A stretch of DNA of 64,000 nt, from positions 62,001-126,000 of IMG/VR virus record IMGVR_UViG_3300026097_000011; one strand, 5' to 3'. Below are positions 1-64,000 of the stretch, piece by piece. The notes under the pieces were generated by a model. It saw nothing but the letters and a program-made list of their open reading frames with translations, did no database searches and was not told the origin of the DNA. Source of the DNA: a virus. Made by a program: the position numbers and the translations under genes. How positions within the stretch are numbered: position 1 is the stretch's first letter; the number at the start of each line of letters is the position of its first letter.

Positions 1-215
1 TTTTTAACTTCAAAGAATACGTCTTCGTAGTCAAATTCAAATTTTTCAATATCTAAAACATAATTATCAATTTTACCCAACTTAGAATCTACAAATAATT
101 TCCATCTAGTTTCTAAGTCAACTGATACATCGGCACAATATGCTTCTACATCATTTCGTAAATCTTCTGTCTCCACATTATATGCAGTTATTCGTTCTCT
201 TAGTTCTTGTTCCAT
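1..215 (-). CDS. Partial hypothetical protein (runs off left edge)
   Basis: An ATG at 213-215 on the minus strand (MEQELRERITAYNVETEDLR...) opens a frame that stays open to the window edge, giving at least 71 residues. The visible part is acidic and probably helical, with no motif I recognise. It lies downstream of the DinG-like helicase on the same strand, separated by a folded 220-base gap. Its C-terminus is missing, so no function can be proposed. Confidence 0.6.
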   Translation of the reverse strand, partial: MEQELRERITAYNVETEDLRNDVEAYCADVSVDLETRWKLFVDSKLGKIDNYVLDIEKFEFDYEDVFFEVK

Positions 216-437
216 AGCGTTATTATTAAAAAGAAGCTATCTACTATATCCGAAATCAATGTGCCGGCAACATCGACCCCCGTTTTCTATATCTGCTTAT
301 GATCTATTGATCAACTTGATTAGGTGTACCTAACATCGATATAGTAGAAATTCCCCATCGTACATATCTCTCACACGGATTCGTGCCCTGAGTATCGGTA
401 GTCTGCGAAGGAACTTTCGCTTCTAATATGTTTTTAT
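216..437. other. Structured intergenic region, possible non-coding RNA
   Basis: This 222-base gap has no convincing gene and is more GC-rich than its surroundings. CTACTATATC at 241-250 is perfectly complementary to GATATAGTAG at 338-347, which would close a domain of about 107 bases. Inside are ATGT/ACAT around GCCGGCA and TTAGGT/ACCTAA near 320-334. A second hairpin at 370-392 pairs CTCA-CACG with CGTG-TGAG, and a third at 405-420 pairs GCGAA with TTCGC. I could not match it to a named RNA family or decide which strand is functional. Confidence 0.4.
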
Positions 438-2024
438 TTACCTATTTAAATGTTTAATTTTCAATGCGTCCCTAAAATATTGAGGAACTCTTTTTTGTAA
501 TACTTGATCAAAGCATGCGTCTAATACATAAGTTTCAGCCCAGTCGTCTTCACTTCTAACAGATCTTCCATATGCTTGCATTATTTCTATTAATGTTTTC
601 CAGTTATACCAATCAGGCTTAGTTTCTAGTCTTCTCTTAGTTTTACTACTTTGAAGATTTGGAAATGGTACCTTTAATATAACTTGAAATCTAGATAAAT
701 CATCCTTTAAATCTATTCCGTTCATCATTGACGGGGAAACTAAAACCGTCTCAAATTCAGATTTAATATGATGATCTAGGGATTTCTCTCTAGTTGATGA
801 ATCGTGTATTAATAATCTATCATCTTTAATGTTTCTTCTAATCCAATCACTGAATTGATAGTTACCAGTATGAATTATTCCCTTATGATCTTTATTCTTC
901 TCTAGAATCTTTTTCATAACTGGAATAGCAGTCTTGAACGTTTCTTTCTTATCATAATATGACATTTTTCCAAATTTCACATATATGATTGGTCTATTTT
1001 TAGGTTTAAATGGACATGGCAATTCTAAATATGAATATTCATCGTCATCTAGTCCCATTAAAAATTCCATCATTGAGGGATCTAATATAGTTCCTGACAT
1101 CATAATAACATGATCATACTTATTAAAGAACATTTCTTTCATATACGCATTTCCCCAAATAGGTTCAACTAATATTCTAGTTTTTCCATTCTGATCTAAA
1201 TCTTTTTCAAATACCCAATTTGTTGTATAGTTTTCTTCATCGTTGATAAATCTATTGTATTTACACATTGCTTTATCACAGTGATCTGCTCTACTAACAA
1301 GCTCAGCTCTTTTTTTCTTAGCTCTAGTTTCCTTTGCATCCTCAATTAAATTAGTCATGTGACTAACTAATCGTGGAATAATTACTTTAGATACATATGC
1401 CGATAATTGAGTAGGACTAGTTATTCCATCTAGGTCTCCTGCCATCCATGGTTCCCATATTCCTAGCTTCTCAAGACTTCTCTCAGAAAACATAGATGAT
1501 ACAAAATCACAGAATGCTTCTTCAAAAAAATGAGCTTCATCTATTATTAGAACATTAGCTGATCTTTCTGCTAATTTATCAGGAGCATACATTGCATATG
1601 CCGTAAGTAAATGATAATTTGTGAGTCCAATTCGTTCGCGTTGAAATTGAGACGATGCTATTGTATGAGGACAGGTTCCGCATTTTTTACCCTTTACTTT
1701 GTTGAGAGTTTTAGATTCTCCACATTGCATCATATTAGTTCTACACCAATAACTATTGCTTCCCTTTAAGGATGCCATGAAATCAAAATCTCTAGTATAT
1801 TGATCTTGGAGTAATTTAGTATTTGTAATAATATCGAATTTGGAATCAACGTTGACTTCTTTAGAGTACCAATCGGCGATCATCACAGCCGCATATGATT
1901 TACCAACTCCAGTAGGAGCATCTATCATCATAAATTTTTTATCGTTATCAACTGATTCCTTTACGAAATCTAGAATCTCATTTTGTTGTGGTCGAGGATC
2001 GTGATCTAATCTGATATCTCTCAT
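438..2024 (-). CDS. DinG/XPD-like superfamily 2 DNA helicase
   Basis: 528 residues. A Walker A motif (APTGVGKS, about residues 37-44), a DEAH box (IIDEAHFFEE, about 160-169), a motif like MMSGTILDP and a C-terminal motif VI (YGRSVRSEDDW) identify a superfamily 2 helicase. Four cysteines between Walker A and the DEAH box (about residues 94-116, including CGTC) are placed like the iron-sulphur cluster ligands of XPD/DinG helicases, so 5'-to-3' unwinding is likely by analogy. A role in replication or recombination of phage DNA is inferred. A GTATAATA promoter-like site lies about 160 bases upstream, and the ATG overlaps the stop of a start-less open frame (ATGA). Confidence 0.85.
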   Translation of the reverse strand: MRDIRLDHDPRPQQNEILDFVKESVDNDKKFMMIDAPTGVGKSYAAVMIADWYSKEVNVDSKFDIITNTKLLQDQYTRDFDFMASLKGSNSYWCRTNMMQCGESKTLNKVKGKKCGTCPHTIASSQFQRERIGLTNYHLLTAYAMYAPDKLAERSANVLIIDEAHFFEEAFCDFVSSMFSERSLEKLGIWEPWMAGDLDGITSPTQLSAYVSKVIIPRLVSHMTNLIEDAKETRAKKKRAELVSRADHCDKAMCKYNRFINDEENYTTNWVFEKDLDQNGKTRILVEPIWGNAYMKEMFFNKYDHVIMMSGTILDPSMMEFLMGLDDDEYSYLELPCPFKPKNRPIIYVKFGKMSYYDKKETFKTAIPVMKKILEKNKDHKGIIHTGNYQFSDWIRRNIKDDRLLIHDSSTREKSLDHHIKSEFETVLVSPSMMNGIDLKDDLSRFQVILKVPFPNLQSSKTKRRLETKPDWYNWKTLIEIMQAYGRSVRSEDDWAETYVLDACFDQVLQKRVPQYFRDALKIKHLNR

Positions 2025-2215
2025 ATAGTAATTGATTTTTTTAAAAGCTCATCAACGAGATCTTTTGCAAATTTTATTGAGTTATCATGGCATCCTACAT
2101 AAACTGAAGTAGAGCTATTGTAATAACATCGATAAAACTGTGAATTGGTATTATAATTTGCATTGAAGTCGATTATTTTACTTATTATACCACAAGGGTA
2201 GTAAAGGTTTATTAT
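2021..2215 (-). other. Open frame without a normal start codon
   Basis: A 64-codon minus-strand frame with protein-like composition (ends VDELLKKSITI) fills the gap between two genes. Its TGA overlaps the helicase ATG in the ATGA arrangement typical of coupled genes. It has no ATG, GTG or TTG, and is preceded by an in-frame TGA at 2216-2218. It could be a decayed gene remnant, a product reached by frameshift from the upstream gene, or just a leader, since a GTATAATA site lies inside it. Confidence 0.25.
2184..2189 (-). promoter_or_regulatory. GTATAATA-type promoter -10 (helicase)
   Basis: Minus-strand GGTATAATAA in the gap upstream of the DinG-like helicase. It matches the GTATAAT box found before six other minus-strand genes. 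No -35 element is evident. Confidence 0.4.
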
Positions 2216-2739
2216 TCAATGTCTTCAATTACAATATTATTATCTTCACGATATTTAAGCTCTTGAATATAATACTTTTTATGTGGATGATCGTTTGGTA
2301 CAAAATTAATTGATGCTTTTACCCAATCATCATTCATTTCACTAAGCTTAGCTTGACGATATTCACCAGTTCCATCTTTACCATATCCTGATCTTCCAAT
2401 TTTATCTCTAATTTCTTCAAATGGCTTACCTTCGTCTAGGTCCACTATTTCAACTTCAGTCCATGCTGCCATGTGACATGGATTACCAAGTTCTAGGGTA
2501 ACTTCATCTACTTCGTAACATAGTGAATACATTCCATCTATATGATCAAAAAATATTAACTGACCGACATTTATTGATGGAGCGGAAGGAGGTATACGAA
2601 CCTCAGACGATTCTCCCTTAGATTGAGATTTATACTTATCCTCATTTTGAACATTTGACACTCTAATATAAGAGTTTCGCGGTGCATCGTATAGTTTCAT
2701 AATTTGATCTTTTGGGTATTTTACTAAAAAAGTAACCAT
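2212..2739 (-). CDS. Hypothetical protein
   Basis: 175 residues, mixed charge, no signal peptide or membrane segment. The middle (about 55-100) is rich in beta-type sequence (VGQLIFFDHIDG, EVDEVTLELG). I recognise no family. It starts back to back with the late plus-strand gene at 2776, and the start-less frame follows it immediately. Confidence 0.7.
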   Translation of the reverse strand: MVTFLVKYPKDQIMKLYDAPRNSYIRVSNVQNEDKYKSQSKGESSEVRIPPSAPSINVGQLIFFDHIDGMYSLCYEVDEVTLELGNPCHMAAWTEVEIVDLDEGKPFEEIRDKIGRSGYGKDGTGEYRQAKLSEMNDDWVKASINFVPNDHPHKKYYIQELKYREDNNIVIEDIE

Positions 2740-2747
2740 AGTTATAG

Positions 2748-2755
2748 ATAAATAA
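2748..2755 (+). promoter_or_regulatory. Late-type promoter motif ATAAATAA
   Basis: ATAAATAA begins 28 bases before the ATG of the gene at 2776. It matches the box seen before the tube, sheath and baseplate genes and resembles the T4 late promoter TATAAATA. Confidence 0.6.
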
Positions 2756-2775
2756 TAAAAAATAATCTGGATATC

Positions 2776-3006
2776 ATGAAGAAAAATCCTGTAATGAATT
2801 ACAATTCTTTTATGTCAGCTTTTAAAAAGGCTGAAGGAAAGTACTCGAAAAAAGCTAATATTGCCAACAAAGATGCTGGTGAAAAGAAAATTGATCAAGA
2901 TTTAGCAGAAGATCAGGTTAAAGGTAAAGGAACAGCTTCAATTAGTAAATATACTAAAGAGCATTTATCTAAAACCAATAAGAAGAATATTGTTAACGAA
3001 AAATAA
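2776..3006 (+). CDS. Small basic protein, candidate capsid-internal protein
   Basis: 76 residues, lysine-rich, no membrane segment. The N-terminus contains NYNSFMSAFKKAE-GK, which resembles the T4 capsid targeting sequence (F/Y...F..xxE before the prohead protease cut) borne by T4 internal proteins. A basic protein with such a leader could be packaged with DNA, but this is inference. A late-type ATAAATAA box lies 28 bases upstream. The next gene follows after 11 bases. Confidence 0.65.
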   Translation: MKKNPVMNYNSFMSAFKKAEGKYSKKANIANKDAGEKKIDQDLAEDQVKGKGTASISKYTKEHLSKTNKKNIVNEK

Positions 3007-3017
3007 TCAGACTACTG

Positions 3018-3308
3018 ATGGATAAAGCATTTGAAAGCTTCGACGACTTTAGACTCTTTGAAAAAGAAGGTGATCTAAAAAAATTAGTCGGTAAGGACAA
3101 AGACGAAGAATTAAGCACAAAGGATGCCAAAAAAATTGGTGTTAAAGTTGCTAATATGGAAGGACTTGACAAAAAGAAATACGTAGGTATTATCAATTTC
3201 CTAGGAGCATCATGTGATATTTACAACGCAATGTGGTCTAATTATGAACGAACGAGAGATAACAAAGAGGAAAAAGAGGGTAAAAAGAAGAAAAAGAAGA
3301 AAAAGTAA
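3018..3308 (+). CDS. Small protein with poly-lysine tail, candidate capsid-internal protein
   Basis: 96 residues. The start SFDDFRLFE-KEG has the same aromatic-rich, Glu-ending pattern as the preceding gene. The C-terminus ends in a run of lysines mixed with Glu and Gly (EEKEGKKKK...), suggesting nucleic acid binding. No known domain recognised. It is the last gene before a strong terminator and is probably co-transcribed with the gene at 2776. Confidence 0.65.
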   Translation: MDKAFESFDDFRLFEKEGDLKKLVGKDKDEELSTKDAKKIGVKVANMEGLDKKKYVGIINFLGASCDIYNAMWSNYERTRDNKEEKEGKKKKKKKK

Positions 3309-3325
3309 TATTTAAAAACATTAGG

Positions 3326-3356
3326 AAAGTGAGATATGTTAATCATATCTCACTTT
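3326..3356 (+). terminator. Rho-independent terminator
   Basis: Perfect 13-bp stem AAAGTGAGATATG / CATATCTCACTTT with a 5-base loop and a T-rich 3' side, 18 bases after the lysine-tailed gene. It separates this gene from the tail tube unit. Confidence 0.85.
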
Positions 3357-3432
3357 TGTTGTATTTAGTTGTCCGTGTTTAGTATTTAACCACAAAGAAA
3401 TCTAATTTATTGAAACTTCATAATCAGATCAA

Positions 3433-3440
3433 ATAAATAA
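3433..3440 (+). promoter_or_regulatory. Late-type promoter motif ATAAATAA (tail tube)
   Basis: ATAAATAA starts 27 bases before the tail tube ATG. The leader (ATTAAAATAATCTATATAAA) is A/T-rich with no Shine-Dalgarno, like the other late genes. Confidence 0.65.
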
Positions 3441-3459
3441 TTAAAATAATCTATATAAA

Positions 3460-4029
3460 ATGGCTGGATTACCACATTGGGATAACGCTGAGGCTGCTAG
3501 AAATTATTATGAACCGATTTTTCAAAATCAGTTTGAAGTTATTATCACGCCACCTGCTGCTATCACTGATAACGTTGATTTGTTAGTAGAACAAATTTTA
3601 TCAATAAAAGGACTACCTGAGTTCTTCACTTCAGGAAAAACTATACAAAATTATAAATTCGCTAAGCGTGCTTATGCAGATGCGACACCAAATGATACAT
3701 TAACTCATTTGGATATTCAATTCGAAGTCAACCTTAATGAAGATAATAATATGTATGTTTATAACACATTAAGAGGATGGGCGGATTTAATATACGATCC
3801 ACTTACTGGTAGACAAGGATTAAAGAAGGATTATGTTGGAGAAATCGCAGTATTCATCTTTAATAAAGCGGGAGATATTTTTAGAGAATTTAAATTTTCA
3901 CCTGCATTCTTAGAAGAGCCATTAAACCCAATAGATTTAAACTATAACACAAACGATATCTACAGAATAAATGCTAAGTTTGTTTGTGATACGTATAGAG
4001 AGACTAGAGTTGGTCAAATTGAAATATAA
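3460..4029 (+). CDS. 19: Tail tube protein (T4 gp19-like)
   Basis: 189 residues. The MAGLPHWDNAEAARNYYEPIF start followed by NQFEVIITPP, a central beta-rich core and the ending RINAKFVCDTYRETRVGQIEI fit the gp19-type tail tube family, whose members are usually 160-200 residues. The protein forms stacked rings inside the contractile sheath. It has its own late-type promoter box and follows a terminator. The sheath gene is 13 kb away rather than adjacent, unlike the T4 order 18-19. Confidence 0.85.
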   Translation: MAGLPHWDNAEAARNYYEPIFQNQFEVIITPPAAITDNVDLLVEQILSIKGLPEFFTSGKTIQNYKFAKRAYADATPNDTLTHLDIQFEVNLNEDNNMYVYNTLRGWADLIYDPLTGRQGLKKDYVGEIAVFIFNKAGDIFREFKFSPAFLEEPLNPIDLNYNTNDIYRINAKFVCDTYRETRVGQIEI

Positions 4030-4044
4030 AAAAATTATAAATTA

Positions 4045-4488
4045 ATGGAAATTTTTGATGTACATAGAAGAGACGTTTATAATTTTGATGATTATATGGA
4101 TTTGAAAAAGCCAGCATACGGTGGACCAAGCTCAGGAAAATCATTAAAGGACAATAAAGGAAATCACGTAAACAAAGATCGTAAATTAGAAGAGTATCAA
4201 AGAACGGTAAAACGCCATGATGCCTTTGGAAATCACGTATATGATCCTACATACAAAGCTATGGGAGGAGACCTAGTTCACAAACAAGACAATAAAGGTA
4301 AAAATCCTTATAATTACCCAGATTCTTATGATGAAATGGGAATTCCTGTTGTAGATGTTGGAGATTCTGGAAAGCCAAGTAAAACAAACGAAGGATTTTG
4401 CAATACTGATTTTTCTAGTTTTATATTAGAATCTGCAGCTATTGAAGAAGAAGAAGAAGAATGTGATTGTGAAAAAGAAAATGAGTAA
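4045..4488 (+). CDS. Hypothetical acidic-tailed protein
   Basis: 147 residues, hydrophilic and probably poorly structured, with a Glu-rich tail containing CDC (EEEEECDCEKENE). The N-terminal YNFDDYMDLKK and the internal DFSSFILE-SAA look like prohead-protease-type sequences, but this is weak. It lies 15 bases after the tail tube gene and overlaps the next gene by one base (TAATG), so it belongs to the late tube transcript. Confidence 0.7.
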   Translation: MEIFDVHRRDVYNFDDYMDLKKPAYGGPSSGKSLKDNKGNHVNKDRKLEEYQRTVKRHDAFGNHVYDPTYKAMGGDLVHKQDNKGKNPYNYPDSYDEMGIPVVDVGDSGKPSKTNEGFCNTDFSSFILESAAIEEEEEECDCEKENE

Positions 4489-4841
4489 TGTCTAATACAA
4501 ACGAGAACATATCAAAAAATGGATGGTCAGAATACGGTAGATTAGTATTAGCAGAACTTCAACGATTGAACCAAGGACAGGATGCTATGAAAAAGGATCT
4601 TGATTCTAAATTCATAGAGCTTAATAATAAAATTTCAGCATTTAATGCTCTTGAAAAAGAAATAGAAGAATTAAATACTTGGAAAAAAGATACTCTTGAA
4701 GTATGGTCAGCATCTCAAATGAAACAGGCAAAGGATGAAATCTATAAGCAAAAAGGATATTATCAGCGTGTAACTGGAATAATTATTGCTATCCAAATAT
4801 TATTAACTCTGTTTATGGCAGTTAAAGATAAAATCTTTTAA
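4488..4841 (+). CDS. Coiled-coil protein with C-terminal membrane anchor
   Basis: 117 residues. Residues about 20-80 are heptad-like (KDLDSKFIELNNKISAFNALEKEIEELN). A hydrophobic helix near the C-terminus (VTGIIIAIQILLTLFMAV, about 95-112) is followed by a short basic tail. This topology resembles XhlA-type lysis accessory proteins and small phage holin-like proteins, but no sequence motif proves it. It is translationally coupled to the gene before it. Confidence 0.7.
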   Translation: MSNTNENISKNGWSEYGRLVLAELQRLNQGQDAMKKDLDSKFIELNNKISAFNALEKEIEELNTWKKDTLEVWSASQMKQAKDEIYKQKGYYQRVTGIIIAIQILLTLFMAVKDKIF

Positions 4842-4846
4842 TATAA

Positions 4847-5272
4847 ATGGGATTAGACAGAATAATAGAATTAACTTATACGTTATCAAGAGTAGAAGAA
4901 AATCTACAAGAGGAAATGGCTATTTTATCATTTGTTCTAGATTCTATCACAGATGGATATTGGGATTGGAATATTCAAACAGGTTACGAATTTTTTAGTG
5001 AAAAGTTTAAATCTCAATTAGGATATAAAAGAATGAAACCGTCTCCTGAAAGTTGGAAACGTATATGTCACCCTGAAGATTTAGAAGAAGCAGAAAGAAA
5101 AATGGAAGAACATTTTCTAGGTAAAACTGATGAATTTAATCAAATATTAAGACTTCGCCACAAAGATGGGCACGAGGTTAAAGTTAAATCAAGTGGAAAA
5201 GTTGTTAGTTACAATGACGATGGATCTCCATTAAGAATGGTTGGAACTCATATACTTATTCCAAGCGAGTAA
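4847..5272 (+). CDS. Stand-alone PAS domain protein
   Basis: 141 residues, almost entirely one PAS fold of the PAS_3 type. A short helix is followed by DSITDGYWDWNIQTG, FFSEKFKSQLGY, the conserved CHPEDLEEAERKMEEH segment, RLRHKDGHEVKVKSSGKVV and GSPLRMVGTHI. PAS domains sense ligands or mediate protein pairing. No kinase, HTH or GGDEF output domain is attached, so it may bind a host signalling protein; this is inference. It lies in the late tube operon, 5 bases after the membrane protein, and its end overlaps the convergent gene by 17 bases. Confidence 0.8.
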   Translation: MGLDRIIELTYTLSRVEENLQEEMAILSFVLDSITDGYWDWNIQTGYEFFSEKFKSQLGYKRMKPSPESWKRICHPEDLEEAERKMEEHFLGKTDEFNQILRLRHKDGHEVKVKSSGKVVSYNDDGSPLRMVGTHILIPSE

Positions 5273-5675
5273 TTTTTAAATCACTAAGTCTGTCTAATCC
5301 TTCATTATCAAACTCCTTAGGTTCAATTAAGTTATATTCAAATTTAATAGGATAATACTCATCATTTATAAATTGCATCGCATTATCAATTAATGTAATT
5401 GATAAATTGGAATTTAAATATATGATGTTTTTATATTTCTTATTTTTAATATGAATAGCTTTATCTAAAAGCTTTTTAATTTCATAGTTAATTAGAAATG
5501 ATTGCACCTTGTTTGGAACTATAAATTTAGAATCAAATTTATCTTTTATTATCTTATTAACATTTAAAATATAATCTTCTTTGCTCTTTTTAGAATAAAC
5601 TGCAGTAAAGCTTCTAAACTCTCTGATAAAAATTATCTTTAATGTTCTTATTTCTTCTTCGCGTTCTTCAGTCAT
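5256..5675 (-). CDS. Hypothetical protein
   Basis: 139 residues, lysine- and isoleucine-rich, predicted mainly helical in the first half. No recognised domain. It ends inside the last codons of the PAS gene on the opposite strand. It is the last gene of the deaminase/thymidylate-synthase-type cluster, starting one base after the dCMP deaminase stop. Confidence 0.65.
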   Translation of the reverse strand: MTEEREEEIRTLKIIFIREFRSFTAVYSKKSKEDYILNVNKIIKDKFDSKFIVPNKVQSFLINYEIKKLLDKAIHIKNKKYKNIIYLNSNLSITLIDNAMQFINDEYYPIKFEYNLIEPKEFDNEGLDRLSDLKITRLE

Positions 5676-5676
5676 A

Positions 5677-6099
5677 TTAGTAAATTAATTGCTGAACATG
5701 AATTCCAGCTTCTTTTAGTATCATAAGTCCCTTTGTATCTCGATATTCTTCTTTATAGAATACTCGCTTTATCCCGGTTTGTATAATTAACTTAGAACAC
5801 TCCGTACATGGAGACAGAGTTACATATAAATTAGATCCGTATGCGTTGCCTGATGGATTCTTAGCAAGCTTAGTTATAGCATTAGCTTCTGCATGCAAAA
5901 CATACCAATTAGTATCTCCATTCACGTCTTCACAATCATTATTGAATCCACTAGGAGTTCCATTATATCCATCTGACACAATCATTTGATCTTTTACTAT
6001 TAATGCTCCAACCTTTTTACGATTACAACAAGAATTTTCTGACCACTCACTTGCCATCTTCAAATATGATATATGCTTTTTATGTTCTTTAACTGTCAT
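5677..6099 (-). CDS. cd: Deoxycytidylate deaminase
   Basis: 140 residues. The zinc-dependent deaminase motifs are complete: HAEANA (His69, Glu71) and SPCTECSKL (Cys98, Cys101). The early KVGALIVKDQMIVSDGYNGTPSG segment is typical of dCMP deaminases. The enzyme converts dCMP to dUMP for dTTP synthesis. It lies one gene after the thymidylate-synthase-family gene and overlaps the start of the small membrane protein's end by 11 bases, so the three are probably co-expressed. Confidence 0.9.
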   Translation of the reverse strand: MTVKEHKKHISYLKMASEWSENSCCNRKKVGALIVKDQMIVSDGYNGTPSGFNNDCEDVNGDTNWYVLHAEANAITKLAKNPSGNAYGSNLYVTLSPCTECSKLIIQTGIKRVFYKEEYRDTKGLMILKEAGIHVQQLIY

Positions 6100-6349
6100 T
6101 TTTCTTAGTCATTGATGATATGAATGTCTCTATTTTAGACTTCACATCTAGTTCATTATTAGTAGTTTTAATCTTTCTACCTATTGGTAGTATACAAGCA
6201 GATACTATTATCATTCCAAGCCACTGTACGTAACTGATCTCAACTGAGAATAAATCTATTAGTAAATAATTATATACTAACGTACAAATCAATGCTAAGG
6301 CTCCTTGTCCAATCGACCATGATATTGCATTATATAGAATTAACTTCAT
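6089..6349 (-). CDS. Small membrane protein with two helices
   Basis: 86 residues. Two hydrophobic stretches (about residues 12-32 and 40-58) are followed by a basic hydrophilic tail (RKIKTTNNELDVKSKIETF). No signal peptidase site is obvious. It overlaps the thymidylate-synthase-type gene by 20 bases and the deaminase gene by 11 bases, so it sits in the nucleotide operon. Function unknown. Confidence 0.65.
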   Translation of the reverse strand: MKLILYNAISWSIGQGALALICTLVYNYLLIDLFSVEISYVQWLGMIIVSACILPIGRKIKTTNNELDVKSKIETFISSMTKKNDS

Positions 6350-7211
6350 CTTTCATATTATTTTGAATCCAATTATAAACTGGGTCACTTGTTATTAATG
6401 TTGAATCGTTATAGTATTTTTCAAGTAATTTAAGATTACTTGATGGTTTGCCAATCGATGTTATTAGGTTTTCTGATAGCTTAGGAAATTCAATTGATTT
6501 CCAGTCTTTAGATATCATATCTTTTACAAGATCAAAATGTCTCTCGTATATATGATAAGAATCTACAATATGCGTATATGATCCTAATTTAAGATCTGGG
6601 TATTTAGATCTTAGGTGTTTTAACGCCTGTTGCTGAAGCACTGTAAAAAACGCTATATCAGTAGCAGTTCCTAAAATTGCGTCATTACTCCGCATGTTAA
6701 CAGTTAAAAATAATTTATTGTTTCTAATATGAAATATCCCATACATAGTACAAACAAAATCTTTGTTACTATTATATTGATGCTCTGGAAGATTAAAGTG
6801 CATGATCGCCTGTCTTGAATCTGGATCCTTTTCTAATGACTCTATTGCCCATTGATACTGAGTTGTTCCATATCTATTTTCACGATTAAATATTAGATTT
6901 CCATATGAAGAATTAACAGTTCCATCTTCATTTTGAATTTGTTTCCAAAATGAAGCATATTTGCTAATAAATTCCGCGTCGCTTCTTCCAAGAAAATACC
7001 AAAGAAGCTCTGCCGCTATATATTTATTTTGAGATCCTCTTCTTTCATTTTCATACATTGAAAGTAACGGATTTTTAATCTCGAGTGAAACTTGAAGATT
7101 TTCTTTAATCTTCATTCCTCTAGGTTGGGTCTCAAATTGAGGGTTTATATATAAATCATTTAAGCTTTGTGAATACACTTCTGCAAAACTATCTCCTGAG
7201 TAAATTATCAT
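6330..7211 (-). CDS. Thymidylate synthase / dCMP hydroxymethylase family enzyme
   Basis: 293 residues. The catalytic Cys154 (DFVCTMYG) and Arg174-Ser175-x-Asp177 (MRSNDAILG) are spaced exactly as Cys146 and Arg166-Ser167-x-Asp169 of E. coli ThyA, and HxY (His220, Tyr222) is kept. The Asn that reads the uracil ring in ThyA (Asn177) is Asp185 here (GTATDIA). In the family, Asn-to-Asp at this site is the hallmark of enzymes acting on dCMP, such as T4 dCMP hydroxymethylase. The Cys-His pair of ThyA is Cys-Thr. It therefore may make hydroxymethyl- or methyl-dCMP rather than dTMP, although the neighbouring dCMP deaminase would also suit a dTMP pathway. Confidence 0.8.
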   Translation of the reverse strand: MIIYSGDSFAEVYSQSLNDLYINPQFETQPRGMKIKENLQVSLEIKNPLLSMYENERRGSQNKYIAAELLWYFLGRSDAEFISKYASFWKQIQNEDGTVNSSYGNLIFNRENRYGTTQYQWAIESLEKDPDSRQAIMHFNLPEHQYNSNKDFVCTMYGIFHIRNNKLFLTVNMRSNDAILGTATDIAFFTVLQQQALKHLRSKYPDLKLGSYTHIVDSYHIYERHFDLVKDMISKDWKSIEFPKLSENLITSIGKPSSNLKLLEKYYNDSTLITSDPVYNWIQNNMKDEVNSI

Positions 7212-7234
7212 ATATGTGTTTTGTTATTTTATAC

Positions 7235-8938
7235 TTAGCTTAGTGAAGCTGGTTCTTTAATTTCTTTAATATTAGAGGTTACTTTTATCTCTGAAAAATG
7301 ATTAGGCATAGTGACATCTATCCTTTCATCAAAAAACTCCTCTGGTAGTGATTCGTGAGATACTACGAAAATAGTCATATTGTACTTATCAGCGTACTCT
7401 CGAAGTATTTCAATTGCCATATAAACATTTCTTTTGTCTAGTCCGCTGAATATTTCGTCTAAGAACATTACGTTCATATTATTATGTTTTAATTTTATTA
7501 ATTCAATGAATGATAATAAAACTATTAGGTTCATCTTTTTCCTTTGACCAGTAGATAAACTTTCAGGGGATATATCCATTCCTAGATATCTAATATTTGG
7601 ATTAAATTCGTTATCAAATTCAAAATTAAATTTAAATTCTAATCTTGTTGAAATCTCAGTAATTCTATTGTTTAATAATGGAATTACTCGATCTATTAAT
7701 ACCCTCTTGATTCCTCTATCGGACAGTATTTCATCTAGCATTCCGAATAATTCCAAGTTGTCCTTATATTCTTTAGAATCCTCATGTGATTTTTTTATAT
7801 CTTCCTTAATAGTATCTATGATTTTATTAATAGACTCCTCCTGGCCGTCAGGTTTTTTATTATTAGTTGCATTTTGAATCTCAACCTGTAGACTCTTAAT
7901 ATTTGCGTTTATTTCATAAAACGCAGTTTTTTCAACATCTTGGTCTTTTGTTAGATCAGATACAAGCTCTTTTACCTTTTTTTGATTTCTTTCAATTTTA
8001 TCAAGAAGTTCGTTCTCTGCTTCTTTCTTTTCAATTATAGAATTTTTTATCTGAAGTGCACTATCACCTGTTAAATCACTCAAACAATGTGGACATTTAT
8101 TATTTTCAAATATTTTAAGCTTTCGATTAAATTCATTAATTTTGGCATTACTATCTGCTGCCTTTTGACTGAATTCAACTGCTTTTTTCTTAATTCCATC
8201 AATCTTTGACTTAATTTGATTGTATTTTTCCTGTCTCTCTTCTAGTGTTATTTTCTTAGATTCAATTTCAGCTTTTATTTCCTTAGATCTATCTTCAACT
8301 GCAGTATTTATCTTTTCTCTAAGCTCAGTTAGTTGAATCATTGATTTTTTAAGAAGAGTATTGTTTTTATTAATGTTATTCTCTATTATCTCAAATTGTT
8401 TCTTGTTTTCTTTTAAGTCTTCTTTGATATTAGATTTCATATCAGTTAAAAGATCTATTCCGAACATAGGATCTACTATTTTTCTTTTGTCGGCTGCACT
8501 TAAATTAACGAATGATTTAAAATCATCAAATGATAAACTAATCGTGTTGCAAAATATTGGAAAGTTTAATCCAAGTAATTCATTTTCTACAAAATCATCT
8601 ACTTTTCTCTTGTCTGGTAAATTATAAGGAACATCATTAACCTTTATTGAACTAAAATTAGGATTTATTCCTCTTTCAATTACAACCCTGTCTCCCTTTG
8701 ATGTTTCAAATTCATTATATGTATAGCAATTATTATTTCTCCAATTTGGAATGTCTTTTATTTTACGAATTGCTGATTTTCCATATGCAGAAACTGTTAA
8801 TGCTTCTTTAATTGAGCTCTTACCTGTTCCATTTTCTCCCTGTACATGAACAAGTTTAGGCTTTTTACCGAATGTATATTCCTGAACTACGTTACCATAT
8901 GATAACAAGTTCTTCCATTTCATTTTTACAAATTTCAT
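7235..8938 (-). CDS. 46: Recombination endonuclease subunit gp46 (SbcC/Rad50-like)
   Basis: 567 residues. Walker A GENGTGKS (about 34-41), long coiled coils split by a zinc hook CPHC (282-285), the ABC signature SLSTGQRKK (about 462-470) and Walker B VMFLDEIFSGLD (about 495-506) define an SbcC/Rad50-type ATPase of the short phage gp46 class. With gp47 it processes DNA ends for recombination-dependent replication. Its ATG overlaps the gp47 stop at 8938, so the two are coupled. Confidence 0.93.
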   Translation of the reverse strand: MKFVKMKWKNLLSYGNVVQEYTFGKKPKLVHVQGENGTGKSSIKEALTVSAYGKSAIRKIKDIPNWRNNNCYTYNEFETSKGDRVVIERGINPNFSSIKVNDVPYNLPDKRKVDDFVENELLGLNFPIFCNTISLSFDDFKSFVNLSAADKRKIVDPMFGIDLLTDMKSNIKEDLKENKKQFEIIENNINKNNTLLKKSMIQLTELREKINTAVEDRSKEIKAEIESKKITLEERQEKYNQIKSKIDGIKKKAVEFSQKAADSNAKINEFNRKLKIFENNKCPHCLSDLTGDSALQIKNSIIEKKEAENELLDKIERNQKKVKELVSDLTKDQDVEKTAFYEINANIKSLQVEIQNATNNKKPDGQEESINKIIDTIKEDIKKSHEDSKEYKDNLELFGMLDEILSDRGIKRVLIDRVIPLLNNRITEISTRLEFKFNFEFDNEFNPNIRYLGMDISPESLSTGQRKKMNLIVLLSFIELIKLKHNNMNVMFLDEIFSGLDKRNVYMAIEILREYADKYNMTIFVVSHESLPEEFFDERIDVTMPNHFSEIKVTSNIKEIKEPASLS

Positions 8939-10050
8939 TATTCGTAGTAATTTTTAGAGTTCTTAATTGTGTCGTGAATTTCTTTAAACTTTGTAGATAC
9001 TTTATTTGACAAATGTGGTGGAACTTCTCTTATTTTTAAATATTCATTTAATACATCAAATATGTTGTATTCATATGAATCTTGTATAACTACTCCATCT
9101 ACTTCTGTTTCAGATGCGTATGGATAAAATTCTATTTTTCTATGACCACATTCATGTACTAAATCTACAAACTGAGTAATTGGAAAAACTTTAGCAAGTT
9201 CACTATCTATTAATATATCGACGAAGTTATTATTAAATAGTTCTTTAATTTCGACAAGTGATTTATTTAGAATATCTTCGGCATTATGTTTTACAAATTG
9301 AGGAGAGAAGGTATTTTCAATGAATGTCTCTATTACCTCGGGACCCTCCATGTTTAGTTTATAGAATCCCTTAGTATTACCATTATCTCCACGATCAAGA
9401 TGGTAGGGAGTGCCTATGTAATTCATATTATCACTTTCCTGTCTGATGTGAATATGACCTGAATATATTTTTTTAAATCCAGATAATTCTGTTTTATCTA
9501 ATCCATGTTCAAGTTTAGTCCATTTATTAAGTTGAAACTCTTTAATATCAGCATGACATAGAATATAATCAGCTGTTCCATTGAAATGTTTTACCTTTTT
9601 AGATAACTCAAATACATCATGTTCCCATGGTAACATTAAAAATTTATGTTTTCCATTAATATTTAAAAGTTCTGGGGTTTCATAAACCTTGATATTATTG
9701 AATATACGATCTGTATCTTTTAAAGAATGAACATCCGTTCTATCTTTATAATATACGTCGTGATTTCCTAGAATTATATGGACTCCTTTTTTAAATGTCT
9801 TAGAAAATATCTCAAATATATCATGTGATGCATTTGATATTCTAACATTTGTTGATTCCCTAACGTGATTCCAATCACCAGCTTGCATTAGAATGTCTCG
9901 ATCTGGGTCAAACCCATCTTCTATTATTCTTTTTAAAAACCAGTCAATTAGAAATTCTCTTTGAATTTCAAACCATTCATTAGAGTTGTTCTTAACTCCA
10001 ATATGAAGATCTCCAAGTAAATAAATATTTCTAATATTGTCTAAATTCAT
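8938..10050 (-). CDS. 47: Recombination endonuclease subunit gp47 (SbcD/Mre11-like)
   Basis: 370 residues. The metallophosphoesterase motifs appear in order: GDLHIG (about 13-18), AGDWNH, LGNHDVYY and, further on, YSGHIHIRQ. The C-terminal capping region (about 240-370) is typical of gp47/Mre11. It forms the nuclease part of the gp46/47 complex. It begins directly after the small hypothetical gene at 10051 and overlaps gp46 by one base. Confidence 0.93.
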   Translation of the reverse strand: MNLDNIRNIYLLGDLHIGVKNNSNEWFEIQREFLIDWFLKRIIEDGFDPDRDILMQAGDWNHVRESTNVRISNASHDIFEIFSKTFKKGVHIILGNHDVYYKDRTDVHSLKDTDRIFNNIKVYETPELLNINGKHKFLMLPWEHDVFELSKKVKHFNGTADYILCHADIKEFQLNKWTKLEHGLDKTELSGFKKIYSGHIHIRQESDNMNYIGTPYHLDRGDNGNTKGFYKLNMEGPEVIETFIENTFSPQFVKHNAEDILNKSLVEIKELFNNNFVDILIDSELAKVFPITQFVDLVHECGHRKIEFYPYASETEVDGVVIQDSYEYNIFDVLNEYLKIREVPPHLSNKVSTKFKEIHDTIKNSKNYYE

Positions 10051-10605
10051 TTAGTGTATTTTTCGTCTGTTCATCTTTCCTTCTAGGAATTTATATTTTT
10101 TATTCAATTCTACAATAAGTTTCTCCTGTATCTCAAAATCTAGACAATCAAATATTTTCTTATAGTCTTTGATTGCATCACTAGAATTAATATTTATAAT
10201 AGAAGATAAAGCCTCTAATATGTATATTGGATTATAGAATGTATCATCTTCTTTGTCAGTATCATTATATAACTCTTCTAATATCCTAGTAAAACACCAA
10301 TTTATTTCTTCCTTTGATAACTTAAGTTTATGATTTGCATCTATTTTATGCAATAAGCTACTTAGTTCCTTATTATTTTCAATAAGCTTAAATATCTTAT
10401 TTAATCCTATGTTATAATCTAATGTTTCCTCATAGTCATATACATCCTTTAGATAGTTATCTGCGTAATTTGAATTTACAGATATTGATTGTGTATATGC
10501 ATATTCCTCATCTCTGAATCCATCTGCTTGTTTATATCCATTATTGAATATCTTATCGTCTTTTATTTTTTGCCTTCTTAATTTTTCTCTATCATCATCT
10601 TTCAT
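10051..10605 (-). CDS. Hypothetical protein in replication operon
   Basis: 184 residues. The start is very charged (KDDDREKLRRQKIKDDK), followed by a probably helical body with LNKKYKFLEG near the end. No motif recognised. It lies 14 bases after the gp41-like helicase and abuts gp47, so it may work with one of them. I can say nothing firmer. Confidence 0.7.
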   Translation of the reverse strand: MKDDDREKLRRQKIKDDKIFNNGYKQADGFRDEEYAYTQSISVNSNYADNYLKDVYDYEETLDYNIGLNKIFKLIENNKELSSLLHKIDANHKLKLSKEEINWCFTRILEELYNDTDKEDDTFYNPIYILEALSSIININSSDAIKDYKKIFDCLDFEIQEKLIVELNKKYKFLEGKMNRRKIH

Positions 10606-10619
10606 GTTTAATGATTATT

Positions 10620-12131
10620 TTATATTTGTTCAAACAAAGCATCATAATCATCATCTTGCATACTTGATGTTACAATATCACCTGATGAGTTATCAGTCAG
10701 TGCTTTCATTTGTGGTTGAGTAGCATGATTCATTTCTGCTCGTACTTGATCAACCATTCCAGCTCCATTATCATCGTCGCTGTAGTATTCACTATTCATA
10801 CCTGACTCTTCTTCTAATCTGAAGTGATCCTTATTCATAGTGTAAAATTTATAACTTTCTTCATACCCATTATCACGATTAGCAATAACTTTGATTTTCA
10901 TTCTTCCTTCTAACGGACTTCTCATTAGTCCATATAATGCATCAACTGTGTGTACTAATCCAAATGATTCAGCAACTGAATCCATTCCTAAGTCAAAGTT
11001 ATCCACATCATCTCTTCTAATCTGAGTTGCAGATATAACACACCATTCATTTCTCATCGCAACTCCTCTTAATTCTTCACAAATAGCTTTTACCTTTTCA
11101 TATAATGCACTTTGATCTTTTATTGGCTTAAGAAGGTTTAGATAATCTACAACGATAACTTTAAATTTCTTGTTTAATTTGGTTTCTAATCTTAGAAAGT
11201 AATTCTCAATATCAATAGCAGTTGCTCCACCTGTTGGAAGTTCAACTACTTCAAGATGTCCAATCTTTCTACCTGAATCTTTAAGCTCTTGTATCTTATC
11301 AGCAACTAATCCCATTTGAGTTTCATCATTGATTTCTTCGTAGTCATCCTTTTTAATATTAAGGATGTTTGAACCTATACGTTTCATATAACTTCGATCA
11401 GCTAACTCAACTGTAACAAGTCCTGTATTGTTTCCTGCTAAAAATGACCTAGCCGCACAATTTCCAAGTACCATTGATTTACCTACCTTGGGTCTACCTT
11501 GGAATACAACTAATGTTTTTAAGTTCCATCCTCCACCTTGTGTCTTATCAATAAATTCGAAACCAGATGGTGTTCCAATTTTTGGAATTTGTATATGTGA
11601 TTTGGGATCTAGGAAACTTAATCCCTGTCCCGCATTGCTAAAACTAACAGATAATTTACCATTGATATCATTTCTAATCTTATCTGTAATTGAATCTATA
11701 TTCTCAGGATTAATCGCTGAAGTCTTTAAGAATGCTATCATATCAAACATTGTTAAATTAAGATTCCTTAGAAGAACGAACGACTTCACGTATTTATATA
11801 GGAAGTCGTAGTTATAGTCTTTAAGATTAAAAAGATATAATTCTTCGAATGCCTCATCATCTATAAAATAGTTATTAATTTCTAGATGCTTCTTTAGCTC
11901 ATTTTTATTTGGTATCTTAGAATGTTCTTTATAGAACTTAAGAGCAAATTTATAAGACTCATTTCTAGTTTCACTACCAAAATACTTAGGAAGAACCATT
12001 GTTATTAATTCTTCTCTAGTAAGAGAAGCATGATTATTAGGTTTTAGCTCATTCATATCATTGTCTGGATTCAGTATGAAATTCCAAACCATTGTTTCCA
12101 ACGAGTCGATATTTTCTGCGAAGTCTATCAT
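10620..12131 (-). CDS. 41: Replicative DNA helicase (T4 gp41 / DnaB family)
   Basis: 503 residues. An N-terminal helical domain (about 1-160) is followed by a RecA-like core with Walker A GRPKVGKS (212-219), Walker B KVIVVDYLNLL (Asp329) and the SATQIRRD segment of DnaB-type helicases. It unwinds the fork ahead of the polymerase. The last residues, DDDYDALFEQI, closely match the C-terminus of the SSB in this window (DEYDSLFEEM). Its ATG overlaps the stop of the small upstream gene (ATGA). Confidence 0.93.
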   Translation of the reverse strand: MIDFAENIDSLETMVWNFILNPDNDMNELKPNNHASLTREELITMVLPKYFGSETRNESYKFALKFYKEHSKIPNKNELKKHLEINNYFIDDEAFEELYLFNLKDYNYDFLYKYVKSFVLLRNLNLTMFDMIAFLKTSAINPENIDSITDKIRNDINGKLSVSFSNAGQGLSFLDPKSHIQIPKIGTPSGFEFIDKTQGGGWNLKTLVVFQGRPKVGKSMVLGNCAARSFLAGNNTGLVTVELADRSYMKRIGSNILNIKKDDYEEINDETQMGLVADKIQELKDSGRKIGHLEVVELPTGGATAIDIENYFLRLETKLNKKFKVIVVDYLNLLKPIKDQSALYEKVKAICEELRGVAMRNEWCVISATQIRRDDVDNFDLGMDSVAESFGLVHTVDALYGLMRSPLEGRMKIKVIANRDNGYEESYKFYTMNKDHFRLEEESGMNSEYYSDDDNGAGMVDQVRAEMNHATQPQMKALTDNSSGDIVTSSMQDDDYDALFEQI

Positions 12132-12469
12132 TTACTTATATTATAAAAATTATTAATCATTTTTTCTGTGATGAACATGGATTTATTTTTAGGTTCTATC
12201 CATCCAATTGCTATCATCTCTTTTATTTTAGACACTACATATGTTTTAAAGTCTTCGTCTTTTATACTGTCCCCAAATATATATTTTAAAGTTTTAGATG
12301 TGAACTTCATATTATTAAGCTCAAGAATCTTATTATCACTAGATTCTATTTGATCAATCACATATTTAATTAACTCGAACCCAATGGAGTCCCTTTCAAT
12401 AAAGGACTCCATTAAGTGCATGTTAAGGTGATATTTAATAGATATGTCTTCTTTAATCGTTAGAGTCAT
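12128..12469 (-). CDS. Hypothetical protein between uvsX and gp41
   Basis: 113 residues from the preferred start MTLTIKEDIS, which follows GAAAAAGAAGCC. An in-frame ATG at 12490 would add seven residues but lie deeper inside uvsX. Either way it overlaps the uvsX end and its TGA overlaps the gp41 start. The sequence is lysine-rich and helical, with MKFTSKTLKYIFGD and IGWIEPKNKSMFITE reminiscent of a winged helix. Position suggests a helicase or recombinase accessory factor, but similarity to gp59 is not visible. Confidence 0.7.
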   Translation of the reverse strand: MTLTIKEDISIKYHLNMHLMESFIERDSIGFELIKYVIDQIESSDNKILELNNMKFTSKTLKYIFGDSIKDEDFKTYVVSKIKEMIAIGWIEPKNKSMFITEKMINNFYNISK

Positions 12470-13694
12470 CGGCTTCTTTTTCAAGTTCATCTAAATCATT
12501 CTCAATTTGTAATTCTAATTGCTCTACTGCTTCAATATCTGCTAGTGAGCTATATTTGAATTTAGGCTGAATTACATTTTTGTCTAATTCATCAATCACT
12601 TGATCTGTAAATACACGTGAAGTGAATATTTCTCTCCATGGAACTACATCTCCATTACACCTAAGGATAAAGTTACGAGCTGCCCCTTTAGGTCTAAAGT
12701 AGAACTTCTCTCCATCTACTTCAAACTCAGAACAAGCTTCAGCTTCAGCACTGCTTAATTTTTTGAATTCTTTTTCTGTTAATTTATTTCCTCGTTCAAC
12801 TCCACAGTTTTCCCAAGATAAGTAATCCTGCAATCCTACATACGGATTCATACCCTTGTGGAATGAAATATGAATTTCTATTTTTTCAGGTTTAGCTAAA
12901 CGATTCTTATCAGTTTCGCTTCTAACTTTTACTCCTGTTTTTTCCTTTCCAGTTTCTTTTGATGTATTATCATCATCTGCTCTTAACACTCCCTTTGAAA
13001 GCATCATTACAACTGATGCGGAATATAGAGGACCCGATCCTCCGCTCATTGCCTTAGGAGAATATTGATCCATACTTGAGTATGTGTGAGATGTGAAAAT
13101 TAATGGAATTTTTAAGTTAGACAGCTTTAAAGTAAATGACTTAAACAATTGCCTAAGTTCCTTTGCTCTAAGACCCATGTCTTGTGCGTTACTTCCTTTT
13201 GCTCTATCTTCAACTTCTTTATTTGTTTCAAGATGTGTAAGTGAATCGACGATTAGCATAATCTTAATATCTGGATTCTCTTCTTTCATCTTGATAATAT
13301 CGTGGATATAAAACTTAACCTCTGATATTACCCCAATTCTAGTATAGCTCAATAGATCCATATTGATACCAAAATTAGAAAAATCTTTTTTATCTAGGGC
13401 TCCCTCTGTATCTATATAGAAAACAGCATATCCCATCTCCTGTGCGTTTTTAATTGCATTTAGACAAAGGAACGTTTTACCGGTTCCAGAATCTCCACCT
13501 ATCCCTAAGCTTCTTGCATTTGGATATCCTCCTCTAAGTGATCCTGACATTTGAGCATTTAACAAATAATTCCCAGTTGGAATGAATTCTGTAATGTCTG
13601 AGAATCCCATAAGGTCAACTCTTTTCTTGGTGGTCTTTTCTAGCTTGCTATTAAAGCTACTAAATGCCGAGATTAAATCTTTAGTATTTGACAT
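12453..13694 (-). CDS. uvsX: RecA-like recombinase UvsX
   Basis: 413 residues. Walker A GGDSGTGKT (about 67-75), Walker B KIMLIVDSLTHLE (Asp150), a FTSHTYSS segment and SGGSGPLYSASVVM are typical of phage UvsX recombinases. The C-terminus is acidic (LEKEADDSND). It catalyses strand invasion for recombination-dependent replication and repair with gp32, gp46/47 and gp41. A weak GTAGTAAAATATT promoter-like stretch lies just upstream (about 13717-13729). Confidence 0.93.
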   Translation of the reverse strand: MSNTKDLISAFSSFNSKLEKTTKKRVDLMGFSDITEFIPTGNYLLNAQMSGSLRGGYPNARSLGIGGDSGTGKTFLCLNAIKNAQEMGYAVFYIDTEGALDKKDFSNFGINMDLLSYTRIGVISEVKFYIHDIIKMKEENPDIKIMLIVDSLTHLETNKEVEDRAKGSNAQDMGLRAKELRQLFKSFTLKLSNLKIPLIFTSHTYSSMDQYSPKAMSGGSGPLYSASVVMMLSKGVLRADDDNTSKETGKEKTGVKVRSETDKNRLAKPEKIEIHISFHKGMNPYVGLQDYLSWENCGVERGNKLTEKEFKKLSSAEAEACSEFEVDGEKFYFRPKGAARNFILRCNGDVVPWREIFTSRVFTDQVIDELDKNVIQPKFKYSSLADIEAVEQLELQIENDLDELEKEADDSND

Positions 13695-13745
13695 AGTATT
13701 CTTCTTTTTTAGTAATATTTTACTACGGAATACCCTAAAGTTTTG

Positions 13746-14297
13746 TTATTCTACATATGAAATTAGTAAAAGTGCAGCAGACATTGTTAATGAATCCTCA
13801 ATGTCACCTTTTAGAATTCTTGTCAATTTTATTTTGTCAAGACTATATAGTTTATTATCCTTTTCCTCATCTGATAAATCAAGTGAAAATCCATTAAGAT
13901 CCTTTGAATGATTATCTAAATTTAACCCATAGCATTTATAGGTTTTAGAGAAAGGTAAATTATGATTTATGTTTCCTAAAAAGTAAAGATCATTAACATC
14001 AGCGTCTACTCCTAGCTCTACATTAACTAATTCATGTAGTTCTTCAAATAGGGTATCTGTGTTTTCTTTGAAATCTGAAATAATGCACGTATGTCCTTGG
14101 TCATTACTTAAATAATCAACATACCGTGCAAGATATACGTTTTTTATTTTTCCGTTTAATGTATCAAATGGAACTAAACATATTCCATCTACATCACATA
14201 TAACTCTTCTTAAATTAGTAGATCCATTTGAAATACTAACAATTCGATATTTTCCATCTTGGTATTCTTCTTTAGATTCAAAACTATTTTTATTCAT
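13746..14297 (-). CDS. Hypothetical protein, possible degenerate Nudix fold
   Basis: 183 residues. The order of beta strands with GICLVPFDTLNGKIKNVYLARYV-type sequence, followed by TLFEELHELVNVELGVD, is reminiscent of a Nudix hydrolase. However, the Nudix box REUxEExGU is incomplete (HELVNVELGV), so catalysis is doubtful. The rest is unremarkable. It overlaps the end of the preceding gene by 8 bases and lies about 50 bases before uvsX. Confidence 0.65.
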   Translation of the reverse strand: MNKNSFESKEEYQDGKYRIVSISNGSTNLRRVICDVDGICLVPFDTLNGKIKNVYLARYVDYLSNDQGHTCIISDFKENTDTLFEELHELVNVELGVDADVNDLYFLGNINHNLPFSKTYKCYGLNLDNHSKDLNGFSLDLSDEEKDNKLYSLDKIKLTRILKGDIEDSLTMSAALLLISYVE

Positions 14298-15015
14298 CTT
14301 TGATTTCGGTTAAATTTACCTCAGGTGTTTCTTCCTTTTTAGGTGCAGCTTTTTTAGGATCAAGCATTTTAGTTATTGATCCGCTTACTACACTATTATT
14401 TATCATTGATGTTACGTAATTAGATAATTGATCTATGAATTCATTTTTGTCCTCAGCATTGTTATACATCATCTTTAAAAGTTTTTTATCTGGCAATTTA
14501 ATTTTGACTTTTATTAAGAGTTCAGTTTCATCTGAATTAAACATTTCGAACGGGTTTTGAACAGGAACATCATGTTTAGTTGGCTCAGTATTATTCAAAG
14601 GTTGGCCCGTTTTAGTATCAAAGTTAGCAGGAGGAATATTTGTATCTGCCACTTTTTTCTCTGGAATAACTTCTCCATTCGCTAGCTTTGTTTCAGGTAT
14701 AACGTCTACTTTTTTAGGAGCATGTATTGCATTAACTTCATCTATCGTAAGTGGAGGAATATCTCCATGTATCATCATAAGTTTATTATTAAGATCTTTT
14801 ACATGGACCTTTGATCCATCGTCAAATACAGCTGTTCCATCAGGTCTTATATCTCTAACCTTAACTAATTTTCCTTTTAGTTCAAGTCGATCAGTTTTAA
14901 TCCACTGGAACTGTTGACCTGCGAAATTTTGTTGATAACTAATTAATTGTTCTTCTGATAGCATATCTTTTTTATTTTTTTGTAGTATCGATTGTGCCCA
15001 TTTTCTTAAACTCAT
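14290..15015 (-). CDS. Hypothetical protein with Pro-rich linker
   Basis: 241 residues. An N-terminal basic helix (LRKWAQSILQKNKKDM) is followed by a small beta domain (about 45-80, KLVKVRDIRPDGTAVFDDGSKV), a Pro/Lys-rich linker (about 95-150), a helical domain (about 160-210) and a charged tail. No family recognised. It is the first gene after the polymerase fragment, 66 bases downstream, which makes a replication or virion role equally possible. Confidence 0.65.
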   Translation of the reverse strand: MSLRKWAQSILQKNKKDMLSEEQLISYQQNFAGQQFQWIKTDRLELKGKLVKVRDIRPDGTAVFDDGSKVHVKDLNNKLMMIHGDIPPLTIDEVNAIHAPKKVDVIPETKLANGEVIPEKKVADTNIPPANFDTKTGQPLNNTEPTKHDVPVQNPFEMFNSDETELLIKVKIKLPDKKLLKMMYNNAEDKNEFIDQLSNYVTSMINNSVVSGSITKMLDPKKAAPKKEETPEVNLTEIKDE

Positions 15016-15081
15016 ATTTATAGGTATTTTTAAATGTAGTAGAAGATACCCACTTAATATTTTCTATAATCACACTATACA

Positions 15082-16518
15082 TCACTTTCTATTAAATTTT
15101 AAATCTTTTATTTCCTCTTGTGCTTCTATCCTAGCATTATATAATCTTTCTAATATAACTCTTGCTACTGAATCTTTTTGACTATCAAATAGGGTATTAT
15201 TTTTAGTTGTAATTTCAGTACCGTTTGTTTTAACCATTCCTATTTTTCCAAGATATGCAGACGGACAACAATTAAATTGCATTTGAATATTAGGGTACAT
15301 AGATTTAAAATCATAACACGATACAAATTTATAATATCCAGGAACTGGCGGCATTACATATGCCCCAGCATACGTTGAATCTTCTTCATCGGAATTACTT
15401 TGATATCCTTTCTTAAGCATTTTAAGATTTGAATTCAAAAACTGACGACACATTAATACTTCAGTAATATGAACTGGGCTAAATACTTTATTCACTTCAA
15501 TTTCTGCTACATTTGCTGTAGAAAACGCAACTTCAAGTAATCCAAATTTATCTTCTAATAACTTCACTAGAATATTATCAATAATGTTGTATAAAGTAAA
15601 TAAGTAGACATCTTGTTGAAATTCTCTAAAGCTTTTATATGGATGTTTTAACTTAGAAGTATTTAATGCCTTTGATGCAATATAATCAAGAGTATAATTT
15701 TCAACTACTTTATATGGCTTATATCCTGGATCAATAAATAGTTGCATATAATCCACAATTCCCATATGAGTTGGTAATTTGTGTCTTTTTGAGAAGGTTT
15801 TTCTAGAAGTCATATTCTTAAGTGAATCAACTCCAATTTTAGAAGTTCTATTCATTAGATACTGCCAATCAAAATCTACAACATTCCATCCTGTTAGAAA
15901 TGGTTGTCTAGGGGCAATTTGGTGAAAATAAAATTCTAGAAGCTCTTTTTCACTATTAAAAAACTTATGCTTGATTGTGAAATCCTGATCTAGTATTTTT
16001 CTATCTTTAGGATCATGTGGAATTGTATTTTTGAAGTAATCATTTACTTCGACTTCCATTCTTTTGATATCATCGTCACTTAGTCCATTTGGATGTTCTT
16101 TAGAATCCATGATTGATAATACATAATTAACACCATCTTCATTACAAAAAGAAATCATGCCAACTGGCATTTTAACCTCTTCTGGTTTTGGAAACTCATC
16201 ACTTGTTAATTTAATCTCTATATCGATATAGTCCTTTTTTGGAAAATTTTCAAAATTATAGATTAGTGCTTTTTCTTGCGGAGTTAACTTATCAATAATG
16301 AGTTCCTCTAGTCTAGTTCGAGTTAACCATTTTGGATCAGATGATTCTTGTTTAATAAAAGTACCGTCCCAGTTTTTATACTGGGACGGGCGGTTATGTT
16401 CCACCCAATTAAATATTTCGTGTTCTGCTAGTCTCTTTCTAATATATGCTATTTTTCCATCAGCATCATAATATGAGATCATTAAATCACGTTCTTGTAC
16501 TTCTACACCAATTATCAT
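15082..16518 (-). CDS. 43: Family B DNA polymerase, N-terminal part of split gene (gp43-like)
   Basis: 478 residues. Exo I YIDIEI, Exo II GWNVVDFDW and Exo III YNIIDNIL give a complete 3'-5' exonuclease, and polymerase motif A is present (YDFKSMYPNIQ). The protein then stops with TGA after a helix equivalent to the start of the fingers (RLYNARIEAQEEIKDLKF). Motif B (KxxxNSxYG), motif C (DTDS) and the thumb are absent, and no continuation is found in this window. A separately encoded C-terminal subunit is expected elsewhere, as in some Aeromonas T4-like phages and Rhodothermus phage RM378. Confidence 0.9.
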   Translation of the reverse strand: MIIGVEVQERDLMISYYDADGKIAYIRKRLAEHEIFNWVEHNRPSQYKNWDGTFIKQESSDPKWLTRTRLEELIIDKLTPQEKALIYNFENFPKKDYIDIEIKLTSDEFPKPEEVKMPVGMISFCNEDGVNYVLSIMDSKEHPNGLSDDDIKRMEVEVNDYFKNTIPHDPKDRKILDQDFTIKHKFFNSEKELLEFYFHQIAPRQPFLTGWNVVDFDWQYLMNRTSKIGVDSLKNMTSRKTFSKRHKLPTHMGIVDYMQLFIDPGYKPYKVVENYTLDYIASKALNTSKLKHPYKSFREFQQDVYLFTLYNIIDNILVKLLEDKFGLLEVAFSTANVAEIEVNKVFSPVHITEVLMCRQFLNSNLKMLKKGYQSNSDEEDSTYAGAYVMPPVPGYYKFVSCYDFKSMYPNIQMQFNCCPSAYLGKIGMVKTNGTEITTKNNTLFDSQKDSVARVILERLYNARIEAQEEIKDLKFNRK

Positions 16519-16521
16519 ATA

Positions 16522-16770
16522 TTAAAAATTAGGAATGAACATTTCATTTACATGACCACATGATGCGCACGCAACTACTGGAATTGGTGTAATTGTATCG
16601 CGATCTGCTCCAGTTAAAAACTTAGATACTTTTTTCATCATCATTGCTTCTATGAATACTTTACCTTCGCATTTTTCACACTTAACATCTTTTGCATCTT
16701 TTAAATGAGCATTGGGTCCATGTGTTTGTGCTCCTTCTCCTTTGTTTGGATTATCTCCTTCTATGTGCAT
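16522..16770 (-). CDS. Small zinc-ribbon protein
   Basis: 82 residues with CEKC (about 30-33) and CASC (about 68-71), a four-cysteine zinc ribbon, joined by a segment rich in Met, Lys and Thr. Such small proteins occur in many T4-like phages next to replication genes, with no established role. It ends 3 bases before the polymerase fragment, so the two are co-transcribed, and a GTATAATA site lies about 50 bases upstream. Confidence 0.75.
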   Translation of the reverse strand: MHIEGDNPNKGEGAQTHGPNAHLKDAKDVKCEKCEGKVFIEAMMMKKVSKFLTGADRDTITPIPVVACASCGHVNEMFIPNF

Positions 16771-16819
16771 ATTAATTATTTTTTAGTTATTGTAAACTTA
16801 TTTGTTAATCAATTAGTTT

Positions 16820-16825
16820 ATTATA
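16820..16825 (-). promoter_or_regulatory. GTATAATA-type promoter -10 (zinc ribbon / polymerase)
   Basis: Minus-strand CAGTATAATAAAC, 50 bases before the zinc-ribbon ATG, in the 140-base divergent region opposite the sheath gene. It is one of seven matching boxes. Confidence 0.45.
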
Positions 16826-16890
16826 CTGTGGTATGACTGCTCGGATCTTCAAATTTAGATATTTTTTAGGTTTATTATAGATTGTATTGA

Positions 16891-16898
16891 ATAAATAA
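16891..16898 (+). promoter_or_regulatory. Late-type promoter motif ATAAATAA (tail sheath)
   Basis: ATAAATAA begins 26 bases before the sheath ATG at 16917. The spacing supports that ATG over the upstream in-frame TTG at 16911. Confidence 0.65.
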
Positions 16899-16916
16899 TA
16901 AAAAATATCTTTGAAA

Positions 16917-19871
16917 ATGGCCGAAAGAAGGATCAATTTAAATAATTACAAGGCAAGTGGTGTATATACCATAGAAGTAGATGAGAGTGCAAATATAGCA
17001 CTTCCATTAACATCAGGGAGACTTGTAGTAGGTTCAAGTAGAATTGGACCATTCAACACAATCGTTTTAATTAACGACTTAAGAACATTAAAAGCAGTAT
17101 TTGGAGAAATAGACCCGAAACTAGAAAAAGCAGGAGGATATTTCCACAGATCAATCGAAGTAGCGCTTAGAGAAGGTCCAGTGTTTGCATTGAATGTATT
17201 ACCACTAGATACTGAAACAGACATTGATTTAAACCTAGATCAAGCTACTTTTACAACGTTTAACACAGAATCATCTGCAAATAACGAGGATGGAAATCCT
17301 TTAACTAACCCAATTGTTAATTTCTTTAACAAGAGAAGATTATGGTTTGCTGATGCAGAAGAACTTAATAAAACTAAAAACCTAGCAACAGGTGATGATT
17401 TTATATCTAATCCAGGTGGATTTGGAAATACATCAATATCATCTAATAAACTATTATCGTTTGTTAACACAGGAAAAGCCAATACAACAATATGGGTTAG
17501 AAGAGCAGCTACTACTGGTTTTGATATCACGGCCAAAGAATGGTATAATACTATCGGTGGTGGAGAAGAAATTCAATTCCCAGCATATGTAAGTGATGAT
17601 GATTTTATATCAGATTACATGGTTGAGGTAATTATGATTAATGGAAATTGGACAAACTATTTAAAGTTATCTAAAGATCCAATTTACAAACAATTCTTTG
17701 ATGCATCCGGATTAATTGATTCAAGATCATCAGATTTCTTTGCATTGAGAGAGGTTTCAGTTATCAGTAGAACAATTGGATGTTTAATCCCTGATTTTAT
17801 CGATCAAACTGGAAACTCAATTTCAATAGATAGATTAGTTAATAGACTGTTTCCAACTACTGGAATTATGTGTGCTATTGACTCAGACAAATTAGATTTA
17901 ATTGATCTTGAAAATACATCATTTAACGATGTTGAAGTAGATACACATAGAATTGATACAATTGGACATGGTTACGATGAATTAATGTATACAGCGGATG
18001 ATGGAGGGTTTGATTACACAGGAGCAGTTACACCTGCAACTCCACTAATTGACACATTGTCATACTGTAAACCGGCAGATGGAACATTAATATTTTCAGC
18101 TGAGTCAGCTAATACTATTGCAGAGTCAGTGTTCTTAGCCGGAACTGGAATTGCATTAGGAGAAACTAGGGTAATTACAGGAGGTACTAATGTATATATG
18201 ATCGGAATGGCTGATTCTAAAATATATGATGCATATGCTAAAGGATTTATCAGAAATGGTGATATTATCAATGACGGTATTAACCAGTACTATTTAAAAA
18301 TTGAAGATGAATTAACTGTAACAGTTGGTCCATTGGAATTGAATTACATTAGAATTTTTGCATATGCTGATATTTCATTAATTAACAGAGTGGATATTAA
18401 CTTCTATACAAACGGAACAGATGAGTATATACAAATCGAGCCTGAAAATTCTGATGAATTTAAAAAAGTATTTGATTTAACAGATACTAATTTCTTCACA
18501 GATTATTCAGTTACTCAACCAAATGTTATTACACTTGGGATTAATACATCAAATATAGCTAATAAAGCAACAATTGATGAATTCCTTAAAGTAAACCACT
18601 ATATTAAGGGTAAAGTTATTGGAGATACTAGAGATAGACTATTGAAGATTATATCAGTGACATCGTCACAACAATTATCTCCTGCTAGATTAGAATATGT
18701 TGTAACTACAATGGCACCATCAGTTGATGAGATCAGCGGAATTGATGCTACTGGAAATAACCTTAATGTATATAAAGGAATTTCAAACTTTATTGGGGAA
18801 CTTAGAGGTCAGTATTTAAAAGGATTTAAGGTTAGAGAGGCATTATTGCCAAACTCAACTGCAGCTAGACAATCTGAAATATTAAGTTACTTATTTGACT
18901 TTACATCAATTCCGCAAGCACTAGCTGGAAAAGAGGTAATTGATTTTAGATACGTTGTAGATACATACGAGGGAGAAATATCTTCTTCTAGTAAGTATTA
19001 CTTATCTAAGATTTGTGCAATGCACGGTCAATCTATGGCACTTTTAAATGCACCTTCAATTAAACAATTTGAGCAATCAGTAGATCCGAGTTTTATTGAT
19101 ACTACTAATAAGTTGGTATCAACTAGGCACATTTCAACTGGGGGAAATTTGAGTCTTAATCCTAGCTTTACATTTGATTTTGCTGAAGAGGATGTAAATG
19201 GGGTTCCATTATCATCTTATTCAATGTTTAACTTCCCTAACTTAATTATAAGAAACGGAAATAGAAATATATCAGTACCACCAGCAGCATACATATCTAA
19301 CTTATACGTTAGAAAATTCAGAAATGGTCAACCATTCTTGATTGTAGCCGGTGGAAAAAGAGGAGTTATTACAGATCCAGAATTAGTTGGAGTTGAATAC
19401 GAACTTACCGATGAGGATAGAGCATTCTTAGAGCCAATTGGACATAACTTAATAGTTAAAAGAAGAGGATTTGGAACTTTATTGTTCTCGAATAACACGG
19501 CTTATCAAAGAATTAACTCAGCACTTAATAATGCTCACGTTAGAGATAACCTTTCTACAATTGAAAGAGACTTAGCTAGAATCTTATTCAACTTCTTGTT
19601 TGATTTCAATGATGAAATTACAAGACTTAGAGTTAAGACAATAGTTGAAAACTATCTAGACGCAGTAGTTAGTGCAAGAGGATTAAGTTCTTATGACGTT
19701 ATATTCGATAAGAGTAATAATGGTGATGAGGTAATTGAAAACAATGCAGCAATTATCGATGTATTGGTTGATTTCCCAAGAGGAATTCATAAATTCATTA
19801 ATAGAATTACAATTACTAGAGTTGGTGGAGGATTAAGTTCAGAATCTACAGGATTTACACCAAGTTTCTAA
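16917..19871 (+). CDS. 18: Contractile tail sheath protein (T4 gp18-like)
   Basis: 984 residues from MAERRINLNNYKASGVYTIE. The N-terminal Y-x-x-GVYTIEVDES and GRLVVGSSRIGPFNT region, and the C-terminal portion ending INRITITRVGGGLSSESTGFTPSF, fit phage sheath proteins. It is much longer than T4 gp18 (659 residues), with an inserted or expanded central part (about 300-600), as seen in some marine T4-like phages. It forms the contractile outer tail tube. The preferred start is the ATG, because an in-frame TTG lies two codons upstream. A strong terminator follows, so it appears to be a single-gene late unit. Confidence 0.9.
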   Translation: MAERRINLNNYKASGVYTIEVDESANIALPLTSGRLVVGSSRIGPFNTIVLINDLRTLKAVFGEIDPKLEKAGGYFHRSIEVALREGPVFALNVLPLDTETDIDLNLDQATFTTFNTESSANNEDGNPLTNPIVNFFNKRRLWFADAEELNKTKNLATGDDFISNPGGFGNTSISSNKLLSFVNTGKANTTIWVRRAATTGFDITAKEWYNTIGGGEEIQFPAYVSDDDFISDYMVEVIMINGNWTNYLKLSKDPIYKQFFDASGLIDSRSSDFFALREVSVISRTIGCLIPDFIDQTGNSISIDRLVNRLFPTTGIMCAIDSDKLDLIDLENTSFNDVEVDTHRIDTIGHGYDELMYTADDGGFDYTGAVTPATPLIDTLSYCKPADGTLIFSAESANTIAESVFLAGTGIALGETRVITGGTNVYMIGMADSKIYDAYAKGFIRNGDIINDGINQYYLKIEDELTVTVGPLELNYIRIFAYADISLINRVDINFYTNGTDEYIQIEPENSDEFKKVFDLTDTNFFTDYSVTQPNVITLGINTSNIANKATIDEFLKVNHYIKGKVIGDTRDRLLKIISVTSSQQLSPARLEYVVTTMAPSVDEISGIDATGNNLNVYKGISNFIGELRGQYLKGFKVREALLPNSTAARQSEILSYLFDFTSIPQALAGKEVIDFRYVVDTYEGEISSSSKYYLSKICAMHGQSMALLNAPSIKQFEQSVDPSFIDTTNKLVSTRHISTGGNLSLNPSFTFDFAEEDVNGVPLSSYSMFNFPNLIIRNGNRNISVPPAAYISNLYVRKFRNGQPFLIVAGGKRGVITDPELVGVEYELTDEDRAFLEPIGHNLIVKRRGFGTLLFSNNTAYQRINSALNNAHVRDNLSTIERDLARILFNFLFDFNDEITRLRVKTIVENYLDAVVSARGLSSYDVIFDKSNNGDEVIENNAAIIDVLVDFPRGIHKFINRITITRVGGGLSSESTGFTPSF

Positions 19872-19894
19872 TTTAAAGATTCAAGTATATAAAG

Positions 19895-19924
19895 AAAAAG
19901 CCTAATCGAAAGATTAGGCTTTTT
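19895..19924 (+). terminator. Rho-independent terminator after sheath gene
   Basis: Perfect 13-bp stem AAAAAGCCTAATC / GATTAGGCTTTTT with a GAAA tetraloop, 24 bases after the sheath stop. The symmetric A and T runs could serve both strands. Confidence 0.9.
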
Positions 19925-20056
19925 AGCTATTATAAGAGGCCTATGGTGGTTCCCGCGGATAGCCATTACCATACTAACTACCTTCGAGTGTATTTCTACA
20001 CTATTCTATTTTATTCACGTGGACATTACTCCTCAACCTTTTACGCATTATAATAT
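19925..20056. other. Folded intergenic region between sheath and groES
   Basis: No gene fits this stretch between two convergent genes. On the minus strand, AGTGTA-GAAA-TACACT (19987-20002) forms a 6-bp hairpin with a GNRA tetraloop. TATGGT at 19942-19947 pairs with ACCATA at 19968-19973 around a GC-rich 20-base loop (contains CCCGCGG). It may be the 3' end structure of groES mRNA or a small RNA; I cannot assign a family. Confidence 0.35.
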
Positions 20057-20356
20057 CTATTCATATTCGTCAAGTTCGATATCAGTGATATCATCAAGAA
20101 CTGCCATGATTTCATTTGACATAATCATGTAGTGTTTTTCACCTTTATATTTAAGTTCTGCTCCAGCAAATCTATTACATAGAACTAAATCTCCAGGTTT
20201 TACTGCCATTTCATTGTGGTGTGTTCCATCTCCACAAGCAATAACAGTACCGATATTTGGTCGCTTAACTGCTTTTTCAGGAAGCATAATTCCACTCTCG
20301 GTTTTTGTTTCTTTTTCGTTCGGTTTTATTAAAACTCTTTCGTATAATGGTTTCAT
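20057..20356 (-). CDS. groES: GroES-type co-chaperonin
   Basis: 99 residues, the usual GroES length. PLYERVLIKPNEKETKTESGIMLPEKA gives the N-terminal strand and mobile loop, then GTVIACGDG, VKPGDLVLCNRFAGAELKYKGEKHYMIM and an acidic tail. It should cap a GroEL ring; here the phage also encodes its own GroEL at 33314. T4 encodes only a GroES analogue (gp31) used for capsid protein folding. Its ATG overlaps the TGA of the RNase H-like gene. Confidence 0.92.
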   Translation of the reverse strand: MKPLYERVLIKPNEKETKTESGIMLPEKAVKRPNIGTVIACGDGTHHNEMAVKPGDLVLCNRFAGAELKYKGEKHYMIMSNEIMAVLDDITDIELDEYE

Positions 20357-21495
20357 ATTATTGAAGGATTATTTTTTAAATTAGTAAAATTTTTAAAGCT
20401 GAATTTTGTAAACTCAGATCTCTTAATATTAGCTTTGAGACTATCCTGGATCACACTTGGGAACAGTTTACTTGAGAGTCTAATGATTCTAGTATTAAAC
20501 AAAAAGTGTTTTCTAATGTCTCTTAATTGATCAATCTCAGATACCTTATTAAGCATGCTAATATGTTTAACTACGAAATTAATAAAGGTTTCATCTAGTG
20601 CATCTAATAAATCAATTGATTTTGTACCGAATTCATCTGATATGATCTCGATCAATTTTTTAGTCTTAGTAGGTGTCATTTTATCCATTTTAGGAATATT
20701 ATCCTTTTTATCTCCTCTAAATATTTTAGTGAAGACGTCAACTACTGGATCTATTACATACTCGACATAATCTTTATTTTTAAAAGCGTCTATTGTTTGA
20801 ACGATTGTAGATTCAGCGAAATGAGATTCGTTCAATGAAAAGAAATTATCCTCTTCATCTTCTGCAAAATCAGAATTAAGTTCCATAGGAACACATATTT
20901 TTTTATGCTTACGTTGTTGCTTTGGATAAATCACAATTACATTCTTTCTAGCGGAATATGTAAGTTGAGCGATATCTCCGTCTACAGTATAAACCATAAC
21001 GTCTGTGTTTAACATTTCACATAGATATGCAATTATGTCATCTCCTTCAGTTTCAGGTATTCTGTAATAATTTACTCCGGTCTCTCTTATAATAATTGGC
21101 GCAATTTCATTTTGAAAATAATCAAAAAATAGATAAATCTTATTATCCTTTTTTCTATTGCCTTTATATACGAATTCATCAGGCGATGCGGATGAATCTC
21201 CAGAAGATCCACTATCGAAATACTTTTGAATAAAGTCCTTTCTCCAGCTCCTAGAATCAAATGCTAAATGCACCCGTCCGATCCTTTTACCAGCGGGTGC
21301 AATTAGTGAGTAGAAATAATTTAAGCAGAAATTTCTAAACTGCAATTTAACTTGGTCCTTTATAATAAATTCGCCGTCATTTAAAACGTCTTCAACATAA
21401 TATTGAGCTCCTATTGTTTTATCTCTAAAAGCAATATTTCTCGATACACTAATTGCTACATTTAAATAAGCATTTCCATCTATTACAAAGTCCAT
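20353..21495 (-). CDS. rnh: RNase H / 5'-3' flap exonuclease (T4 Rnh-like)
   Basis: 380 residues. MDFVIDGNAYLNV, HLAFDSRSWRKDF, EGDDIIAYLCEML, VYTVDGDIAQL and FRGDKKDNIPKM are the conserved acidic and H3TH motifs of FEN-type 5' nucleases, in the order seen in T4 RNase H. The enzyme removes RNA primers and flaps from lagging-strand fragments together with gp32. It is coupled to groES by a 4-base overlap and follows the small gene at 21506 after 10 bases. Confidence 0.88.
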   Translation of the reverse strand: MDFVIDGNAYLNVAISVSRNIAFRDKTIGAQYYVEDVLNDGEFIIKDQVKLQFRNFCLNYFYSLIAPAGKRIGRVHLAFDSRSWRKDFIQKYFDSGSSGDSSASPDEFVYKGNRKKDNKIYLFFDYFQNEIAPIIIRETGVNYYRIPETEGDDIIAYLCEMLNTDVMVYTVDGDIAQLTYSARKNVIVIYPKQQRKHKKICVPMELNSDFAEDEEDNFFSLNESHFAESTIVQTIDAFKNKDYVEYVIDPVVDVFTKIFRGDKKDNIPKMDKMTPTKTKKLIEIISDEFGTKSIDLLDALDETFINFVVKHISMLNKVSEIDQLRDIRKHFLFNTRIIRLSSKLFPSVIQDSLKANIKRSEFTKFSFKNFTNLKNNPSII

Positions 21496-21505
21496 ATTGT
21501 GTCAT

Positions 21506-21823
21506 TTACGATTTAGAATCTTCTGATACAACTGGATCTGAATCAACAGAAGCAGCTTGATTTGAACTTCTTTTAATTGTCTTAATTGCTTTAGCAACTA
21601 GCTCTGACTCATCTAGATTATATGATCCTTTAGCCTGTGCATAGTTTGCGCTTGCAATAAGAACAAACAACGCTTGATTTACATCTAATTTAGACAAGAA
21701 GTTTTCATAATCCTCGTCTTTCGTATAGGAAATAGTTCCTAATAGGACATTCTTTTGTTCTTGTTCTTGCTCAGTTGTTTTTTGTGCAGTTGATTTAGCT
21801 GCTTCTTTTTTCTTTGGTTCCAT
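21506..21823 (-). CDS. Hypothetical protein next to SSB
   Basis: 105 residues. Low-complexity Lys/Ala/Glu/Gln-rich ends surround a compact helical centre (about 35-85, EDYENFLSKLDVNQALFVLIASANYAQAKG). No known family. It lies between the SSB and the RNase H gene in one operon, so a replication role is possible. Confidence 0.7.
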   Translation of the reverse strand: MEPKKKEAAKSTAQKTTEQEQEQKNVLLGTISYTKDEDYENFLSKLDVNQALFVLIASANYAQAKGSYNLDESELVAKAIKTIKRSSNQAASVDSDPVVSEDSKS

Positions 21824-21849
21824 ATTAATATGATTTATTTTTAATTATA

Positions 21850-22869
21850 TTACATTTCTTCAAACAATGAGTCATACTCATCTTTTTCAGATACTTTATC
21901 TGACTTAGTTTCAGGTTCTAATGGAGTATCATTTGATTTCTCAGATTCAAACTTAACTGGCTCATCAATGATATCACCAGAAGGCGCAGATGCTGTAAGT
22001 TTTCCTGATAATTTAGCAAAAATAGCTTCTTTCATTTTATCATCCTTAGTTCTATCAAGGACCCTATCCAATACTGGACGAGGTTGAATTAAAGATACAA
22101 TATTTTCTGCAACTTTATCAAACTGTTCATCAGTCCATTCTCGATGCATATAGTCTTCAAGTGAAGGTGTATTCTTTTTCAAGAATTCCTGTACTAATCT
22201 AACAGATTTTTCACTATTTTCTGTGACTACGGAAGTGTCTCCTATCTTAAATACGAAAGGTGTGATATCATCCATAAATTTACATTTAGTCCAGTCTCTA
22301 AAAATCTTAGTCTTTTTACCAACTACACATAAGAAATCTTTTCCTTTTAAAAGGTGATATGGATTTACAGATTCAGCAGTTTCGATTAATTCACTTTCCT
22401 CAGGATTAATCTGACTATCAATAATTTGATTGATCTGAGATGAGAATTTAAAGAACTTGATAGTTCCTTCTAATTCTGGTCTCTGTGGATCTTTCTTGAT
22501 ATATACAGGAGACATATTAGTATGCCATCTTGAGAATGCATCTTTTAATTTTTTATGTAATTCTGGCTCTTCTTTCTCAAGTCCTTTAATTACGGTTTCT
22601 ATATCCCAAAGGATAGAAGGTTGTCCAACATTAGATGGGCAATCTACATAAGTTGCTTCTTTTGTTAGTGGGTTGTAAAATTTAGCTGAATACTTAGTAT
22701 ATTTGCTTAATTTCTTGTCGTGGATGTAAGGTAAAAATCTGAAAACAGATTGATATTTTCCACCAAATGCGTTTGGATCAGGATTGTAAATATTCTCATC
22801 CGTCTTTCGTTCGTACGATGATGATTTAGGCTTAAATCCTTCATCTGGTAAATCAAAAAAGTCACTCAT
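21850..22869 (-). CDS. 32: Single-stranded DNA-binding protein (T4 gp32-like)
   Basis: 339 residues. The FRFLPYIHDKK core, SPVYIKKDPQRPELEGTIKFFKF (T4 has a matching SPVYVVKDP block), RDWTKCKFMDDITPFVF, a charged linker and an acidic C-terminus identify gp32. The zinc ligands of T4 gp32 are not evident. It coats ssDNA and organises the replisome. The C-terminal DEYDSLFEEM matches that of the gp41-like helicase. A GTATAATA box lies 38 bases upstream. Confidence 0.88.
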   Translation of the reverse strand: MSDFFDLPDEGFKPKSSSYERKTDENIYNPDPNAFGGKYQSVFRFLPYIHDKKLSKYTKYSAKFYNPLTKEATYVDCPSNVGQPSILWDIETVIKGLEKEEPELHKKLKDAFSRWHTNMSPVYIKKDPQRPELEGTIKFFKFSSQINQIIDSQINPEESELIETAESVNPYHLLKGKDFLCVVGKKTKIFRDWTKCKFMDDITPFVFKIGDTSVVTENSEKSVRLVQEFLKKNTPSLEDYMHREWTDEQFDKVAENIVSLIQPRPVLDRVLDRTKDDKMKEAIFAKLSGKLTASAPSGDIIDEPVKFESEKSNDTPLEPETKSDKVSEKDEYDSLFEEM

Positions 22870-22906
22870 AGTTAATTATTATTTTTTAGTTGTTTTTAAT
22901 ATCTAT

Positions 22907-22912
22907 ATTATA
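22907..22912 (-). promoter_or_regulatory. GTATAATA-type promoter -10 (SSB)
   Basis: Minus-strand AAGTATAATATAG, 38 bases before the SSB ATG, with no evident -35 element. Confidence 0.5.
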
Positions 22913-22949
22913 CTTATTTGTTGGTATAAGTTTCACCATTTTTGAAAAA

Positions 22950-22980
22950 AAAAAGGATAACTTTTATAGTTATCCTTTTT
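22950..22980 (-). terminator. Rho-independent terminator (histone-like gene)
   Basis: A 12-bp stem AAAAAGGATAAC / GTTATCCTTTTT with a 7-base loop, 22 bases beyond the end of the minus-strand Hc1-like gene. A and T runs on both sides could stop transcription either way and would insulate the SSB promoter. Confidence 0.85.
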
Positions 22981-23001
22981 CTTTATATTGTCAATCCTGT
23001 A

Positions 23002-23271
23002 TTACTTTCCAGCAATTTCTTCTCTAAGACTTTTAGCTCCATCTTTGATAGTTGCCATTGTTTTAGAATTAGTTGGATTATGGATCGTTTTTCTGATCTC
23101 CTGTAGAGACTTTCTAATACGTCCACCAGCGCTCTTTACGCCTTTGTCGAAGAATTTTTCTACGTCACCGCTTGCTTCAATCTCAGCGATATGATTATCG
23201 ATTTCTCCAAATACTGAAGCTTTTGCTTCTTCTACTGTTGCTTTAAATTGTTCAAAACTATTCATATTCAT
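23002..23271 (-). CDS. Histone H1-like DNA-binding protein (Hc1 family)
   Basis: 89 residues. GDVEKFFDKGVKSAGGRIRKSLQEIRKTI closely follows the Hc1 pattern of small Bacteroidota histone H1-like proteins (EKFxxKGxKxAGxRxRKxxQEx), here with an N-terminal helical extension. Such proteins bind DNA through their basic helices. In the phage it could compact phage DNA or remodel the host nucleoid; this is inference. It is a single-gene unit with a GTATAATA box 14-19 bases upstream and a terminator downstream. A second in-frame ATG two codons in is an equally possible start. Confidence 0.78.
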   Translation of the reverse strand: MNMNSFEQFKATVEEAKASVFGEIDNHIAEIEASGDVEKFFDKGVKSAGGRIRKSLQEIRKTIHNPTNSKTMATIKDGAKSLREEIAGK

Positions 23272-23284
23272 TAAATTTTAGTAT

Positions 23285-23290
23285 ATTATA
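23285..23290 (-). promoter_or_regulatory. GTATAATA-type promoter -10 (histone-like gene)
   Basis: Minus-strand CTAGTATAATATAC, only 14 bases before the ATG, so the transcript would have a very short leader. Confidence 0.5.
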
Positions 23291-23310
23291 CTAGGGAATA
23301 GTTATTGGTT

Positions 23311-24066
23311 TTAGATAGAATCAATTATTTTATTCACCCTCGGGTTATTAGTGTCAATTAGTGCATCTGGATAATTCTCTAGGGCATGTATCATCCACAC
23401 TTTAAATACCTCTTCATATTCACTACCAGTTAATTTATCACCTTTTACAAACGGTAGTAGATATTTATCAAATAGTTCATCCAAGCTAGATCCTTCTACT
23501 TTACTTCTCTTATACATTCCTATTACCATAGATTCAATTTCATCAGGTAATAGGAAGTATTTAAAGCTTGAGTTTGCATTTGATCTATCTGCTCCAGAGC
23601 TAGGTCTAATATTAAATGGGTCTCTATTCCATCCAATTTGATTAGTGTGATTTACTTCGTGAGCAATTATATCTGTTAATTTATATTCCAATTCAGTATA
23701 TAAATCAGGCTCACGCTTAGGATTGATAATTAAAGTTATGATTATTTCTGGAATAATTAAATCTGTTTTATTAATATGAGCATTTGCATCAAGTGCAAAT
23801 CCATATTTTTTAAAGTTTATTTCCTCCCATTGTAATTCTTTAAAATGTTCATCGGTTTCAAAATTAGGAGAGGATATTTTCTTAACTTGTATTACTAAAT
23901 CAAATGAGTTATCGCCGTTGTATTCCAGTTTTCTAATTTCAGTATATGAATCGCTATTCACATCTGTTTTCTTAAGTATTTCAATTACGTCCCTTGAATA
24001 TCCTAAACTAGGAACATCAATTGATTCACTTTCATTAATAAATTCATTAAATCCCTTTATTCTCAT
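23311..24066 (-). CDS. Zinc metalloprotease-like protein, candidate virion-injected
   Basis: 251 residues. IIAHEVNHTNQ (about 133-143) contains a full HExxH zinc motif, with a possible third ligand in LPDEIES further on. The N-terminus MRIKGFNEFINE-SE resembles the capsid-targeting leader of T4 internal proteins (MKTYQEFIAE), which suggests packaging and cleavage after Glu. Substrate unknown. It starts at the stop of the upstream gene, with which it probably shares the late-type promoter at 24574. Confidence 0.7.
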   Translation of the reverse strand: MRIKGFNEFINESESIDVPSLGYSRDVIEILKKTDVNSDSYTEIRKLEYNGDNSFDLVIQVKKISSPNFETDEHFKELQWEEINFKKYGFALDANAHINKTDLIIPEIIITLIINPKREPDLYTELEYKLTDIIAHEVNHTNQIGWNRDPFNIRPSSGADRSNANSSFKYFLLPDEIESMVIGMYKRSKVEGSSLDELFDKYLLPFVKGDKLTGSEYEEVFKVWMIHALENYPDALIDTNNPRVNKIIDSI

Positions 24067-24557
24067 TATTTAGTTATTATGAATGTTACATCTACTGCGT
24101 CTGTACTAGGTACTTTATCACCGGGTGAGAAAATAACTTCTGTATCTTGAGTTTGTTTTCCTTCCATACCTGACTGAATTGCATGTTTAAATTTTTCAAC
24201 GTGCTTTTGATCTTCTGGTGTAACTGAGTCTTTGATGCCTGCTATATAATCAAACATCGCTTTTCTCTTTACATTAATTGCACTTTTCGCAAGTCCTGTT
24301 GTTTCCTCATCGACGTATGTATCGATCCATTTTTCTAGATCCTCTTTCTTAATATTATATGTTGAATACCTTTTAGATGTACTTCCATCTGGATATTTAT
24401 AATCTATGTTTTCATCACCGTCTATAAATAGAACAGTATATATTGGTTCAGAGGGAGCAGTCGCTTGTGCAGCTCCATCCATTGGCATAGCTCCTCCCAT
24501 GTCCTGCTCAGCAATATAATTAGAAAAGTATTTTAAGTGTTTTAAATTTTTATCCAT
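24066..24557 (-). CDS. Hypothetical protein with capsid-targeting-like leader
   Basis: 163 residues from MDKNLKHLKYFSNYIAE. An in-frame ATG at 24584 lies upstream of the late-type box and is less likely to be used. The leader YFSNYIAE-QD has the T4 capsid-targeting pattern. A Gly/Met/Ala/Pro-rich linker then leads into a beta domain (PIYTVLFIDGDENIDYKY) and a helical C-terminal part. Function unknown. It is co-transcribed with the metalloprotease-like gene. Confidence 0.7.
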   Translation of the reverse strand: MDKNLKHLKYFSNYIAEQDMGGAMPMDGAAQATAPSEPIYTVLFIDGDENIDYKYPDGSTSKRYSTYNIKKEDLEKWIDTYVDEETTGLAKSAINVKRKAMFDYIAGIKDSVTPEDQKHVEKFKHAIQSGMEGKQTQDTEVIFSPGDKVPSTDAVDVTFIITK

Positions 24558-24573
24558 CTTAAATTCTTTTTTA

Positions 24574-24581
24574 TTATTTAT
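24574..24581 (-). promoter_or_regulatory. Late-type promoter motif ATAAATAA (minus strand)
   Basis: On the minus strand ATAAATAA begins 24 bases before the ATG at 24557. It drives the pair with capsid-targeting-like leaders, suggesting late expression within an otherwise early-looking region. Confidence 0.55.
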
Positions 24582-24584
24582 CAT

Positions 24585-24613
24585 AAGAAAGCCCTCAAAT
24601 CGAGGGCTTTCTT
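24585..24613 (-). terminator. Rho-independent terminator (ribonucleotide reductase)
   Basis: A 12-bp stem AAGAAAGCCCTC / GAGGGCTTTCTT with a 5-base loop, about 65 bases past the ribonucleotide reductase stop. It sits right before the late-type box of the next unit. Confidence 0.85.
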
Positions 24614-24677
24614 TTATTTACAGTTCCAAATAAACTCTTTATAGTATAGAAATGTTATCCAATCGTCCCTTCTCATA

Positions 24678-27263
24678 TTATCCACATTTTGAATTTCCAC
24701 AGCCCATACATGTTAAACATCCTTCTTTATATTCAAGTGAATCAGATCCACATTCATTACATGTCTTACCTGATTGAACAGTTCCATCCTTTATATACTT
24801 TTTAATCATTCGCTTAACTCCTGATTTCCAAGTACTTATAAATTCTCCATCTAGGTTCAATCCGTCTAATAAGTCAATTACGTATGGAAGAGGCATTCCA
24901 TGTCTCAATATAGCAGATATAGTTTTAGCCATATCATAATATCTATCATCAAACGCATGATTTAAGCTAGGAATTCTGATATCATTTCCGTTTTTATCAG
25001 AATAGATGAAATCATAATTAGATTTTCCATCGTCTCCTTTTGTTCTTTTAATGATTCCATTATCGACATACGATGGAATAGGAAAATTATCATGATTTCC
25101 AGTAAATATCTCGTATGGCTTTCCATCTAGTTCTCCTATGAATCCTACCCATTTTTTTCCTTTATTCATAAATGTCAACACTGATGTATCTAATGACTTA
25201 GGTCTCTTGGGTGCATGGTGTTCTGTGAAGAGTGCATCTTTTTCTTTTTCTTCTTTTGAAATTAGAACCCCAGATCTTGATCCGTCTCTATATATAGTAC
25301 ATCCCTTACATCCATGCTTCCATGCGGTGATATATACATCGTTTACAAGTGCTTCATCTACATGTTCAGGAAGGTTAACAGTTACTGATATAGAATGATC
25401 TACCCATTTTTGAATTGCACCTTGCATTTTTACTTTTTCTACCCAATCCACATCATTTGCCATTCCTTTATAATACGGTGATTTTTCTATCAGCATATTA
25501 ACAGTTTCATCGCTTAATTCTTCTAATGGAATTATTTTGTCTTCTCTACTAAGATATTTGTGACCTGTGATTTCAATCCATTGTTTAAACGCATGATGAA
25601 ATACATTATATTCTTCCCAATGGTCTCCCACTTCATCGACAAATACGGCGTTGGAATTTACATCATTTGGGTTTACCTTCTTACGTCTTCTATATGCTAC
25701 CATAAACGCAGGTTCAATTCCAGAAGATGTCTGTGCCATTAGAGAAACTGTTCCAGTTGGAGCAATTGTAAGTAGAGCGATATTACGTCTACCATACAGC
25801 ATTAAGTCATCATATAACTTTGGATCCTCTTCTTTGATTCTATTTAAGAATGGGTGATCTTGTTCTCTAGCCGGATCCCATATTTTGAAAGTGCCTCTCT
25901 CTTTTGCAAGAATGTTAGATGATCTAAACACTTCAAGTGCGTATGTTTTATGAATATTTTCTGCAAATTTGGTAGCTTTCTTAGTTCCATATGTTAGTCC
26001 TAATGCAGCTAACATATCTCCCTCTGCAGTAATCCCAACTCCAGTTCTTCTGCCTTCCTTACATTTTTTCTGAATTTTAGTCCAAAGTTCAATCTCAGTT
26101 CTTTTTGTAGTTTGAGATTCTGGATCATCTTTCAATTTATTTAAAATTCCATCGATCTTTTCAACTTCTAGATCAACAATATCATCCATCATCCTCAATG
26201 CATATGCTGCATGCTCTTTAAATAATTCGAAGTCAAATTCTGCGTCTTTAGTGAATGGATTCTTTACATATGACAACAAATTAACTGCTAGTAATCTACA
26301 AGAATCATCTGGGCATAATGGAATTTCACCACACGGATTAGTAGATACCGTTTTATATCCTAGATCAGAATATCTGTCAGGTAAAGATTCTCTGATTATT
26401 TGATCCCAGAACAAAACTCCAGGCTCAGCTGATTTCCAGTTATTAGATACTATTTTATTCCATATAGCATGTGCATCTACTTCCTTAGTAACAGATGGAT
26501 TATCAGAGTCAACTGGCCATTGTTGTGTGTATTTACCGTCTCCAGTAACAGACTTCATGAAATCATCATGTGCTTTAATGGATACGTTTGCTCCGGTAAC
26601 TTTTGTTCCATCTAACTTAGCATCAATAAATGCTTCAGAATCAGGATGCTTAATAGACATTGATAACATCAATGCTCCTCTTCTTCCATCCTGTGCAACC
26701 TCTCGAGTTGAATTAGAATATCTTTCCATAAATGGAACGACGCCAGTTGAAGTAAGTGCAGAGTTATTAACTCTACTTCCACCTGGTCTAATTGCTTCTA
26801 ATGTGTGCCCAACTCCACCTCTACGCTTCATTAGTTGAACTTGTTCTTGATCAGTATTCATAATAGCTCCGTATGAATCAGATGGTCCGTCGTGACCAAT
26901 TACAAAACAATTAGATAGAGATACAGTTTGGAAATCGTTCCCTATACCACTCATCGGAGATCCTTGAGGTATAATATACTTGAAATCTTTTATGAGTGAC
27001 AGAATGAGCTCGTATGACATAGGATTATCATATTTTTGCTCTATTCTTGATATTTCTGATGCAATTCGTACGTGCATGTCATCTGGAGTAGATTCATAGA
27101 TGCTTCCATCTGAATCTTTCAAAGCATACTTGTTAACCCAAACATCAGCTGCTAAGGTATCTCCATTGAAATATTCCTCAGATGCAGCAACTGCTTGTTC
27201 TCTAGTATACACTGTTAATTTTTCTTTTTTAGCTTTAAGCGTAACTTCCATTGTTGTATTCAT
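24678..27263 (-). CDS. nrdJ: Class II (B12-dependent) ribonucleotide reductase
   Basis: 861 residues, the usual NrdJ length. SLSNCFVIGHDGPSDSYG, KRRGGVGHTLE, NPCGEIPL (active-site Cys), APTGTVSLMAQTSSGIEP and HGCKGCTIYRDGSRSGVL are typical of adenosylcobalamin-dependent reductases. The C-terminal CNECG...CLTCMGCGNSKCG forms a zinc ribbon. It makes dNTP precursors, needs cobalamin from the host, and needs no NrdB subunit; none is seen nearby. It is preceded by dUTPase in the same operon (6 bases) and followed by a terminator. Confidence 0.9.
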   Translation of the reverse strand: MNTTMEVTLKAKKEKLTVYTREQAVAASEEYFNGDTLAADVWVNKYALKDSDGSIYESTPDDMHVRIASEISRIEQKYDNPMSYELILSLIKDFKYIIPQGSPMSGIGNDFQTVSLSNCFVIGHDGPSDSYGAIMNTDQEQVQLMKRRGGVGHTLEAIRPGGSRVNNSALTSTGVVPFMERYSNSTREVAQDGRRGALMLSMSIKHPDSEAFIDAKLDGTKVTGANVSIKAHDDFMKSVTGDGKYTQQWPVDSDNPSVTKEVDAHAIWNKIVSNNWKSAEPGVLFWDQIIRESLPDRYSDLGYKTVSTNPCGEIPLCPDDSCRLLAVNLLSYVKNPFTKDAEFDFELFKEHAAYALRMMDDIVDLEVEKIDGILNKLKDDPESQTTKRTEIELWTKIQKKCKEGRRTGVGITAEGDMLAALGLTYGTKKATKFAENIHKTYALEVFRSSNILAKERGTFKIWDPAREQDHPFLNRIKEEDPKLYDDLMLYGRRNIALLTIAPTGTVSLMAQTSSGIEPAFMVAYRRRKKVNPNDVNSNAVFVDEVGDHWEEYNVFHHAFKQWIEITGHKYLSREDKIIPLEELSDETVNMLIEKSPYYKGMANDVDWVEKVKMQGAIQKWVDHSISVTVNLPEHVDEALVNDVYITAWKHGCKGCTIYRDGSRSGVLISKEEKEKDALFTEHHAPKRPKSLDTSVLTFMNKGKKWVGFIGELDGKPYEIFTGNHDNFPIPSYVDNGIIKRTKGDDGKSNYDFIYSDKNGNDIRIPSLNHAFDDRYYDMAKTISAILRHGMPLPYVIDLLDGLNLDGEFISTWKSGVKRMIKKYIKDGTVQSGKTCNECGSDSLEYKEGCLTCMGCGNSKCG

Positions 27264-27269
27264 TTTTTT

Positions 27270-27713
27270 TTATTTTGTACCAGTAGATCCGAATCCTCCT
27301 TCTCCACGGTCAGTTACTAAATCTCCAAATGTCTCTTCTTCACTAGTTGCTTCTTCAACATTTACGTAATTTACAGGTAAGCATAACAGTTGAACTATTT
27401 TGTCTCCTGGATTAACAGATTGAGCAATATCACCTACATTTTTAAGGTCTATATGAATTTCACCCGTGTAATCTTCATCAATTACACAAGCTCCAACCAT
27501 TAGACTTTTCTTTGCGGCTATTCCTGATTTATTCATTGCAACTAATGCGTGTCCACTTGGAACTCTAGCTTTAATCCCAGCTGGGATAAATGCAGATTGT
27601 CCTGGTTCTAGTACAATTGATTCTTGGTCATTTGGAACGAATAAATCGATTCCAGCTGATCCACCAGTACCTCTTACTGGCATTTTCACATCTCTAATTC
27701 TTAGAATTTTCAT
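27270..27713 (-). CDS. dut: dUTP diphosphatase
   Basis: 147 residues, the normal trimeric dUTPase length. The five motifs are visible: GSAGIDLF, MNKSGIAAKKSLMV, GVIDEDYTG-like VIDEDYTGEI, PGDKIVQLL and the C-terminal GEGGFGSTG lid. It hydrolyses dUTP to dUMP, keeping uracil out of phage DNA and feeding dTMP synthesis. It is 6 bases upstream of nrdJ. Confidence 0.92.
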   Translation of the reverse strand: MKILRIRDVKMPVRGTGGSAGIDLFVPNDQESIVLEPGQSAFIPAGIKARVPSGHALVAMNKSGIAAKKSLMVGACVIDEDYTGEIHIDLKNVGDIAQSVNPGDKIVQLLCLPVNYVNVEEATSEEETFGDLVTDRGEGGFGSTGTK

Positions 27714-27747
27714 ATTTTATTTTTGTATTTACAGTTTTTACTAGACT

Positions 27748-27775
27748 GCTCTGCCACCTAACCAGGTGGCAGAGC
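27748..27775. terminator. Strong GC-rich hairpin, possible terminator
   Basis: Perfect 12-bp stem GCTCTGCCACCT / AGGTGGCAGAGC with loop AACC, between the S1-repeat gene and dUTPase. It lacks a proper T run on the minus strand, so it could be a terminator, a processing site or a small structured RNA element. It is unusually GC-rich for this genome. Confidence 0.5.
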
Positions 27776-27842
27776 ATGCTCTATTTTATGTTGTTAAATA
27801 TTGAGTAAATTTTCATGTTCGAATTTATTTATCAGTTCTAAA

Positions 27843-29033
27843 TTAATCAGATTCTACAAATTCGAATTTTAAATTTTTATTTATTGGATCTACTTTAGAA
27901 ACCTTTACCATTGGGTAGTGATTAAGGTTTCTCTCTAAATCTCGTCTTCGCATAGTAACATTAAATGATTCACCATCTATGTATATACTGATTGAATTAT
28001 TAGAGGAATCTACTTCATATTCGAAGCTTTCTCCTTCTGTCCTAGATCTAAGTTGATCCCATCTTTTCTTTTCAGAGTCAATAGTGTCAGGATCAAGAGT
28101 TAATACAATACGATATTGAGATCCTTTTTTAGTAACATTTTTGATATAGAAATCTATTTCATCATCTGCTTTAAGTGTTGATTTAACTTCATTGTAATTT
28201 TCAAATTCAGACGAGTGAATTAATCCAGTGTAATATCCTTCAAATTCTACAAATACTCCAAAATCATATGGACGATTGGTTAATATTCCAGTATATTTTT
28301 TACCGAATTGTAATTCACTAACCATTAGCGGCATAGACCGTTGAATATACTTTTTGTAAGATAATATGAATAAATCATTTGATCTATCATAATTATCTAC
28401 CATTACATTTAGAGTTGCTCCTAGTAATTTGGAAAAATCTCTAATTACATTAGCACCTGCATGAGATCCTGGGATAAAGCATTCTATTGTATCTTTATAT
28501 ATAGCAACATATCCACCTTTTATTAATTTCTTGATTTTAACCTCAAACCATGTTTTATTTTCAGCATGTTTATGTAGTTCATTAGCATAATTTATAGATA
28601 CGCATCTCTTTTGTGATCCTATAAAACTTCCACTTCGATCATTTTTAATAATCATTACATTAAAATCTACTTCACTTTCTCCCTTTGAAAGATCTTCAAC
28701 TGAAAATGCATATTCATTAAATGGGATTATGATTTCAACACCAGCATCGCACTCTGTTGCTTTAATATATTTGTCATCAAATGATATTTGATTTGCAGTA
28801 ACATCATATATTTGACCTATCGTCAAATCCTTACATGCGTGTAAATTATTACCGCTTTCAAGCTCATACTCCTTCATCTTGTCATATAGTTCCTGAGCAT
28901 AAGGTTCTTTGCAATATATTTTGATGCCCGCTTTAGCATCCTCCTCTGTTACTTCAACACCAGTATTGTACTTACTTAAGTGATTATCGAAAAGGTCTTC
29001 AACATCAGCAGGGTTATTTTTTTTCGTATCCAT
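27843..29033 (-). CDS. Protein with three S1-like RNA-binding repeats
   Basis: 396 residues. Three successive OB/S1-like segments occur at about 70-150, 158-228 and 240-312. The last (FGKKYTGILTNRPYDFGVFVEFEGYYTGLIHSSEF) is a clear S1 domain, and the second has GYVAIYKDTIECFIPGSHAG. Such repeats bind single-stranded RNA, as in ribosomal protein S1. A role in directing translation or protecting phage mRNA is inferred. A GTATAATC box lies 20-25 bases upstream. Confidence 0.8.
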   Translation of the reverse strand: MDTKKNNPADVEDLFDNHLSKYNTGVEVTEEDAKAGIKIYCKEPYAQELYDKMKEYELESGNNLHACKDLTIGQIYDVTANQISFDDKYIKATECDAGVEIIIPFNEYAFSVEDLSKGESEVDFNVMIIKNDRSGSFIGSQKRCVSINYANELHKHAENKTWFEVKIKKLIKGGYVAIYKDTIECFIPGSHAGANVIRDFSKLLGATLNVMVDNYDRSNDLFILSYKKYIQRSMPLMVSELQFGKKYTGILTNRPYDFGVFVEFEGYYTGLIHSSEFENYNEVKSTLKADDEIDFYIKNVTKKGSQYRIVLTLDPDTIDSEKKRWDQLRSRTEGESFEYEVDSSNNSISIYIDGESFNVTMRRRDLERNLNHYPMVKVSKVDPINKNLKFEFVESD

Positions 29034-29052
29034 ATTATTATTTTTATATAAG

Positions 29053-29058
29053 ATTATA
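29053..29058 (-). promoter_or_regulatory. GTATAAT-type promoter -10 (S1-repeat gene)
   Basis: Minus-strand GTAGTATAATCTT, 20 bases before the ATG. It differs from the other six boxes only in the last base. Confidence 0.5.
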
Positions 29059-29087
29059 CTACGGCTAAATTCTTTAGTTTTCTAATT

Positions 29088-32000
29088 TTACAAATAAGAT
29101 CTAAAAAAGCCTACTTGATCTGCTCCTGTTTTAATAAATTCATCTAAGAACACTAAAAGTAATATATTCTTTGCAGTTAATCTTTCCCATGGAGGAACAT
29201 CATCTGCACTTAAAATTGGATGAATTTGTTTAATTGAACCAAGTGCTCCTGCTACTCCAGCGCTCGCTACTAATAATCCTGCGACTGGATTATTCACAAC
29301 TGGAGAAAGTGCAGTTTTTAATATACTAGATGCAGTTCGTACCGCCTGTTCACTTATAACAAATTGAGACTTAGATTTAGGTATTGAGAATTTTAATTGT
29401 CCCTTTGCTATAAATAATGCTTCGGCAACTTTACCATATGGTGGAAAATTAAATACAGTACTCTCCAAAACATTTAAATCTAATCCTTTTCCTGTTTTAA
29501 TATGTGGAGCATTTATAATTGCATAATATGGTTTTAGTGCATCTTCTAATTTGTCAGTCATTGAGTCTATGAATTTTTTCATAAACGCCTTTATATCATT
29601 TGGATTAGAGTATATAAAATCTGTATCTAAAGGTTGAGAATTTTTAGATAATAGATTATTATTTAAATACTCTCTAATAGCAGATTTAATGATAGGTTTA
29701 ACAATTGATAGATTAATAGATGTCTGTTTGCTAAGTTGTTGTTTTGCTAAAATTTGAGGAAAGCTAGCCTGTTGCATTGATAATGATCCAAGTATTCCAC
29801 TAAACATATCAGTCCCAGCTTGTAAATTTAATTCGGGTTTAGGAATAGATAGCGACGTTGGTATTGCAGTTTTTATAATATTTAATAGTCCAAGTCGCAT
29901 ATCTCTAGCTGAAATATTAGTCTTTCCTCCAAATAGTGATTTTAACTCAGCTTCTGACATATTATCTATTACGTCTTTAACTAATCCTACCCCCTGTGAT
30001 ATTGCTGCATCTACTAGCGGTGGAAATGGAAATCCAATTGAAAATGGAGGCTTAGGGCAGCATTTAGCAAATGGATCTATTGATATACTCACACCTGCTA
30101 GTGATGATATTATGGCTGGAGTAAGTGATAGGGTTTGTTTAACTCTATCTGATTCCATTGCCTTTGATAATTCTCCTTGAGTTTTATCAAGTTTTTCTTT
30201 TGCTTTAGCCTGTTCATCGTTACTTTTAGATTTTGATGCTTCTACTTCATCATTTGCTTTTCTAAGTTTATTAGTAGCAGATCCAGAATCAACAGGTAGA
30301 GATCCTTTTCCCTTTGCTTTATTTGCAACTTTATCTATTGCATCCTTCATTAACTCTCTTATTTTATCTATATCTTCATTAATATTTGTATTTATAGATT
30401 CTATTGCAGATTCAATATCTTGTTTATATTTTGCAATCGCAACACTAAACATGTTTTTAATAGTCACAGCTTGATTTGATATAAATTCCCTGTCATTACT
30501 ACTTGCCATTTCATCAGCTTTATTCTGAGCCTCATCTGTTACCTCTGGATTAGGATTAAGTTTATCAGGCTCCTTTGGAAGTATAATTTTAGAAAATATT
30601 ATTTTATCAAAGTAATCAAGTAAATCTTCAATATATGCATTTATCTTATCATCAATATTTAATCCATCAGATTTAAGCTTTTCATTTATTTCTTTAACTT
30701 TAGAAGTTTCACCATTTTCCATGGCTTTTAATTTTGCAGCTTTGAGTTCTTCTCTTCTTTTAAATGATTGTTCTTTTAGTTTATTAATTCTATTAATTAC
30801 TGGCTTTCCGAGATCATCCATTGTTTTGAATATTTTTTTCTTAATATTCTCAACCATTTCTTCTACTTTTTCTCCTTTATCTGCTACTTCTTCCATTTTA
30901 GTAGATTCAGGCTTTGCTTTATCAATTGCTTGTTTTTTGATATTTGCTATTTCTTTTTCTGCTTTATATATCCTAACTGAATCTCCGGAGGCTTTTGCTT
31001 CTTTTAATTTTTGTTCTAATATTTGGATTCTTTCTTTTTCATTTTCATTTAATAGTTCATCTGGTTCGAGAGTTGGAACCTTAGTGATATCTAATTTAGA
31101 CTGAGTTGATAGTGGAATTTTAATAATTGGTTTTATTAGCTCATCTTCAGAATCAGATCCAAATTTCTCAGAAGATCCCCTAACTGTAATCAAATGTTGT
31201 TTATATCCAGAAGCTGACATAAAAAATACGACTGGTGATATAAATATCCCATTTACATTTAAGAACGTTACTAAAACTCCAAGCGGGGTAGATATTGCAA
31301 CTAATGGAACCCATACTTGAGGTAAAGGTATTTTAATTAATTTAGCTGGAGTGGGTATTATTAATCCAACTGGCCAATATCTAAATGTATTGGCATTTTC
31401 AGGGATTGGAAATAATCCTTGGACAGTTGCTAGTTTTGCAAATTCCTTCCAATAACATAGTTGACTAAAATTAGGAAGTGATGTATCAATTCCATTTATA
31501 CTTTCAAAAAACGGATCGCTTCCTAAAACTGATTTTACGTCTTCACATGGATTCTCTTCGTCTGGTATATTACCAAAACATTTTTCATTCTTTTCCTTTA
31601 GTGATGTTTTTATTTTTTCTGCGGTTGGAACATCTTCTAATATTTCTTCTATTCTACGAATTTCATTTTCTAAATCAGCTATTCTTTGGGTGAATATTAT
31701 ATTGGAATTATTAACTGCTTCGATTACAGTTTGTGATCCATCATACATTCCGGTTCCAACTGTTTTAGTACTGCCATCTGGATTAGTAACCTGAGCAGTT
31801 CCAGATTGATTAAACAAATTAATTCTTCCAATTGACAATAGTATTTCTACATCCTGTCTCGCAACTAATTCAAGCTGCGATTTAATCGATGGTAGTTCAG
31901 ATTCAATTATTTGTTCTCTAATTTGCTTGCGTCTGGTTTTGTAAGTTTCATCAAATTCCTGATAAAAATTTTGAAGTTTATCTAAATTACTAATAAAATA

Positions 32001-33239
32001 TTCAGTTCCGTTTTCTTTTTTAGTTTGTAAATCCTGTCCTTCTAATTTTGGATCAAGGTGTATAATATCGGATGTTAGTCCTCGCTCTTCTAGTGTAAAA
32101 AAGTTATTAACCGGATCTTCAAATAAATTATAATATCGAGTATATAAACTTCCTCGTGAATCAAAGTCTTCATTTGCAGGAGTATTTCGTATTGTATAGC
32201 CAGGTCCATCATTAAAAAATGAATTTTTAAGTAGAAAAGGATTATTTTTAATCATAAAATCCTCTTTGTATATTGATTTTTCTCCCGTATTTATATCAAA
32301 ATTTTCTTTATCAAGTGAAATAGAAAATAGTTCTTGATATTTAATATCGAATCCGACTAAGGGATTTGATATAACATCTGTAAAGTTTCCGACTGGAGTC
32401 TTTACATCTAGTGATATATATTCAGAATATCTACTGAGACCATTATTAATTGAGTTTATCGTGCTGTTTGATATAGTGTTTTTAATCTCTCGTACCAATT
32501 CAAGACGCCTAGCTGAGCTTGCATTATCTGCAATATTTGCATATCCATTAATTATACCATTTGTCATAGTTGGATATTTAGCTTCAGCTCCTCTTCTTAA
32601 ATTTTCTTGTTTATTAAATTTAATTTCATTCGCATTTATTATTCCCCAAAGTCTTACTATTTCGGCTTCAGCATCTTCTATTATATCTGAATTAGGAACA
32701 GCTAAACTTTGCTGGTAATTTATTCTAAGTTGTTGATTTGGTATAAGGCTATTTCTATGATAGTCAATGCTATCTCTAAGTCGTTTTTGTTCAGCTAGAA
32801 TAGGAGCAAATTCACCAATAATTATTGCCATTCTATTTGAGCGTTCTTCGTAATAGTATTTTAATGGAACTAGTGTATCTTGTAACTCATATAGACGATT
32901 TACTAAAATATTATATTTAGAATGTTTATCTAATTTTTCCTTTACTTCGGCATTAACTTCTTCTACAGATTCGAGGCAATCTTCTCCATTAAAAATTTCT
33001 TTTTTATTATCTTTAATTATGATTGGAGATTGATCTATATTATCCGCAGGAGCACCTTGGTCGCTACATGATATATCTTCTAAGCTAGTTGCAATTGGTG
33101 CAACAGATGATTCACCTTCACATTTTGAAACTTCAAGTAACTGTTCTAGTTGTTTTTGTGTAAATTTATTATTAACTTCATCTACTGATAATCCAGTGAT
33201 TATTGCTATTTCATTTATTAATAGGTCTAATGATGCCAC
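29088..33239 (-). CDS. Large coiled-coil protein, probable virion structural protein
   Basis: 1383 residues starting at GTG. Extensive Lys/Glu-rich coiled coil covers about 690-1000, and hydrophobic segments occur near 610-660 (VWVPLVAISTPLGVLVTFLNV) and near the C-terminus (VAGLLVASAGVAGALGS). Length, coiled coil and hydrophobic patches suit a tape measure or baseplate hub protein, but no family motif proves it. A late-type ATAAATAA box 16 bases upstream also suggests a virion role. It is isolated on the minus strand among metabolic genes. Confidence 0.7.
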   Translation of the reverse strand: MASLDLLINEIAIITGLSVDEVNNKFTQKQLEQLLEVSKCEGESSVAPIATSLEDISCSDQGAPADNIDQSPIIIKDNKKEIFNGEDCLESVEEVNAEVKEKLDKHSKYNILVNRLYELQDTLVPLKYYYEERSNRMAIIIGEFAPILAEQKRLRDSIDYHRNSLIPNQQLRINYQQSLAVPNSDIIEDAEAEIVRLWGIINANEIKFNKQENLRRGAEAKYPTMTNGIINGYANIADNASSARRLELVREIKNTISNSTINSINNGLSRYSEYISLDVKTPVGNFTDVISNPLVGFDIKYQELFSISLDKENFDINTGEKSIYKEDFMIKNNPFLLKNSFFNDGPGYTIRNTPANEDFDSRGSLYTRYYNLFEDPVNNFFTLEERGLTSDIIHLDPKLEGQDLQTKKENGTEYFISNLDKLQNFYQEFDETYKTRRKQIREQIIESELPSIKSQLELVARQDVEILLSIGRINLFNQSGTAQVTNPDGSTKTVGTGMYDGSQTVIEAVNNSNIIFTQRIADLENEIRRIEEILEDVPTAEKIKTSLKEKNEKCFGNIPDEENPCEDVKSVLGSDPFFESINGIDTSLPNFSQLCYWKEFAKLATVQGLFPIPENANTFRYWPVGLIIPTPAKLIKIPLPQVWVPLVAISTPLGVLVTFLNVNGIFISPVVFFMSASGYKQHLITVRGSSEKFGSDSEDELIKPIIKIPLSTQSKLDITKVPTLEPDELLNENEKERIQILEQKLKEAKASGDSVRIYKAEKEIANIKKQAIDKAKPESTKMEEVADKGEKVEEMVENIKKKIFKTMDDLGKPVINRINKLKEQSFKRREELKAAKLKAMENGETSKVKEINEKLKSDGLNIDDKINAYIEDLLDYFDKIIFSKIILPKEPDKLNPNPEVTDEAQNKADEMASSNDREFISNQAVTIKNMFSVAIAKYKQDIESAIESINTNINEDIDKIRELMKDAIDKVANKAKGKGSLPVDSGSATNKLRKANDEVEASKSKSNDEQAKAKEKLDKTQGELSKAMESDRVKQTLSLTPAIISSLAGVSISIDPFAKCCPKPPFSIGFPFPPLVDAAISQGVGLVKDVIDNMSEAELKSLFGGKTNISARDMRLGLLNIIKTAIPTSLSIPKPELNLQAGTDMFSGILGSLSMQQASFPQILAKQQLSKQTSINLSIVKPIIKSAIREYLNNNLLSKNSQPLDTDFIYSNPNDIKAFMKKFIDSMTDKLEDALKPYYAIINAPHIKTGKGLDLNVLESTVFNFPPYGKVAEALFIAKGQLKFSIPKSKSQFVISEQAVRTASSILKTALSPVVNNPVAGLLVASAGVAGALGSIKQIHPILSADDVPPWERLTAKNILLLVFLDEFIKTGADQVGFFRSYL

Positions 33240-33247
33240 TTTTATTC

Positions 33248-33255
33248 TTATTTAT
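33248..33255 (-). promoter_or_regulatory. Late-type promoter motif ATAAATAA (large structural gene)
   Basis: Minus-strand AAATAAATAAGAATAAAA precedes the GTG start by 16 bases, shorter than the usual 24-28. Confidence 0.45.
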
Positions 33256-33262
33256 TTAAACA

Positions 33263-33289
33263 CAAAAGCCCTCATTAAGAGAGCTTTTG
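33263..33289 (-). terminator. Terminator after groEL
   Basis: An 11-bp stem with one mismatch, CAAAAGCCCTC / GAGAGCTTTTG, loop ATTAA, 25 bases beyond the groEL stop on the minus strand. Confidence 0.75.
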
Positions 33290-33313
33290 GTTGAGAAAAG
33301 GTAAAGAAGTAAT

Positions 33314-34927
<1,614 letters not shown>

Positions 34928-34933
34928 TTAGTT

Positions 34934-34939
34934 TATTAT
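34934..34939 (-). promoter_or_regulatory. GTATAATA-type promoter -10 (groEL)
   Basis: Minus-strand TTGTATAATAAAC, 19 bases before the groEL ATG. Confidence 0.5.
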
Positions 34940-34961
34940 ACAAGTACATTAGATAAAAGTT

Positions 34962-35762
34962 TTATAATACAAAATTATTTTTTTCAAGAAATTCCCTGAG
35001 CCTATCTCTCAAATCTAAAGTTTTGTATAGTTTTGGTTTATCTGGACCAATCCATACTAAAAATCCACCTTTTGTTTCGAACCCTTGTTCTTCTAGCATC
35101 AGTCGGTACATGCTTATTTGAATAGAATATCCATTTAAATTATTATCCCATAAATCTTCGAATGGATATAATAATTTCTGACGGCGCCCATCTTTATGAT
35201 TATCATCTGTAAACTTCTTATTTGTCTTCCAGTCTCCAATGTAGAAATAAGGATCTAGGTAAAATAGAACATCTAATGTGCCGGCGATTCCCCATTTTCT
35301 TGAAAATATTCTAAGTTCTTGATGTTTTGCTTCTAATGAATGGAGACGCTCTTCATATACCTTTTTGAATTTTTGAATTCTATCATATATACGTTCTTCC
35401 CATGTTCCCATTGGATCATGCCCGCCTACTGATTCCATTAGATCAAGCTGTGGTTCTTCTGGATTTTTACCATTATAATAGTCTTCAATCCATTCATGGA
35501 CAAAGGTACCTAAATCAGTTCCTTCTTTTGCAGTTCCAGCCCACTCTTCAAGAATAGCCTCTCTTGTTGTATTTCTAGATTTAGCAACATATCCAGCGAT
35601 TCTATGAGAATCAAAGGGTTTCTTAAACTGACTAATAAAACCGGAAACCGATTCAAACAATTGAACCGGCTTTCCTGTTTCAGGATTTATGTAAGTATAT
35701 TGGTGCGCTTCTGGATCAAATTTAAAATTCGGATCCTTAAAATATTCTAACTTATCTAACAT
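34962..35762 (-). CDS. PD-(D/E)xK nuclease, RecB-like
   Basis: 266 residues. KWGIAGTLDVLFYL (catalytic Asp), YIGDWKTNKKF (D-x-K) and SIQISMYRLML (Q-x-x-x-Y) form the RecB/Cas4-type nuclease core. HEWIEDYY supplies the earlier acidic site. No Cas4-type four-cysteine iron-sulphur cluster is seen. A role in DNA end processing or host DNA breakdown is inferred. It overlaps the DnaQ-like gene by one base, implying joint expression. Confidence 0.82.
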   Translation of the reverse strand: MLDKLEYFKDPNFKFDPEAHQYTYINPETGKPVQLFESVSGFISQFKKPFDSHRIAGYVAKSRNTTREAILEEWAGTAKEGTDLGTFVHEWIEDYYNGKNPEEPQLDLMESVGGHDPMGTWEERIYDRIQKFKKVYEERLHSLEAKHQELRIFSRKWGIAGTLDVLFYLDPYFYIGDWKTNKKFTDDNHKDGRRQKLLYPFEDLWDNNLNGYSIQISMYRLMLEEQGFETKGGFLVWIGPDKPKLYKTLDLRDRLREFLEKNNFVL

Positions 35763-36502
35763 TAATTGATTTGACTTTCAAATCCATCTAGTTGATTTAG
35801 TCCTGACATTTTTAATAATGCTTGTGCTAATGCATAAACATCTTTTTCGCAATATTTTGCGATTCTTGCATATTCTTGATTTTCCCAGAATACTCCACTA
35901 ACTTCTTCTCCTCTGATATCATCCTTTGGGGAATCTAATCCAAGAGCAGTCATTATTAATTCAAGTGAAGCAAAACCTTCCTGCCATGCTCCAAAACTCC
36001 AATTGTCTGAAGTATCGATGAATGGCATTTCCCATGGTTTCTTATTATGAACTTGTAAATATTCAGGAAGCTTGTAGCCATTTATTAATAATCTCTTACA
36101 CATAACCGGAACATCAAACCTCTTGACATTATGGCCAGTCATTTTGAATTTATTAAACTTAATAGCTACGTTTTCAATGCCATCAAGTATTTCCATTTCA
36201 TCATTTCCATAATATGATTTTATAATCATGGACGGAGTGAGTCCATCCCATGTTATTCTTCCAAATGAAGCACATACTATTCTGTTAAATTCTGGAACAA
36301 GTGCTGCTTTATCATCATATAATTCAGCATTTGATTTTTCTCCATTATCTTCTGGCCATCTACTTCTTAGATATTCGCATCTATTTGCCCAAAGCTTTCC
36401 CATTCTAGGATTAGCTAATTCTAGAGCTTCTAAGTTTTTGTATTCTGATGCTGTTTCTAAATCAAAGAAAAGCATTCCCGTTAGTTCGTCTTGTGTGTAC
36501 AT
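35762..36502 (-). CDS. DnaQ-like 3'-5' exonuclease
   Basis: 246 residues. Exo I LFFDLETAS (Asp, Glu), Exo II TGHNVKRFDVPV and Exo III YCEKDVYAL match the DEDDy exonuclease fold of the PolB-exo2 type. It has no polymerase domain of its own. It may degrade ssDNA together with the overlapping RecB-like nuclease. Confidence 0.82.
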   Translation of the reverse strand: MYTQDELTGMLFFDLETASEYKNLEALELANPRMGKLWANRCEYLRSRWPEDNGEKSNAELYDDKAALVPEFNRIVCASFGRITWDGLTPSMIIKSYYGNDEMEILDGIENVAIKFNKFKMTGHNVKRFDVPVMCKRLLINGYKLPEYLQVHNKKPWEMPFIDTSDNWSFGAWQEGFASLELIMTALGLDSPKDDIRGEEVSGVFWENQEYARIAKYCEKDVYALAQALLKMSGLNQLDGFESQIN

Positions 36503-36530
36503 TTTATATTATTTTATTTTTAATTTAAGT

Positions 36531-37124
36531 TTAGCCTAGAGTATTACCTATAATCACTTCACCTATTGTTCCATTTACATCACACGACACAGTTGAGCTA
36601 TCTGTGATTCCATTTTCTCCAGTAAGCTGAAACACAGCACTGTATGTTATTGTTGTATTTGCAAAATGATCTGATATTTGTTTTCTACATTCTATATCTA
36701 TTGATCCTCCACCTGCTTCCAATTCAATAACAGATAAAGAAATAGGAGAATTATCCCATGTCGTATCTCCTAATCTTCTGTATTGCCATTCAGATATTGA
36801 TCCATTCGCTACTGAATCGACCTGTACTTCCAATGGTAAATTAAATATTCCAGAATAATTGACGGTTAATATACCAGTTGAGGTGACAGTATATGATTCT
36901 GAATCATAATCATAAGATCCTAAATCAAGAGTATTAGGAGAAAGAATAGCGCTTGGTATAAATTCTTCGTCATATGGGACAAACTCAACTCCAACTGGAG
37001 TAAAGTTATCCTTTTCAGTTCCTATAAATGATCTATACAGCCATCCACCGGGAACACGCTTAACAGTATTATATCTGTCAATTTCTAATTCTTCATGAAG
37101 GCCCATTGTATATATTGTAGCCAT
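36531..37124 (-). CDS. Hypothetical protein with Ig-like beta region
   Basis: 197 residues. The N-terminus (MATIYTMGLHEELEIDRYNTVKRVPGGWLYRSF) looks like a short conserved phage domain. The rest (about 60-197) is Ser/Thr/Gly-rich beta sequence typical of Ig-like or decoration domains. It overlaps the stop of the intein-carrying C-terminal dehydrogenase fragment by one base. No function known. Confidence 0.65.
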   Translation of the reverse strand: MATIYTMGLHEELEIDRYNTVKRVPGGWLYRSFIGTEKDNFTPVGVEFVPYDEEFIPSAILSPNTLDLGSYDYDSESYTVTSTGILTVNYSGIFNLPLEVQVDSVANGSISEWQYRRLGDTTWDNSPISLSVIELEAGGGSIDIECRKQISDHFANTTITYSAVFQLTGENGITDSSTVSCDVNGTIGEVIIGNTLG

Positions 37125-37444
37125 TATCCTTTATTATTTTCTTCTACTACTTCATTTGTAGGTTCAGGTCGAGTTGAAACTGCTCTTCCTTCCATTTTTT
37201 CCCAGTCTTTATTTTGACGTACAATCATATTTGTAACTTGGGCTCCAGTAATAGTAGGAAGACCTAATCCTAGTTTTTGAGAAACGTGTAAGATAGCACT
37301 TAAATCCTTTGGAAAACAATTATGTGTAATTATATCAGATTTTCCTTCAACCCAAAACAAATCATCATCTACTCTATTTGAATTTAATTCAAGATTATAT
37401 ACGTCTCCTTTAAATTCAGTTCTTTCTATTTTAGTTATTTTCAT
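37124..37444 (-). CDS. C-intein plus C-terminal extein of UDP-glucose dehydrogenase
   Basis: 106 residues. Residues 1-42 are a C-intein: block F GDVYNLELNSN...DDLFWVEG, then block G SDIITHN ending in His-Asn. Splicing would join to Cys43, the first residue of CFPKDLSAIL, which is the catalytic-cysteine motif (GGxCxPKD) of UDP-glucose dehydrogenases. The extein part has only 64 residues, so the UDP-binding C-terminal domain of normal enzymes is missing. Its partner is the fragment at 38188-39288, with an endonuclease gene in between. Confidence 0.87.
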   Translation of the reverse strand: MKITKIERTEFKGDVYNLELNSNRVDDDLFWVEGKSDIITHNCFPKDLSAILHVSQKLGLGLPTITGAQVTNMIVRQNKDWEKMEGRAVSTRPEPTNEVVEENNKG

Positions 37445-37448
37445 ATTA

Positions 37449-38210
37449 TTATACTTTATTTTCTATTAATTTTTCAAGTTCGTCTTTAAATATTAGACGA
37501 ACATTATTACCTTGGTTTTTAAGCGCCTCAAATTTATCAATCTGGAATGTATAGTGAAATTTATTTTTTATATCAACATATTGATTCCATTCATGAACGA
37601 AAAAATCAGGATAATATGATTTATTTTCACCATTTAGCTCATATGATATTCTTCCCTTATGGCAGTCAAATGTTAAATCCTTTGAATCTAGCCATTTTAT
37701 AAATGCAAGTTCCCATGTTCCTTGTACTTTATATGTAGTTCCATTTGAATGTAAATATTCGTACCATTTAGATTGACCAACTTTGACTCCGTTATATTTA
37801 CCATCTGCCCATGCTTTAGCTGTATATTTTGAAATATTATCTCTAAATTCCTGAGTCATTAAAGTCTTTCTAGTTTTAGATGCTTTAATTCTTGAATCTA
37901 ATCTTTTCATACCATTAGATTCACCAATATTGATCTTTCCTTTTTTTGAATTGGAATTTCTAATTTTCCAGTCTGGATCGTTTTTAATCATCATATTAAT
38001 AGCATTTGACATTCTATCTCTAGCTCTTTTAGTTTTTTGCCGCATTTTTTGCCAACATTCTTTACAATAATCTTTATCGAAATCTGGATTATTTTTTAAT
38101 AATGTTTGATGAGATTTCATATTACGATCGTCTATTTTATTACAATTGTCGCATTTAAATATTATTCTGGTTTTAGTATTTAATTTATTATCTGAGTATT
38201 GAATTAGCAT
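37449..38210 (-). CDS. Free-standing homing endonuclease (zinc finger + PD-(D/E)xK/Vsr-like)
   Basis: 253 residues. CDNC (20-23) and CKEC (49-52) form an N-terminal zinc finger, followed by basic helices (about 60-140) that look like DNA-binding modules. The C-terminal GTWELAFIKWL (Glu167), YYPDFFV (Asp202) and VDIKNKF (Asp213, Lys215) fit a PD-(D/E)xK/Vsr-like nuclease core, a type linked to split-intein loci. It lies between the two intein halves, overlaps the first by 23 bases and ends 4 bases before the second. It would spread the insertion. Confidence 0.8.
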   Translation of the reverse strand: MLIQYSDNKLNTKTRIIFKCDNCNKIDDRNMKSHQTLLKNNPDFDKDYCKECWQKMRQKTKRARDRMSNAINMMIKNDPDWKIRNSNSKKGKINIGESNGMKRLDSRIKASKTRKTLMTQEFRDNISKYTAKAWADGKYNGVKVGQSKWYEYLHSNGTTYKVQGTWELAFIKWLDSKDLTFDCHKGRISYELNGENKSYYPDFFVHEWNQYVDIKNKFHYTFQIDKFEALKNQGNNVRLIFKDELEKLIENKV

Positions 38211-39288
38211 TAGAGGTCAGTGTTTTCTTATTATTTATTTCTGACCAATTATAAAATTCATCAGTTTCAACTATGTCCTTAGCCATAGATAGAACAAGTG
38301 TTCCATTTCTTAAAACTGGGAAAATATGTTCAGGGGTACATTCTATATTAGATCCATCATGCATTGTGAATGAATATAAACATCCTTCAAATTGATTTTT
38401 AGTTACTTTTTTTACAATCTTAGTTTCCTCAGATTCTATATTGTTATCAAATGAAATAACTTCTATAAGTTCACCATTTTCATATTTATTGTATAAATCA
38501 AATAGGGACTTATTTCCGTCTGGAGTAGCTACTTCATAATGTCCAGGAAAACAATGTCCTCCAAATCCTCTGTCTCCATCTGGACCCGGTACGTTATAGT
38601 GGGAATTTCCAATTCTAGGATCATGCATCGTTGCTTCTATTACATCGTCATATTTGATATCTAACTTTTCACAAAGAGAGTAAATATCATTAAAGAAGCT
38701 GACTTTAGTTGCTAGAAAAAGGTTAGTTGTGTACTTTGTCATTTCTGCTTCTTTTGAATTGACAATGATTATTTCTGCACCTGGGAGTCCCTTTTGAAAT
38801 ATTTCCCTAACTGGATCCACATATTCCATGTAGTCTATTCCAAGAACTACTCTTGTTTGATTTTTGAAATCTTCAATAGCATTTGCCTCAGTTAAAAATT
38901 CAGGACTAAATGTAACACCTACTCTATTTGATAAGCCATTTAACATCTCTGTTGTTCCAGGTGGAACTGTTGATTTTACAATGGTGATTACGTTTTTATC
39001 TTGAATTTCTGCTTCTTTTGCTATGTCTTCGATAACTGATTCTACGATTCTAGTATCACATTCTCCATCTTCAAACATTGGAGTTGGAACACATACAAAT
39101 ATAACTTCGCAGTTTTCAACTAACATCTTTATATCTATGCTATTTTTATCAACAAATCCATTCGTTATAATTGATTTAGTTGAATCCTTGTCGTACGCAA
39201 AAACAGTAAATGTTTTACTAAGCTCAGTCATTACTGCGGATCCTACGAATCCCTGTCCAATTATTCCTATATTTGCTAATTCTTTCAT
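38188..39288 (-). CDS. N-terminal extein of UDP-glucose dehydrogenase plus N-intein
   Basis: 366 residues. Residues 1-245 are a dehydrogenase: GIIGQGFVGSAV (NAD-binding), FVCVPTPMF, STVPPGTTEML, SPEFLTEANAIEDF and GFGGH. At Cys246 an N-intein begins: block A CFPGHYEVATPDG, then block B IECTPEHIFP (T-x-x-H), ending at residue 366. Spliced to Cys43 of the C-terminal piece, the product would have 309 residues. The dehydrogenase makes UDP-glucuronate, usually for surface polysaccharide; its role in the phage is unknown. Confidence 0.88.
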   Translation of the reverse strand: MKELANIGIIGQGFVGSAVMTELSKTFTVFAYDKDSTKSIITNGFVDKNSIDIKMLVENCEVIFVCVPTPMFEDGECDTRIVESVIEDIAKEAEIQDKNVITIVKSTVPPGTTEMLNGLSNRVGVTFSPEFLTEANAIEDFKNQTRVVLGIDYMEYVDPVREIFQKGLPGAEIIIVNSKEAEMTKYTTNLFLATKVSFFNDIYSLCEKLDIKYDDVIEATMHDPRIGNSHYNVPGPDGDRGFGGHCFPGHYEVATPDGNKSLFDLYNKYENGELIEVISFDNNIESEETKIVKKVTKNQFEGCLYSFTMHDGSNIECTPEHIFPVLRNGTLVLSMAKDIVETDEFYNWSEINNKKTLTSNANSILR

Positions 39289-39332
39289 ATTAATTCTTTC
39301 AATCTTTTACTAAGTTTTTAACAATAGTTTTA

Positions 39333-39428
39333 TTACTTATCTAATTTACAATCATCTAAGTCTTTGACTTTTCCATGATATGTTTTTCGATATGCGTGTA
39401 CTGTTTTAATAGGAAGGAATAATTCCAA
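39333..39428 (-). CDS. Possible 31-residue peptide (TTG start)
   Basis: A TTG-initiated frame (LELFLPIKTVHAYRKTYHG...) with protein-like composition between the dehydrogenase and the gene at 39530. No start other than TTG fits. It could equally be noise or a gene remnant. Confidence 0.25.
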   Translation of the reverse strand: MELFLPIKTVHAYRKTYHGKVKDLDDCKLDK

Positions 39429-39528
39429 ATATAGCTAGTTTTATTCTAGTTACTTTTACTTGAATTCGTCCCATTTTTTTATGATAGCGATTTTCTAGTC
39501 TACTTTTTCTTTTTACTTTTATTATCAT
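39406..39528 (-). CDS. Possible 40-residue basic peptide
   Basis: ATG at 39528 opens MIIKVKRKSRLENRYHKKMG..., very basic, ending IFGIIPSY. It overlaps the TTG frame and lacks a convincing ribosome binding site. Reported because it fills an otherwise empty 240-base gap. Confidence 0.3.
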   Translation of the reverse strand: MIIKVKRKSRLENRYHKKMGRIQVKVTRIKLAIFGIIPSY

Positions 39529-39529
39529 G

Positions 39530-40039
39530 TTAACAAAATTCGCTTGATGATGATACTCTAAGTCCATCTACTAATCTATCATAATGATCACTTCCAGAAA
39601 ACATAGTTCTAGGTTTTCCTTGATCATCAAATTGTTCTTTGTAGTATTTTTCTCCGGCATACCATCCATCAGGTTGACCCCATTCAAGAGCCATTTGGAT
39701 AAACTCTTCAACATCATGTTCAGTTCCATATTCGTCTACTATTCTACCCGATCTAATAAACTCAAGAAGTTCTTTTTTATTTGTATAGAATTTATCATCA
39801 TTAAAGTTCCAGCAAAATAGCCACCCAGTACTTCTTTTTCCGACATGAATATTTGTCTTATTTACAAATTCATCCCATGGAGACATTTTATCCCATTCAT
39901 TGTCTAGTATTCCAATCGTTTTGAATTCATTAGATATGATATGAGCTCTCATGTCTATATCCATGACTCTCTCTTGTAAAACACCCTTGCGGCGTTTCAT
40001 TTCTTCTTCTGTTGGTATTCTATAAAAATTTGTTCCCAT
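39530..40039 (-). CDS. Hypothetical protein (MGTNFYRIP type)
   Basis: 169 residues from MGTNFYRIPTEEE, one base after the stop of the beta-solenoid gene. An upstream in-frame ATG would overlap that gene by about 40 bases and is less likely. It has many aromatic and acidic residues (WGQPDGWYAGEKYYKE) and a C-terminal DHYDRLVDGL. Small MGTNFY-type proteins recur in phages and bacteria without known role. Confidence 0.7.
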   Translation of the reverse strand: MGTNFYRIPTEEEMKRRKGVLQERVMDIDMRAHIISNEFKTIGILDNEWDKMSPWDEFVNKTNIHVGKRSTGWLFCWNFNDDKFYTNKKELLEFIRSGRIVDEYGTEHDVEEFIQMALEWGQPDGWYAGEKYYKEQFDDQGKPRTMFSGSDHYDRLVDGLRVSSSSEFC

Positions 40040-40040
40040 A

Positions 40041-40472
40041 TTACATTGATATTCCTCCGTGAATAGTTTTAGCGTCAATATCACCGGACATAGTTTCTAC
40101 TTTTCCTCTGATATCTCCACATTCAACGTCCCCAGATAGTGTGTTTACATTTCCAGAAATATTTCCATCGACTTTAAGATCACCTGATGTCGATTCTACG
40201 TCGCCATTAACATCGCCATGGACAACTACGTCTCCCGATGTGGTTTCTATTGTCCCATTGTTTCCAGTAATATTAAGGGACTGGCATGCAACCACATTTA
40301 AAGATTCTACATCACCTGTGATTTCTATTTTAAGATTATCATATTCATATGTATAATCTACTCCATCAACTGTTATTTTATTCTTTGAAATAGAAATTTT
40401 ATTTCCATTAACATCAGCTGTATTGAATTTAATTTGTGCCATTCCCTTTAATATATTTTTAATGAATTTCAT
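40041..40472 (-). CDS. Beta-solenoid repeat protein (DUF4097-like)
   Basis: 143 residues. From about residue 70 the chain repeats short turns centred on TSGDV, TSGDL, LSGDV and MSGDI, separated by about 15-20 residues, typical of a parallel beta-helix of the DUF4097 kind. No signal peptide. An internal Met11 (MAQIKFNTADVNG) is an alternative start. The ATG overlaps the TGA of the small upstream gene. Confidence 0.7.
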   Translation of the reverse strand: MKFIKNILKGMAQIKFNTADVNGNKISISKNKITVDGVDYTYEYDNLKIEITGDVESLNVVACQSLNITGNNGTIETTSGDVVVHGDVNGDVESTSGDLKVDGNISGNVNTLSGDVECGDIRGKVETMSGDIDAKTIHGGISM

Positions 40473-40639
40473 TCCGAGTCCTTAGTTGATCTAATTTCCC
40501 ACTTGAATGGGTCTCTATTTCTCTGATACTGATCCATTACGTATTCAATATTACTCGTAGTAGTCTTGAATGTTTCAGTTGTTCCATTTTGATACGTGAT
40601 ATCTATCACATAAGATAATTCCATGTTCTCAGCTTCCAT
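40469..40639 (-). CDS. Small hypothetical protein (56 aa)
   Basis: MEAENMELSYVIDITYQNG... reads as a compact beta protein ending RSTKDSE. The stop TGA overlaps the next ATG (ATGA), and it begins 2 bases after the stop of another small gene. Tight packing supports it as real. No family recognised. Confidence 0.6.
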   Translation of the reverse strand: MEAENMELSYVIDITYQNGTTETFKTTTSNIEYVMDQYQRNRDPFKWEIRSTKDSE

Positions 40640-40641
40640 AA

Positions 40642-40803
40642 TTATTGTAATTTTGATTCATCAAAGTCCTCAACTTGAATAACTGTTTTTGCCTCTTGGC
40701 ATTTTCCAGCTCGATAATATTTAGTCCAAATGTCTCCATTTTCTTCTCCTTCTCCCTTTAATATAAATAAGGCATCAGGATATTCTTTACTTATTTTAAT
40801 CAT
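40642..40803 (-). CDS. Small hypothetical protein (53 aa)
   Basis: MIKISKEYPDALFILKGEGEENGDIW... with ATG at 40803, just after the membrane protein stop at 40822. Acidic, with WTKYYRAGKCQEAKTV in the middle. It is packed in line with the neighbouring small genes. Confidence 0.6.
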   Translation of the reverse strand: MIKISKEYPDALFILKGEGEENGDIWTKYYRAGKCQEAKTVIQVEDFDESKLQ

Positions 40804-40821
40804 TTCTTCATGATGGTCATA

Positions 40822-41226
40822 TTAGTATTTTCTTTCTTGATCAAATAATTTCCATATTCCTTCACCTTCATGTATTTCGTAGAATCCATGTTTATGCCAT
40901 CTTAAGACTCCAACTGGAGGATGTTTCTTAACATGGCCGTCTGATGTTGCACCTAACCATTTTTCAATTCGCATTGAAATCTTGGCACCAGTAACTGATC
41001 CAAGCATTGTTCCAACTGCATATGGAATAAACAAGGTCCAGCTCATGTCAGCTAAAATAAGTTCCCTAAATGTAAGGAACCAAATTGTATTTGAAAAGAA
41101 CGAAGCGATCAAATGATACTTCATATTGTCTCTATTGCGAGATCGAGATACTATCGAAAAACTAATATTTTGCAAAAATGCTAGTGTAAATATTGTTGAA
41201 ATCGCTATAATAAATGTAATACTCAT
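40822..41226 (-). CDS. Membrane protein with several helices
   Basis: 134 residues. Hydrophobic segments at about 3-25, 38-56 and 62-85, with TMLGSVTGAKISMRIE resembling DUF2179/DUF5698-type small membrane proteins. A soluble C-terminal tail (GVLRWHKHGFYEIHEGEG) follows. It overlaps the phosphoesterase gene by 4 bases. Confidence 0.65.
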   Translation of the reverse strand: MSITFIIAISTIFTLAFLQNISFSIVSRSRNRDNMKYHLIASFFSNTIWFLTFRELILADMSWTLFIPYAVGTMLGSVTGAKISMRIEKWLGATSDGHVKKHPPVGVLRWHKHGFYEIHEGEGIWKLFDQERKY

Positions 41227-41798
41227 GTTATCTTCTTCTTCTTTTTAAGTTCCCAGATAAATTTATTTCTAAAGTCGTTATCATCCCACCCGGGTATTAA
41301 TTCTCCAATGGTCTTAGGAGTATAATCTATTTGTTCCATAGATACACATATATATCTCTTATCTTGTTTCTTAAACCATCTACCGAATAAACCATGTGTT
41401 TCTACATTATATTCATGAATATGTCCGTGAATATTATAAGGAACTCTATATAGTAGTTCTCTAGAATGTATCGGAGCATGTGTTAGAAATATCTCTTTGT
41501 ACTTTGTCATTCCACCGATAGATTCTACATGTTTAAGTAGTTCATGGCAATGGCGTAACATATCATGATTTCCTCCAATTACTCTTTTGATTCCATTAAG
41601 ACGATCTAAATATTTATAGCCGCTTGTCTTTTCCATAGTTATATCTCCAAGAATATATGTAATATCCTTTTTTCTAACTACACTGTTCCATTTAGCTACA
41701 ATATGTTCATCATGCTCTTCAGCTGATGTAAATCCTCGTTTTATTGCCATATTCTCATGTTCAAAATGAGGATCTGCACAAATTCTTACTATGCTCAT
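41223..41798 (-). CDS. Calcineurin-like metallophosphoesterase
   Basis: 191 residues. ADPHFEHENM, GDITMEK, IGGNHDM and HAPIHSR...NIHGHIHEYN are the metal-binding motifs in order. Small phage phosphoesterases of this kind act on nucleotides or RNA ends, but the substrate cannot be read from sequence. A GTATAATA box lies 9-14 bases upstream, giving a very short leader. Confidence 0.85.
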   Translation of the reverse strand: MSIVRICADPHFEHENMAIKRGFTSAEEHDEHIVAKWNSVVRKKDITYILGDITMEKTSGYKYLDRLNGIKRVIGGNHDMLRHCHELLKHVESIGGMTKYKEIFLTHAPIHSRELLYRVPYNIHGHIHEYNVETHGLFGRWFKKQDKRYICVSMEQIDYTPKTIGELIPGWDDNDFRNKFIWELKKKKKIT

Positions 41799-41806
41799 AT
41801 GTTTAT

Positions 41807-41812
41807 ATTATA
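41807..41812 (-). promoter_or_regulatory. GTATAATA-type promoter -10 (phosphoesterase)
   Basis: Minus-strand GTAGTATAATATAAAC, just before the ATG. It lies back to back with the late-type box for the plus-strand gene. Confidence 0.5.
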
Positions 41813-41847
41813 CTACTTTTATATAATTTTTTCCAAGTTAGTTTTAA

Positions 41848-41855
41848 ATAAATAA
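41848..41855 (+). promoter_or_regulatory. Late-type promoter motif ATAAATAA
   Basis: Begins 26 bases before the ATG at 41874, in the 75-base gap between divergent genes. Confidence 0.6.
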
Positions 41856-41873
41856 CTAAAAATACTGAGGACA

Positions 41874-43001
41874 ATGTCAAAGGTTTATAATTTCAGAGAG
41901 TGGGCTACGCGTATTAACGAACAAAATAATCAAGAGGGATTATCTTATAAGTCATATTCTACAGTGATGGCAGGAGCAACATCAAGTAAAACAACTAGTA
42001 AAAGTGCCATTTCTAAGTTTACAAAAATTTACAAAGTCAAAGATTCAGATAAAATAAGTAGCGAAAATGCTTTAAAGAAAGAACAAGGTGGAGCTGAATA
42101 TTATGTCGGAGATAAAACGGTAAAAGGAACAGATTATTTAAAAATTGGAGATGTTATATTAAATGGAGATTCTGGAAAGGCCGTTAATATAACTATATCA
42201 AGAGCTAAACTTCTTAAATCATCAATAGAAGCAAGTGGTAATGGAATATATGCTTTAGCTAGAGCTCTTAAAAATGCTAATAAGTTGGTTGCTGGTAAAA
42301 AATTAAGTACATCAAATCCTGATATTATAATAGTTCTTAATAAAGCAAATCCAAATATTTTTTATGGAAGTCTAAATACTGGGTTTCAAAGCTGCTTAGG
42401 AAAATGGAAAGGATCTGTAAAAGGATCAATGGTTGCATCAAAGGCTGCTAAGCCGCATGAAAATAATAACAAGCCAAACATGGCAGTTTATAGAAAAGTA
42501 GCTGCTGGGGATGGACCTATGAGTGGTGACAAATGGGCAGCTATGAAAATTAATAGAGACGCGACTCCTAATATAACTGGAGTAAAAGATATAAACGCTA
42601 CGATTAGACAACTTGCAGAATATAACAAAATTGACGCAACTTCGTTTATTGATAAAATTAAAGATAAGGAAATAGAAAGTTATGAAAAGTTAAAGCCTAT
42701 AATTGATGAGTTTATAGAAACCTTTTTAACTGCACATATTGAGAGAACCGCTGATAGATATAAAAAACATTTAGATAATCAAGCAAAGGAATCAGGGGTT
42801 CCTTCTGATGTTTTTTCAAAATTCTATAATGCTATAAATTCTTGGAAAACAGAAGAACTTAAAAAGAAAGATGATTATGTTAATGGAGCACATAGTGAAG
42901 CTAAAGGACTATTTACACCAGGATCATTTAGTGGATCTACATCAAGACCTGCTCTTAAATCTTCTGGTAAATCTATTAAAGGTCAAGAAGGAAAAATTTA
43001 A
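41874..43001 (+). CDS. Hypothetical late protein, candidate capsid-internal protein
   Basis: 375 residues. The leader VYNFREWATRINE-QN resembles T4 capsid-targeting sequences. It is rich in Lys/Ser and low-complexity Gly/Ser at the C-terminus, with no enzyme motif recognised. Own late-type promoter and a strong terminator make it a single-gene unit surrounded by minus-strand genes. Confidence 0.72.
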   Translation: MSKVYNFREWATRINEQNNQEGLSYKSYSTVMAGATSSKTTSKSAISKFTKIYKVKDSDKISSENALKKEQGGAEYYVGDKTVKGTDYLKIGDVILNGDSGKAVNITISRAKLLKSSIEASGNGIYALARALKNANKLVAGKKLSTSNPDIIIVLNKANPNIFYGSLNTGFQSCLGKWKGSVKGSMVASKAAKPHENNNKPNMAVYRKVAAGDGPMSGDKWAAMKINRDATPNITGVKDINATIRQLAEYNKIDATSFIDKIKDKEIESYEKLKPIIDEFIETFLTAHIERTADRYKKHLDNQAKESGVPSDVFSKFYNAINSWKTEELKKKDDYVNGAHSEAKGLFTPGSFSGSTSRPALKSSGKSIKGQEGKI

Positions 43002-43005
43002 TCAT

Positions 43006-43035
43006 AAAAAAGCGATTCATATGAATCGCTTTTTT
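43006..43035 (+). terminator. Rho-independent terminator (bidirectional)
   Basis: Perfect palindrome AAAAAAGCGATTCAT / ATGAATCGCTTTTTT, 4 bases after the stop of the preceding gene. It also lies just beyond the end of the convergent gene at 43051. Confidence 0.9.
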
Positions 43036-43050
43036 ATTTTACGTTAACTT

Positions 43051-43437
43051 TTAGTTTTTCCTAGGGTATATTATTTCGATTTCATCAAACTCTTTATTAT
43101 ACGAATAATAAAATCCAGATATTGTAGTCACTTTATCTTTAATACTCATAACGGATATATTTAATTGAATATCACCAAATGTATTGAGAACATCTTTTAC
43201 TGATCTACAATTAGACATGATAAAATCTAAACTATCAACTTGATCTTTATTAATAGTCATTGCTATGTATTCCCATTGGTCTAAATCATCTTGGTTTATA
43301 TTAAGAGTATCTACCATTTGATCATGGGATATTCTAACAAATTTTTCATTGTTGTCAATTTTAACTCCATGATCATAGCTCTGTGAGAATCCGATTACCG
43401 GTAGAATAAGTAATAGTGCAATTATTAAATTTTTCAT
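43051..43437 (-). CDS. Secreted or periplasmic protein with signal peptide
   Basis: 128 residues. MKNLIIALLLILPVIGFSQS is a classical signal peptide of flavobacterial type, cut after about residue 18. The mature part is mainly beta and acidic, with no family recognised. It could alter the host envelope or block superinfection. Codon use and base composition match its neighbours. Confidence 0.75.
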   Translation of the reverse strand: MKNLIIALLLILPVIGFSQSYDHGVKIDNNEKFVRISHDQMVDTLNINQDDLDQWEYIAMTINKDQVDSLDFIMSNCRSVKDVLNTFGDIQLNISVMSIKDKVTTISGFYYSYNKEFDEIEIIYPRKN

Positions 43438-43495
43438 TGGATGTATTTTTAATTGGTTATATATTTAATATACTACATATTACTGCATTATTAAA

Positions 43496-43587
43496 TTACC
43501 AAGATCCAGATGATCCTCCACCTCCATTCATTCCTCCGAATAATAGAAGGGCTCCGATAATTAGTAATACGATTGTGCCTTTTTCAT
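43496..43587 (-). other. Possible 30-residue membrane peptide, reading frame shifted
   Basis: From the ATG at 43585-43587 the frame stops after 8 codons. A -1 shift at AAAAAG gives MKKGTIVLLIIGALLLFGG followed by a Gly/Ser-rich end, an obvious single membrane helix. This is either a real frameshift product, a sequence error in the A run, or a decayed gene. Confidence 0.3.
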
Positions 43588-43781
43588 TTTTTTGGTTTTA
43601 GTGAATTTAATTTTGCTTCTTTATGGTATTTCTTTAATTCAATATACCCGAATGTGTCTTCAAATTTTTTATAGTACAATTCTATATATTTTAAAGTTAC
43701 ATTGAAGTGGTCTAATGATTCACATGAATCTATCATATCAATCACCTTGTTTTTGGTTGCAAGTTGTTTAATTATTTCCAT
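43584..43781 (-). CDS. Small hypothetical protein (65 aa)
   Basis: 65 residues, helical and lysine-rich (YIELYYKKFEDTFGYIELKKYHKEAK). No family recognised. It lies 6 bases after the gene at 43788. Confidence 0.6.
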   Translation of the reverse strand: MEIIKQLATKNKVIDMIDSCESLDHFNVTLKYIELYYKKFEDTFGYIELKKYHKEAKLNSLKPKK

Positions 43782-43787
43782 GGTTTT

Positions 43788-44135
43788 TCATAATGATAAT
43801 AGATTAGTCCACTCTGTATCAGGTGGCATAATTGTTACTTCTACATTTACTTTACTTGCATGTTCTATAATAGCGGTTAACATGTTTGATGTGTACATTG
43901 GGCCTCCTCCGTACTTTCCTTTTGCACATCGGTATTTAGATCCAGACTGACCTATAAACATAATTGATTCTTCGTCTTCTTCAATTGACGTTATTCCACT
44001 GTTTAGTTTCCATCTATCACTATCTAAATATCCTCCATACCATGTGGCAAATACTTTATAAAATAATTCGTCCTCATTTCCGTTATCGAACCTAAGTACT
44101 AGCCATTCATTAGGGTTTTCTGTAAAAGTATTCAT
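43788..44135 (-). CDS. Hypothetical protein (115 aa)
   Basis: 115 residues, with aromatic-rich beta sequence (WLVLRFDNGNEDELFYKVFATWYGG) and a C-terminal helix-plus-strand. No known family. It overlaps the cytidylyltransferase gene end by 4 bases. Confidence 0.65.
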   Translation of the reverse strand: MNTFTENPNEWLVLRFDNGNEDELFYKVFATWYGGYLDSDRWKLNSGITSIEEDEESIMFIGQSGSKYRCAKGKYGGGPMYTSNMLTAIIEHASKVNVEVTIMPPDTEWTNLLSL

Positions 44136-44554
44136 ATTGATGATTTTATTCTTTCTCTTAATTCAGTACTTGAAAAATGATGATTTCTTTCGTTATAGTA
44201 AATATCAATGTTTCTATATTCACAAAGTTCCTTTGCTGTAAAGTTTTTTTCTAGATAATCACTTCCAATAATTCTAATATCCAACTTAAACGTTAAAAAT
44301 ATTTCCATTAATTCTTCTTCGGTTTGATATGGAATTATTTCGTCTACATATTTACACCCGCTTAATTGAATATACCTTTCAACTAGTGATTGTATTGGTT
44401 TATTTTTATCAGGACGGTCTAATGTAGGATCAGTATGTAAAGCAACTATGAGGTAATCACATTGATCCTTTGCTTCTTGTAACATTTTTACATGACCTGC
44501 ATGAAACATATCAAAACTAGAACATGTTATTCCGATTTTATTTTTACTCTTCAT
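44132..44554 (-). CDS. Cytidylyltransferase-family protein (TagD-like)
   Basis: 140 residues. GITCSSFDMFHAGH gives the HxGH nucleotidyltransferase motif (His18, His21), and HHFSSTELRERI gives the C-terminal (S)STxLRxR motif. Length fits glycerol-3-phosphate cytidylyltransferases (about 130). It would make a CDP-linked precursor, perhaps for surface polymers, but substrate is not certain. Confidence 0.82.
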   Translation of the reverse strand: MKSKNKIGITCSSFDMFHAGHVKMLQEAKDQCDYLIVALHTDPTLDRPDKNKPIQSLVERYIQLSGCKYVDEIIPYQTEEELMEIFLTFKLDIRIIGSDYLEKNFTAKELCEYRNIDIYYNERNHHFSSTELRERIKSSI

Positions 44555-44565
44555 TTTTATCCTAT

Positions 44566-44871
44566 TTATATTTTCCCACTTGAACTTCCTTCTCTTAATT
44601 TATTAGCTAACATTTCTAGAGTATCTTTAACTATTTGATTTCTCTTAAATGGCTTTCCTATTATTAATAGAGTTCTCAACATTCCTCTATCATTTTCTTT
44701 TAAAAAACCTTTTAAGTATTCATTAAATTTTTCTAATGATTCACTACTTGGCTCAGGGGATGCTTTAAAAGAAAATACGTCTAAATGTTTTTCACCTTTC
44801 AAAATATTTACACAATCTTCATAAACTTTATTATAATTAATAATTCGTTTTTGTGATTCTTTACTATTCAT
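44566..44871 (-). CDS. Hypothetical protein (101 aa)
   Basis: 101 residues from MNSKESQKRI. A GTG at 44967 would extend it over the small interrupted gene and is less likely. It is helical with EKFNEYLKGFLKEN and LRTLLIIGKPFKRN. Function unknown. Confidence 0.65.
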   Translation of the reverse strand: MNSKESQKRIINYNKVYEDCVNILKGEKHLDVFSFKASPEPSSESLEKFNEYLKGFLKENDRGMLRTLLIIGKPFKRNQIVKDTLEMLANKLREGSSSGKI

Positions 44872-45031
44872 TTTTAATTTGTTTTTGGCCTTCTTGTCGT
44901 TCTGTTTTATGTAAAAATCTCTTAAATGCTTTATTAGTCCTGCTATTGGGCGACACCGAATGCCCACGGAAAGGTCTTTTACCCCACTATTCTCTTCCTC
45001 TTCTCTTATTTGCGTTCTGACCGTGTGCCAT
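44864..45031 (-). pseudogene. Small basic gene interrupted by an in-frame TAG
   Basis: ATG at 45031 reads MAHGQNANKRRGRE, then TAG at 44987-44989, then WGKRPFRGHSVSPNS...KAFKRFLHKTERQEG and a TAG followed directly by TAA. Sequence after the TAG is plainly protein-like and in the same frame. It is either a nonsense mutation (one base from Tyr TAC/TAT), readthrough, or a suppressed amber. Confidence 0.5.
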
Positions 45032-45182
45032 TTTCTAATTCTTTTTCTAAATCAATTGCAGCCGTTTTTCGTTGAAGTGTTTTATGTTGATGCCCAGCTT
45101 CTCCGTAACCCATCTTTTGAGTTCCAACTCCACCTTTATTAGATTTCACTCTCTTTTTTCTCTGTTTCTTCGTTTTCGGCAT
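45006..45182 (-). CDS. Small very basic protein (58 aa)
   Basis: MPKTKKQRKKRVKSNKGG...TQKMGYGEAGHQHKTLQRK then an acidic tail ending NGTRSERK. It overlaps the end of the gene at 45139 by 44 bases and the start of the amber-interrupted gene by 26 bases. Rich in Lys and Arg, it may bind nucleic acid. Confidence 0.5.
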   Translation of the reverse strand: MPKTKKQRKKRVKSNKGGVGTQKMGYGEAGHQHKTLQRKTAAIDLEKELENGTRSERK

Positions 45183-45441
45183 CTTCTTTTTTATTTATTT
45201 TTTCAGCTAATCTAAGAACTCGATACCATGCAATTGGAGTTTTCATTTTAATCTCTCCAGCTTCACCGTCTTCATTCCATACTTTAATAGCTTCATCGGC
45301 GACTGCTTTCAATTCAGCTTTATCTTCTTCGATTTTAGTCTTAAGAGTATTCATGATGTCTATTGCTTTAGCATCTAAAAAACTAGAACCCCAGTTTATC
45401 TTGCTAAATAAGTAATCGATATCGTCGTTTAGATTTGACAT
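45139..45441 (-). CDS. Hypothetical protein (100 aa)
   Basis: 100 residues, helical and acidic (KTKIEEDKAELKAVADEAIKVW) with a Glu/Lys-rich tail. No family recognised. First gene of the minus-strand accessory cluster, transcribed away from the RuvC-like gene. Confidence 0.65.
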   Translation of the reverse strand: MSNLNDDIDYLFSKINWGSSFLDAKAIDIMNTLKTKIEEDKAELKAVADEAIKVWNEDGEAGEIKMKTPIAWYRVLRLAEKINKKEDAENEETEKKESEI

Positions 45442-45721
45442 GTTATTATTTTTTAATATTCATCTATATATTACTTAATAAAATATCAGAGTTTCATTTG
45501 GGAAATTTTTTGGGGGTCACTCTTCGCGCTACTCTATAGTACCTCTTTATACTAAGGTAGAGTTAAAGTAAAGATAAAGAATACTAAGTAATATCCCACC
45601 CTCCTACCCTATTTTTACTATGTTATTTTGAAAGGTTTTAAAAAAAGAGATAAATAATTATATTAATTAAAACTTTTTGTTTATATTAAAGTATAAGCTA
45701 ATATAAAATAGTCCCCAATGA
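45442..45721. other. Divergent intergenic region
   Basis: 280 bases between the divergent genes at 45139 and 45722. No gene is supported. It holds a late-type ATAAATAA (45650-45657, 72 bases before the RuvC-like start), a stretch of G's (TTTTTTGGGGGTC) and short inverted pieces such as TACCT...AGGTA. I see no clear terminator or riboswitch. Confidence 0.4.
45650..45657 (+). promoter_or_regulatory. Late-type promoter motif ATAAATAA (distant)
   Basis: Same box as the other late units but 72 bases before the RuvC-like gene, so it is weaker evidence. Confidence 0.35.
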
Positions 45722-46393
45722 ATGACAATAATATCCATAGATTTCTCAGTTCTTTACCCTGGAGTATGTATATGTAAAGATTTTAAAGAATACCAATGGG
45801 TTTCCGTTGTCAATTCTAATACGACTAAAAAACATAGGGCTAATTTAGAAGACCTTGTTTTAAAATATCCTTCGATACATTTATCCTACACAGAGTCAAA
45901 AAGACGTAAAGATGAACAATATCATGTTACAGAAAGGATAAAACTTCACAATTACTTAGAAGCTACAAATCTTTTAATTTCTCAATTAAATGACGTAGTT
46001 GATAAAACAGATGACCTTCTTATAGCGATTGAAGGTATCTCATTTGGATCTAAAGGTAATGCTTTAGTCGACATATCTCAAGCCACCGGTATCATTAAAA
46101 ATAAATTAGTCGACACATTTCTTAACGGAGATGTAAGTCGATTTTTTGTATTTAGCCCCGGGGAATTGAAAAATGCGATCGGCTGTAAAGGTAACGCACC
46201 GAAAGGAGATATATTCACCGCTTTTAAAGAAGAACCGCTTTTAGACTCAGTTAAAGAGTCTGACCTTCATAAAGCAGTCTTAGAAGAAGACTGGATAACT
46301 ACAAATAAAAGCGATATTGTTTCTCCTATTATGGATATGATTGATGCGTATTTAGGTGTAGTTAAGATACACAACATACTCGATCAAAAATAA
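45722..46393 (+). CDS. RuvC-like Holliday junction resolvase
   Basis: 223 residues. IISIDFS (Asp), IAIEGISFGSKGN (Glu) and SPIMDMIDAYLGV (two Asp) give the catalytic carboxylates of the RuvC/RNase H fold, with ELKNAIGCKGNAPKGDIF typical of phage resolvases. It resolves recombination junctions before packaging, the role of endonuclease VII in T4. It precedes the gp55-like gene by 10 bases. Confidence 0.82.
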   Translation: MTIISIDFSVLYPGVCICKDFKEYQWVSVVNSNTTKKHRANLEDLVLKYPSIHLSYTESKRRKDEQYHVTERIKLHNYLEATNLLISQLNDVVDKTDDLLIAIEGISFGSKGNALVDISQATGIIKNKLVDTFLNGDVSRFFVFSPGELKNAIGCKGNAPKGDIFTAFKEEPLLDSVKESDLHKAVLEEDWITTNKSDIVSPIMDMIDAYLGVVKIHNILDQK

Positions 46394-46403
46394 TACAAAT
46401 AGG

Positions 46404-46817
46404 ATGAGTAATCAACCAAGAAAGAGAAAAAAAAGAGGTGACAAACATTATGTAAATAATAAAGAGTTCACCGCAGAAATTATTAAATGTAAAAAAACTG
46501 ACGAGCTATCTAAATTCGCAATTTCTTGTTTTGTAGCACTAGCTAACAGAGCAGTAAATAAAATGTATTATGGAGATTATAGAGATAGAGAAGATTGTAT
46601 TCAATCAGCCTTACTAGACTGTCTTAAATACTGGAGAGGATTTGATCCCGCTAAAGCTGAAGTACCTAATGCATTTGCATATTTTACTCAAGTGTGTAAA
46701 AATGGATACGCTAAGCAATGGAAAGCAATTCATAAGAAAACTGGATTACAAGACGATGAGCCATTGGATTTTATATCTTTGAGTACATCAGGTGATGGAG
46801 CTATTTACAGCATCTAA
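46404..46817 (+). CDS. 55: Late transcription sigma factor (T4 gp55-like)
   Basis: 137 residues. YRDREDCIQSALLDCLKYWRGFDPAKAEVPNAFAYFTQVCKNGYAKQWKAIHKK matches the sigma region 2-like core of gp55 (T4 has a similar FDPEK...NAFAYFTQ segment). It directs host RNA polymerase to late promoters together with the sliding clamp; gp33 is not identified here. The ATAAATAA boxes in this window are its likely targets. Confidence 0.82.
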   Translation: MSNQPRKRKKRGDKHYVNNKEFTAEIIKCKKTDELSKFAISCFVALANRAVNKMYYGDYRDREDCIQSALLDCLKYWRGFDPAKAEVPNAFAYFTQVCKNGYAKQWKAIHKKTGLQDDEPLDFISLSTSGDGAIYSI

Positions 46818-46819
46818 TG

Positions 46820-46827
46820 ATAAATAA
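46820..46827 (+). promoter_or_regulatory. Late-type promoter motif ATAAATAA (baseplate gene)
   Basis: Begins 27 bases before the ATG at 46847 and just after the sigma factor stop. Confidence 0.6.
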
Positions 46828-46846
46828 TATAAACTAAATCACTATA

Positions 46847-49800
46847 ATGGTAGTTCAAAATCTTAATTTCTTCGATAAGTTTGGTAAGAACATGAATCTT
46901 GACTGGAATACAGATCGAGAGTTATGGGAGGGAACTATTTATTTCCCAGAAATATCAACGTTTGTATATGATAATGAAAACATATTTATACTAGAGGATG
47001 ATAATGGAGATTATAAATTTCCAGTAATAAATCCCGGTACTGCTCTTAAATTCGAATGGATAGACAATGAAATTGAAGACGAACTAATATTATATGAAGT
47101 TGAAAAAGATTACGATCTAAATAACTTTTTCATAAACAAGAAAGATTCAATTGAAGTTTCATATGACGATTTAATTCCAGTTTCTGGAGGATCATCTATA
47201 GATATAAAACTTCCACTTCAAATTAATGTAGCGTTCAATCCAACTAATGAGATTAGATATGAAAGAATTTTATGTATGTTCTCAGTTGATCAAAATACTG
47301 GTGAAAAGACAAAAATTGCTGAATTAAGGTTTTATGGCGAAGGGGTTACAGAAGATGAAAGATTTGGAGTATGGGCTAGAAACTTTGGAATTAAATTCAA
47401 TAAAGAAGATGCAAACATACTAAAAGATTACGATATAAAAGAGGCATACCCAGATTGGACCCAATTGAATATGGCTCGTAAAAATCTATTGGTAAATAAA
47501 GACCAAGTATATCCGTATATTGGGACATATAAGGGACTTAATAATTTTGTAAATATTCTTGGATATAAAGATGTACTTGGTATTAAAGAGTACTGGACTA
47601 ATATCAATAAGAAATCTCCATACTATGATAAACAATTCATGGTTGATATAACAGATTACCTAGATGACGGTAAAATTGATGAGGTGAATATCTTAGATAA
47701 GAATCGTAAAATTAAGCATGGAAAACAATTTAGAAAAACGGAATGCCTTGCTCTAGTTTATCAATTTACACAAGCTACGGATAACTTCGATGATGATGGA
47801 ATTCCTGAAGTTGAAGAAACCACAGAATTTACAGTTGATGAAATTTTCTATAAACTAAATAGATTACGAGATAAGGTTGAAACTGAATTTTTACCAATAA
47901 ATGTAAAGATTAAAGATATAATAGGTGAGTTCATATATTTTCAAAAGATAACTATAAAATTCTGGCCAGATGATACTAAGATATTTGACTATGATCTTAA
48001 TGAGTACTCGGAATTACAAGTATATCCTGATAAAAATGTAGACTTTAAAATTAGGTCTCTTGTTCCGCTTCTAAGAAAGGAGCATCCTAATGGAGCGACA
48101 TTCGGACGCGTTATATTTAATAATGGTGTTCAAAATCCATTTGAACACAGCCAAAAATATTCACCATCTGATATTCCTCAAATGGTGGATTACATAACTG
48201 AATTCTATGATAGAACAAAGGAGATGCAATTTCCAGATATAGGTAAACGATTATTATGGGAAGAGGGCGATGATCCTGAAATGATTATTGGAGCAGCGTG
48301 TGTTTTCAATATATACAATGAGAAATTCACATTCGAAACTTTCAAAGGGGTTACATTTGAGGACTTAGAATCAATGGGATCATATGACCCATATTATACT
48401 CTTGAAAACTTAGATTTCAAAAACTTTTATGAAATAACATGGAGAATTACAAAAGACGCTCCTAATCCATATTCATTTGAATACAGAGGAAAAATAGAGG
48501 ACCTATGGCAACTCCCACATTTTCTACCATATCATGGAACATATAGACTAACGGTAGAGCTACATGACTTCTATGGAAATTCAAATGCATATAGTAAATT
48601 CATAACTGTTCAAAGTGATCAAGTTGCTCACGTTGTAGCAGTAACAAGACTAGAAGATAAATTTAACTATCAATTAGATAATTTAGATAATGTTCAATTG
48701 AAAGATTTTGGGACAAGTCCTAATTATTTTCCAAGAGTTTCAGTATTAGATAATGAGGAAGCAATAAGTGAAGTCGATATTGATAAACAATTACTTCAAT
48801 TTGCATGGTATTATAAAAACAGATATGGAATGGGTCAAAATCTATATGATGTAGAAATATTTAATGAAGGAACTGGAACTTATGTTCCATATAAAGACCC
48901 CTCACAAAATCATCCAAAGAAATTATACTGGGGATTAGGAGAAAATAATGAGCCTATTAAACTTCAAGATTTCAAAGGCATGACAATGAAGTCTCTATTC
49001 TTTATGAGGCTTTCTGATCTAATTTACGTAGATGACTTTAATGCTGGATTCTATTTAAGAAATCCTACACCTGGAAAAGTTATTCAAATTTCGTTGTTTA
49101 CACCATATGAAATTCCTCAGTTTACTGACTTAGATGATTTAATTAATCAATTAAATGCAAGTGAACATCCTGGAATTAAGTTATTTAACTATGAAATAAT
49201 CAATGGTAGAAAATCAGATGATCAATATATAGTACATGCACAAGCAGAATATTTGAGTAAGGAAATGTATCATATTTTAATGGACGATGGAATTAATACT
49301 GGAAGTCCTAAAACGAGTCCTCAAACTTCAAGTCCTGGATCAGGATTATCAGATGTTGATAAGTATACATTCTTCTTACCTCTTGAGATTTATTCAAAGA
49401 GATTAATGAGCTATCTAAAATCTACATATCCAATATTAGACGATGAAACTATGTTCCTATTTGCTAAAACTTCTGATATAATAAGTGGAGCTGTACAAGA
49501 TCCTAGCTTTTGGGTAGATAAGGAATATTGGAAATTTGAAAACAATAAACAAATAGGATATCTTCCTACTTTAATGGATCAAAACTCTTTCAATATAAAT
49601 GATATAAAAGTATATGAGTCTTCTTTTAATGTGCCTGAAAATACTCCAGTTTTTCTAAGTGTTAATAACATAGATGGAAAGCTAGAATATATATGGACGT
49701 TAACTAATTTAGATACACTTGAAGAAGTAAAAGTAAGATCAGTTCCATTCTTTGCATGGAAATTTAAAGATCTAGGAAGATTTACAATTCATGTTGAGAT

Positions 49801-49927
49801 TCACGATAATAGGGGTAACATCTATATGAATGAGATTCATCAGATGATAAACGTACTACCTAAAGAACAGTACATAAAAAATATTGAAACTAGGTTAAAT
49901 AGGAGAAAGAATAATCTTTTAAACTAA
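46847..49927 (+). CDS. Large baseplate protein with Ig/PKD-like domains
   Basis: 1026 residues, close to T4 gp7 (1032), though size is the only link to gp7. A beta-rich N-terminal part is followed by a helical segment (TYKGLNNFVNILGYKD...), then PKD-like domains (around 545-590 and 930-985, ELHDFYGN and EIHDNRGN). First of a collinear series of huge virion genes, led by a late-type promoter. Confidence 0.75.
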   Translation: MVVQNLNFFDKFGKNMNLDWNTDRELWEGTIYFPEISTFVYDNENIFILEDDNGDYKFPVINPGTALKFEWIDNEIEDELILYEVEKDYDLNNFFINKKDSIEVSYDDLIPVSGGSSIDIKLPLQINVAFNPTNEIRYERILCMFSVDQNTGEKTKIAELRFYGEGVTEDERFGVWARNFGIKFNKEDANILKDYDIKEAYPDWTQLNMARKNLLVNKDQVYPYIGTYKGLNNFVNILGYKDVLGIKEYWTNINKKSPYYDKQFMVDITDYLDDGKIDEVNILDKNRKIKHGKQFRKTECLALVYQFTQATDNFDDDGIPEVEETTEFTVDEIFYKLNRLRDKVETEFLPINVKIKDIIGEFIYFQKITIKFWPDDTKIFDYDLNEYSELQVYPDKNVDFKIRSLVPLLRKEHPNGATFGRVIFNNGVQNPFEHSQKYSPSDIPQMVDYITEFYDRTKEMQFPDIGKRLLWEEGDDPEMIIGAACVFNIYNEKFTFETFKGVTFEDLESMGSYDPYYTLENLDFKNFYEITWRITKDAPNPYSFEYRGKIEDLWQLPHFLPYHGTYRLTVELHDFYGNSNAYSKFITVQSDQVAHVVAVTRLEDKFNYQLDNLDNVQLKDFGTSPNYFPRVSVLDNEEAISEVDIDKQLLQFAWYYKNRYGMGQNLYDVEIFNEGTGTYVPYKDPSQNHPKKLYWGLGENNEPIKLQDFKGMTMKSLFFMRLSDLIYVDDFNAGFYLRNPTPGKVIQISLFTPYEIPQFTDLDDLINQLNASEHPGIKLFNYEIINGRKSDDQYIVHAQAEYLSKEMYHILMDDGINTGSPKTSPQTSSPGSGLSDVDKYTFFLPLEIYSKRLMSYLKSTYPILDDETMFLFAKTSDIISGAVQDPSFWVDKEYWKFENNKQIGYLPTLMDQNSFNINDIKVYESSFNVPENTPVFLSVNNIDGKLEYIWTLTNLDTLEEVKVRSVPFFAWKFKDLGRFTIHVEIHDNRGNIYMNEIHQMINVLPKEQYIKNIETRLNRRKNNLLN

Positions 49928-49940
49928 TTTAATCAAATCG

Positions 49941-49948
49941 ATAAATAA
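49941..49948 (+). promoter_or_regulatory. Late-type promoter motif ATAAATAA
   Basis: Begins 28 bases before the ATG at 49969. No further box is seen before the following fibre and baseplate genes, which probably share this transcript. Confidence 0.6.
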
Positions 49949-49968
49949 AATAAAATAATTCTATAACA

Positions 49969-50943
49969 ATGGCATTTACACCAGTAAATTTACCGATTCA
50001 AGAGATGTTGCAGAGCGATTTCATCGTTGATTTAGCACAAATTCATAATTCAAATGTACTTCTTTTGAAGGACAAGTTAGAAGATGTGATTAATAATTTT
50101 GAGTTCGATACTAACACTATTTCAATCGGAACAGACAACCCAATTAACAGCATTAGAACTCAAGATATAGTTATCCAAGATGGAGGATTTATATTTCAAA
50201 CTGGAGTTCCAAATCAGATAATTGCAAGACTATTTAAAAATGGATCTGATGAATCTGTTTTAAATGTAGATAATATAACAGTTGATTCAGGAATTGATGC
50301 TGATAATATAACTATAAATGATATTACAATAAATAACTCTGCTACTTTTGCAGGACCAGTTGTTGCTAATGGATCATTTGATTATGAAGGGTCTCTTATT
50401 GAATCAAAAGAATCAGTTTCAGTGCTTGTTGAAAAAGTAGCAAATACAGCAGTTGGTACGATTACATTATCTAATACATCAAGGAAAAATATATACGTGA
50501 CACTTACTGCTGAAACAACAGTTGGACCAACTAGAGTATGGGATGGATCTGCTTTTGTAGGAACATTAACTGATATTATACTAAACATTGATTTTGATGC
50601 TACTAATCCTCCTGCAGAAAATACTTCATTTACTATTCATATTGTAGATGTAGTTGAAAACTCAGGTTCAGTTAGCATTGTATCAAATATTAATGCAGTG
50701 GGTACTCCTCCACCTGTTCAAATAGCAACTGGGGTAAATCAAAGTACTACTGGAACAATTATCATGCATCATGACTTAGTAGCAGAGGGACAGAAACTAG
50801 CAGTTAATCATCAAACTAACGCAATGTTTCAATCTCAAGCGCTATTAAGATATGGACATAATGCTACATTCAATTATATAATTGATAATAACTCTAATGA
50901 CAGACTGTTGATAACATCAATGGTGGGATTAGAAATATACTAA
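49969..50943 (+). CDS. Virion structural protein, probable fibre or collar component
   Basis: 324 residues, mainly beta with repeated Asp/Asn/Ile/Thr-rich turns (NVDNITVDSGIDADNITINDITINNSATF) typical of trimeric tail fibres. The N-terminus MAFTPVNLPIQEMLQSDFIVDLAQIHNSN resembles attachment domains of baseplate-bound proteins. No known family assigned. Confidence 0.7.
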   Translation: MAFTPVNLPIQEMLQSDFIVDLAQIHNSNVLLLKDKLEDVINNFEFDTNTISIGTDNPINSIRTQDIVIQDGGFIFQTGVPNQIIARLFKNGSDESVLNVDNITVDSGIDADNITINDITINNSATFAGPVVANGSFDYEGSLIESKESVSVLVEKVANTAVGTITLSNTSRKNIYVTLTAETTVGPTRVWDGSAFVGTLTDIILNIDFDATNPPAENTSFTIHIVDVVENSGSVSIVSNINAVGTPPPVQIATGVNQSTTGTIIMHHDLVAEGQKLAVNHQTNAMFQSQALLRYGHNATFNYIIDNNSNDRLLITSMVGLEIY

Positions 50944-50960
50944 AATAATAATTAATAGAG

Positions 50961-53057
50961 ATGGCTGTTACACCATTATTAAAACCGATTCAAAATAAGA
51001 AAGGAATCTTATACACCTTTCAAAGTGCTTTAGAGGATATTGATCTAAAGGTTGCTAATGGTGAGAACAATGTTAGATACTCTAAATTTGCATTACTTAA
51101 TATTCCTAATTTTGGAACTCCAGATTCTCTAGAATTTGATAATAAATTTCAATTTTTAGCACAAGGAGAATCTACATTATTAGAGGGATTAAATACGGAC
51201 CAAAATATAAACTTAGCTCAGAGTTTTCAAAGTTATGCACTTAATATGGAGGCACTGTTAATTAGTCGTCCTCAATATATGAGAGATGCTGAAAGAACCG
51301 TATCGGAGCGAGTATTTTGGAAATGGCTAAAGGAATCTGGCTCTATCAGATTCAGAGATGCTAATGCAATTGAGAAAAATACAGACATACTTGAAACTGA
51401 AAAACGATTTGTAGAGGAATACAATGCAACTAGCACATATGAAAGAGTAGTTCAATATATCGGAGACATTGACGTTGTTAATTCAATAAAGTCTCCAGAA
51501 AATTCTTACACAGAGGTTTATATTCATATTCCTACTAATGTGGGAAGTACAACTCATGTATTATTCGAATCTATTAAAGATGATAATTATTATCCTAATA
51601 TGACTGTTGCAAATAACGCAAAAAATCCATTAGATATAGAATACTTATCTGGTAGAAGATTTGATGAAACACATCCATTTGGATTATCAGTAAAAGCATA
51701 TTACGATTTAGATGATGCAAGTGTTTATACTGAAATTTCTGATGAATTTGGAGGAAATACTGTGCCAGGTAATTGGTTTACTCAAACAATTAATAACTCA
51801 TATTATACTGATAATATAAATGGAGAATATGATATAGCGAATACAGACTGGATAACTAAGCAGCTTGGAGTAGATTCAGTTGGATATGCTAGAACTACAC
51901 TTGATGGAATATCATTAGATTTCAACTTGGATAATTATAAACTAGCTGCTGAAAACCCAAATATTAAAGTATTTTCACAATTTAATGATTACATTGCAAA
52001 TAAAGACTTTCAATATAATGCTATCCTAATTTATTATGATACATATGATGCAAATGATTTAGATGCGAATGGAAACCCTAATTCATTTACAACTAATTTA
52101 TATGGGGTAATGTTCCTTGATAAAATTGAACAGGCAGGATTAGAATTTGAAATTCCGTCAATTACAAAATATAAACCAGATCCTCTTAATAAGACAAACG
52201 GTAATTCATTCTCTTATAAAATGAATCTTAAATTAGATACTTCTGTTGAAAACGTACTGGTTGAAAAATCAATCAATGATTATTCTACTTTTTCAATGGA
52301 TTTATTTACTGATGTTTTAACTGAATTTAAAAGAATCCAAACTAGGTTAAATGATAAGTTGTTAGAGATAGAAGGAATAACACAAGAAGTTAGAGAGTTA
52401 AAGGACTTAATGATTAACAGTGAGGACCTTAATGAGTTAAATCTAAAAATAGATAACTTAGAAACATCAGTCACTGAAAATCAAGCTATTTTTAATAATA
52501 CAGGAGAATTAATGAGAATGATAGAAAATGTAAATGATAAAGTAGTCGATATAACAAATGGAGATGCAAATATTGAAGTTACATATAACACTGATGTTCT
52601 TAAAGCAGGAGATGGAATGAGACTTGATAAACGTACCCCTAATAGAGTTAGACTTGAAAATACAAATCAAGAATATAATATATCTAATAATTCAATTGTG
52701 AGTATTTTCGATAATAACGTAATTGAGCTTGGAAGATACTCTAATTATATTAGACATGAAAACAACGGAGATGTAATTATATTAATAAGAGATCTAGAAA
52801 TATTCATAGATGACTCTACTATTCCATGGAGTAAAGGTCAAACTTTAAAGTTAGTAATAGATGATGAATTAAATCCAGATGTATACGACCTTAAAATTAA
52901 AACTGATGCTATTAATAAGGCTGGAAACGGAGTATTTGGAACTACTATTGGAGTATTCAATGACTTAGATTTTACTCCATCTGGAAACAGGCCAATTTTT
53001 GAAATCATATGTATAAATGCAGAAACTCTAGAATTTAAAATAGACAAAATAAGATAA
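50961..53057 (+). CDS. Virion structural protein, baseplate-associated
   Basis: 698 residues. Helical N-terminal part (about 1-130), beta-rich middle, then a coiled coil (about 455-530, FKRIQTRLNDKLLEIEGITQEVRELKDL) and a beta C-terminal domain with GVFGTTIGVFNDLDFTPSG. Gene order places it in the baseplate or short-fibre series. Function not assigned. Confidence 0.72.
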   Translation: MAVTPLLKPIQNKKGILYTFQSALEDIDLKVANGENNVRYSKFALLNIPNFGTPDSLEFDNKFQFLAQGESTLLEGLNTDQNINLAQSFQSYALNMEALLISRPQYMRDAERTVSERVFWKWLKESGSIRFRDANAIEKNTDILETEKRFVEEYNATSTYERVVQYIGDIDVVNSIKSPENSYTEVYIHIPTNVGSTTHVLFESIKDDNYYPNMTVANNAKNPLDIEYLSGRRFDETHPFGLSVKAYYDLDDASVYTEISDEFGGNTVPGNWFTQTINNSYYTDNINGEYDIANTDWITKQLGVDSVGYARTTLDGISLDFNLDNYKLAAENPNIKVFSQFNDYIANKDFQYNAILIYYDTYDANDLDANGNPNSFTTNLYGVMFLDKIEQAGLEFEIPSITKYKPDPLNKTNGNSFSYKMNLKLDTSVENVLVEKSINDYSTFSMDLFTDVLTEFKRIQTRLNDKLLEIEGITQEVRELKDLMINSEDLNELNLKIDNLETSVTENQAIFNNTGELMRMIENVNDKVVDITNGDANIEVTYNTDVLKAGDGMRLDKRTPNRVRLENTNQEYNISNNSIVSIFDNNVIELGRYSNYIRHENNGDVIILIRDLEIFIDDSTIPWSKGQTLKLVIDDELNPDVYDLKIKTDAINKAGNGVFGTTIGVFNDLDFTPSGNRPIFEIICINAETLEFKIDKIR

Positions 53058-53061
53058 TATA

Positions 53062-56000
53062 ATGGAGACTAAACACACAATAGAAGCTTTACTAAGTAGA
53101 TTAGTTGTTGATGTAGATAATATGAACTCGTTCATATATAGTCTACAAAAAATGCTAGACTCTAAGTCTGAAAATGTAACAATCACACAGACTCTAGAAG
53201 ATGGAACAACCAAAGAAATTAATGTACCTTCATTTGGGTATATGAAAAGTAAAATCGATAACGTAAATACAAATTTCGAAACTCTAGTTTCTGCAAATAA
53301 CGACGTTATTGGTATAAAATCTTCAAATGGTGATGTTCGTAAATTTGAACTTAAAAAGGTGTCCAAGCTTTTACAAGAACTAGAAGAAGTGTCTAATACA
53401 AACGTCGCTATTCCAACTTCATTTGGAATTAAAAATAACTGGTTTTTTGAATCATTCCTGAATCCATTATTATTTGTAAGCATTGATGTTCAATCTATAT
53501 TAACAGATGATATTGATCAATTTCAAGTAAAAAGATTAATTATTAATTCTGTAGATGATGATGATCTTACATTTTTCGCAGATAACTATTTAAATAATAA
53601 CACTATTGATTTAAATGAAGCTAGGGCTACATTAGAAGAACAGGGTATTGATTTCTTTGAGGATGATAATATAGTTCAAATGGATACTGCGGTTAATAGA
53701 TTCAAAGGAACATTTGATTGTCTTAGAATCATGGAAGAAGACGTTGATCAGGTGATAGTTGCAACTGGAGAAACTGTAACTGTAAATAGAAGAAGGTACA
53801 AATTAAGTTCTCTAAATTATACCGATATCTTAGATAATGCTAACAACACTAGAATACTATCAGAAGGAGATGTTTTAATAACTGACCTAGATTCAGAATA
53901 TAAAGTCGTATCGGTAAATAAAACTGATACTGAAGTAGTTCTTGAAAGAATATTTGGAGTCGAACCTATTACAATAGGAGCCGATGTTTTAAGAATGAAG
54001 CCTGTTAAATATAGAACTCCTGAGCTTCAAGTAAATGTAGGATTTAATGAAAGAGAAATCATATTTATTAAACCCGTTAGTAAAGCTCAAAATTTAACAA
54101 TTGATGATTATTCAAACGGATTCGGAGTTTTTTCAAATAACTTAACTATCACTCTTGAAGATGAAAGTGAATCTACATTAGAGGAATACTACAATAATTT
54201 TGTTGCTGATTTTGGAATGATACTATTAAGTGCAGCTAAAGAAAAAAAGATTCCAGCAATACTTGCAGAAACACCAGATGCCCCAGTAGTAGATGCTTCA
54301 AATTTTGAAGTTGTTCAAATAGATTCGCATATTAAAGAAGATGAGGACGAAGAAGAAATTAAAAATCAAGTAGCTGAAAAGGAAAATCTTAAAGTTAGAG
54401 TTAAAGAAAATCTAAAGAAGATTGATGATCTTAGAGCTCAGCTAAACGATACTGAAAAATCAACTTCTGAGAAAAACAGAATTGACAAAAAAATTGCTTC
54501 TTCTATAAAGGAAAAAGCAACAATTCAATCTCAATTAAGTTCTACAGTTAGAGAATTAACTACTAAACTAAGTACTACTCCCGCATTTAATAGAACTTCT
54601 AAATATAGAGTAAGAGGATTCTGGCCAATTCCTGAAGCTAAGGATAGTGTTTCAGGGTCACAGAACGTAGTTCAATTTAAAATTAGATATAGATACTTGT
54701 CTAAAAAAGGAAGTGCTCCTAATGCAACTCAGAGTCGTATTAGACAAGCAGACGATACAGATTCAATTGCACTGTTTTCTCCGTGGACTGAAATAACTAC
54801 TAAGCCTAGAACTAGAGTATTGGATGAAACTACTGGGTTGTATACTTGGTCAACTGAAGATTTATCATCAGCTGAAGAAGTTAATCCAAATCAATTGGAT
54901 TTATCTATTAGAAAAGGAGAAACATTAGAATTCCAAATCAAATCAATATCTGAAGCAGGATGGCCAGATAACGCAGCTGAGTCAGAATGGTCAACCCCAG
55001 TTCAAGTACCATTTCCAGAATCAATTGAATCTGCTGAAGAGGCTAGTGTGATATCACAGAGATTATTTGCTGAAGAGGCTAGATTAGATTTCGAAGACGA
55101 ATTAACTGCTAGAGGTTTAGATTTACATCTAGGAAATCAATTTACAACAGGTGAAAGGTTTTTTGCTCATAAAGCAAATGATATTGCATCTGGGTTCTTC
55201 ACAACTGAAGGAAATATTATAGACCTATTCGAAAAAATTAAAACTCTAGAATTAACAGTCGAATCGTTAGAACAGGCGCTTGCGCTTGATACTGGAGTTA
55301 TTAAAGTATCTGTTATTGATAATGAAGGTAATGTGTCTGAAGTTAAAAATGGAGACACACTTAATTTATTCGCTGGTTATTATAGAGATCAAATTAAAGA
55401 TACGTCTGGAACATCAGTTGTATATAATGACGGTAGAATAATAACCAAACAATATTCGATATCAATCGAAAATACATCTGCAACTAAGCTTGAATTAATC
55501 ACTCTATTAAAAGGAGGAATTGAGCAACCTGTTATAACATCTGATCCGATTAGTAACCCAGATTCAGACTACCATATTAATAGAAGGTATGACCTAGTTC
55601 CTATGTCTATTAACTCGGCAGTTGAGGCTGATTCAAGAGAATATTATATTCACCCAGCTGGATTCCAATCACAGCAGGTAAATAGCCAATATATACATTC
55701 TAGGTTTAAAAACTACGGATTATCTACCGATATGTACGATTATTATCCACTTGGTGGATTGGGATGGGCAAGTGCTGTTACTAATCAAACGCCAAATGCA
55801 TATGATGGACAAACTATAGGATCAAATGTTGTTCCATTACAGGGAAACATGTATGTTCCATTTAGACCAGGTGAAAGTAACAATTCTATTATTCCACATG
55901 GTGGAACTAACTCCGATGTTTGGCTAGGAACAACTAATACAACAGCTGTTCCACAGGGATTTGGATATATAACTGAATTTTGTATTCACAAAGATCATCC

Positions 56001-56643
56001 TGATCTTCAAGCACTTGCTCCAAACTTAAATGTAGGAACATCTGCATCTAGTCGCCAGAATTTATTTGGACCATATGTAGCTGGAACAAATCAGGAATAT
56101 TTGCCGTTTGCACATGCTCCATTTATGGAAACATCGGTTAATGAACAAACCGGGGTTTTAGGAAACAATTATAATATTCAAGCAAATAGACAAACTCCAA
56201 CTGAAGCAACGTCTGCGTCTAATTCCACTAATAATGATTTTCCTATTAAATTAGGATTTGCTCCAAATGATGAATTCTTAATTGGAAAATATACATGTGG
56301 ATCATATTTATATATGTTCCCTAATAACTATAAAGATATATCAGTAGATGGAAATCATCCTGTTCTATCAACTAAGGCTATTGTAAATGGATCAGAGAAT
56401 GCAGTTAATATTCCAGTTTTATTTCAATATCGATGTTCAGATAAATTATCTTTTATCGGAGGATTTAGAACCAGTGAGACATTAAAGAATATAAAATATT
56501 CAAAGAAGATCGGAATTGATATCTTTGTTAAAGATGATGTACCATTTTCTTTTGATATTGAAGTATCGACTCAGTATAAAAAGGAAACAACTATAGATTC
56601 ACCAATTGTGCCATCTAGAGGAGCTGTTCCAGTAACTTTTTAA
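53062..56643 (+). CDS. Very large baseplate protein with coiled coil and FN3-like domain
   Basis: 1193 residues. N-terminal helices, a charged coiled coil at about 430-500 (KENLKVRVKENLKKIDDLRAQLND), an FN3-like region (about 510-660 including RVRGFWPIPEAKDS), then a beta-rich C-terminal part with many Gly/Pro/Asn turns. Four bases after the preceding gene, co-transcribed. Confidence 0.72.
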   Translation: METKHTIEALLSRLVVDVDNMNSFIYSLQKMLDSKSENVTITQTLEDGTTKEINVPSFGYMKSKIDNVNTNFETLVSANNDVIGIKSSNGDVRKFELKKVSKLLQELEEVSNTNVAIPTSFGIKNNWFFESFLNPLLFVSIDVQSILTDDIDQFQVKRLIINSVDDDDLTFFADNYLNNNTIDLNEARATLEEQGIDFFEDDNIVQMDTAVNRFKGTFDCLRIMEEDVDQVIVATGETVTVNRRRYKLSSLNYTDILDNANNTRILSEGDVLITDLDSEYKVVSVNKTDTEVVLERIFGVEPITIGADVLRMKPVKYRTPELQVNVGFNEREIIFIKPVSKAQNLTIDDYSNGFGVFSNNLTITLEDESESTLEEYYNNFVADFGMILLSAAKEKKIPAILAETPDAPVVDASNFEVVQIDSHIKEDEDEEEIKNQVAEKENLKVRVKENLKKIDDLRAQLNDTEKSTSEKNRIDKKIASSIKEKATIQSQLSSTVRELTTKLSTTPAFNRTSKYRVRGFWPIPEAKDSVSGSQNVVQFKIRYRYLSKKGSAPNATQSRIRQADDTDSIALFSPWTEITTKPRTRVLDETTGLYTWSTEDLSSAEEVNPNQLDLSIRKGETLEFQIKSISEAGWPDNAAESEWSTPVQVPFPESIESAEEASVISQRLFAEEARLDFEDELTARGLDLHLGNQFTTGERFFAHKANDIASGFFTTEGNIIDLFEKIKTLELTVESLEQALALDTGVIKVSVIDNEGNVSEVKNGDTLNLFAGYYRDQIKDTSGTSVVYNDGRIITKQYSISIENTSATKLELITLLKGGIEQPVITSDPISNPDSDYHINRRYDLVPMSINSAVEADSREYYIHPAGFQSQQVNSQYIHSRFKNYGLSTDMYDYYPLGGLGWASAVTNQTPNAYDGQTIGSNVVPLQGNMYVPFRPGESNNSIIPHGGTNSDVWLGTTNTTAVPQGFGYITEFCIHKDHPDLQALAPNLNVGTSASSRQNLFGPYVAGTNQEYLPFAHAPFMETSVNEQTGVLGNNYNIQANRQTPTEATSASNSTNNDFPIKLGFAPNDEFLIGKYTCGSYLYMFPNNYKDISVDGNHPVLSTKAIVNGSENAVNIPVLFQYRCSDKLSFIGGFRTSETLKNIKYSKKIGIDIFVKDDVPFSFDIEVSTQYKKETTIDSPIVPSRGAVPVTF

Positions 56644-56646
56644 TAA

Positions 56647-59600
56647 ATGGCAAGAACTATAGATTTTCAACAAATATTACAAGATGAAGCAAGTTTTCAA
56701 CTAGTACGAACTAATCCCAAACTCACGGGAAATGTAAAGCTTACCGTTGATTCCAATGATAACATGTGGCTGAACTCAATTGATGCTAATGAAGAATTAT
56801 CAAAGGCGTTATACAAAAGATTTTCAATTGATCCTAGTATGTCGCTTCCTGCTAATATGTTTTCATTCTTTGATAGTGGAGCTACTCCAAGTGAGATTGT
56901 ATTTGAATTAAGTGAAAACTTTGAACCTACTAAAACATCAACTGATTTTAAAGACCAATATGACTTTGATAACTATTTCAGTGGAGTAAACTATTTACCA
57001 AGTAGACGATATGATGAAAAGCTATCATACTTTGCTCCAATTTACTTAAAGGAAGATGTTCCAGAATATTTTGTAATATTTAAAATAGAAGATCCTTTGA
57101 ATAATCCAATTGATGAAATGGCTGAATCGTATCCTTATGATAAAGAAAATTACATCAAAGAACTATTCAAGAAATCTACTATAATCAAAACATTTGATTT
57201 AAGGCCTACTACTGACGTTGGAAAGTTCTTACGTAAACATGTAGAAAATATTAAGTCTAATCCACTTGAAGTTTCATATGATGAAAATACCCTAACTAAT
57301 TTTTATGGAATATTATATAACTCCGGTGTATTTGGAAAGAGAGGAGAAAATCTATATGATTTTTATAGAACATCAAATCCTCTTAAAACATTTGAAGAAT
57401 TCATAACCCTTGGATTTGAAAGAAATGGAGTTATATTTCCAAACATACTTAATATGGAGTTTATATTTGACGACGACACTTCTGAATTATATGACTTTAA
57501 TAGATATGTAGGAATGTATGTAAATGCTATAGAATTGTCTAAGTGTGATATTGATTTAGATAGAGGATTTAAAGAGAGAAGCACTTGGGAAAATGAGCCT
57601 AGATTTAGAAAAGAATACTTTGAATGGGAAAATGTAAATGTAGATCAAAGTAATGAAGATGGAGTAATAATTCCTATTACAAATCTAGATGTATATCTTT
57701 CTGATTTCGAGGATATATTTAATGACAAAGATAATATGTTCTTTAATTATATAACAGATAAACAAGGGAATTTACATCTCCCATCCCTAGATAACCCATA
57801 TAATATCGATTACGAAGGCACAACCGAGCTTAAAAGTGGTAAAATAAAAATGTCGAATACTAGTATTGAACTAGGAGACATGTTTGGTCCAGGTAAATCA
57901 TTTTTACAAGATAAAGGAACAGTTAGTGAAGGTTGTGGATGTTCGTTCATATATATTAAAATAGAATCACTAAGCCACTTAGATGCATTTAAGTTCTATC
58001 ATCCACATGGAACTAGAACTGATTCAAATGGTAGATATGAACTAATAGAAGGAGCTTCTAATTTTGCTCCTCTCACTACTCCCACTGATTTTTACTACTT
58101 TCACGATATTGATAACGTAAACGGAAATGATACTTTTTATTTTAATGTAGATGGAACTAAGTTAGAAGTAGCAAAATCATTAGCGGGATGTCTTAATAAT
58201 ATTAGAAGAGGAAGTGTTACTGCTCAAGTATTTAATGAATATGTATTTATTAAAGCAAATGTGAATGGTGATTATGATAGCTTATATAAAATGTCATTCG
58301 ATTCACAACTTAATGATTATTCTGGAATCACAATTAACGATGTTACTGGAACAGATCTAAACTCATTGATTAATTTTGATGGTGGAAGTATAAACAATGA
58401 TTCTAATAGATTAATAATAGATTACTCTCACTTTGAAAAAATTAAATCTAGATTAGATAATATTTTAGTTAAAACTAAAAATGGATGGTCTAAGATTTAT
58501 AAAATATCTAGATTCATAGATCCTATTAACGAGAAAAATATAAGTACATTAACTGACAGAAGAAATGCTATAGATGAATTTTTTGGAAAAATGGCAATTG
58601 CATTAGAATTACCTAAAACTCCTAAGTTAGAATCTGGAGATTTTACTATGACTCTTAAACATCGTCCAGCGTTTGGATTATTATCATTTTTCCCAATTAA
58701 AGACTTTGACTTTGACTTCTATTCATCTGAATATTTAAATTTCCCACGTGTTGATTTATATGAGCACTACTATATTCCACCTTTAATGAAGGAAATATAT
58801 AATGATGTCACATATAATATTTATGGAAATGGAGAAATTGATATAAATGGTGTGATTGTTTCATCTGGATCTTCTTATACGGTTCCTAGTGGAACAGATG
58901 GACCATATGAATATCGTGTTATATCTGGAGATGTTATAGTAGAAGCAAAGGGAAATCCAACTGGAACTATTGGATATTGGAATGCAGTCAATGATGCAGA
59001 TGAGGAATTAACACAATTTCCAGGATTCTTTCTACTAAAGGATCCAGATAGAGTTGTTCCTGAGATAACTAGTGGAAATCCTGGATTTGATTTATATAAT
59101 CTAAGAGATAAGTACTTAAACGGTATTGCTAGATCTGAATATGATTTCTATAAAGAAAATTCATCAAAGGATTTTTCATTAAGGTCTAAGATTCTTCCAT
59201 ACATTACCAAGTGGGTTTATCCAGACGGATTAGACTGTAGAAGTAATCCATATAGACTTAATACCGAATTAGTATTTGGATTTAATAATTTTGCGCCAAA
59301 TCATGAGGACGCGACTCAAAATCCATCTAATTTTACACATGAATGGTTCTACATCGAATCTAATTTTAGATACACAAGCGACGAACATATTGTTAAATTA
59401 AATAATTCATATTTTCCAGAACCATTTGATTTAAACAGAGCAGTTACTGAAGATGGGTACTTTATAGATTACTTTACATATACTCCTACATTTAATGGAG
59501 AAGAAATTGGTAAAACACAAACTAGATACTCTCCTATTCGTAAAAATGCATTAGGAGTATATGAGACGTTTTTTAAAGGGTTCAAAATACAGTTTAAAGA

Positions 59601-61674
59601 TTATATAGATGCTGATAATTTAAATGAAGCAGGTAAGCCTGAATTCAATCCTCTTTCAAATAAATATGATGGATATAAATTCACAACACTACTTAAACCA
59701 ATCAAAGAAGATATAAATGATGATACTACTCCGCCTATTAGATACAGATTCATAGAACATGAGGAGTTTAAATTCGTTATGTTGCTTATTGAATTAAATA
59801 TAGGATCAACAGATTCAATTGACGAATATTGGTCAACTGAATCAACAACTGATCCATATTCAGGAGTATCTAATGAATCAAGTATCATAGGTGAAACACT
59901 TAACTATTTAGATACAATTCCAGGAAGTGGAGAATTTGCATATAACTCAATAAATGGAGATTACAGAATTAAATTTGAAGAGGTTGATGGAATGGATATT
60001 TCTAATATGACACATACTCTTCTGTACTCTCTTAAACATAAGAAATTTAATCAGCTAGACAATAACTATTCAAATATTAGACTTAGCAACAAATTATGGC
60101 TAAGTTCAAGTGGTCTGCTTGGAGCATTCAATGGAGATTATAATATTGATGCTATTCCTAATGTAAATATACCTAATTATCCATCTAACTTCAATGATGA
60201 GATTCATTTCCCATCTGATGATACGTTCATAATAGGATACGATAAGATTATTTTTCAAGATCAATTCATTGATCTTATTAATGGACTTACTCCAACTGGA
60301 ACTAGTAATTTTATATCTACTACTCGTGACACTATTGAATATGTAAATATATCTTCAGTTCCTGGAGCAGCATATGGATTATCTGATAATCTAAATAACC
60401 TACTTACGTACTTACCATCTGGGATTACTAATTCACAGGTATCTTCAAATTACGTATTTAAAGTGATGAAGGGTGGAGAATTATATTTTGAATCTCTACT
60501 TGAAAAATTATCATTTGGTAAATTTAAAGAGTTAACAAACGAATTAGATTCTTTTGTAGAATATGAAACATATTCATATGATGGAACTACTCTCGAGACA
60601 AAAGATTCTAATTGGTATACTGAAATTCCTAATAATTCATTTATTCAAAAAGTAGACGCAGTTATTCCTCAAATAGATGAAAACAAACCCTCTAATTTAT
60701 CATTTAATAATCTTATAGGATTTAGATATGATAGATCTGCGTTAGATAACTCATATGAAATTAATAGATACGCAGGAGGATTTGTTCCACTATTTAAAGA
60801 TGTATTTACATTTAACTCTAAATTCAATTTTGATAAGAATGAAATAAATTCTCTTGATTTAAGTAACACTAGGTTTAATATAAACATAGAAAACTTCTTG
60901 AAGCTAGATAATTTCAGCCATATTAAAATTGCAAACACTAAAATATTAGAACTAGAATCTGATGAAGAGTTTGAACCTAAATATGAAATTGCTAATGAGA
61001 TTGCAATAAGTAGATCTGATTACGATCTATTTAATTCAAACTGGGATTTTGGATTCCATCATTTATATACGGACAAATCAACTAATAAACCAGTTTCTGG
61101 AACACTTAGAATAGAAGAAGATTATTCGTTCATAGCTAAGATAATTAATCTTAGGGATATGATTGAATTAGAAGAGTATTCAATAGATAAGGTAAATGAT
61201 GTAAGTAAAGTAAACCTAGATGATTATGAAATAGTATATCAAGATAATAATAGTTCAATAAGCGGTAGAATTAACGTTAATAATGTTCTTATATCATACT
61301 TACTACAGGATGGAATATCTGCTAAATTCACTGAATTTTTAGTAGACCAACCTGGTTACATAGGAAACTTTGAAACAATAGAAGACTACGTTAAAGAATA
61401 TATTAGATTAAACATAACTAAATTGTATGAAATCGTAGAAGTTGAATTTTATACGAAGGAAGATAAAACATTAGATGAACAATCTCTACAGTTAAATCAA
61501 AACTCAATAGAATTTAGATTATTAGATGATTCTGATCGCTTTGACCAGGGATATAAACTGAACCGAAACATGGAGATAAATAAACTTGATAGATTTACAC
61601 TAGGTTTTGAGTTTTCTAAATCGATTAACAGTGGAACATTAGTAAGTCCTAAAATAAAAATTAAATTTATATAA
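56647..61674 (+). CDS. Giant virion structural protein (1675 aa)
   Basis: 1675 residues, the largest gene in the window. The N-terminus ARTIDFQQILQDEASFQLVRTNPKL leads into a long Asn/Asp/Tyr/Phe-rich beta region. A small Gly/Ser segment near 735-770 (IYGNGEIDINGVIVSSGSSYTV) looks like a separate small module. It follows the 1193-residue gene by 3 bases and lies in the baseplate/fibre operon. Exact role unknown. Confidence 0.72.
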   Translation: MARTIDFQQILQDEASFQLVRTNPKLTGNVKLTVDSNDNMWLNSIDANEELSKALYKRFSIDPSMSLPANMFSFFDSGATPSEIVFELSENFEPTKTSTDFKDQYDFDNYFSGVNYLPSRRYDEKLSYFAPIYLKEDVPEYFVIFKIEDPLNNPIDEMAESYPYDKENYIKELFKKSTIIKTFDLRPTTDVGKFLRKHVENIKSNPLEVSYDENTLTNFYGILYNSGVFGKRGENLYDFYRTSNPLKTFEEFITLGFERNGVIFPNILNMEFIFDDDTSELYDFNRYVGMYVNAIELSKCDIDLDRGFKERSTWENEPRFRKEYFEWENVNVDQSNEDGVIIPITNLDVYLSDFEDIFNDKDNMFFNYITDKQGNLHLPSLDNPYNIDYEGTTELKSGKIKMSNTSIELGDMFGPGKSFLQDKGTVSEGCGCSFIYIKIESLSHLDAFKFYHPHGTRTDSNGRYELIEGASNFAPLTTPTDFYYFHDIDNVNGNDTFYFNVDGTKLEVAKSLAGCLNNIRRGSVTAQVFNEYVFIKANVNGDYDSLYKMSFDSQLNDYSGITINDVTGTDLNSLINFDGGSINNDSNRLIIDYSHFEKIKSRLDNILVKTKNGWSKIYKISRFIDPINEKNISTLTDRRNAIDEFFGKMAIALELPKTPKLESGDFTMTLKHRPAFGLLSFFPIKDFDFDFYSSEYLNFPRVDLYEHYYIPPLMKEIYNDVTYNIYGNGEIDINGVIVSSGSSYTVPSGTDGPYEYRVISGDVIVEAKGNPTGTIGYWNAVNDADEELTQFPGFFLLKDPDRVVPEITSGNPGFDLYNLRDKYLNGIARSEYDFYKENSSKDFSLRSKILPYITKWVYPDGLDCRSNPYRLNTELVFGFNNFAPNHEDATQNPSNFTHEWFYIESNFRYTSDEHIVKLNNSYFPEPFDLNRAVTEDGYFIDYFTYTPTFNGEEIGKTQTRYSPIRKNALGVYETFFKGFKIQFKDYIDADNLNEAGKPEFNPLSNKYDGYKFTTLLKPIKEDINDDTTPPIRYRFIEHEEFKFVMLLIELNIGSTDSIDEYWSTESTTDPYSGVSNESSIIGETLNYLDTIPGSGEFAYNSINGDYRIKFEEVDGMDISNMTHTLLYSLKHKKFNQLDNNYSNIRLSNKLWLSSSGLLGAFNGDYNIDAIPNVNIPNYPSNFNDEIHFPSDDTFIIGYDKIIFQDQFIDLINGLTPTGTSNFISTTRDTIEYVNISSVPGAAYGLSDNLNNLLTYLPSGITNSQVSSNYVFKVMKGGELYFESLLEKLSFGKFKELTNELDSFVEYETYSYDGTTLETKDSNWYTEIPNNSFIQKVDAVIPQIDENKPSNLSFNNLIGFRYDRSALDNSYEINRYAGGFVPLFKDVFTFNSKFNFDKNEINSLDLSNTRFNINIENFLKLDNFSHIKIANTKILELESDEEFEPKYEIANEIAISRSDYDLFNSNWDFGFHHLYTDKSTNKPVSGTLRIEEDYSFIAKIINLRDMIELEEYSIDKVNDVSKVNLDDYEIVYQDNNSSISGRINVNNVLISYLLQDGISAKFTEFLVDQPGYIGNFETIEDYVKEYIRLNITKLYEIVEVEFYTKEDKTLDEQSLQLNQNSIEFRLLDDSDRFDQGYKLNRNMEINKLDRFTLGFEFSKSINSGTLVSPKIKIKFI

Positions 61675-61677
61675 AAT

Positions 61678-64000
61678 ATGCCAGTAAGAATAAATTTAAA
61701 GGAGCTTTTCGGAAGCGACTCACAGACTGTAACAATAGATAAGTTAAATTTTAACTTTAATAAGCTATTGGAACTTGGTATTGGACTCGAAGGAATTCAA
61801 GGAATTACTGGTGGAACGGGTTCAATTGGTCCATCTGGTATAAAAGGAGATCAAGGAGATAAAGGTAACCAATGGTTCGTTGGAACATCAGATCCTAATT
61901 TAACTACGTTCCCAGGATTAATGGACGAAGATTTCTACGTTTTATCAGATAATAGTCAAATCTGGCAATATGATGAACTTACTGATACATGGAATATTAT
62001 TGTTGACCTAGGTGGAATTGTAAACAATTACCTAAATACAGCAGGTACTACATTTGTAAGAGGATTTGGAGAAGGATCTCCACAAGACTCAAGATATATT
62101 GTTTTTCCTAATAAAGGTAATACGTTAACTGATCAACAGGGAGATTCTATAGGAAGTGGAATAACTAATAATGACATATTTCTACTTAGTAACTTTAATG
62201 AGACTCTACAAGGAACTGTTATAGATATTGTCGATGATTTATCAAACACCGACTTTTATTATTCTGCAATTCAAAAGATTTATGTAGATAGATCTAATGC
62301 AATTGATAAGCGATATCATCTTGAATTAGGATCATTAAATGATATTGCATCAAACGGAGAACCATTTGAGCTTTCAACATTAAATCAAAATTTAAAACTA
62401 AGACATGAATATAAAAATGGAATATTCAACGGAGTATTTTCATTAACTAAGACTGAAACAGATGCTCCGGGTAGTATAACACATAATGGGTTATTTGATT
62501 TTCAATTTGCTAAGTTTAATCCATCACCACTTGTTCAGAAAGAAGGCTTTATTCAAATGGGATCTAGATATGCTCATCTTGCAATGGGAAGATCATATGT
62601 AGAATTTGATGGAATTAACTTCAACGTATCTGGTGTAGGAGATGCAGGTATTGGAATTGGAGAAAGTTTTGATAATATACTTCCACATATAGATGGAAAT
62701 AACTATTTAGTTATAAAATCAGATGACACTGGAGTAAATGGTGTAATTGTTGATACTGATATGTATCAAGACAATGGAAACATTGAGCAGTTAGGAACTG
62801 GACCGTTGTCTGTACATCCAGTAGTAGGATCAGGCCCATCTAATGTTCCATTTAGTTCTTTAACATATGGATTAGGAGGCATTGTTATTTCTGGAAATAG
62901 AGTTATTCAAGCAAGTGCATCAACATCTACTGCTTATCCTGCTATTTTGATGTCAGATCCTAGTCTAGAAGGGTATATGTTTGTTAGTGATTTAAATAAC
63001 TCAAATTCACCTATTCCTATTTCTACATATAATGGAACCGGTCAAAGTGAAAACATTTCTGGTTTATTACCAGTAGGCGCAGGAATTAGTGATATTGAAG
63101 TAAATGGTGATTTAATATATGCTATTACTAACTTGCAATCTGGAGCACATACTGCGACAACAGTAGGACCAAATGTATATTCTAGAGTTAATTTTCAAAT
63201 TATGAAATTTGATACAGAGTCAGGAGACGATTTTACTGCAATATCTCATGTTGTTAATTCGCAATTAGATGGAGCACATAGAATTAAATTAAATGGAAGC
63301 AGAGCAATTGTTGCAACTAACCATCTTAGAGGATGGGGAGATCCATCTGGAAGTGCAGCTACCTCTCAATTTGATGCAAATGGTCAAATATTAGCTTTAA
63401 GTATAATCAACGAAAATGATGTAGAGCCTGTTGCTATAACTAGACAAGATAGAACGCATCATCTTGATTTAGAAGTAGCAAATAATAAAGCATATACAGT
63501 CTCAATAGAATTCAATGCTCCATCTGGAGTAAATCACACAGGATTTGGTGTATCTGTTAGATCTTATGATTTAGATGAAATCGTAAATGGATCATCTCCT
63601 ATCGGAATATCACTAGGAACTGAATCAACATATGACATTGTTTCACCTAATTCAACTAATATAAATTCTGCTAATTCAAACGACTTAACGGCAATTAATA
63701 AATTCGGAGCAATTGCAGTTTCAGGAGATATTGTATGGGCTATACATAAAAATATATTATATACACTAAGACAAGATTCTGTATCTGGGTCATTTATTCT
63801 ACTTAATGTTGTAGCATATCACGATGATGTTAACGTAAGAGCAATGGACATAAAAGTAGTAGGTGATTCAATCTATATATTATGTGCATCTGGTAACCCA
63901 ACGCTTGCGTATTCTCCAACTAATACCCATTTAGTTAAATTAAACGCTAATAATGTTTCTAGTCCGTCTATAGTAAGGACTACTAACATTGGTGAGCCAT
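61678..64000 (+). CDS. Tail fibre protein with collagen-like start (partial)
   Basis: At least 774 residues, open to the window edge. After MPVRINLKELFGSDSQ a helix leads to Gly-X-Y repeats at about 36-64 (GIQGITGGTGSIGPSGIKGD), common in phage fibres. The following repeated beta blades (for example GGIVISGNRVIQ, GDIVWAIHKNILYTL) suggest a beta-propeller. It is the last gene seen in the late series and probably binds the host surface. Confidence 0.8.
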   Translation, partial: MPVRINLKELFGSDSQTVTIDKLNFNFNKLLELGIGLEGIQGITGGTGSIGPSGIKGDQGDKGNQWFVGTSDPNLTTFPGLMDEDFYVLSDNSQIWQYDELTDTWNIIVDLGGIVNNYLNTAGTTFVRGFGEGSPQDSRYIVFPNKGNTLTDQQGDSIGSGITNNDIFLLSNFNETLQGTVIDIVDDLSNTDFYYSAIQKIYVDRSNAIDKRYHLELGSLNDIASNGEPFELSTLNQNLKLRHEYKNGIFNGVFSLTKTETDAPGSITHNGLFDFQFAKFNPSPLVQKEGFIQMGSRYAHLAMGRSYVEFDGINFNVSGVGDAGIGIGESFDNILPHIDGNNYLVIKSDDTGVNGVIVDTDMYQDNGNIEQLGTGPLSVHPVVGSGPSNVPFSSLTYGLGGIVISGNRVIQASASTSTAYPAILMSDPSLEGYMFVSDLNNSNSPIPISTYNGTGQSENISGLLPVGAGISDIEVNGDLIYAITNLQSGAHTATTVGPNVYSRVNFQIMKFDTESGDDFTAISHVVNSQLDGAHRIKLNGSRAIVATNHLRGWGDPSGSAATSQFDANGQILALSIINENDVEPVAITRQDRTHHLDLEVANNKAYTVSIEFNAPSGVNHTGFGVSVRSYDLDEIVNGSSPIGISLGTESTYDIVSPNSTNINSANSNDLTAINKFGAIAVSGDIVWAIHKNILYTLRQDSVSGSFILLNVVAYHDDVNVRAMDIKVVGDSIYILCASGNPTLAYSPTNTHLVKLNANNVSSPSIVRTTNIGEP

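What the first reader, a model, noticed from the sequence alone, without database searches (positions are those of the whole stretch)
37124..39288. UDP-glucose dehydrogenase gene fractured by a split intein with a homing endonuclease gene between the halves
Seen: three minus-strand genes in order are a dehydrogenase N-part ending in a 121-residue N-intein, an endonuclease gene, and a 42-residue C-intein fused to the dehydrogenase C-part. The junction falls exactly at the catalytic Cys (GGH | CFPKD). The Cys start, T-x-x-H block and terminal His-Asn are all present. Known: such fractured genes have been described for phage-type gp41, NrdJ and IMPDH with a free-standing Vsr-like endonuclease family. 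A UDP-glucose dehydrogenase host gene would, to my knowledge, be uncommon. Inferred: trans-splicing yields a 309-residue enzyme.
Basis: partly seen in the sequence, partly recalled or inferred. Interest (0 to 1): 0.9.

Follow-up and report, generated by a model that had tools for sequence, protein, structure and literature searches.

The report
Phage dehydrogenase gene split by intein
In an environmental phage the gene for a sugar-nucleotide dehydrogenase is cut in two exactly at its catalytic cysteine by a split intein, with a DNA-cutting enzyme gene lying between the halves, and two dozen related phage loci plus uncut relatives show that this element is real and moves between phages.

Summary
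On the minus strand a dehydrogenase N-part (245 aa) plus N-intein (121 aa), an endonuclease gene (253 aa), and a C-intein (42 aa) plus dehydrogenase C-part (64 aa) follow in three different frames. The junction is GGH|CFPKD. IMG/VR gave 24 distinct loci (window included) with the same split; close syntenic relatives are uninterrupted at exactly that codon. Phage L011 has a backbone 89-96% identical to the window's but carries the element of L002 (91-96% identical), so the element moves.

Two framing points need correcting. The endonuclease is not Vsr/EDxHD-like: it is a PD-(D/E)XK enzyme related to T7 endonuclease I with an N-terminal zinc knuckle. And the site is not rare: continuous inteins occupy it in many cellular UDP-glucose dehydrogenases. 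What is unusual is the split form with this endonuclease. The same endonuclease family also sits free-standing beside intact, often target-altered dehydrogenases; other loci have decayed, absent or LAGLIDADG endonucleases at the same site. Trans-splicing and DNA cleavage are inferred, not shown. The enzyme lacks the usual UDP-binding domain, so its activity is uncertain. Verdict: new variant of the known 'fractured gene' arrangement.

The parts
38554..39288 (-). N-extein: residues 1-245 of the nucleotide-sugar (UDP-glucose-type) dehydrogenase, ending RGFGGH
   Evidence: PF03721 E 2.6e-25, PF00984 E 4e-19; contiguous with the C-extein in empty-site relatives L005, L006, L007
38188..38553 (-). 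N-intein, 121 aa plus stop; Cys1 and TPEH block; its last about 18 residues occur only in the window's clade and overlap the start of the endonuclease gene
   Evidence: TIGR01445 E 8.1e-11 over cut-off; profile A6 hits solved inteins, 2jmz E 8.8e-12 and NrdJ-1 E 2.1e-5; alignment
37449..38210 (-). Endonuclease gene, 253 aa, between the intein halves, in a frame of its own
   Evidence: 27 further full-length relatives aligned (A4); T7 endonuclease I E 4.7e-7; PF05367 Phage_endo_I in 15 of 28; dN/dS 0.15-0.21 in window pairs
37983..38210 (-). N-terminal zinc-knuckle module of the endonuclease, residues 1-76 (C20, C23, C49, C52 invariant)
   Evidence: alignments; separate tree
37449..37787 (-). 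PD-(D/E)XK nuclease domain, residues 142-253, with E167, D202, D213, K215
   Evidence: alignment A5; model mean pLDDT 90.8
37319..37444 (-). C-intein, 42 aa, VYNLEL ... ITHN
   Evidence: conserved in 9 loci; TIGR01443 13.6 bits, below cut-off
37124..37318 (-). C-extein, 64 aa, starting at the catalytic Cys (CFPKD); last part of the central domain; no UDP-binding domain follows
   Evidence: contiguous with the N-extein in L005 at 84% identity on both sides

Best explanation
This is a fractured phage gene. A nucleotide-sugar dehydrogenase has been split at its catalytic Cys by a split intein, and a homing-type endonuclease gene lies between the halves. The three pieces are translated separately from one strand. 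The N-intein and C-intein associate, Cys1 of the intein and the +1 Cys of the C-extein carry out trans-splicing, and the 309-residue dehydrogenase is restored with its catalytic Cys as the first residue after the junction. The endonuclease, a PD-(D/E)XK nuclease of the T7 endonuclease I type carrying a zinc-knuckle DNA-binding module, most likely cuts uninterrupted alleles at or near this codon, so that repair copies the whole element into them. The intein protects the carrier's own allele by interrupting the target and repairs the protein. Shown by sequence: the anatomy, the exact insertion point, conservation, purifying selection, empty sites and transfer between backbones. Inferred: trans-splicing, DNA cleavage and homing.
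For: Anatomy and intein motifs. Three different frames in the window, with different frame relations in other loci (e.g. N and C in one frame in L002, not in L003 or L004; coordinates), so no conserved frameshift joins the pieces. Empty orthologous sites with conserved downstream neighbours in L005, L006, L007. 21 distinct loci with split intein plus endonuclease, 2 with a decayed endonuclease and 1 with none. Purifying selection: endonuclease dN/dS 0.08-0.21 in the pairs that are not saturated. Mobility: L011 has the window's backbone (0.89-0.96 nt identity downstream of the dehydrogenase) but L002's element (0.91-0.96, against 0.73-0.74 to the window's), with the switch at the C-intein/C-extein junction; L018 and L059 share an element at 79-86% nt identity in hosts of 53-57%; host and element trees disagree about L002 (AU p = 0.014 for the host test, 0.07 for the element test). 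Endonuclease family. No group I intron in the region.
Against: No splicing or cleavage data. The C-intein is below the curated cut-off of its HMM. Structure comparison of the nuclease with the PDB gave only non-significant matches, the best of them PD-(D/E)XK enzymes. The N-intein of the window's clade evolves fast (dN/dS 0.58 against L002). The incongruence of the element tree alone is marginal (AU p = 0.07). Transfer could be ordinary phage recombination rather than endonuclease-driven homing.
Confidence: 0.87

Rival explanations
1. The element is a degenerate leftover: the dehydrogenase is broken, the halves no longer splice, and the endonuclease persists on its own.
For: The N-intein of the window's clade diverges quickly (dN/dS 0.58 in one pair); decayed endonucleases exist at L016 and L102.
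Against: Both extein pieces stay under strong purifying selection (UN dN/dS 0.05-0.19 where measurable, UC 0.05-0.28); Cys1, TxxH, HN and +1 Cys are kept in all 22 loci in which both halves were read; in L016, L102 and L109 the endonuclease is lost but both intein halves remain intact.
Confidence: 0.05
2. The nuclease is a general phage resolvase or repair enzyme (a T7 endonuclease I homologue) that landed here by chance, and the split intein is static.
For: Family similarity is to a Holliday-junction resolvase.
Against: Every close family member found lies inside or directly beside a nucleotide-sugar dehydrogenase. It carries added zinc modules that are exchanged between lineages, it is optional between near relatives, and it moves together with the intein halves.
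Confidence: 0.06
3. The three reading frames are really one continuous intein, separated by sequencing error or joined by programmed frameshifts.
For: The N-part and the endonuclease gene overlap by 23 bases; at the same site LAGLIDADG inteins are continuous (L020, L022).
Against: The same breaks recur in many independent contigs with differing frame relations; stop codons are followed closely by start codons; L109 has both halves separated by only 30 bases with stops between.
Confidence: 0.02

Closest known systems
Fractured genes with split inteins in phage and environmental DNA (Dassa et al. 2009, NAR 37:2560; gp41-1, gp41-8, NrdJ-1, IMPDH-1)
   Same: Conserved enzyme gene broken by a split intein with a free-standing endonuclease gene between the halves; phage setting; split at the usual endonuclease position of the intein. 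The paper is not held here; its content is from memory and from papers that cite it.
   Different: Host is a nucleotide-sugar dehydrogenase (from memory, the published hosts are DNA synthesis and repair enzymes). The endonuclease is PD-(D/E)XK of T7 endonuclease I type, not the Vsr-like EDxHD family described with those genes.
Continuous UDP-glucose dehydrogenase inteins of archaea and bacteria ('udp' allele, PMC4071816; loci L122-L201)
   Same: Host family and exact insertion point before the catalytic Cys, HN|CFPKD.
   Different: Those are single-frame inteins, many with LAGLIDADG-like motifs, in full-length enzymes; here the intein is split and the endonuclease is separate and of another family.
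Free-standing phage homing endonucleases and intronless or collaborative homing (SegF, SegG, F-CphI; PMC6083498)
   Same: Relatives of this endonuclease sit as separate genes beside an intact target gene, often with an altered target motif (CFVKD, CFCKD, CFIKD).
   Different: In the window the self-protecting sequence would be a split intein; the enzyme family differs from SegF/SegG and from F-CphI (Endo VII type).
I-Ssp6803I (PD-(D/E)XK homing endonuclease of a bacterial intron)
   Same: PD-(D/E)XK catalytic class used for homing.
   Different: Compact intron-encoded enzyme (per PMC3943268); this one is multi-domain with a zinc knuckle and is nearest to T7 endonuclease I. No direct sequence comparison was made.

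Membership tests
Split intein (naturally trans-splicing) | Nucleophile at intein position 1 and TxxH block | tested here: met
   C1 and T73, H76 invariant in 14 N-inteins; TIGR01445 over cut-off
Split intein (naturally trans-splicing) | C-terminal His-Asn followed by Cys/Ser/Thr | tested here: met
   HN|C in all 22 loci with both halves read; TIGR01443 weak in the window, 6 of 9 members match it
Split intein (naturally trans-splicing) | Halves encoded by separate reading frames | tested here: met
Split intein (naturally trans-splicing) | Trans-splicing activity | not testable with these tools
   Needs co-expression and mass spectrometry
Fractured-gene arrangement (Dassa et al. 2009) | Conserved enzyme gene interrupted by split intein halves with an endonuclease gene between them | tested here: met
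   empty alleles
EDxHD (Vsr-like) homing endonucleases | Vsr-type EDxHD active site / similarity to I-Bth0305I | tested here: not met
   Family keeps E..D..(D/E)xK with K215 invariant; PDB profile search hits T7 endonuclease I, and I-Bth0305I is not among matches up to E = 10
PD-(D/E)XK nucleases, T7 endonuclease I type | E..PD..(D/E)xK residues and profile similarity | tested here: met
   1m0d E 4.7e-7, PF05367 in 15 of 28, residues invariant
PD-(D/E)XK nucleases, T7 endonuclease I type | Fold match to a solved member | tested here: inconclusive
   Good model (pLDDT 90.8), but the best Foldseek matches are PvuRts1I and Bax1 at E 0.03-0.04
Homing endonuclease | Optional element with empty sites, moving between lineages | tested here: met
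Homing endonuclease | Sequence-specific cleavage of the uninterrupted allele | not testable with these tools
   Needs purified enzyme
UDP-glucose dehydrogenase | NAD-binding and central domains with catalytic Cys | tested here: met
   PF03721 and PF00984; CFPKD
UDP-glucose dehydrogenase | C-terminal UDP-binding domain PF03720 | tested here: not met
   Absent from the 138.6-kb record; empty-site relative L005 also has only the first two domains
LAGLIDADG 'udp' inteins | Continuous intein with LAGLIDADG domain | tested here: not met
   Window intein is split and its endonuclease is PD-(D/E)XK; L020 and L022 do meet it

The most novel reading that the evidence does not exclude
One endonuclease lineage colonises a single catalytic-site codon of phage nucleotide-sugar dehydrogenases in two ways: free-standing beside a target-altered gene, or between the halves of a split intein. 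Zinc modules are swapped between these forms, and the loci found (empty, free-standing, split with endonuclease, split with decayed endonuclease, split without endonuclease, continuous LAGLIDADG) are steps of one assembly and decay cycle, which would show how endonucleases and split inteins join and part.
Probability: 0.5. Interest if true: 0.72.

Novelty: new variant of a known kind. Interest (0 to 1): 0.6.

Why it matters
Fractured genes have been put forward as a link between mobile and split inteins (from memory of Dassa et al. 2009). This family offers, at one codon, empty alleles, free-standing endonucleases, composite elements, decayed and bare split inteins, and continuous LAGLIDADG inteins, so the order of assembly and loss can be tested. 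It adds an endonuclease class to fractured genes and puts the +1 Cys on the enzyme's own catalytic Cys, so without splicing the active site is not assembled. About two dozen new natural split inteins are also candidates for protein engineering.

Tried and rejected
Annotated phages (INPHARED): no DNA match to the locus, no match to the C-part, dehydrogenase and endonuclease only as distant separate genes. Group I intron: none. Continuous intein by frameshift: rejected on frames and recurrence. EDxHD/Vsr endonuclease: rejected on residues and profile search. Whole-protein and domain fold searches of the endonuclease against PDB: not significant. Endonuclease family in cellular genomes: none found. 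First thought that L102 and L058 carry endonucleases of different lineages: dropped, since the L102 remnant groups with L058. The free-standing endonucleases form one group in the full-length tree, but this rests on the N-terminal module; the nuclease-domain tree needs three changes of label, so no direction of evolution is claimed. Sigma-70-like sites in the region were fewer than in shuffles, so no promoter is proposed. Literature: no held paper describes a split intein in a nucleotide-sugar dehydrogenase; this does not exclude one in papers not held.

Full report
What is there. On the minus strand of the window (position 62001-126000 of a 138,587-base IMG/VR virus record) three ORFs follow one another. 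The first, 39288-38188, is 366 aa: residues 1-245 are a nucleotide-sugar dehydrogenase (PF03721 E = 2.6e-25, PF00984 E = 4e-19) and residues 246-366 are an N-intein (TIGR01445 E = 8.1e-11, over its cut-off). The second, 38210-37449, is a 253-aa endonuclease whose start overlaps the end of the first by 23 bases in another frame. The third, 37444-37124, is a 42-aa C-intein ending in THN followed by 64 aa starting CFPKD, the catalytic-Cys motif of the family. The extein parts sum to 309 aa. Every number in the finding is correct.

Is it real and not chance? Scans of IMG/VR with the three proteins and with alignments of them returned many loci. After removal of near-copies there are, window included, 21 distinct loci with split intein and endonuclease, two in which the endonuclease is decayed (L016, L102) and one without endonuclease (L109, identical in four contigs). 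The frame relation between N-part, endonuclease and C-part differs between loci (coordinates), so no conserved frameshift joins the pieces. The intein starts with Cys and ends with His-Asn, followed by Cys, in all 22 loci in which both halves were read. The endonuclease is under purifying selection (dN/dS 0.08-0.21 in unsaturated pairs).

Empty sites. L005, L006 and L007 carry the same dehydrogenase uninterrupted, with GGH and CFPKD adjacent, and have the same downstream exonuclease; L005 and L007 also have the next gene. L005 is 84% identical to the window protein on both sides of the junction. This fixes the insertion point to the codon of the catalytic Cys.

Mobility. L011 is the clearest case: downstream of the dehydrogenase its backbone is 0.89-0.96 identical in DNA to the window, against 0.63-0.84 to L002, but its N-intein, endonuclease and C-intein are 0.96, 0.93 and 0.91 identical to those of L002 and only 0.73-0.74 to the window's. 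The switch falls at the junction of C-intein and C-extein. L018 and L059 share elements of 79-86% DNA identity in dehydrogenase genes of 53-57%. Host and element trees disagree about L002; the host alignment rejects the element's grouping (AU p = 0.014), while the element alignment rejects the host's only marginally (p = 0.07). Transfer is therefore shown; that the endonuclease drives it is inferred.

The endonuclease. In 28 relatives the invariant residues include four zinc-knuckle Cys and E167, D202 and K215, with D213 changed to E in one. Profile searches hit T7 endonuclease I (E = 1.6e-4 with 8 sequences, 4.7e-7 with 28) and Pfam Phage_endo_I in 15 of 28 members. The nuclease domain is modelled well (pLDDT 90.8), but fold searches were not significant; their better matches are mostly PD-(D/E)XK enzymes. 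It is thus a PD-(D/E)XK enzyme of T7 endonuclease I type, not a Vsr-like EDxHD enzyme, the family named with the published fractured genes (PMC12350094 cites Dassa et al. 2009 for EDxHD/Vsr).

Other states of the same site. (a) In L032, L044, L047, L048, L057 and L061/L062 the dehydrogenase is intact and an endonuclease of this family lies directly downstream. In all of these but L032 the target motif is CFVKD, CFCKD or CFIKD instead of CFPKD, as expected if the gene beside a free-standing endonuclease is resistant; empty-site L009 also has CFVKD, so the association is not strict. In L032 the endonuclease C-terminus is fused to a stray dehydrogenase 3' end, and in L050 the endonuclease lies between two dehydrogenase 3' fragments. 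(b) L020 and L022 have a continuous LAGLIDADG intein at the same residue. (c) A scan of cellular genomes with the C-part alignment found 98 related loci; of the 80 kept, 77 read through as continuous inteins, typically of 450-485 or 178-205 residues. Two of the other three were read and are frame-broken continuous inteins. The site is thus a common intein site; the split form with this endonuclease was seen only in viral contigs. (d) In L038, L042, L045, L046, L049, L056 and L109 the host is a related longer dehydrogenase with CHPRDN after the junction, split at the homologous Cys.

Modular endonuclease. Free-standing members, and L058, have a different N-terminal zinc module from the other split-intein members, whereas the nuclease domain of L032 groups with the window's clade (99/98) and that of L058 does not group with the free-standing ones. 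DNA-binding modules appear to be exchanged between nuclease lineages. No root and no direction are claimed.

How it most likely works. The two extein-intein fragments are made separately, associate through the intein halves and splice in trans; the +1 nucleophile is the dehydrogenase's own catalytic Cys, so the active site exists only after splicing. The endonuclease probably cuts uninterrupted alleles near this codon and the break is repaired from the interrupted allele. Splicing and cleavage are inferred from the motifs, conservation and empty sites, not shown.

The enzyme. Both the window protein and the uninterrupted relative L005 lack the C-terminal UDP-binding domain PF03720 of cellular UDP-glucose dehydrogenases. 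The name is therefore a family assignment, not a function.

Standing. The arrangement itself is known. New here, as far as the held literature and collections show, are the host gene for the split form, the endonuclease class, and the set of intermediate states at one codon. The founding paper is not held, so its host list could not be checked.

Noticed in passing
L032:1-1477; L044:3018-4669; L048:2935-4525; L062:2898-4582; also L047, L057, L061: Intact dehydrogenase with a free-standing endonuclease of the same family directly downstream; in all but L032 the target motif CFPKD is changed to CFVKD, CFCKD or CFIKD, possibly a resistant allele.
   Followed up: partly
L032:668-1477 and L050:3500-4930: Endonuclease fused at its C-terminus to a stray dehydrogenase 3' end (L032), or lying between two dehydrogenase 3' fragments (L050): traces of an insertion that duplicated the end of the target gene.
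   Followed up: partly
L109:2816-4549 (L110-L112 identical): Split intein without any endonuclease: the halves are separated by 30 bases, in a longer dehydrogenase with CHPRDN after the junction.
   Followed up: yes
L016:5683-5982; L102:3797-3991: Decayed endonucleases (deletions, stops) between intact split-intein halves.
   Followed up: yes
L020:4336-6249; L022:4267-6186: Continuous LAGLIDADG inteins in viral dehydrogenases at the same catalytic Cys.
   Followed up: yes
L122-L201: Continuous inteins at HN|CFPKD in nucleotide-sugar dehydrogenases of many archaea and bacteria; 178-205 or about 450-485 residues in most.
   Followed up: partly
L182 and L197: Frame-broken continuous LAGLIDADG-type inteins in dehydrogenase genes of cellular metagenome-assembled genomes; decay or assembly error.
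   Followed up: no
window 38188-38245: The last about 18 residues of the N-intein (SEINNKKTLTSNANSILR) occur only in the window's clade and overlap the start of the endonuclease gene.
   Followed up: no
window 37124-39288: The phage dehydrogenase lacks the C-terminal UDP-binding domain, as does its uninterrupted relative; substrate and activity are open.
   Followed up: partly
window 12453-13694: UvsX-like recombinase ORF of 413 aa that matches its PHROG only over residues 2-235.
   Followed up: no
window 33314-34915: GroEL-like chaperonin ORF (533 aa) in the phage genome, recognised by eye from its translation and not searched.
   Followed up: no
window 29088-33239: Large ORF (1383 aa) without any PHROG match.
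   Followed up: no
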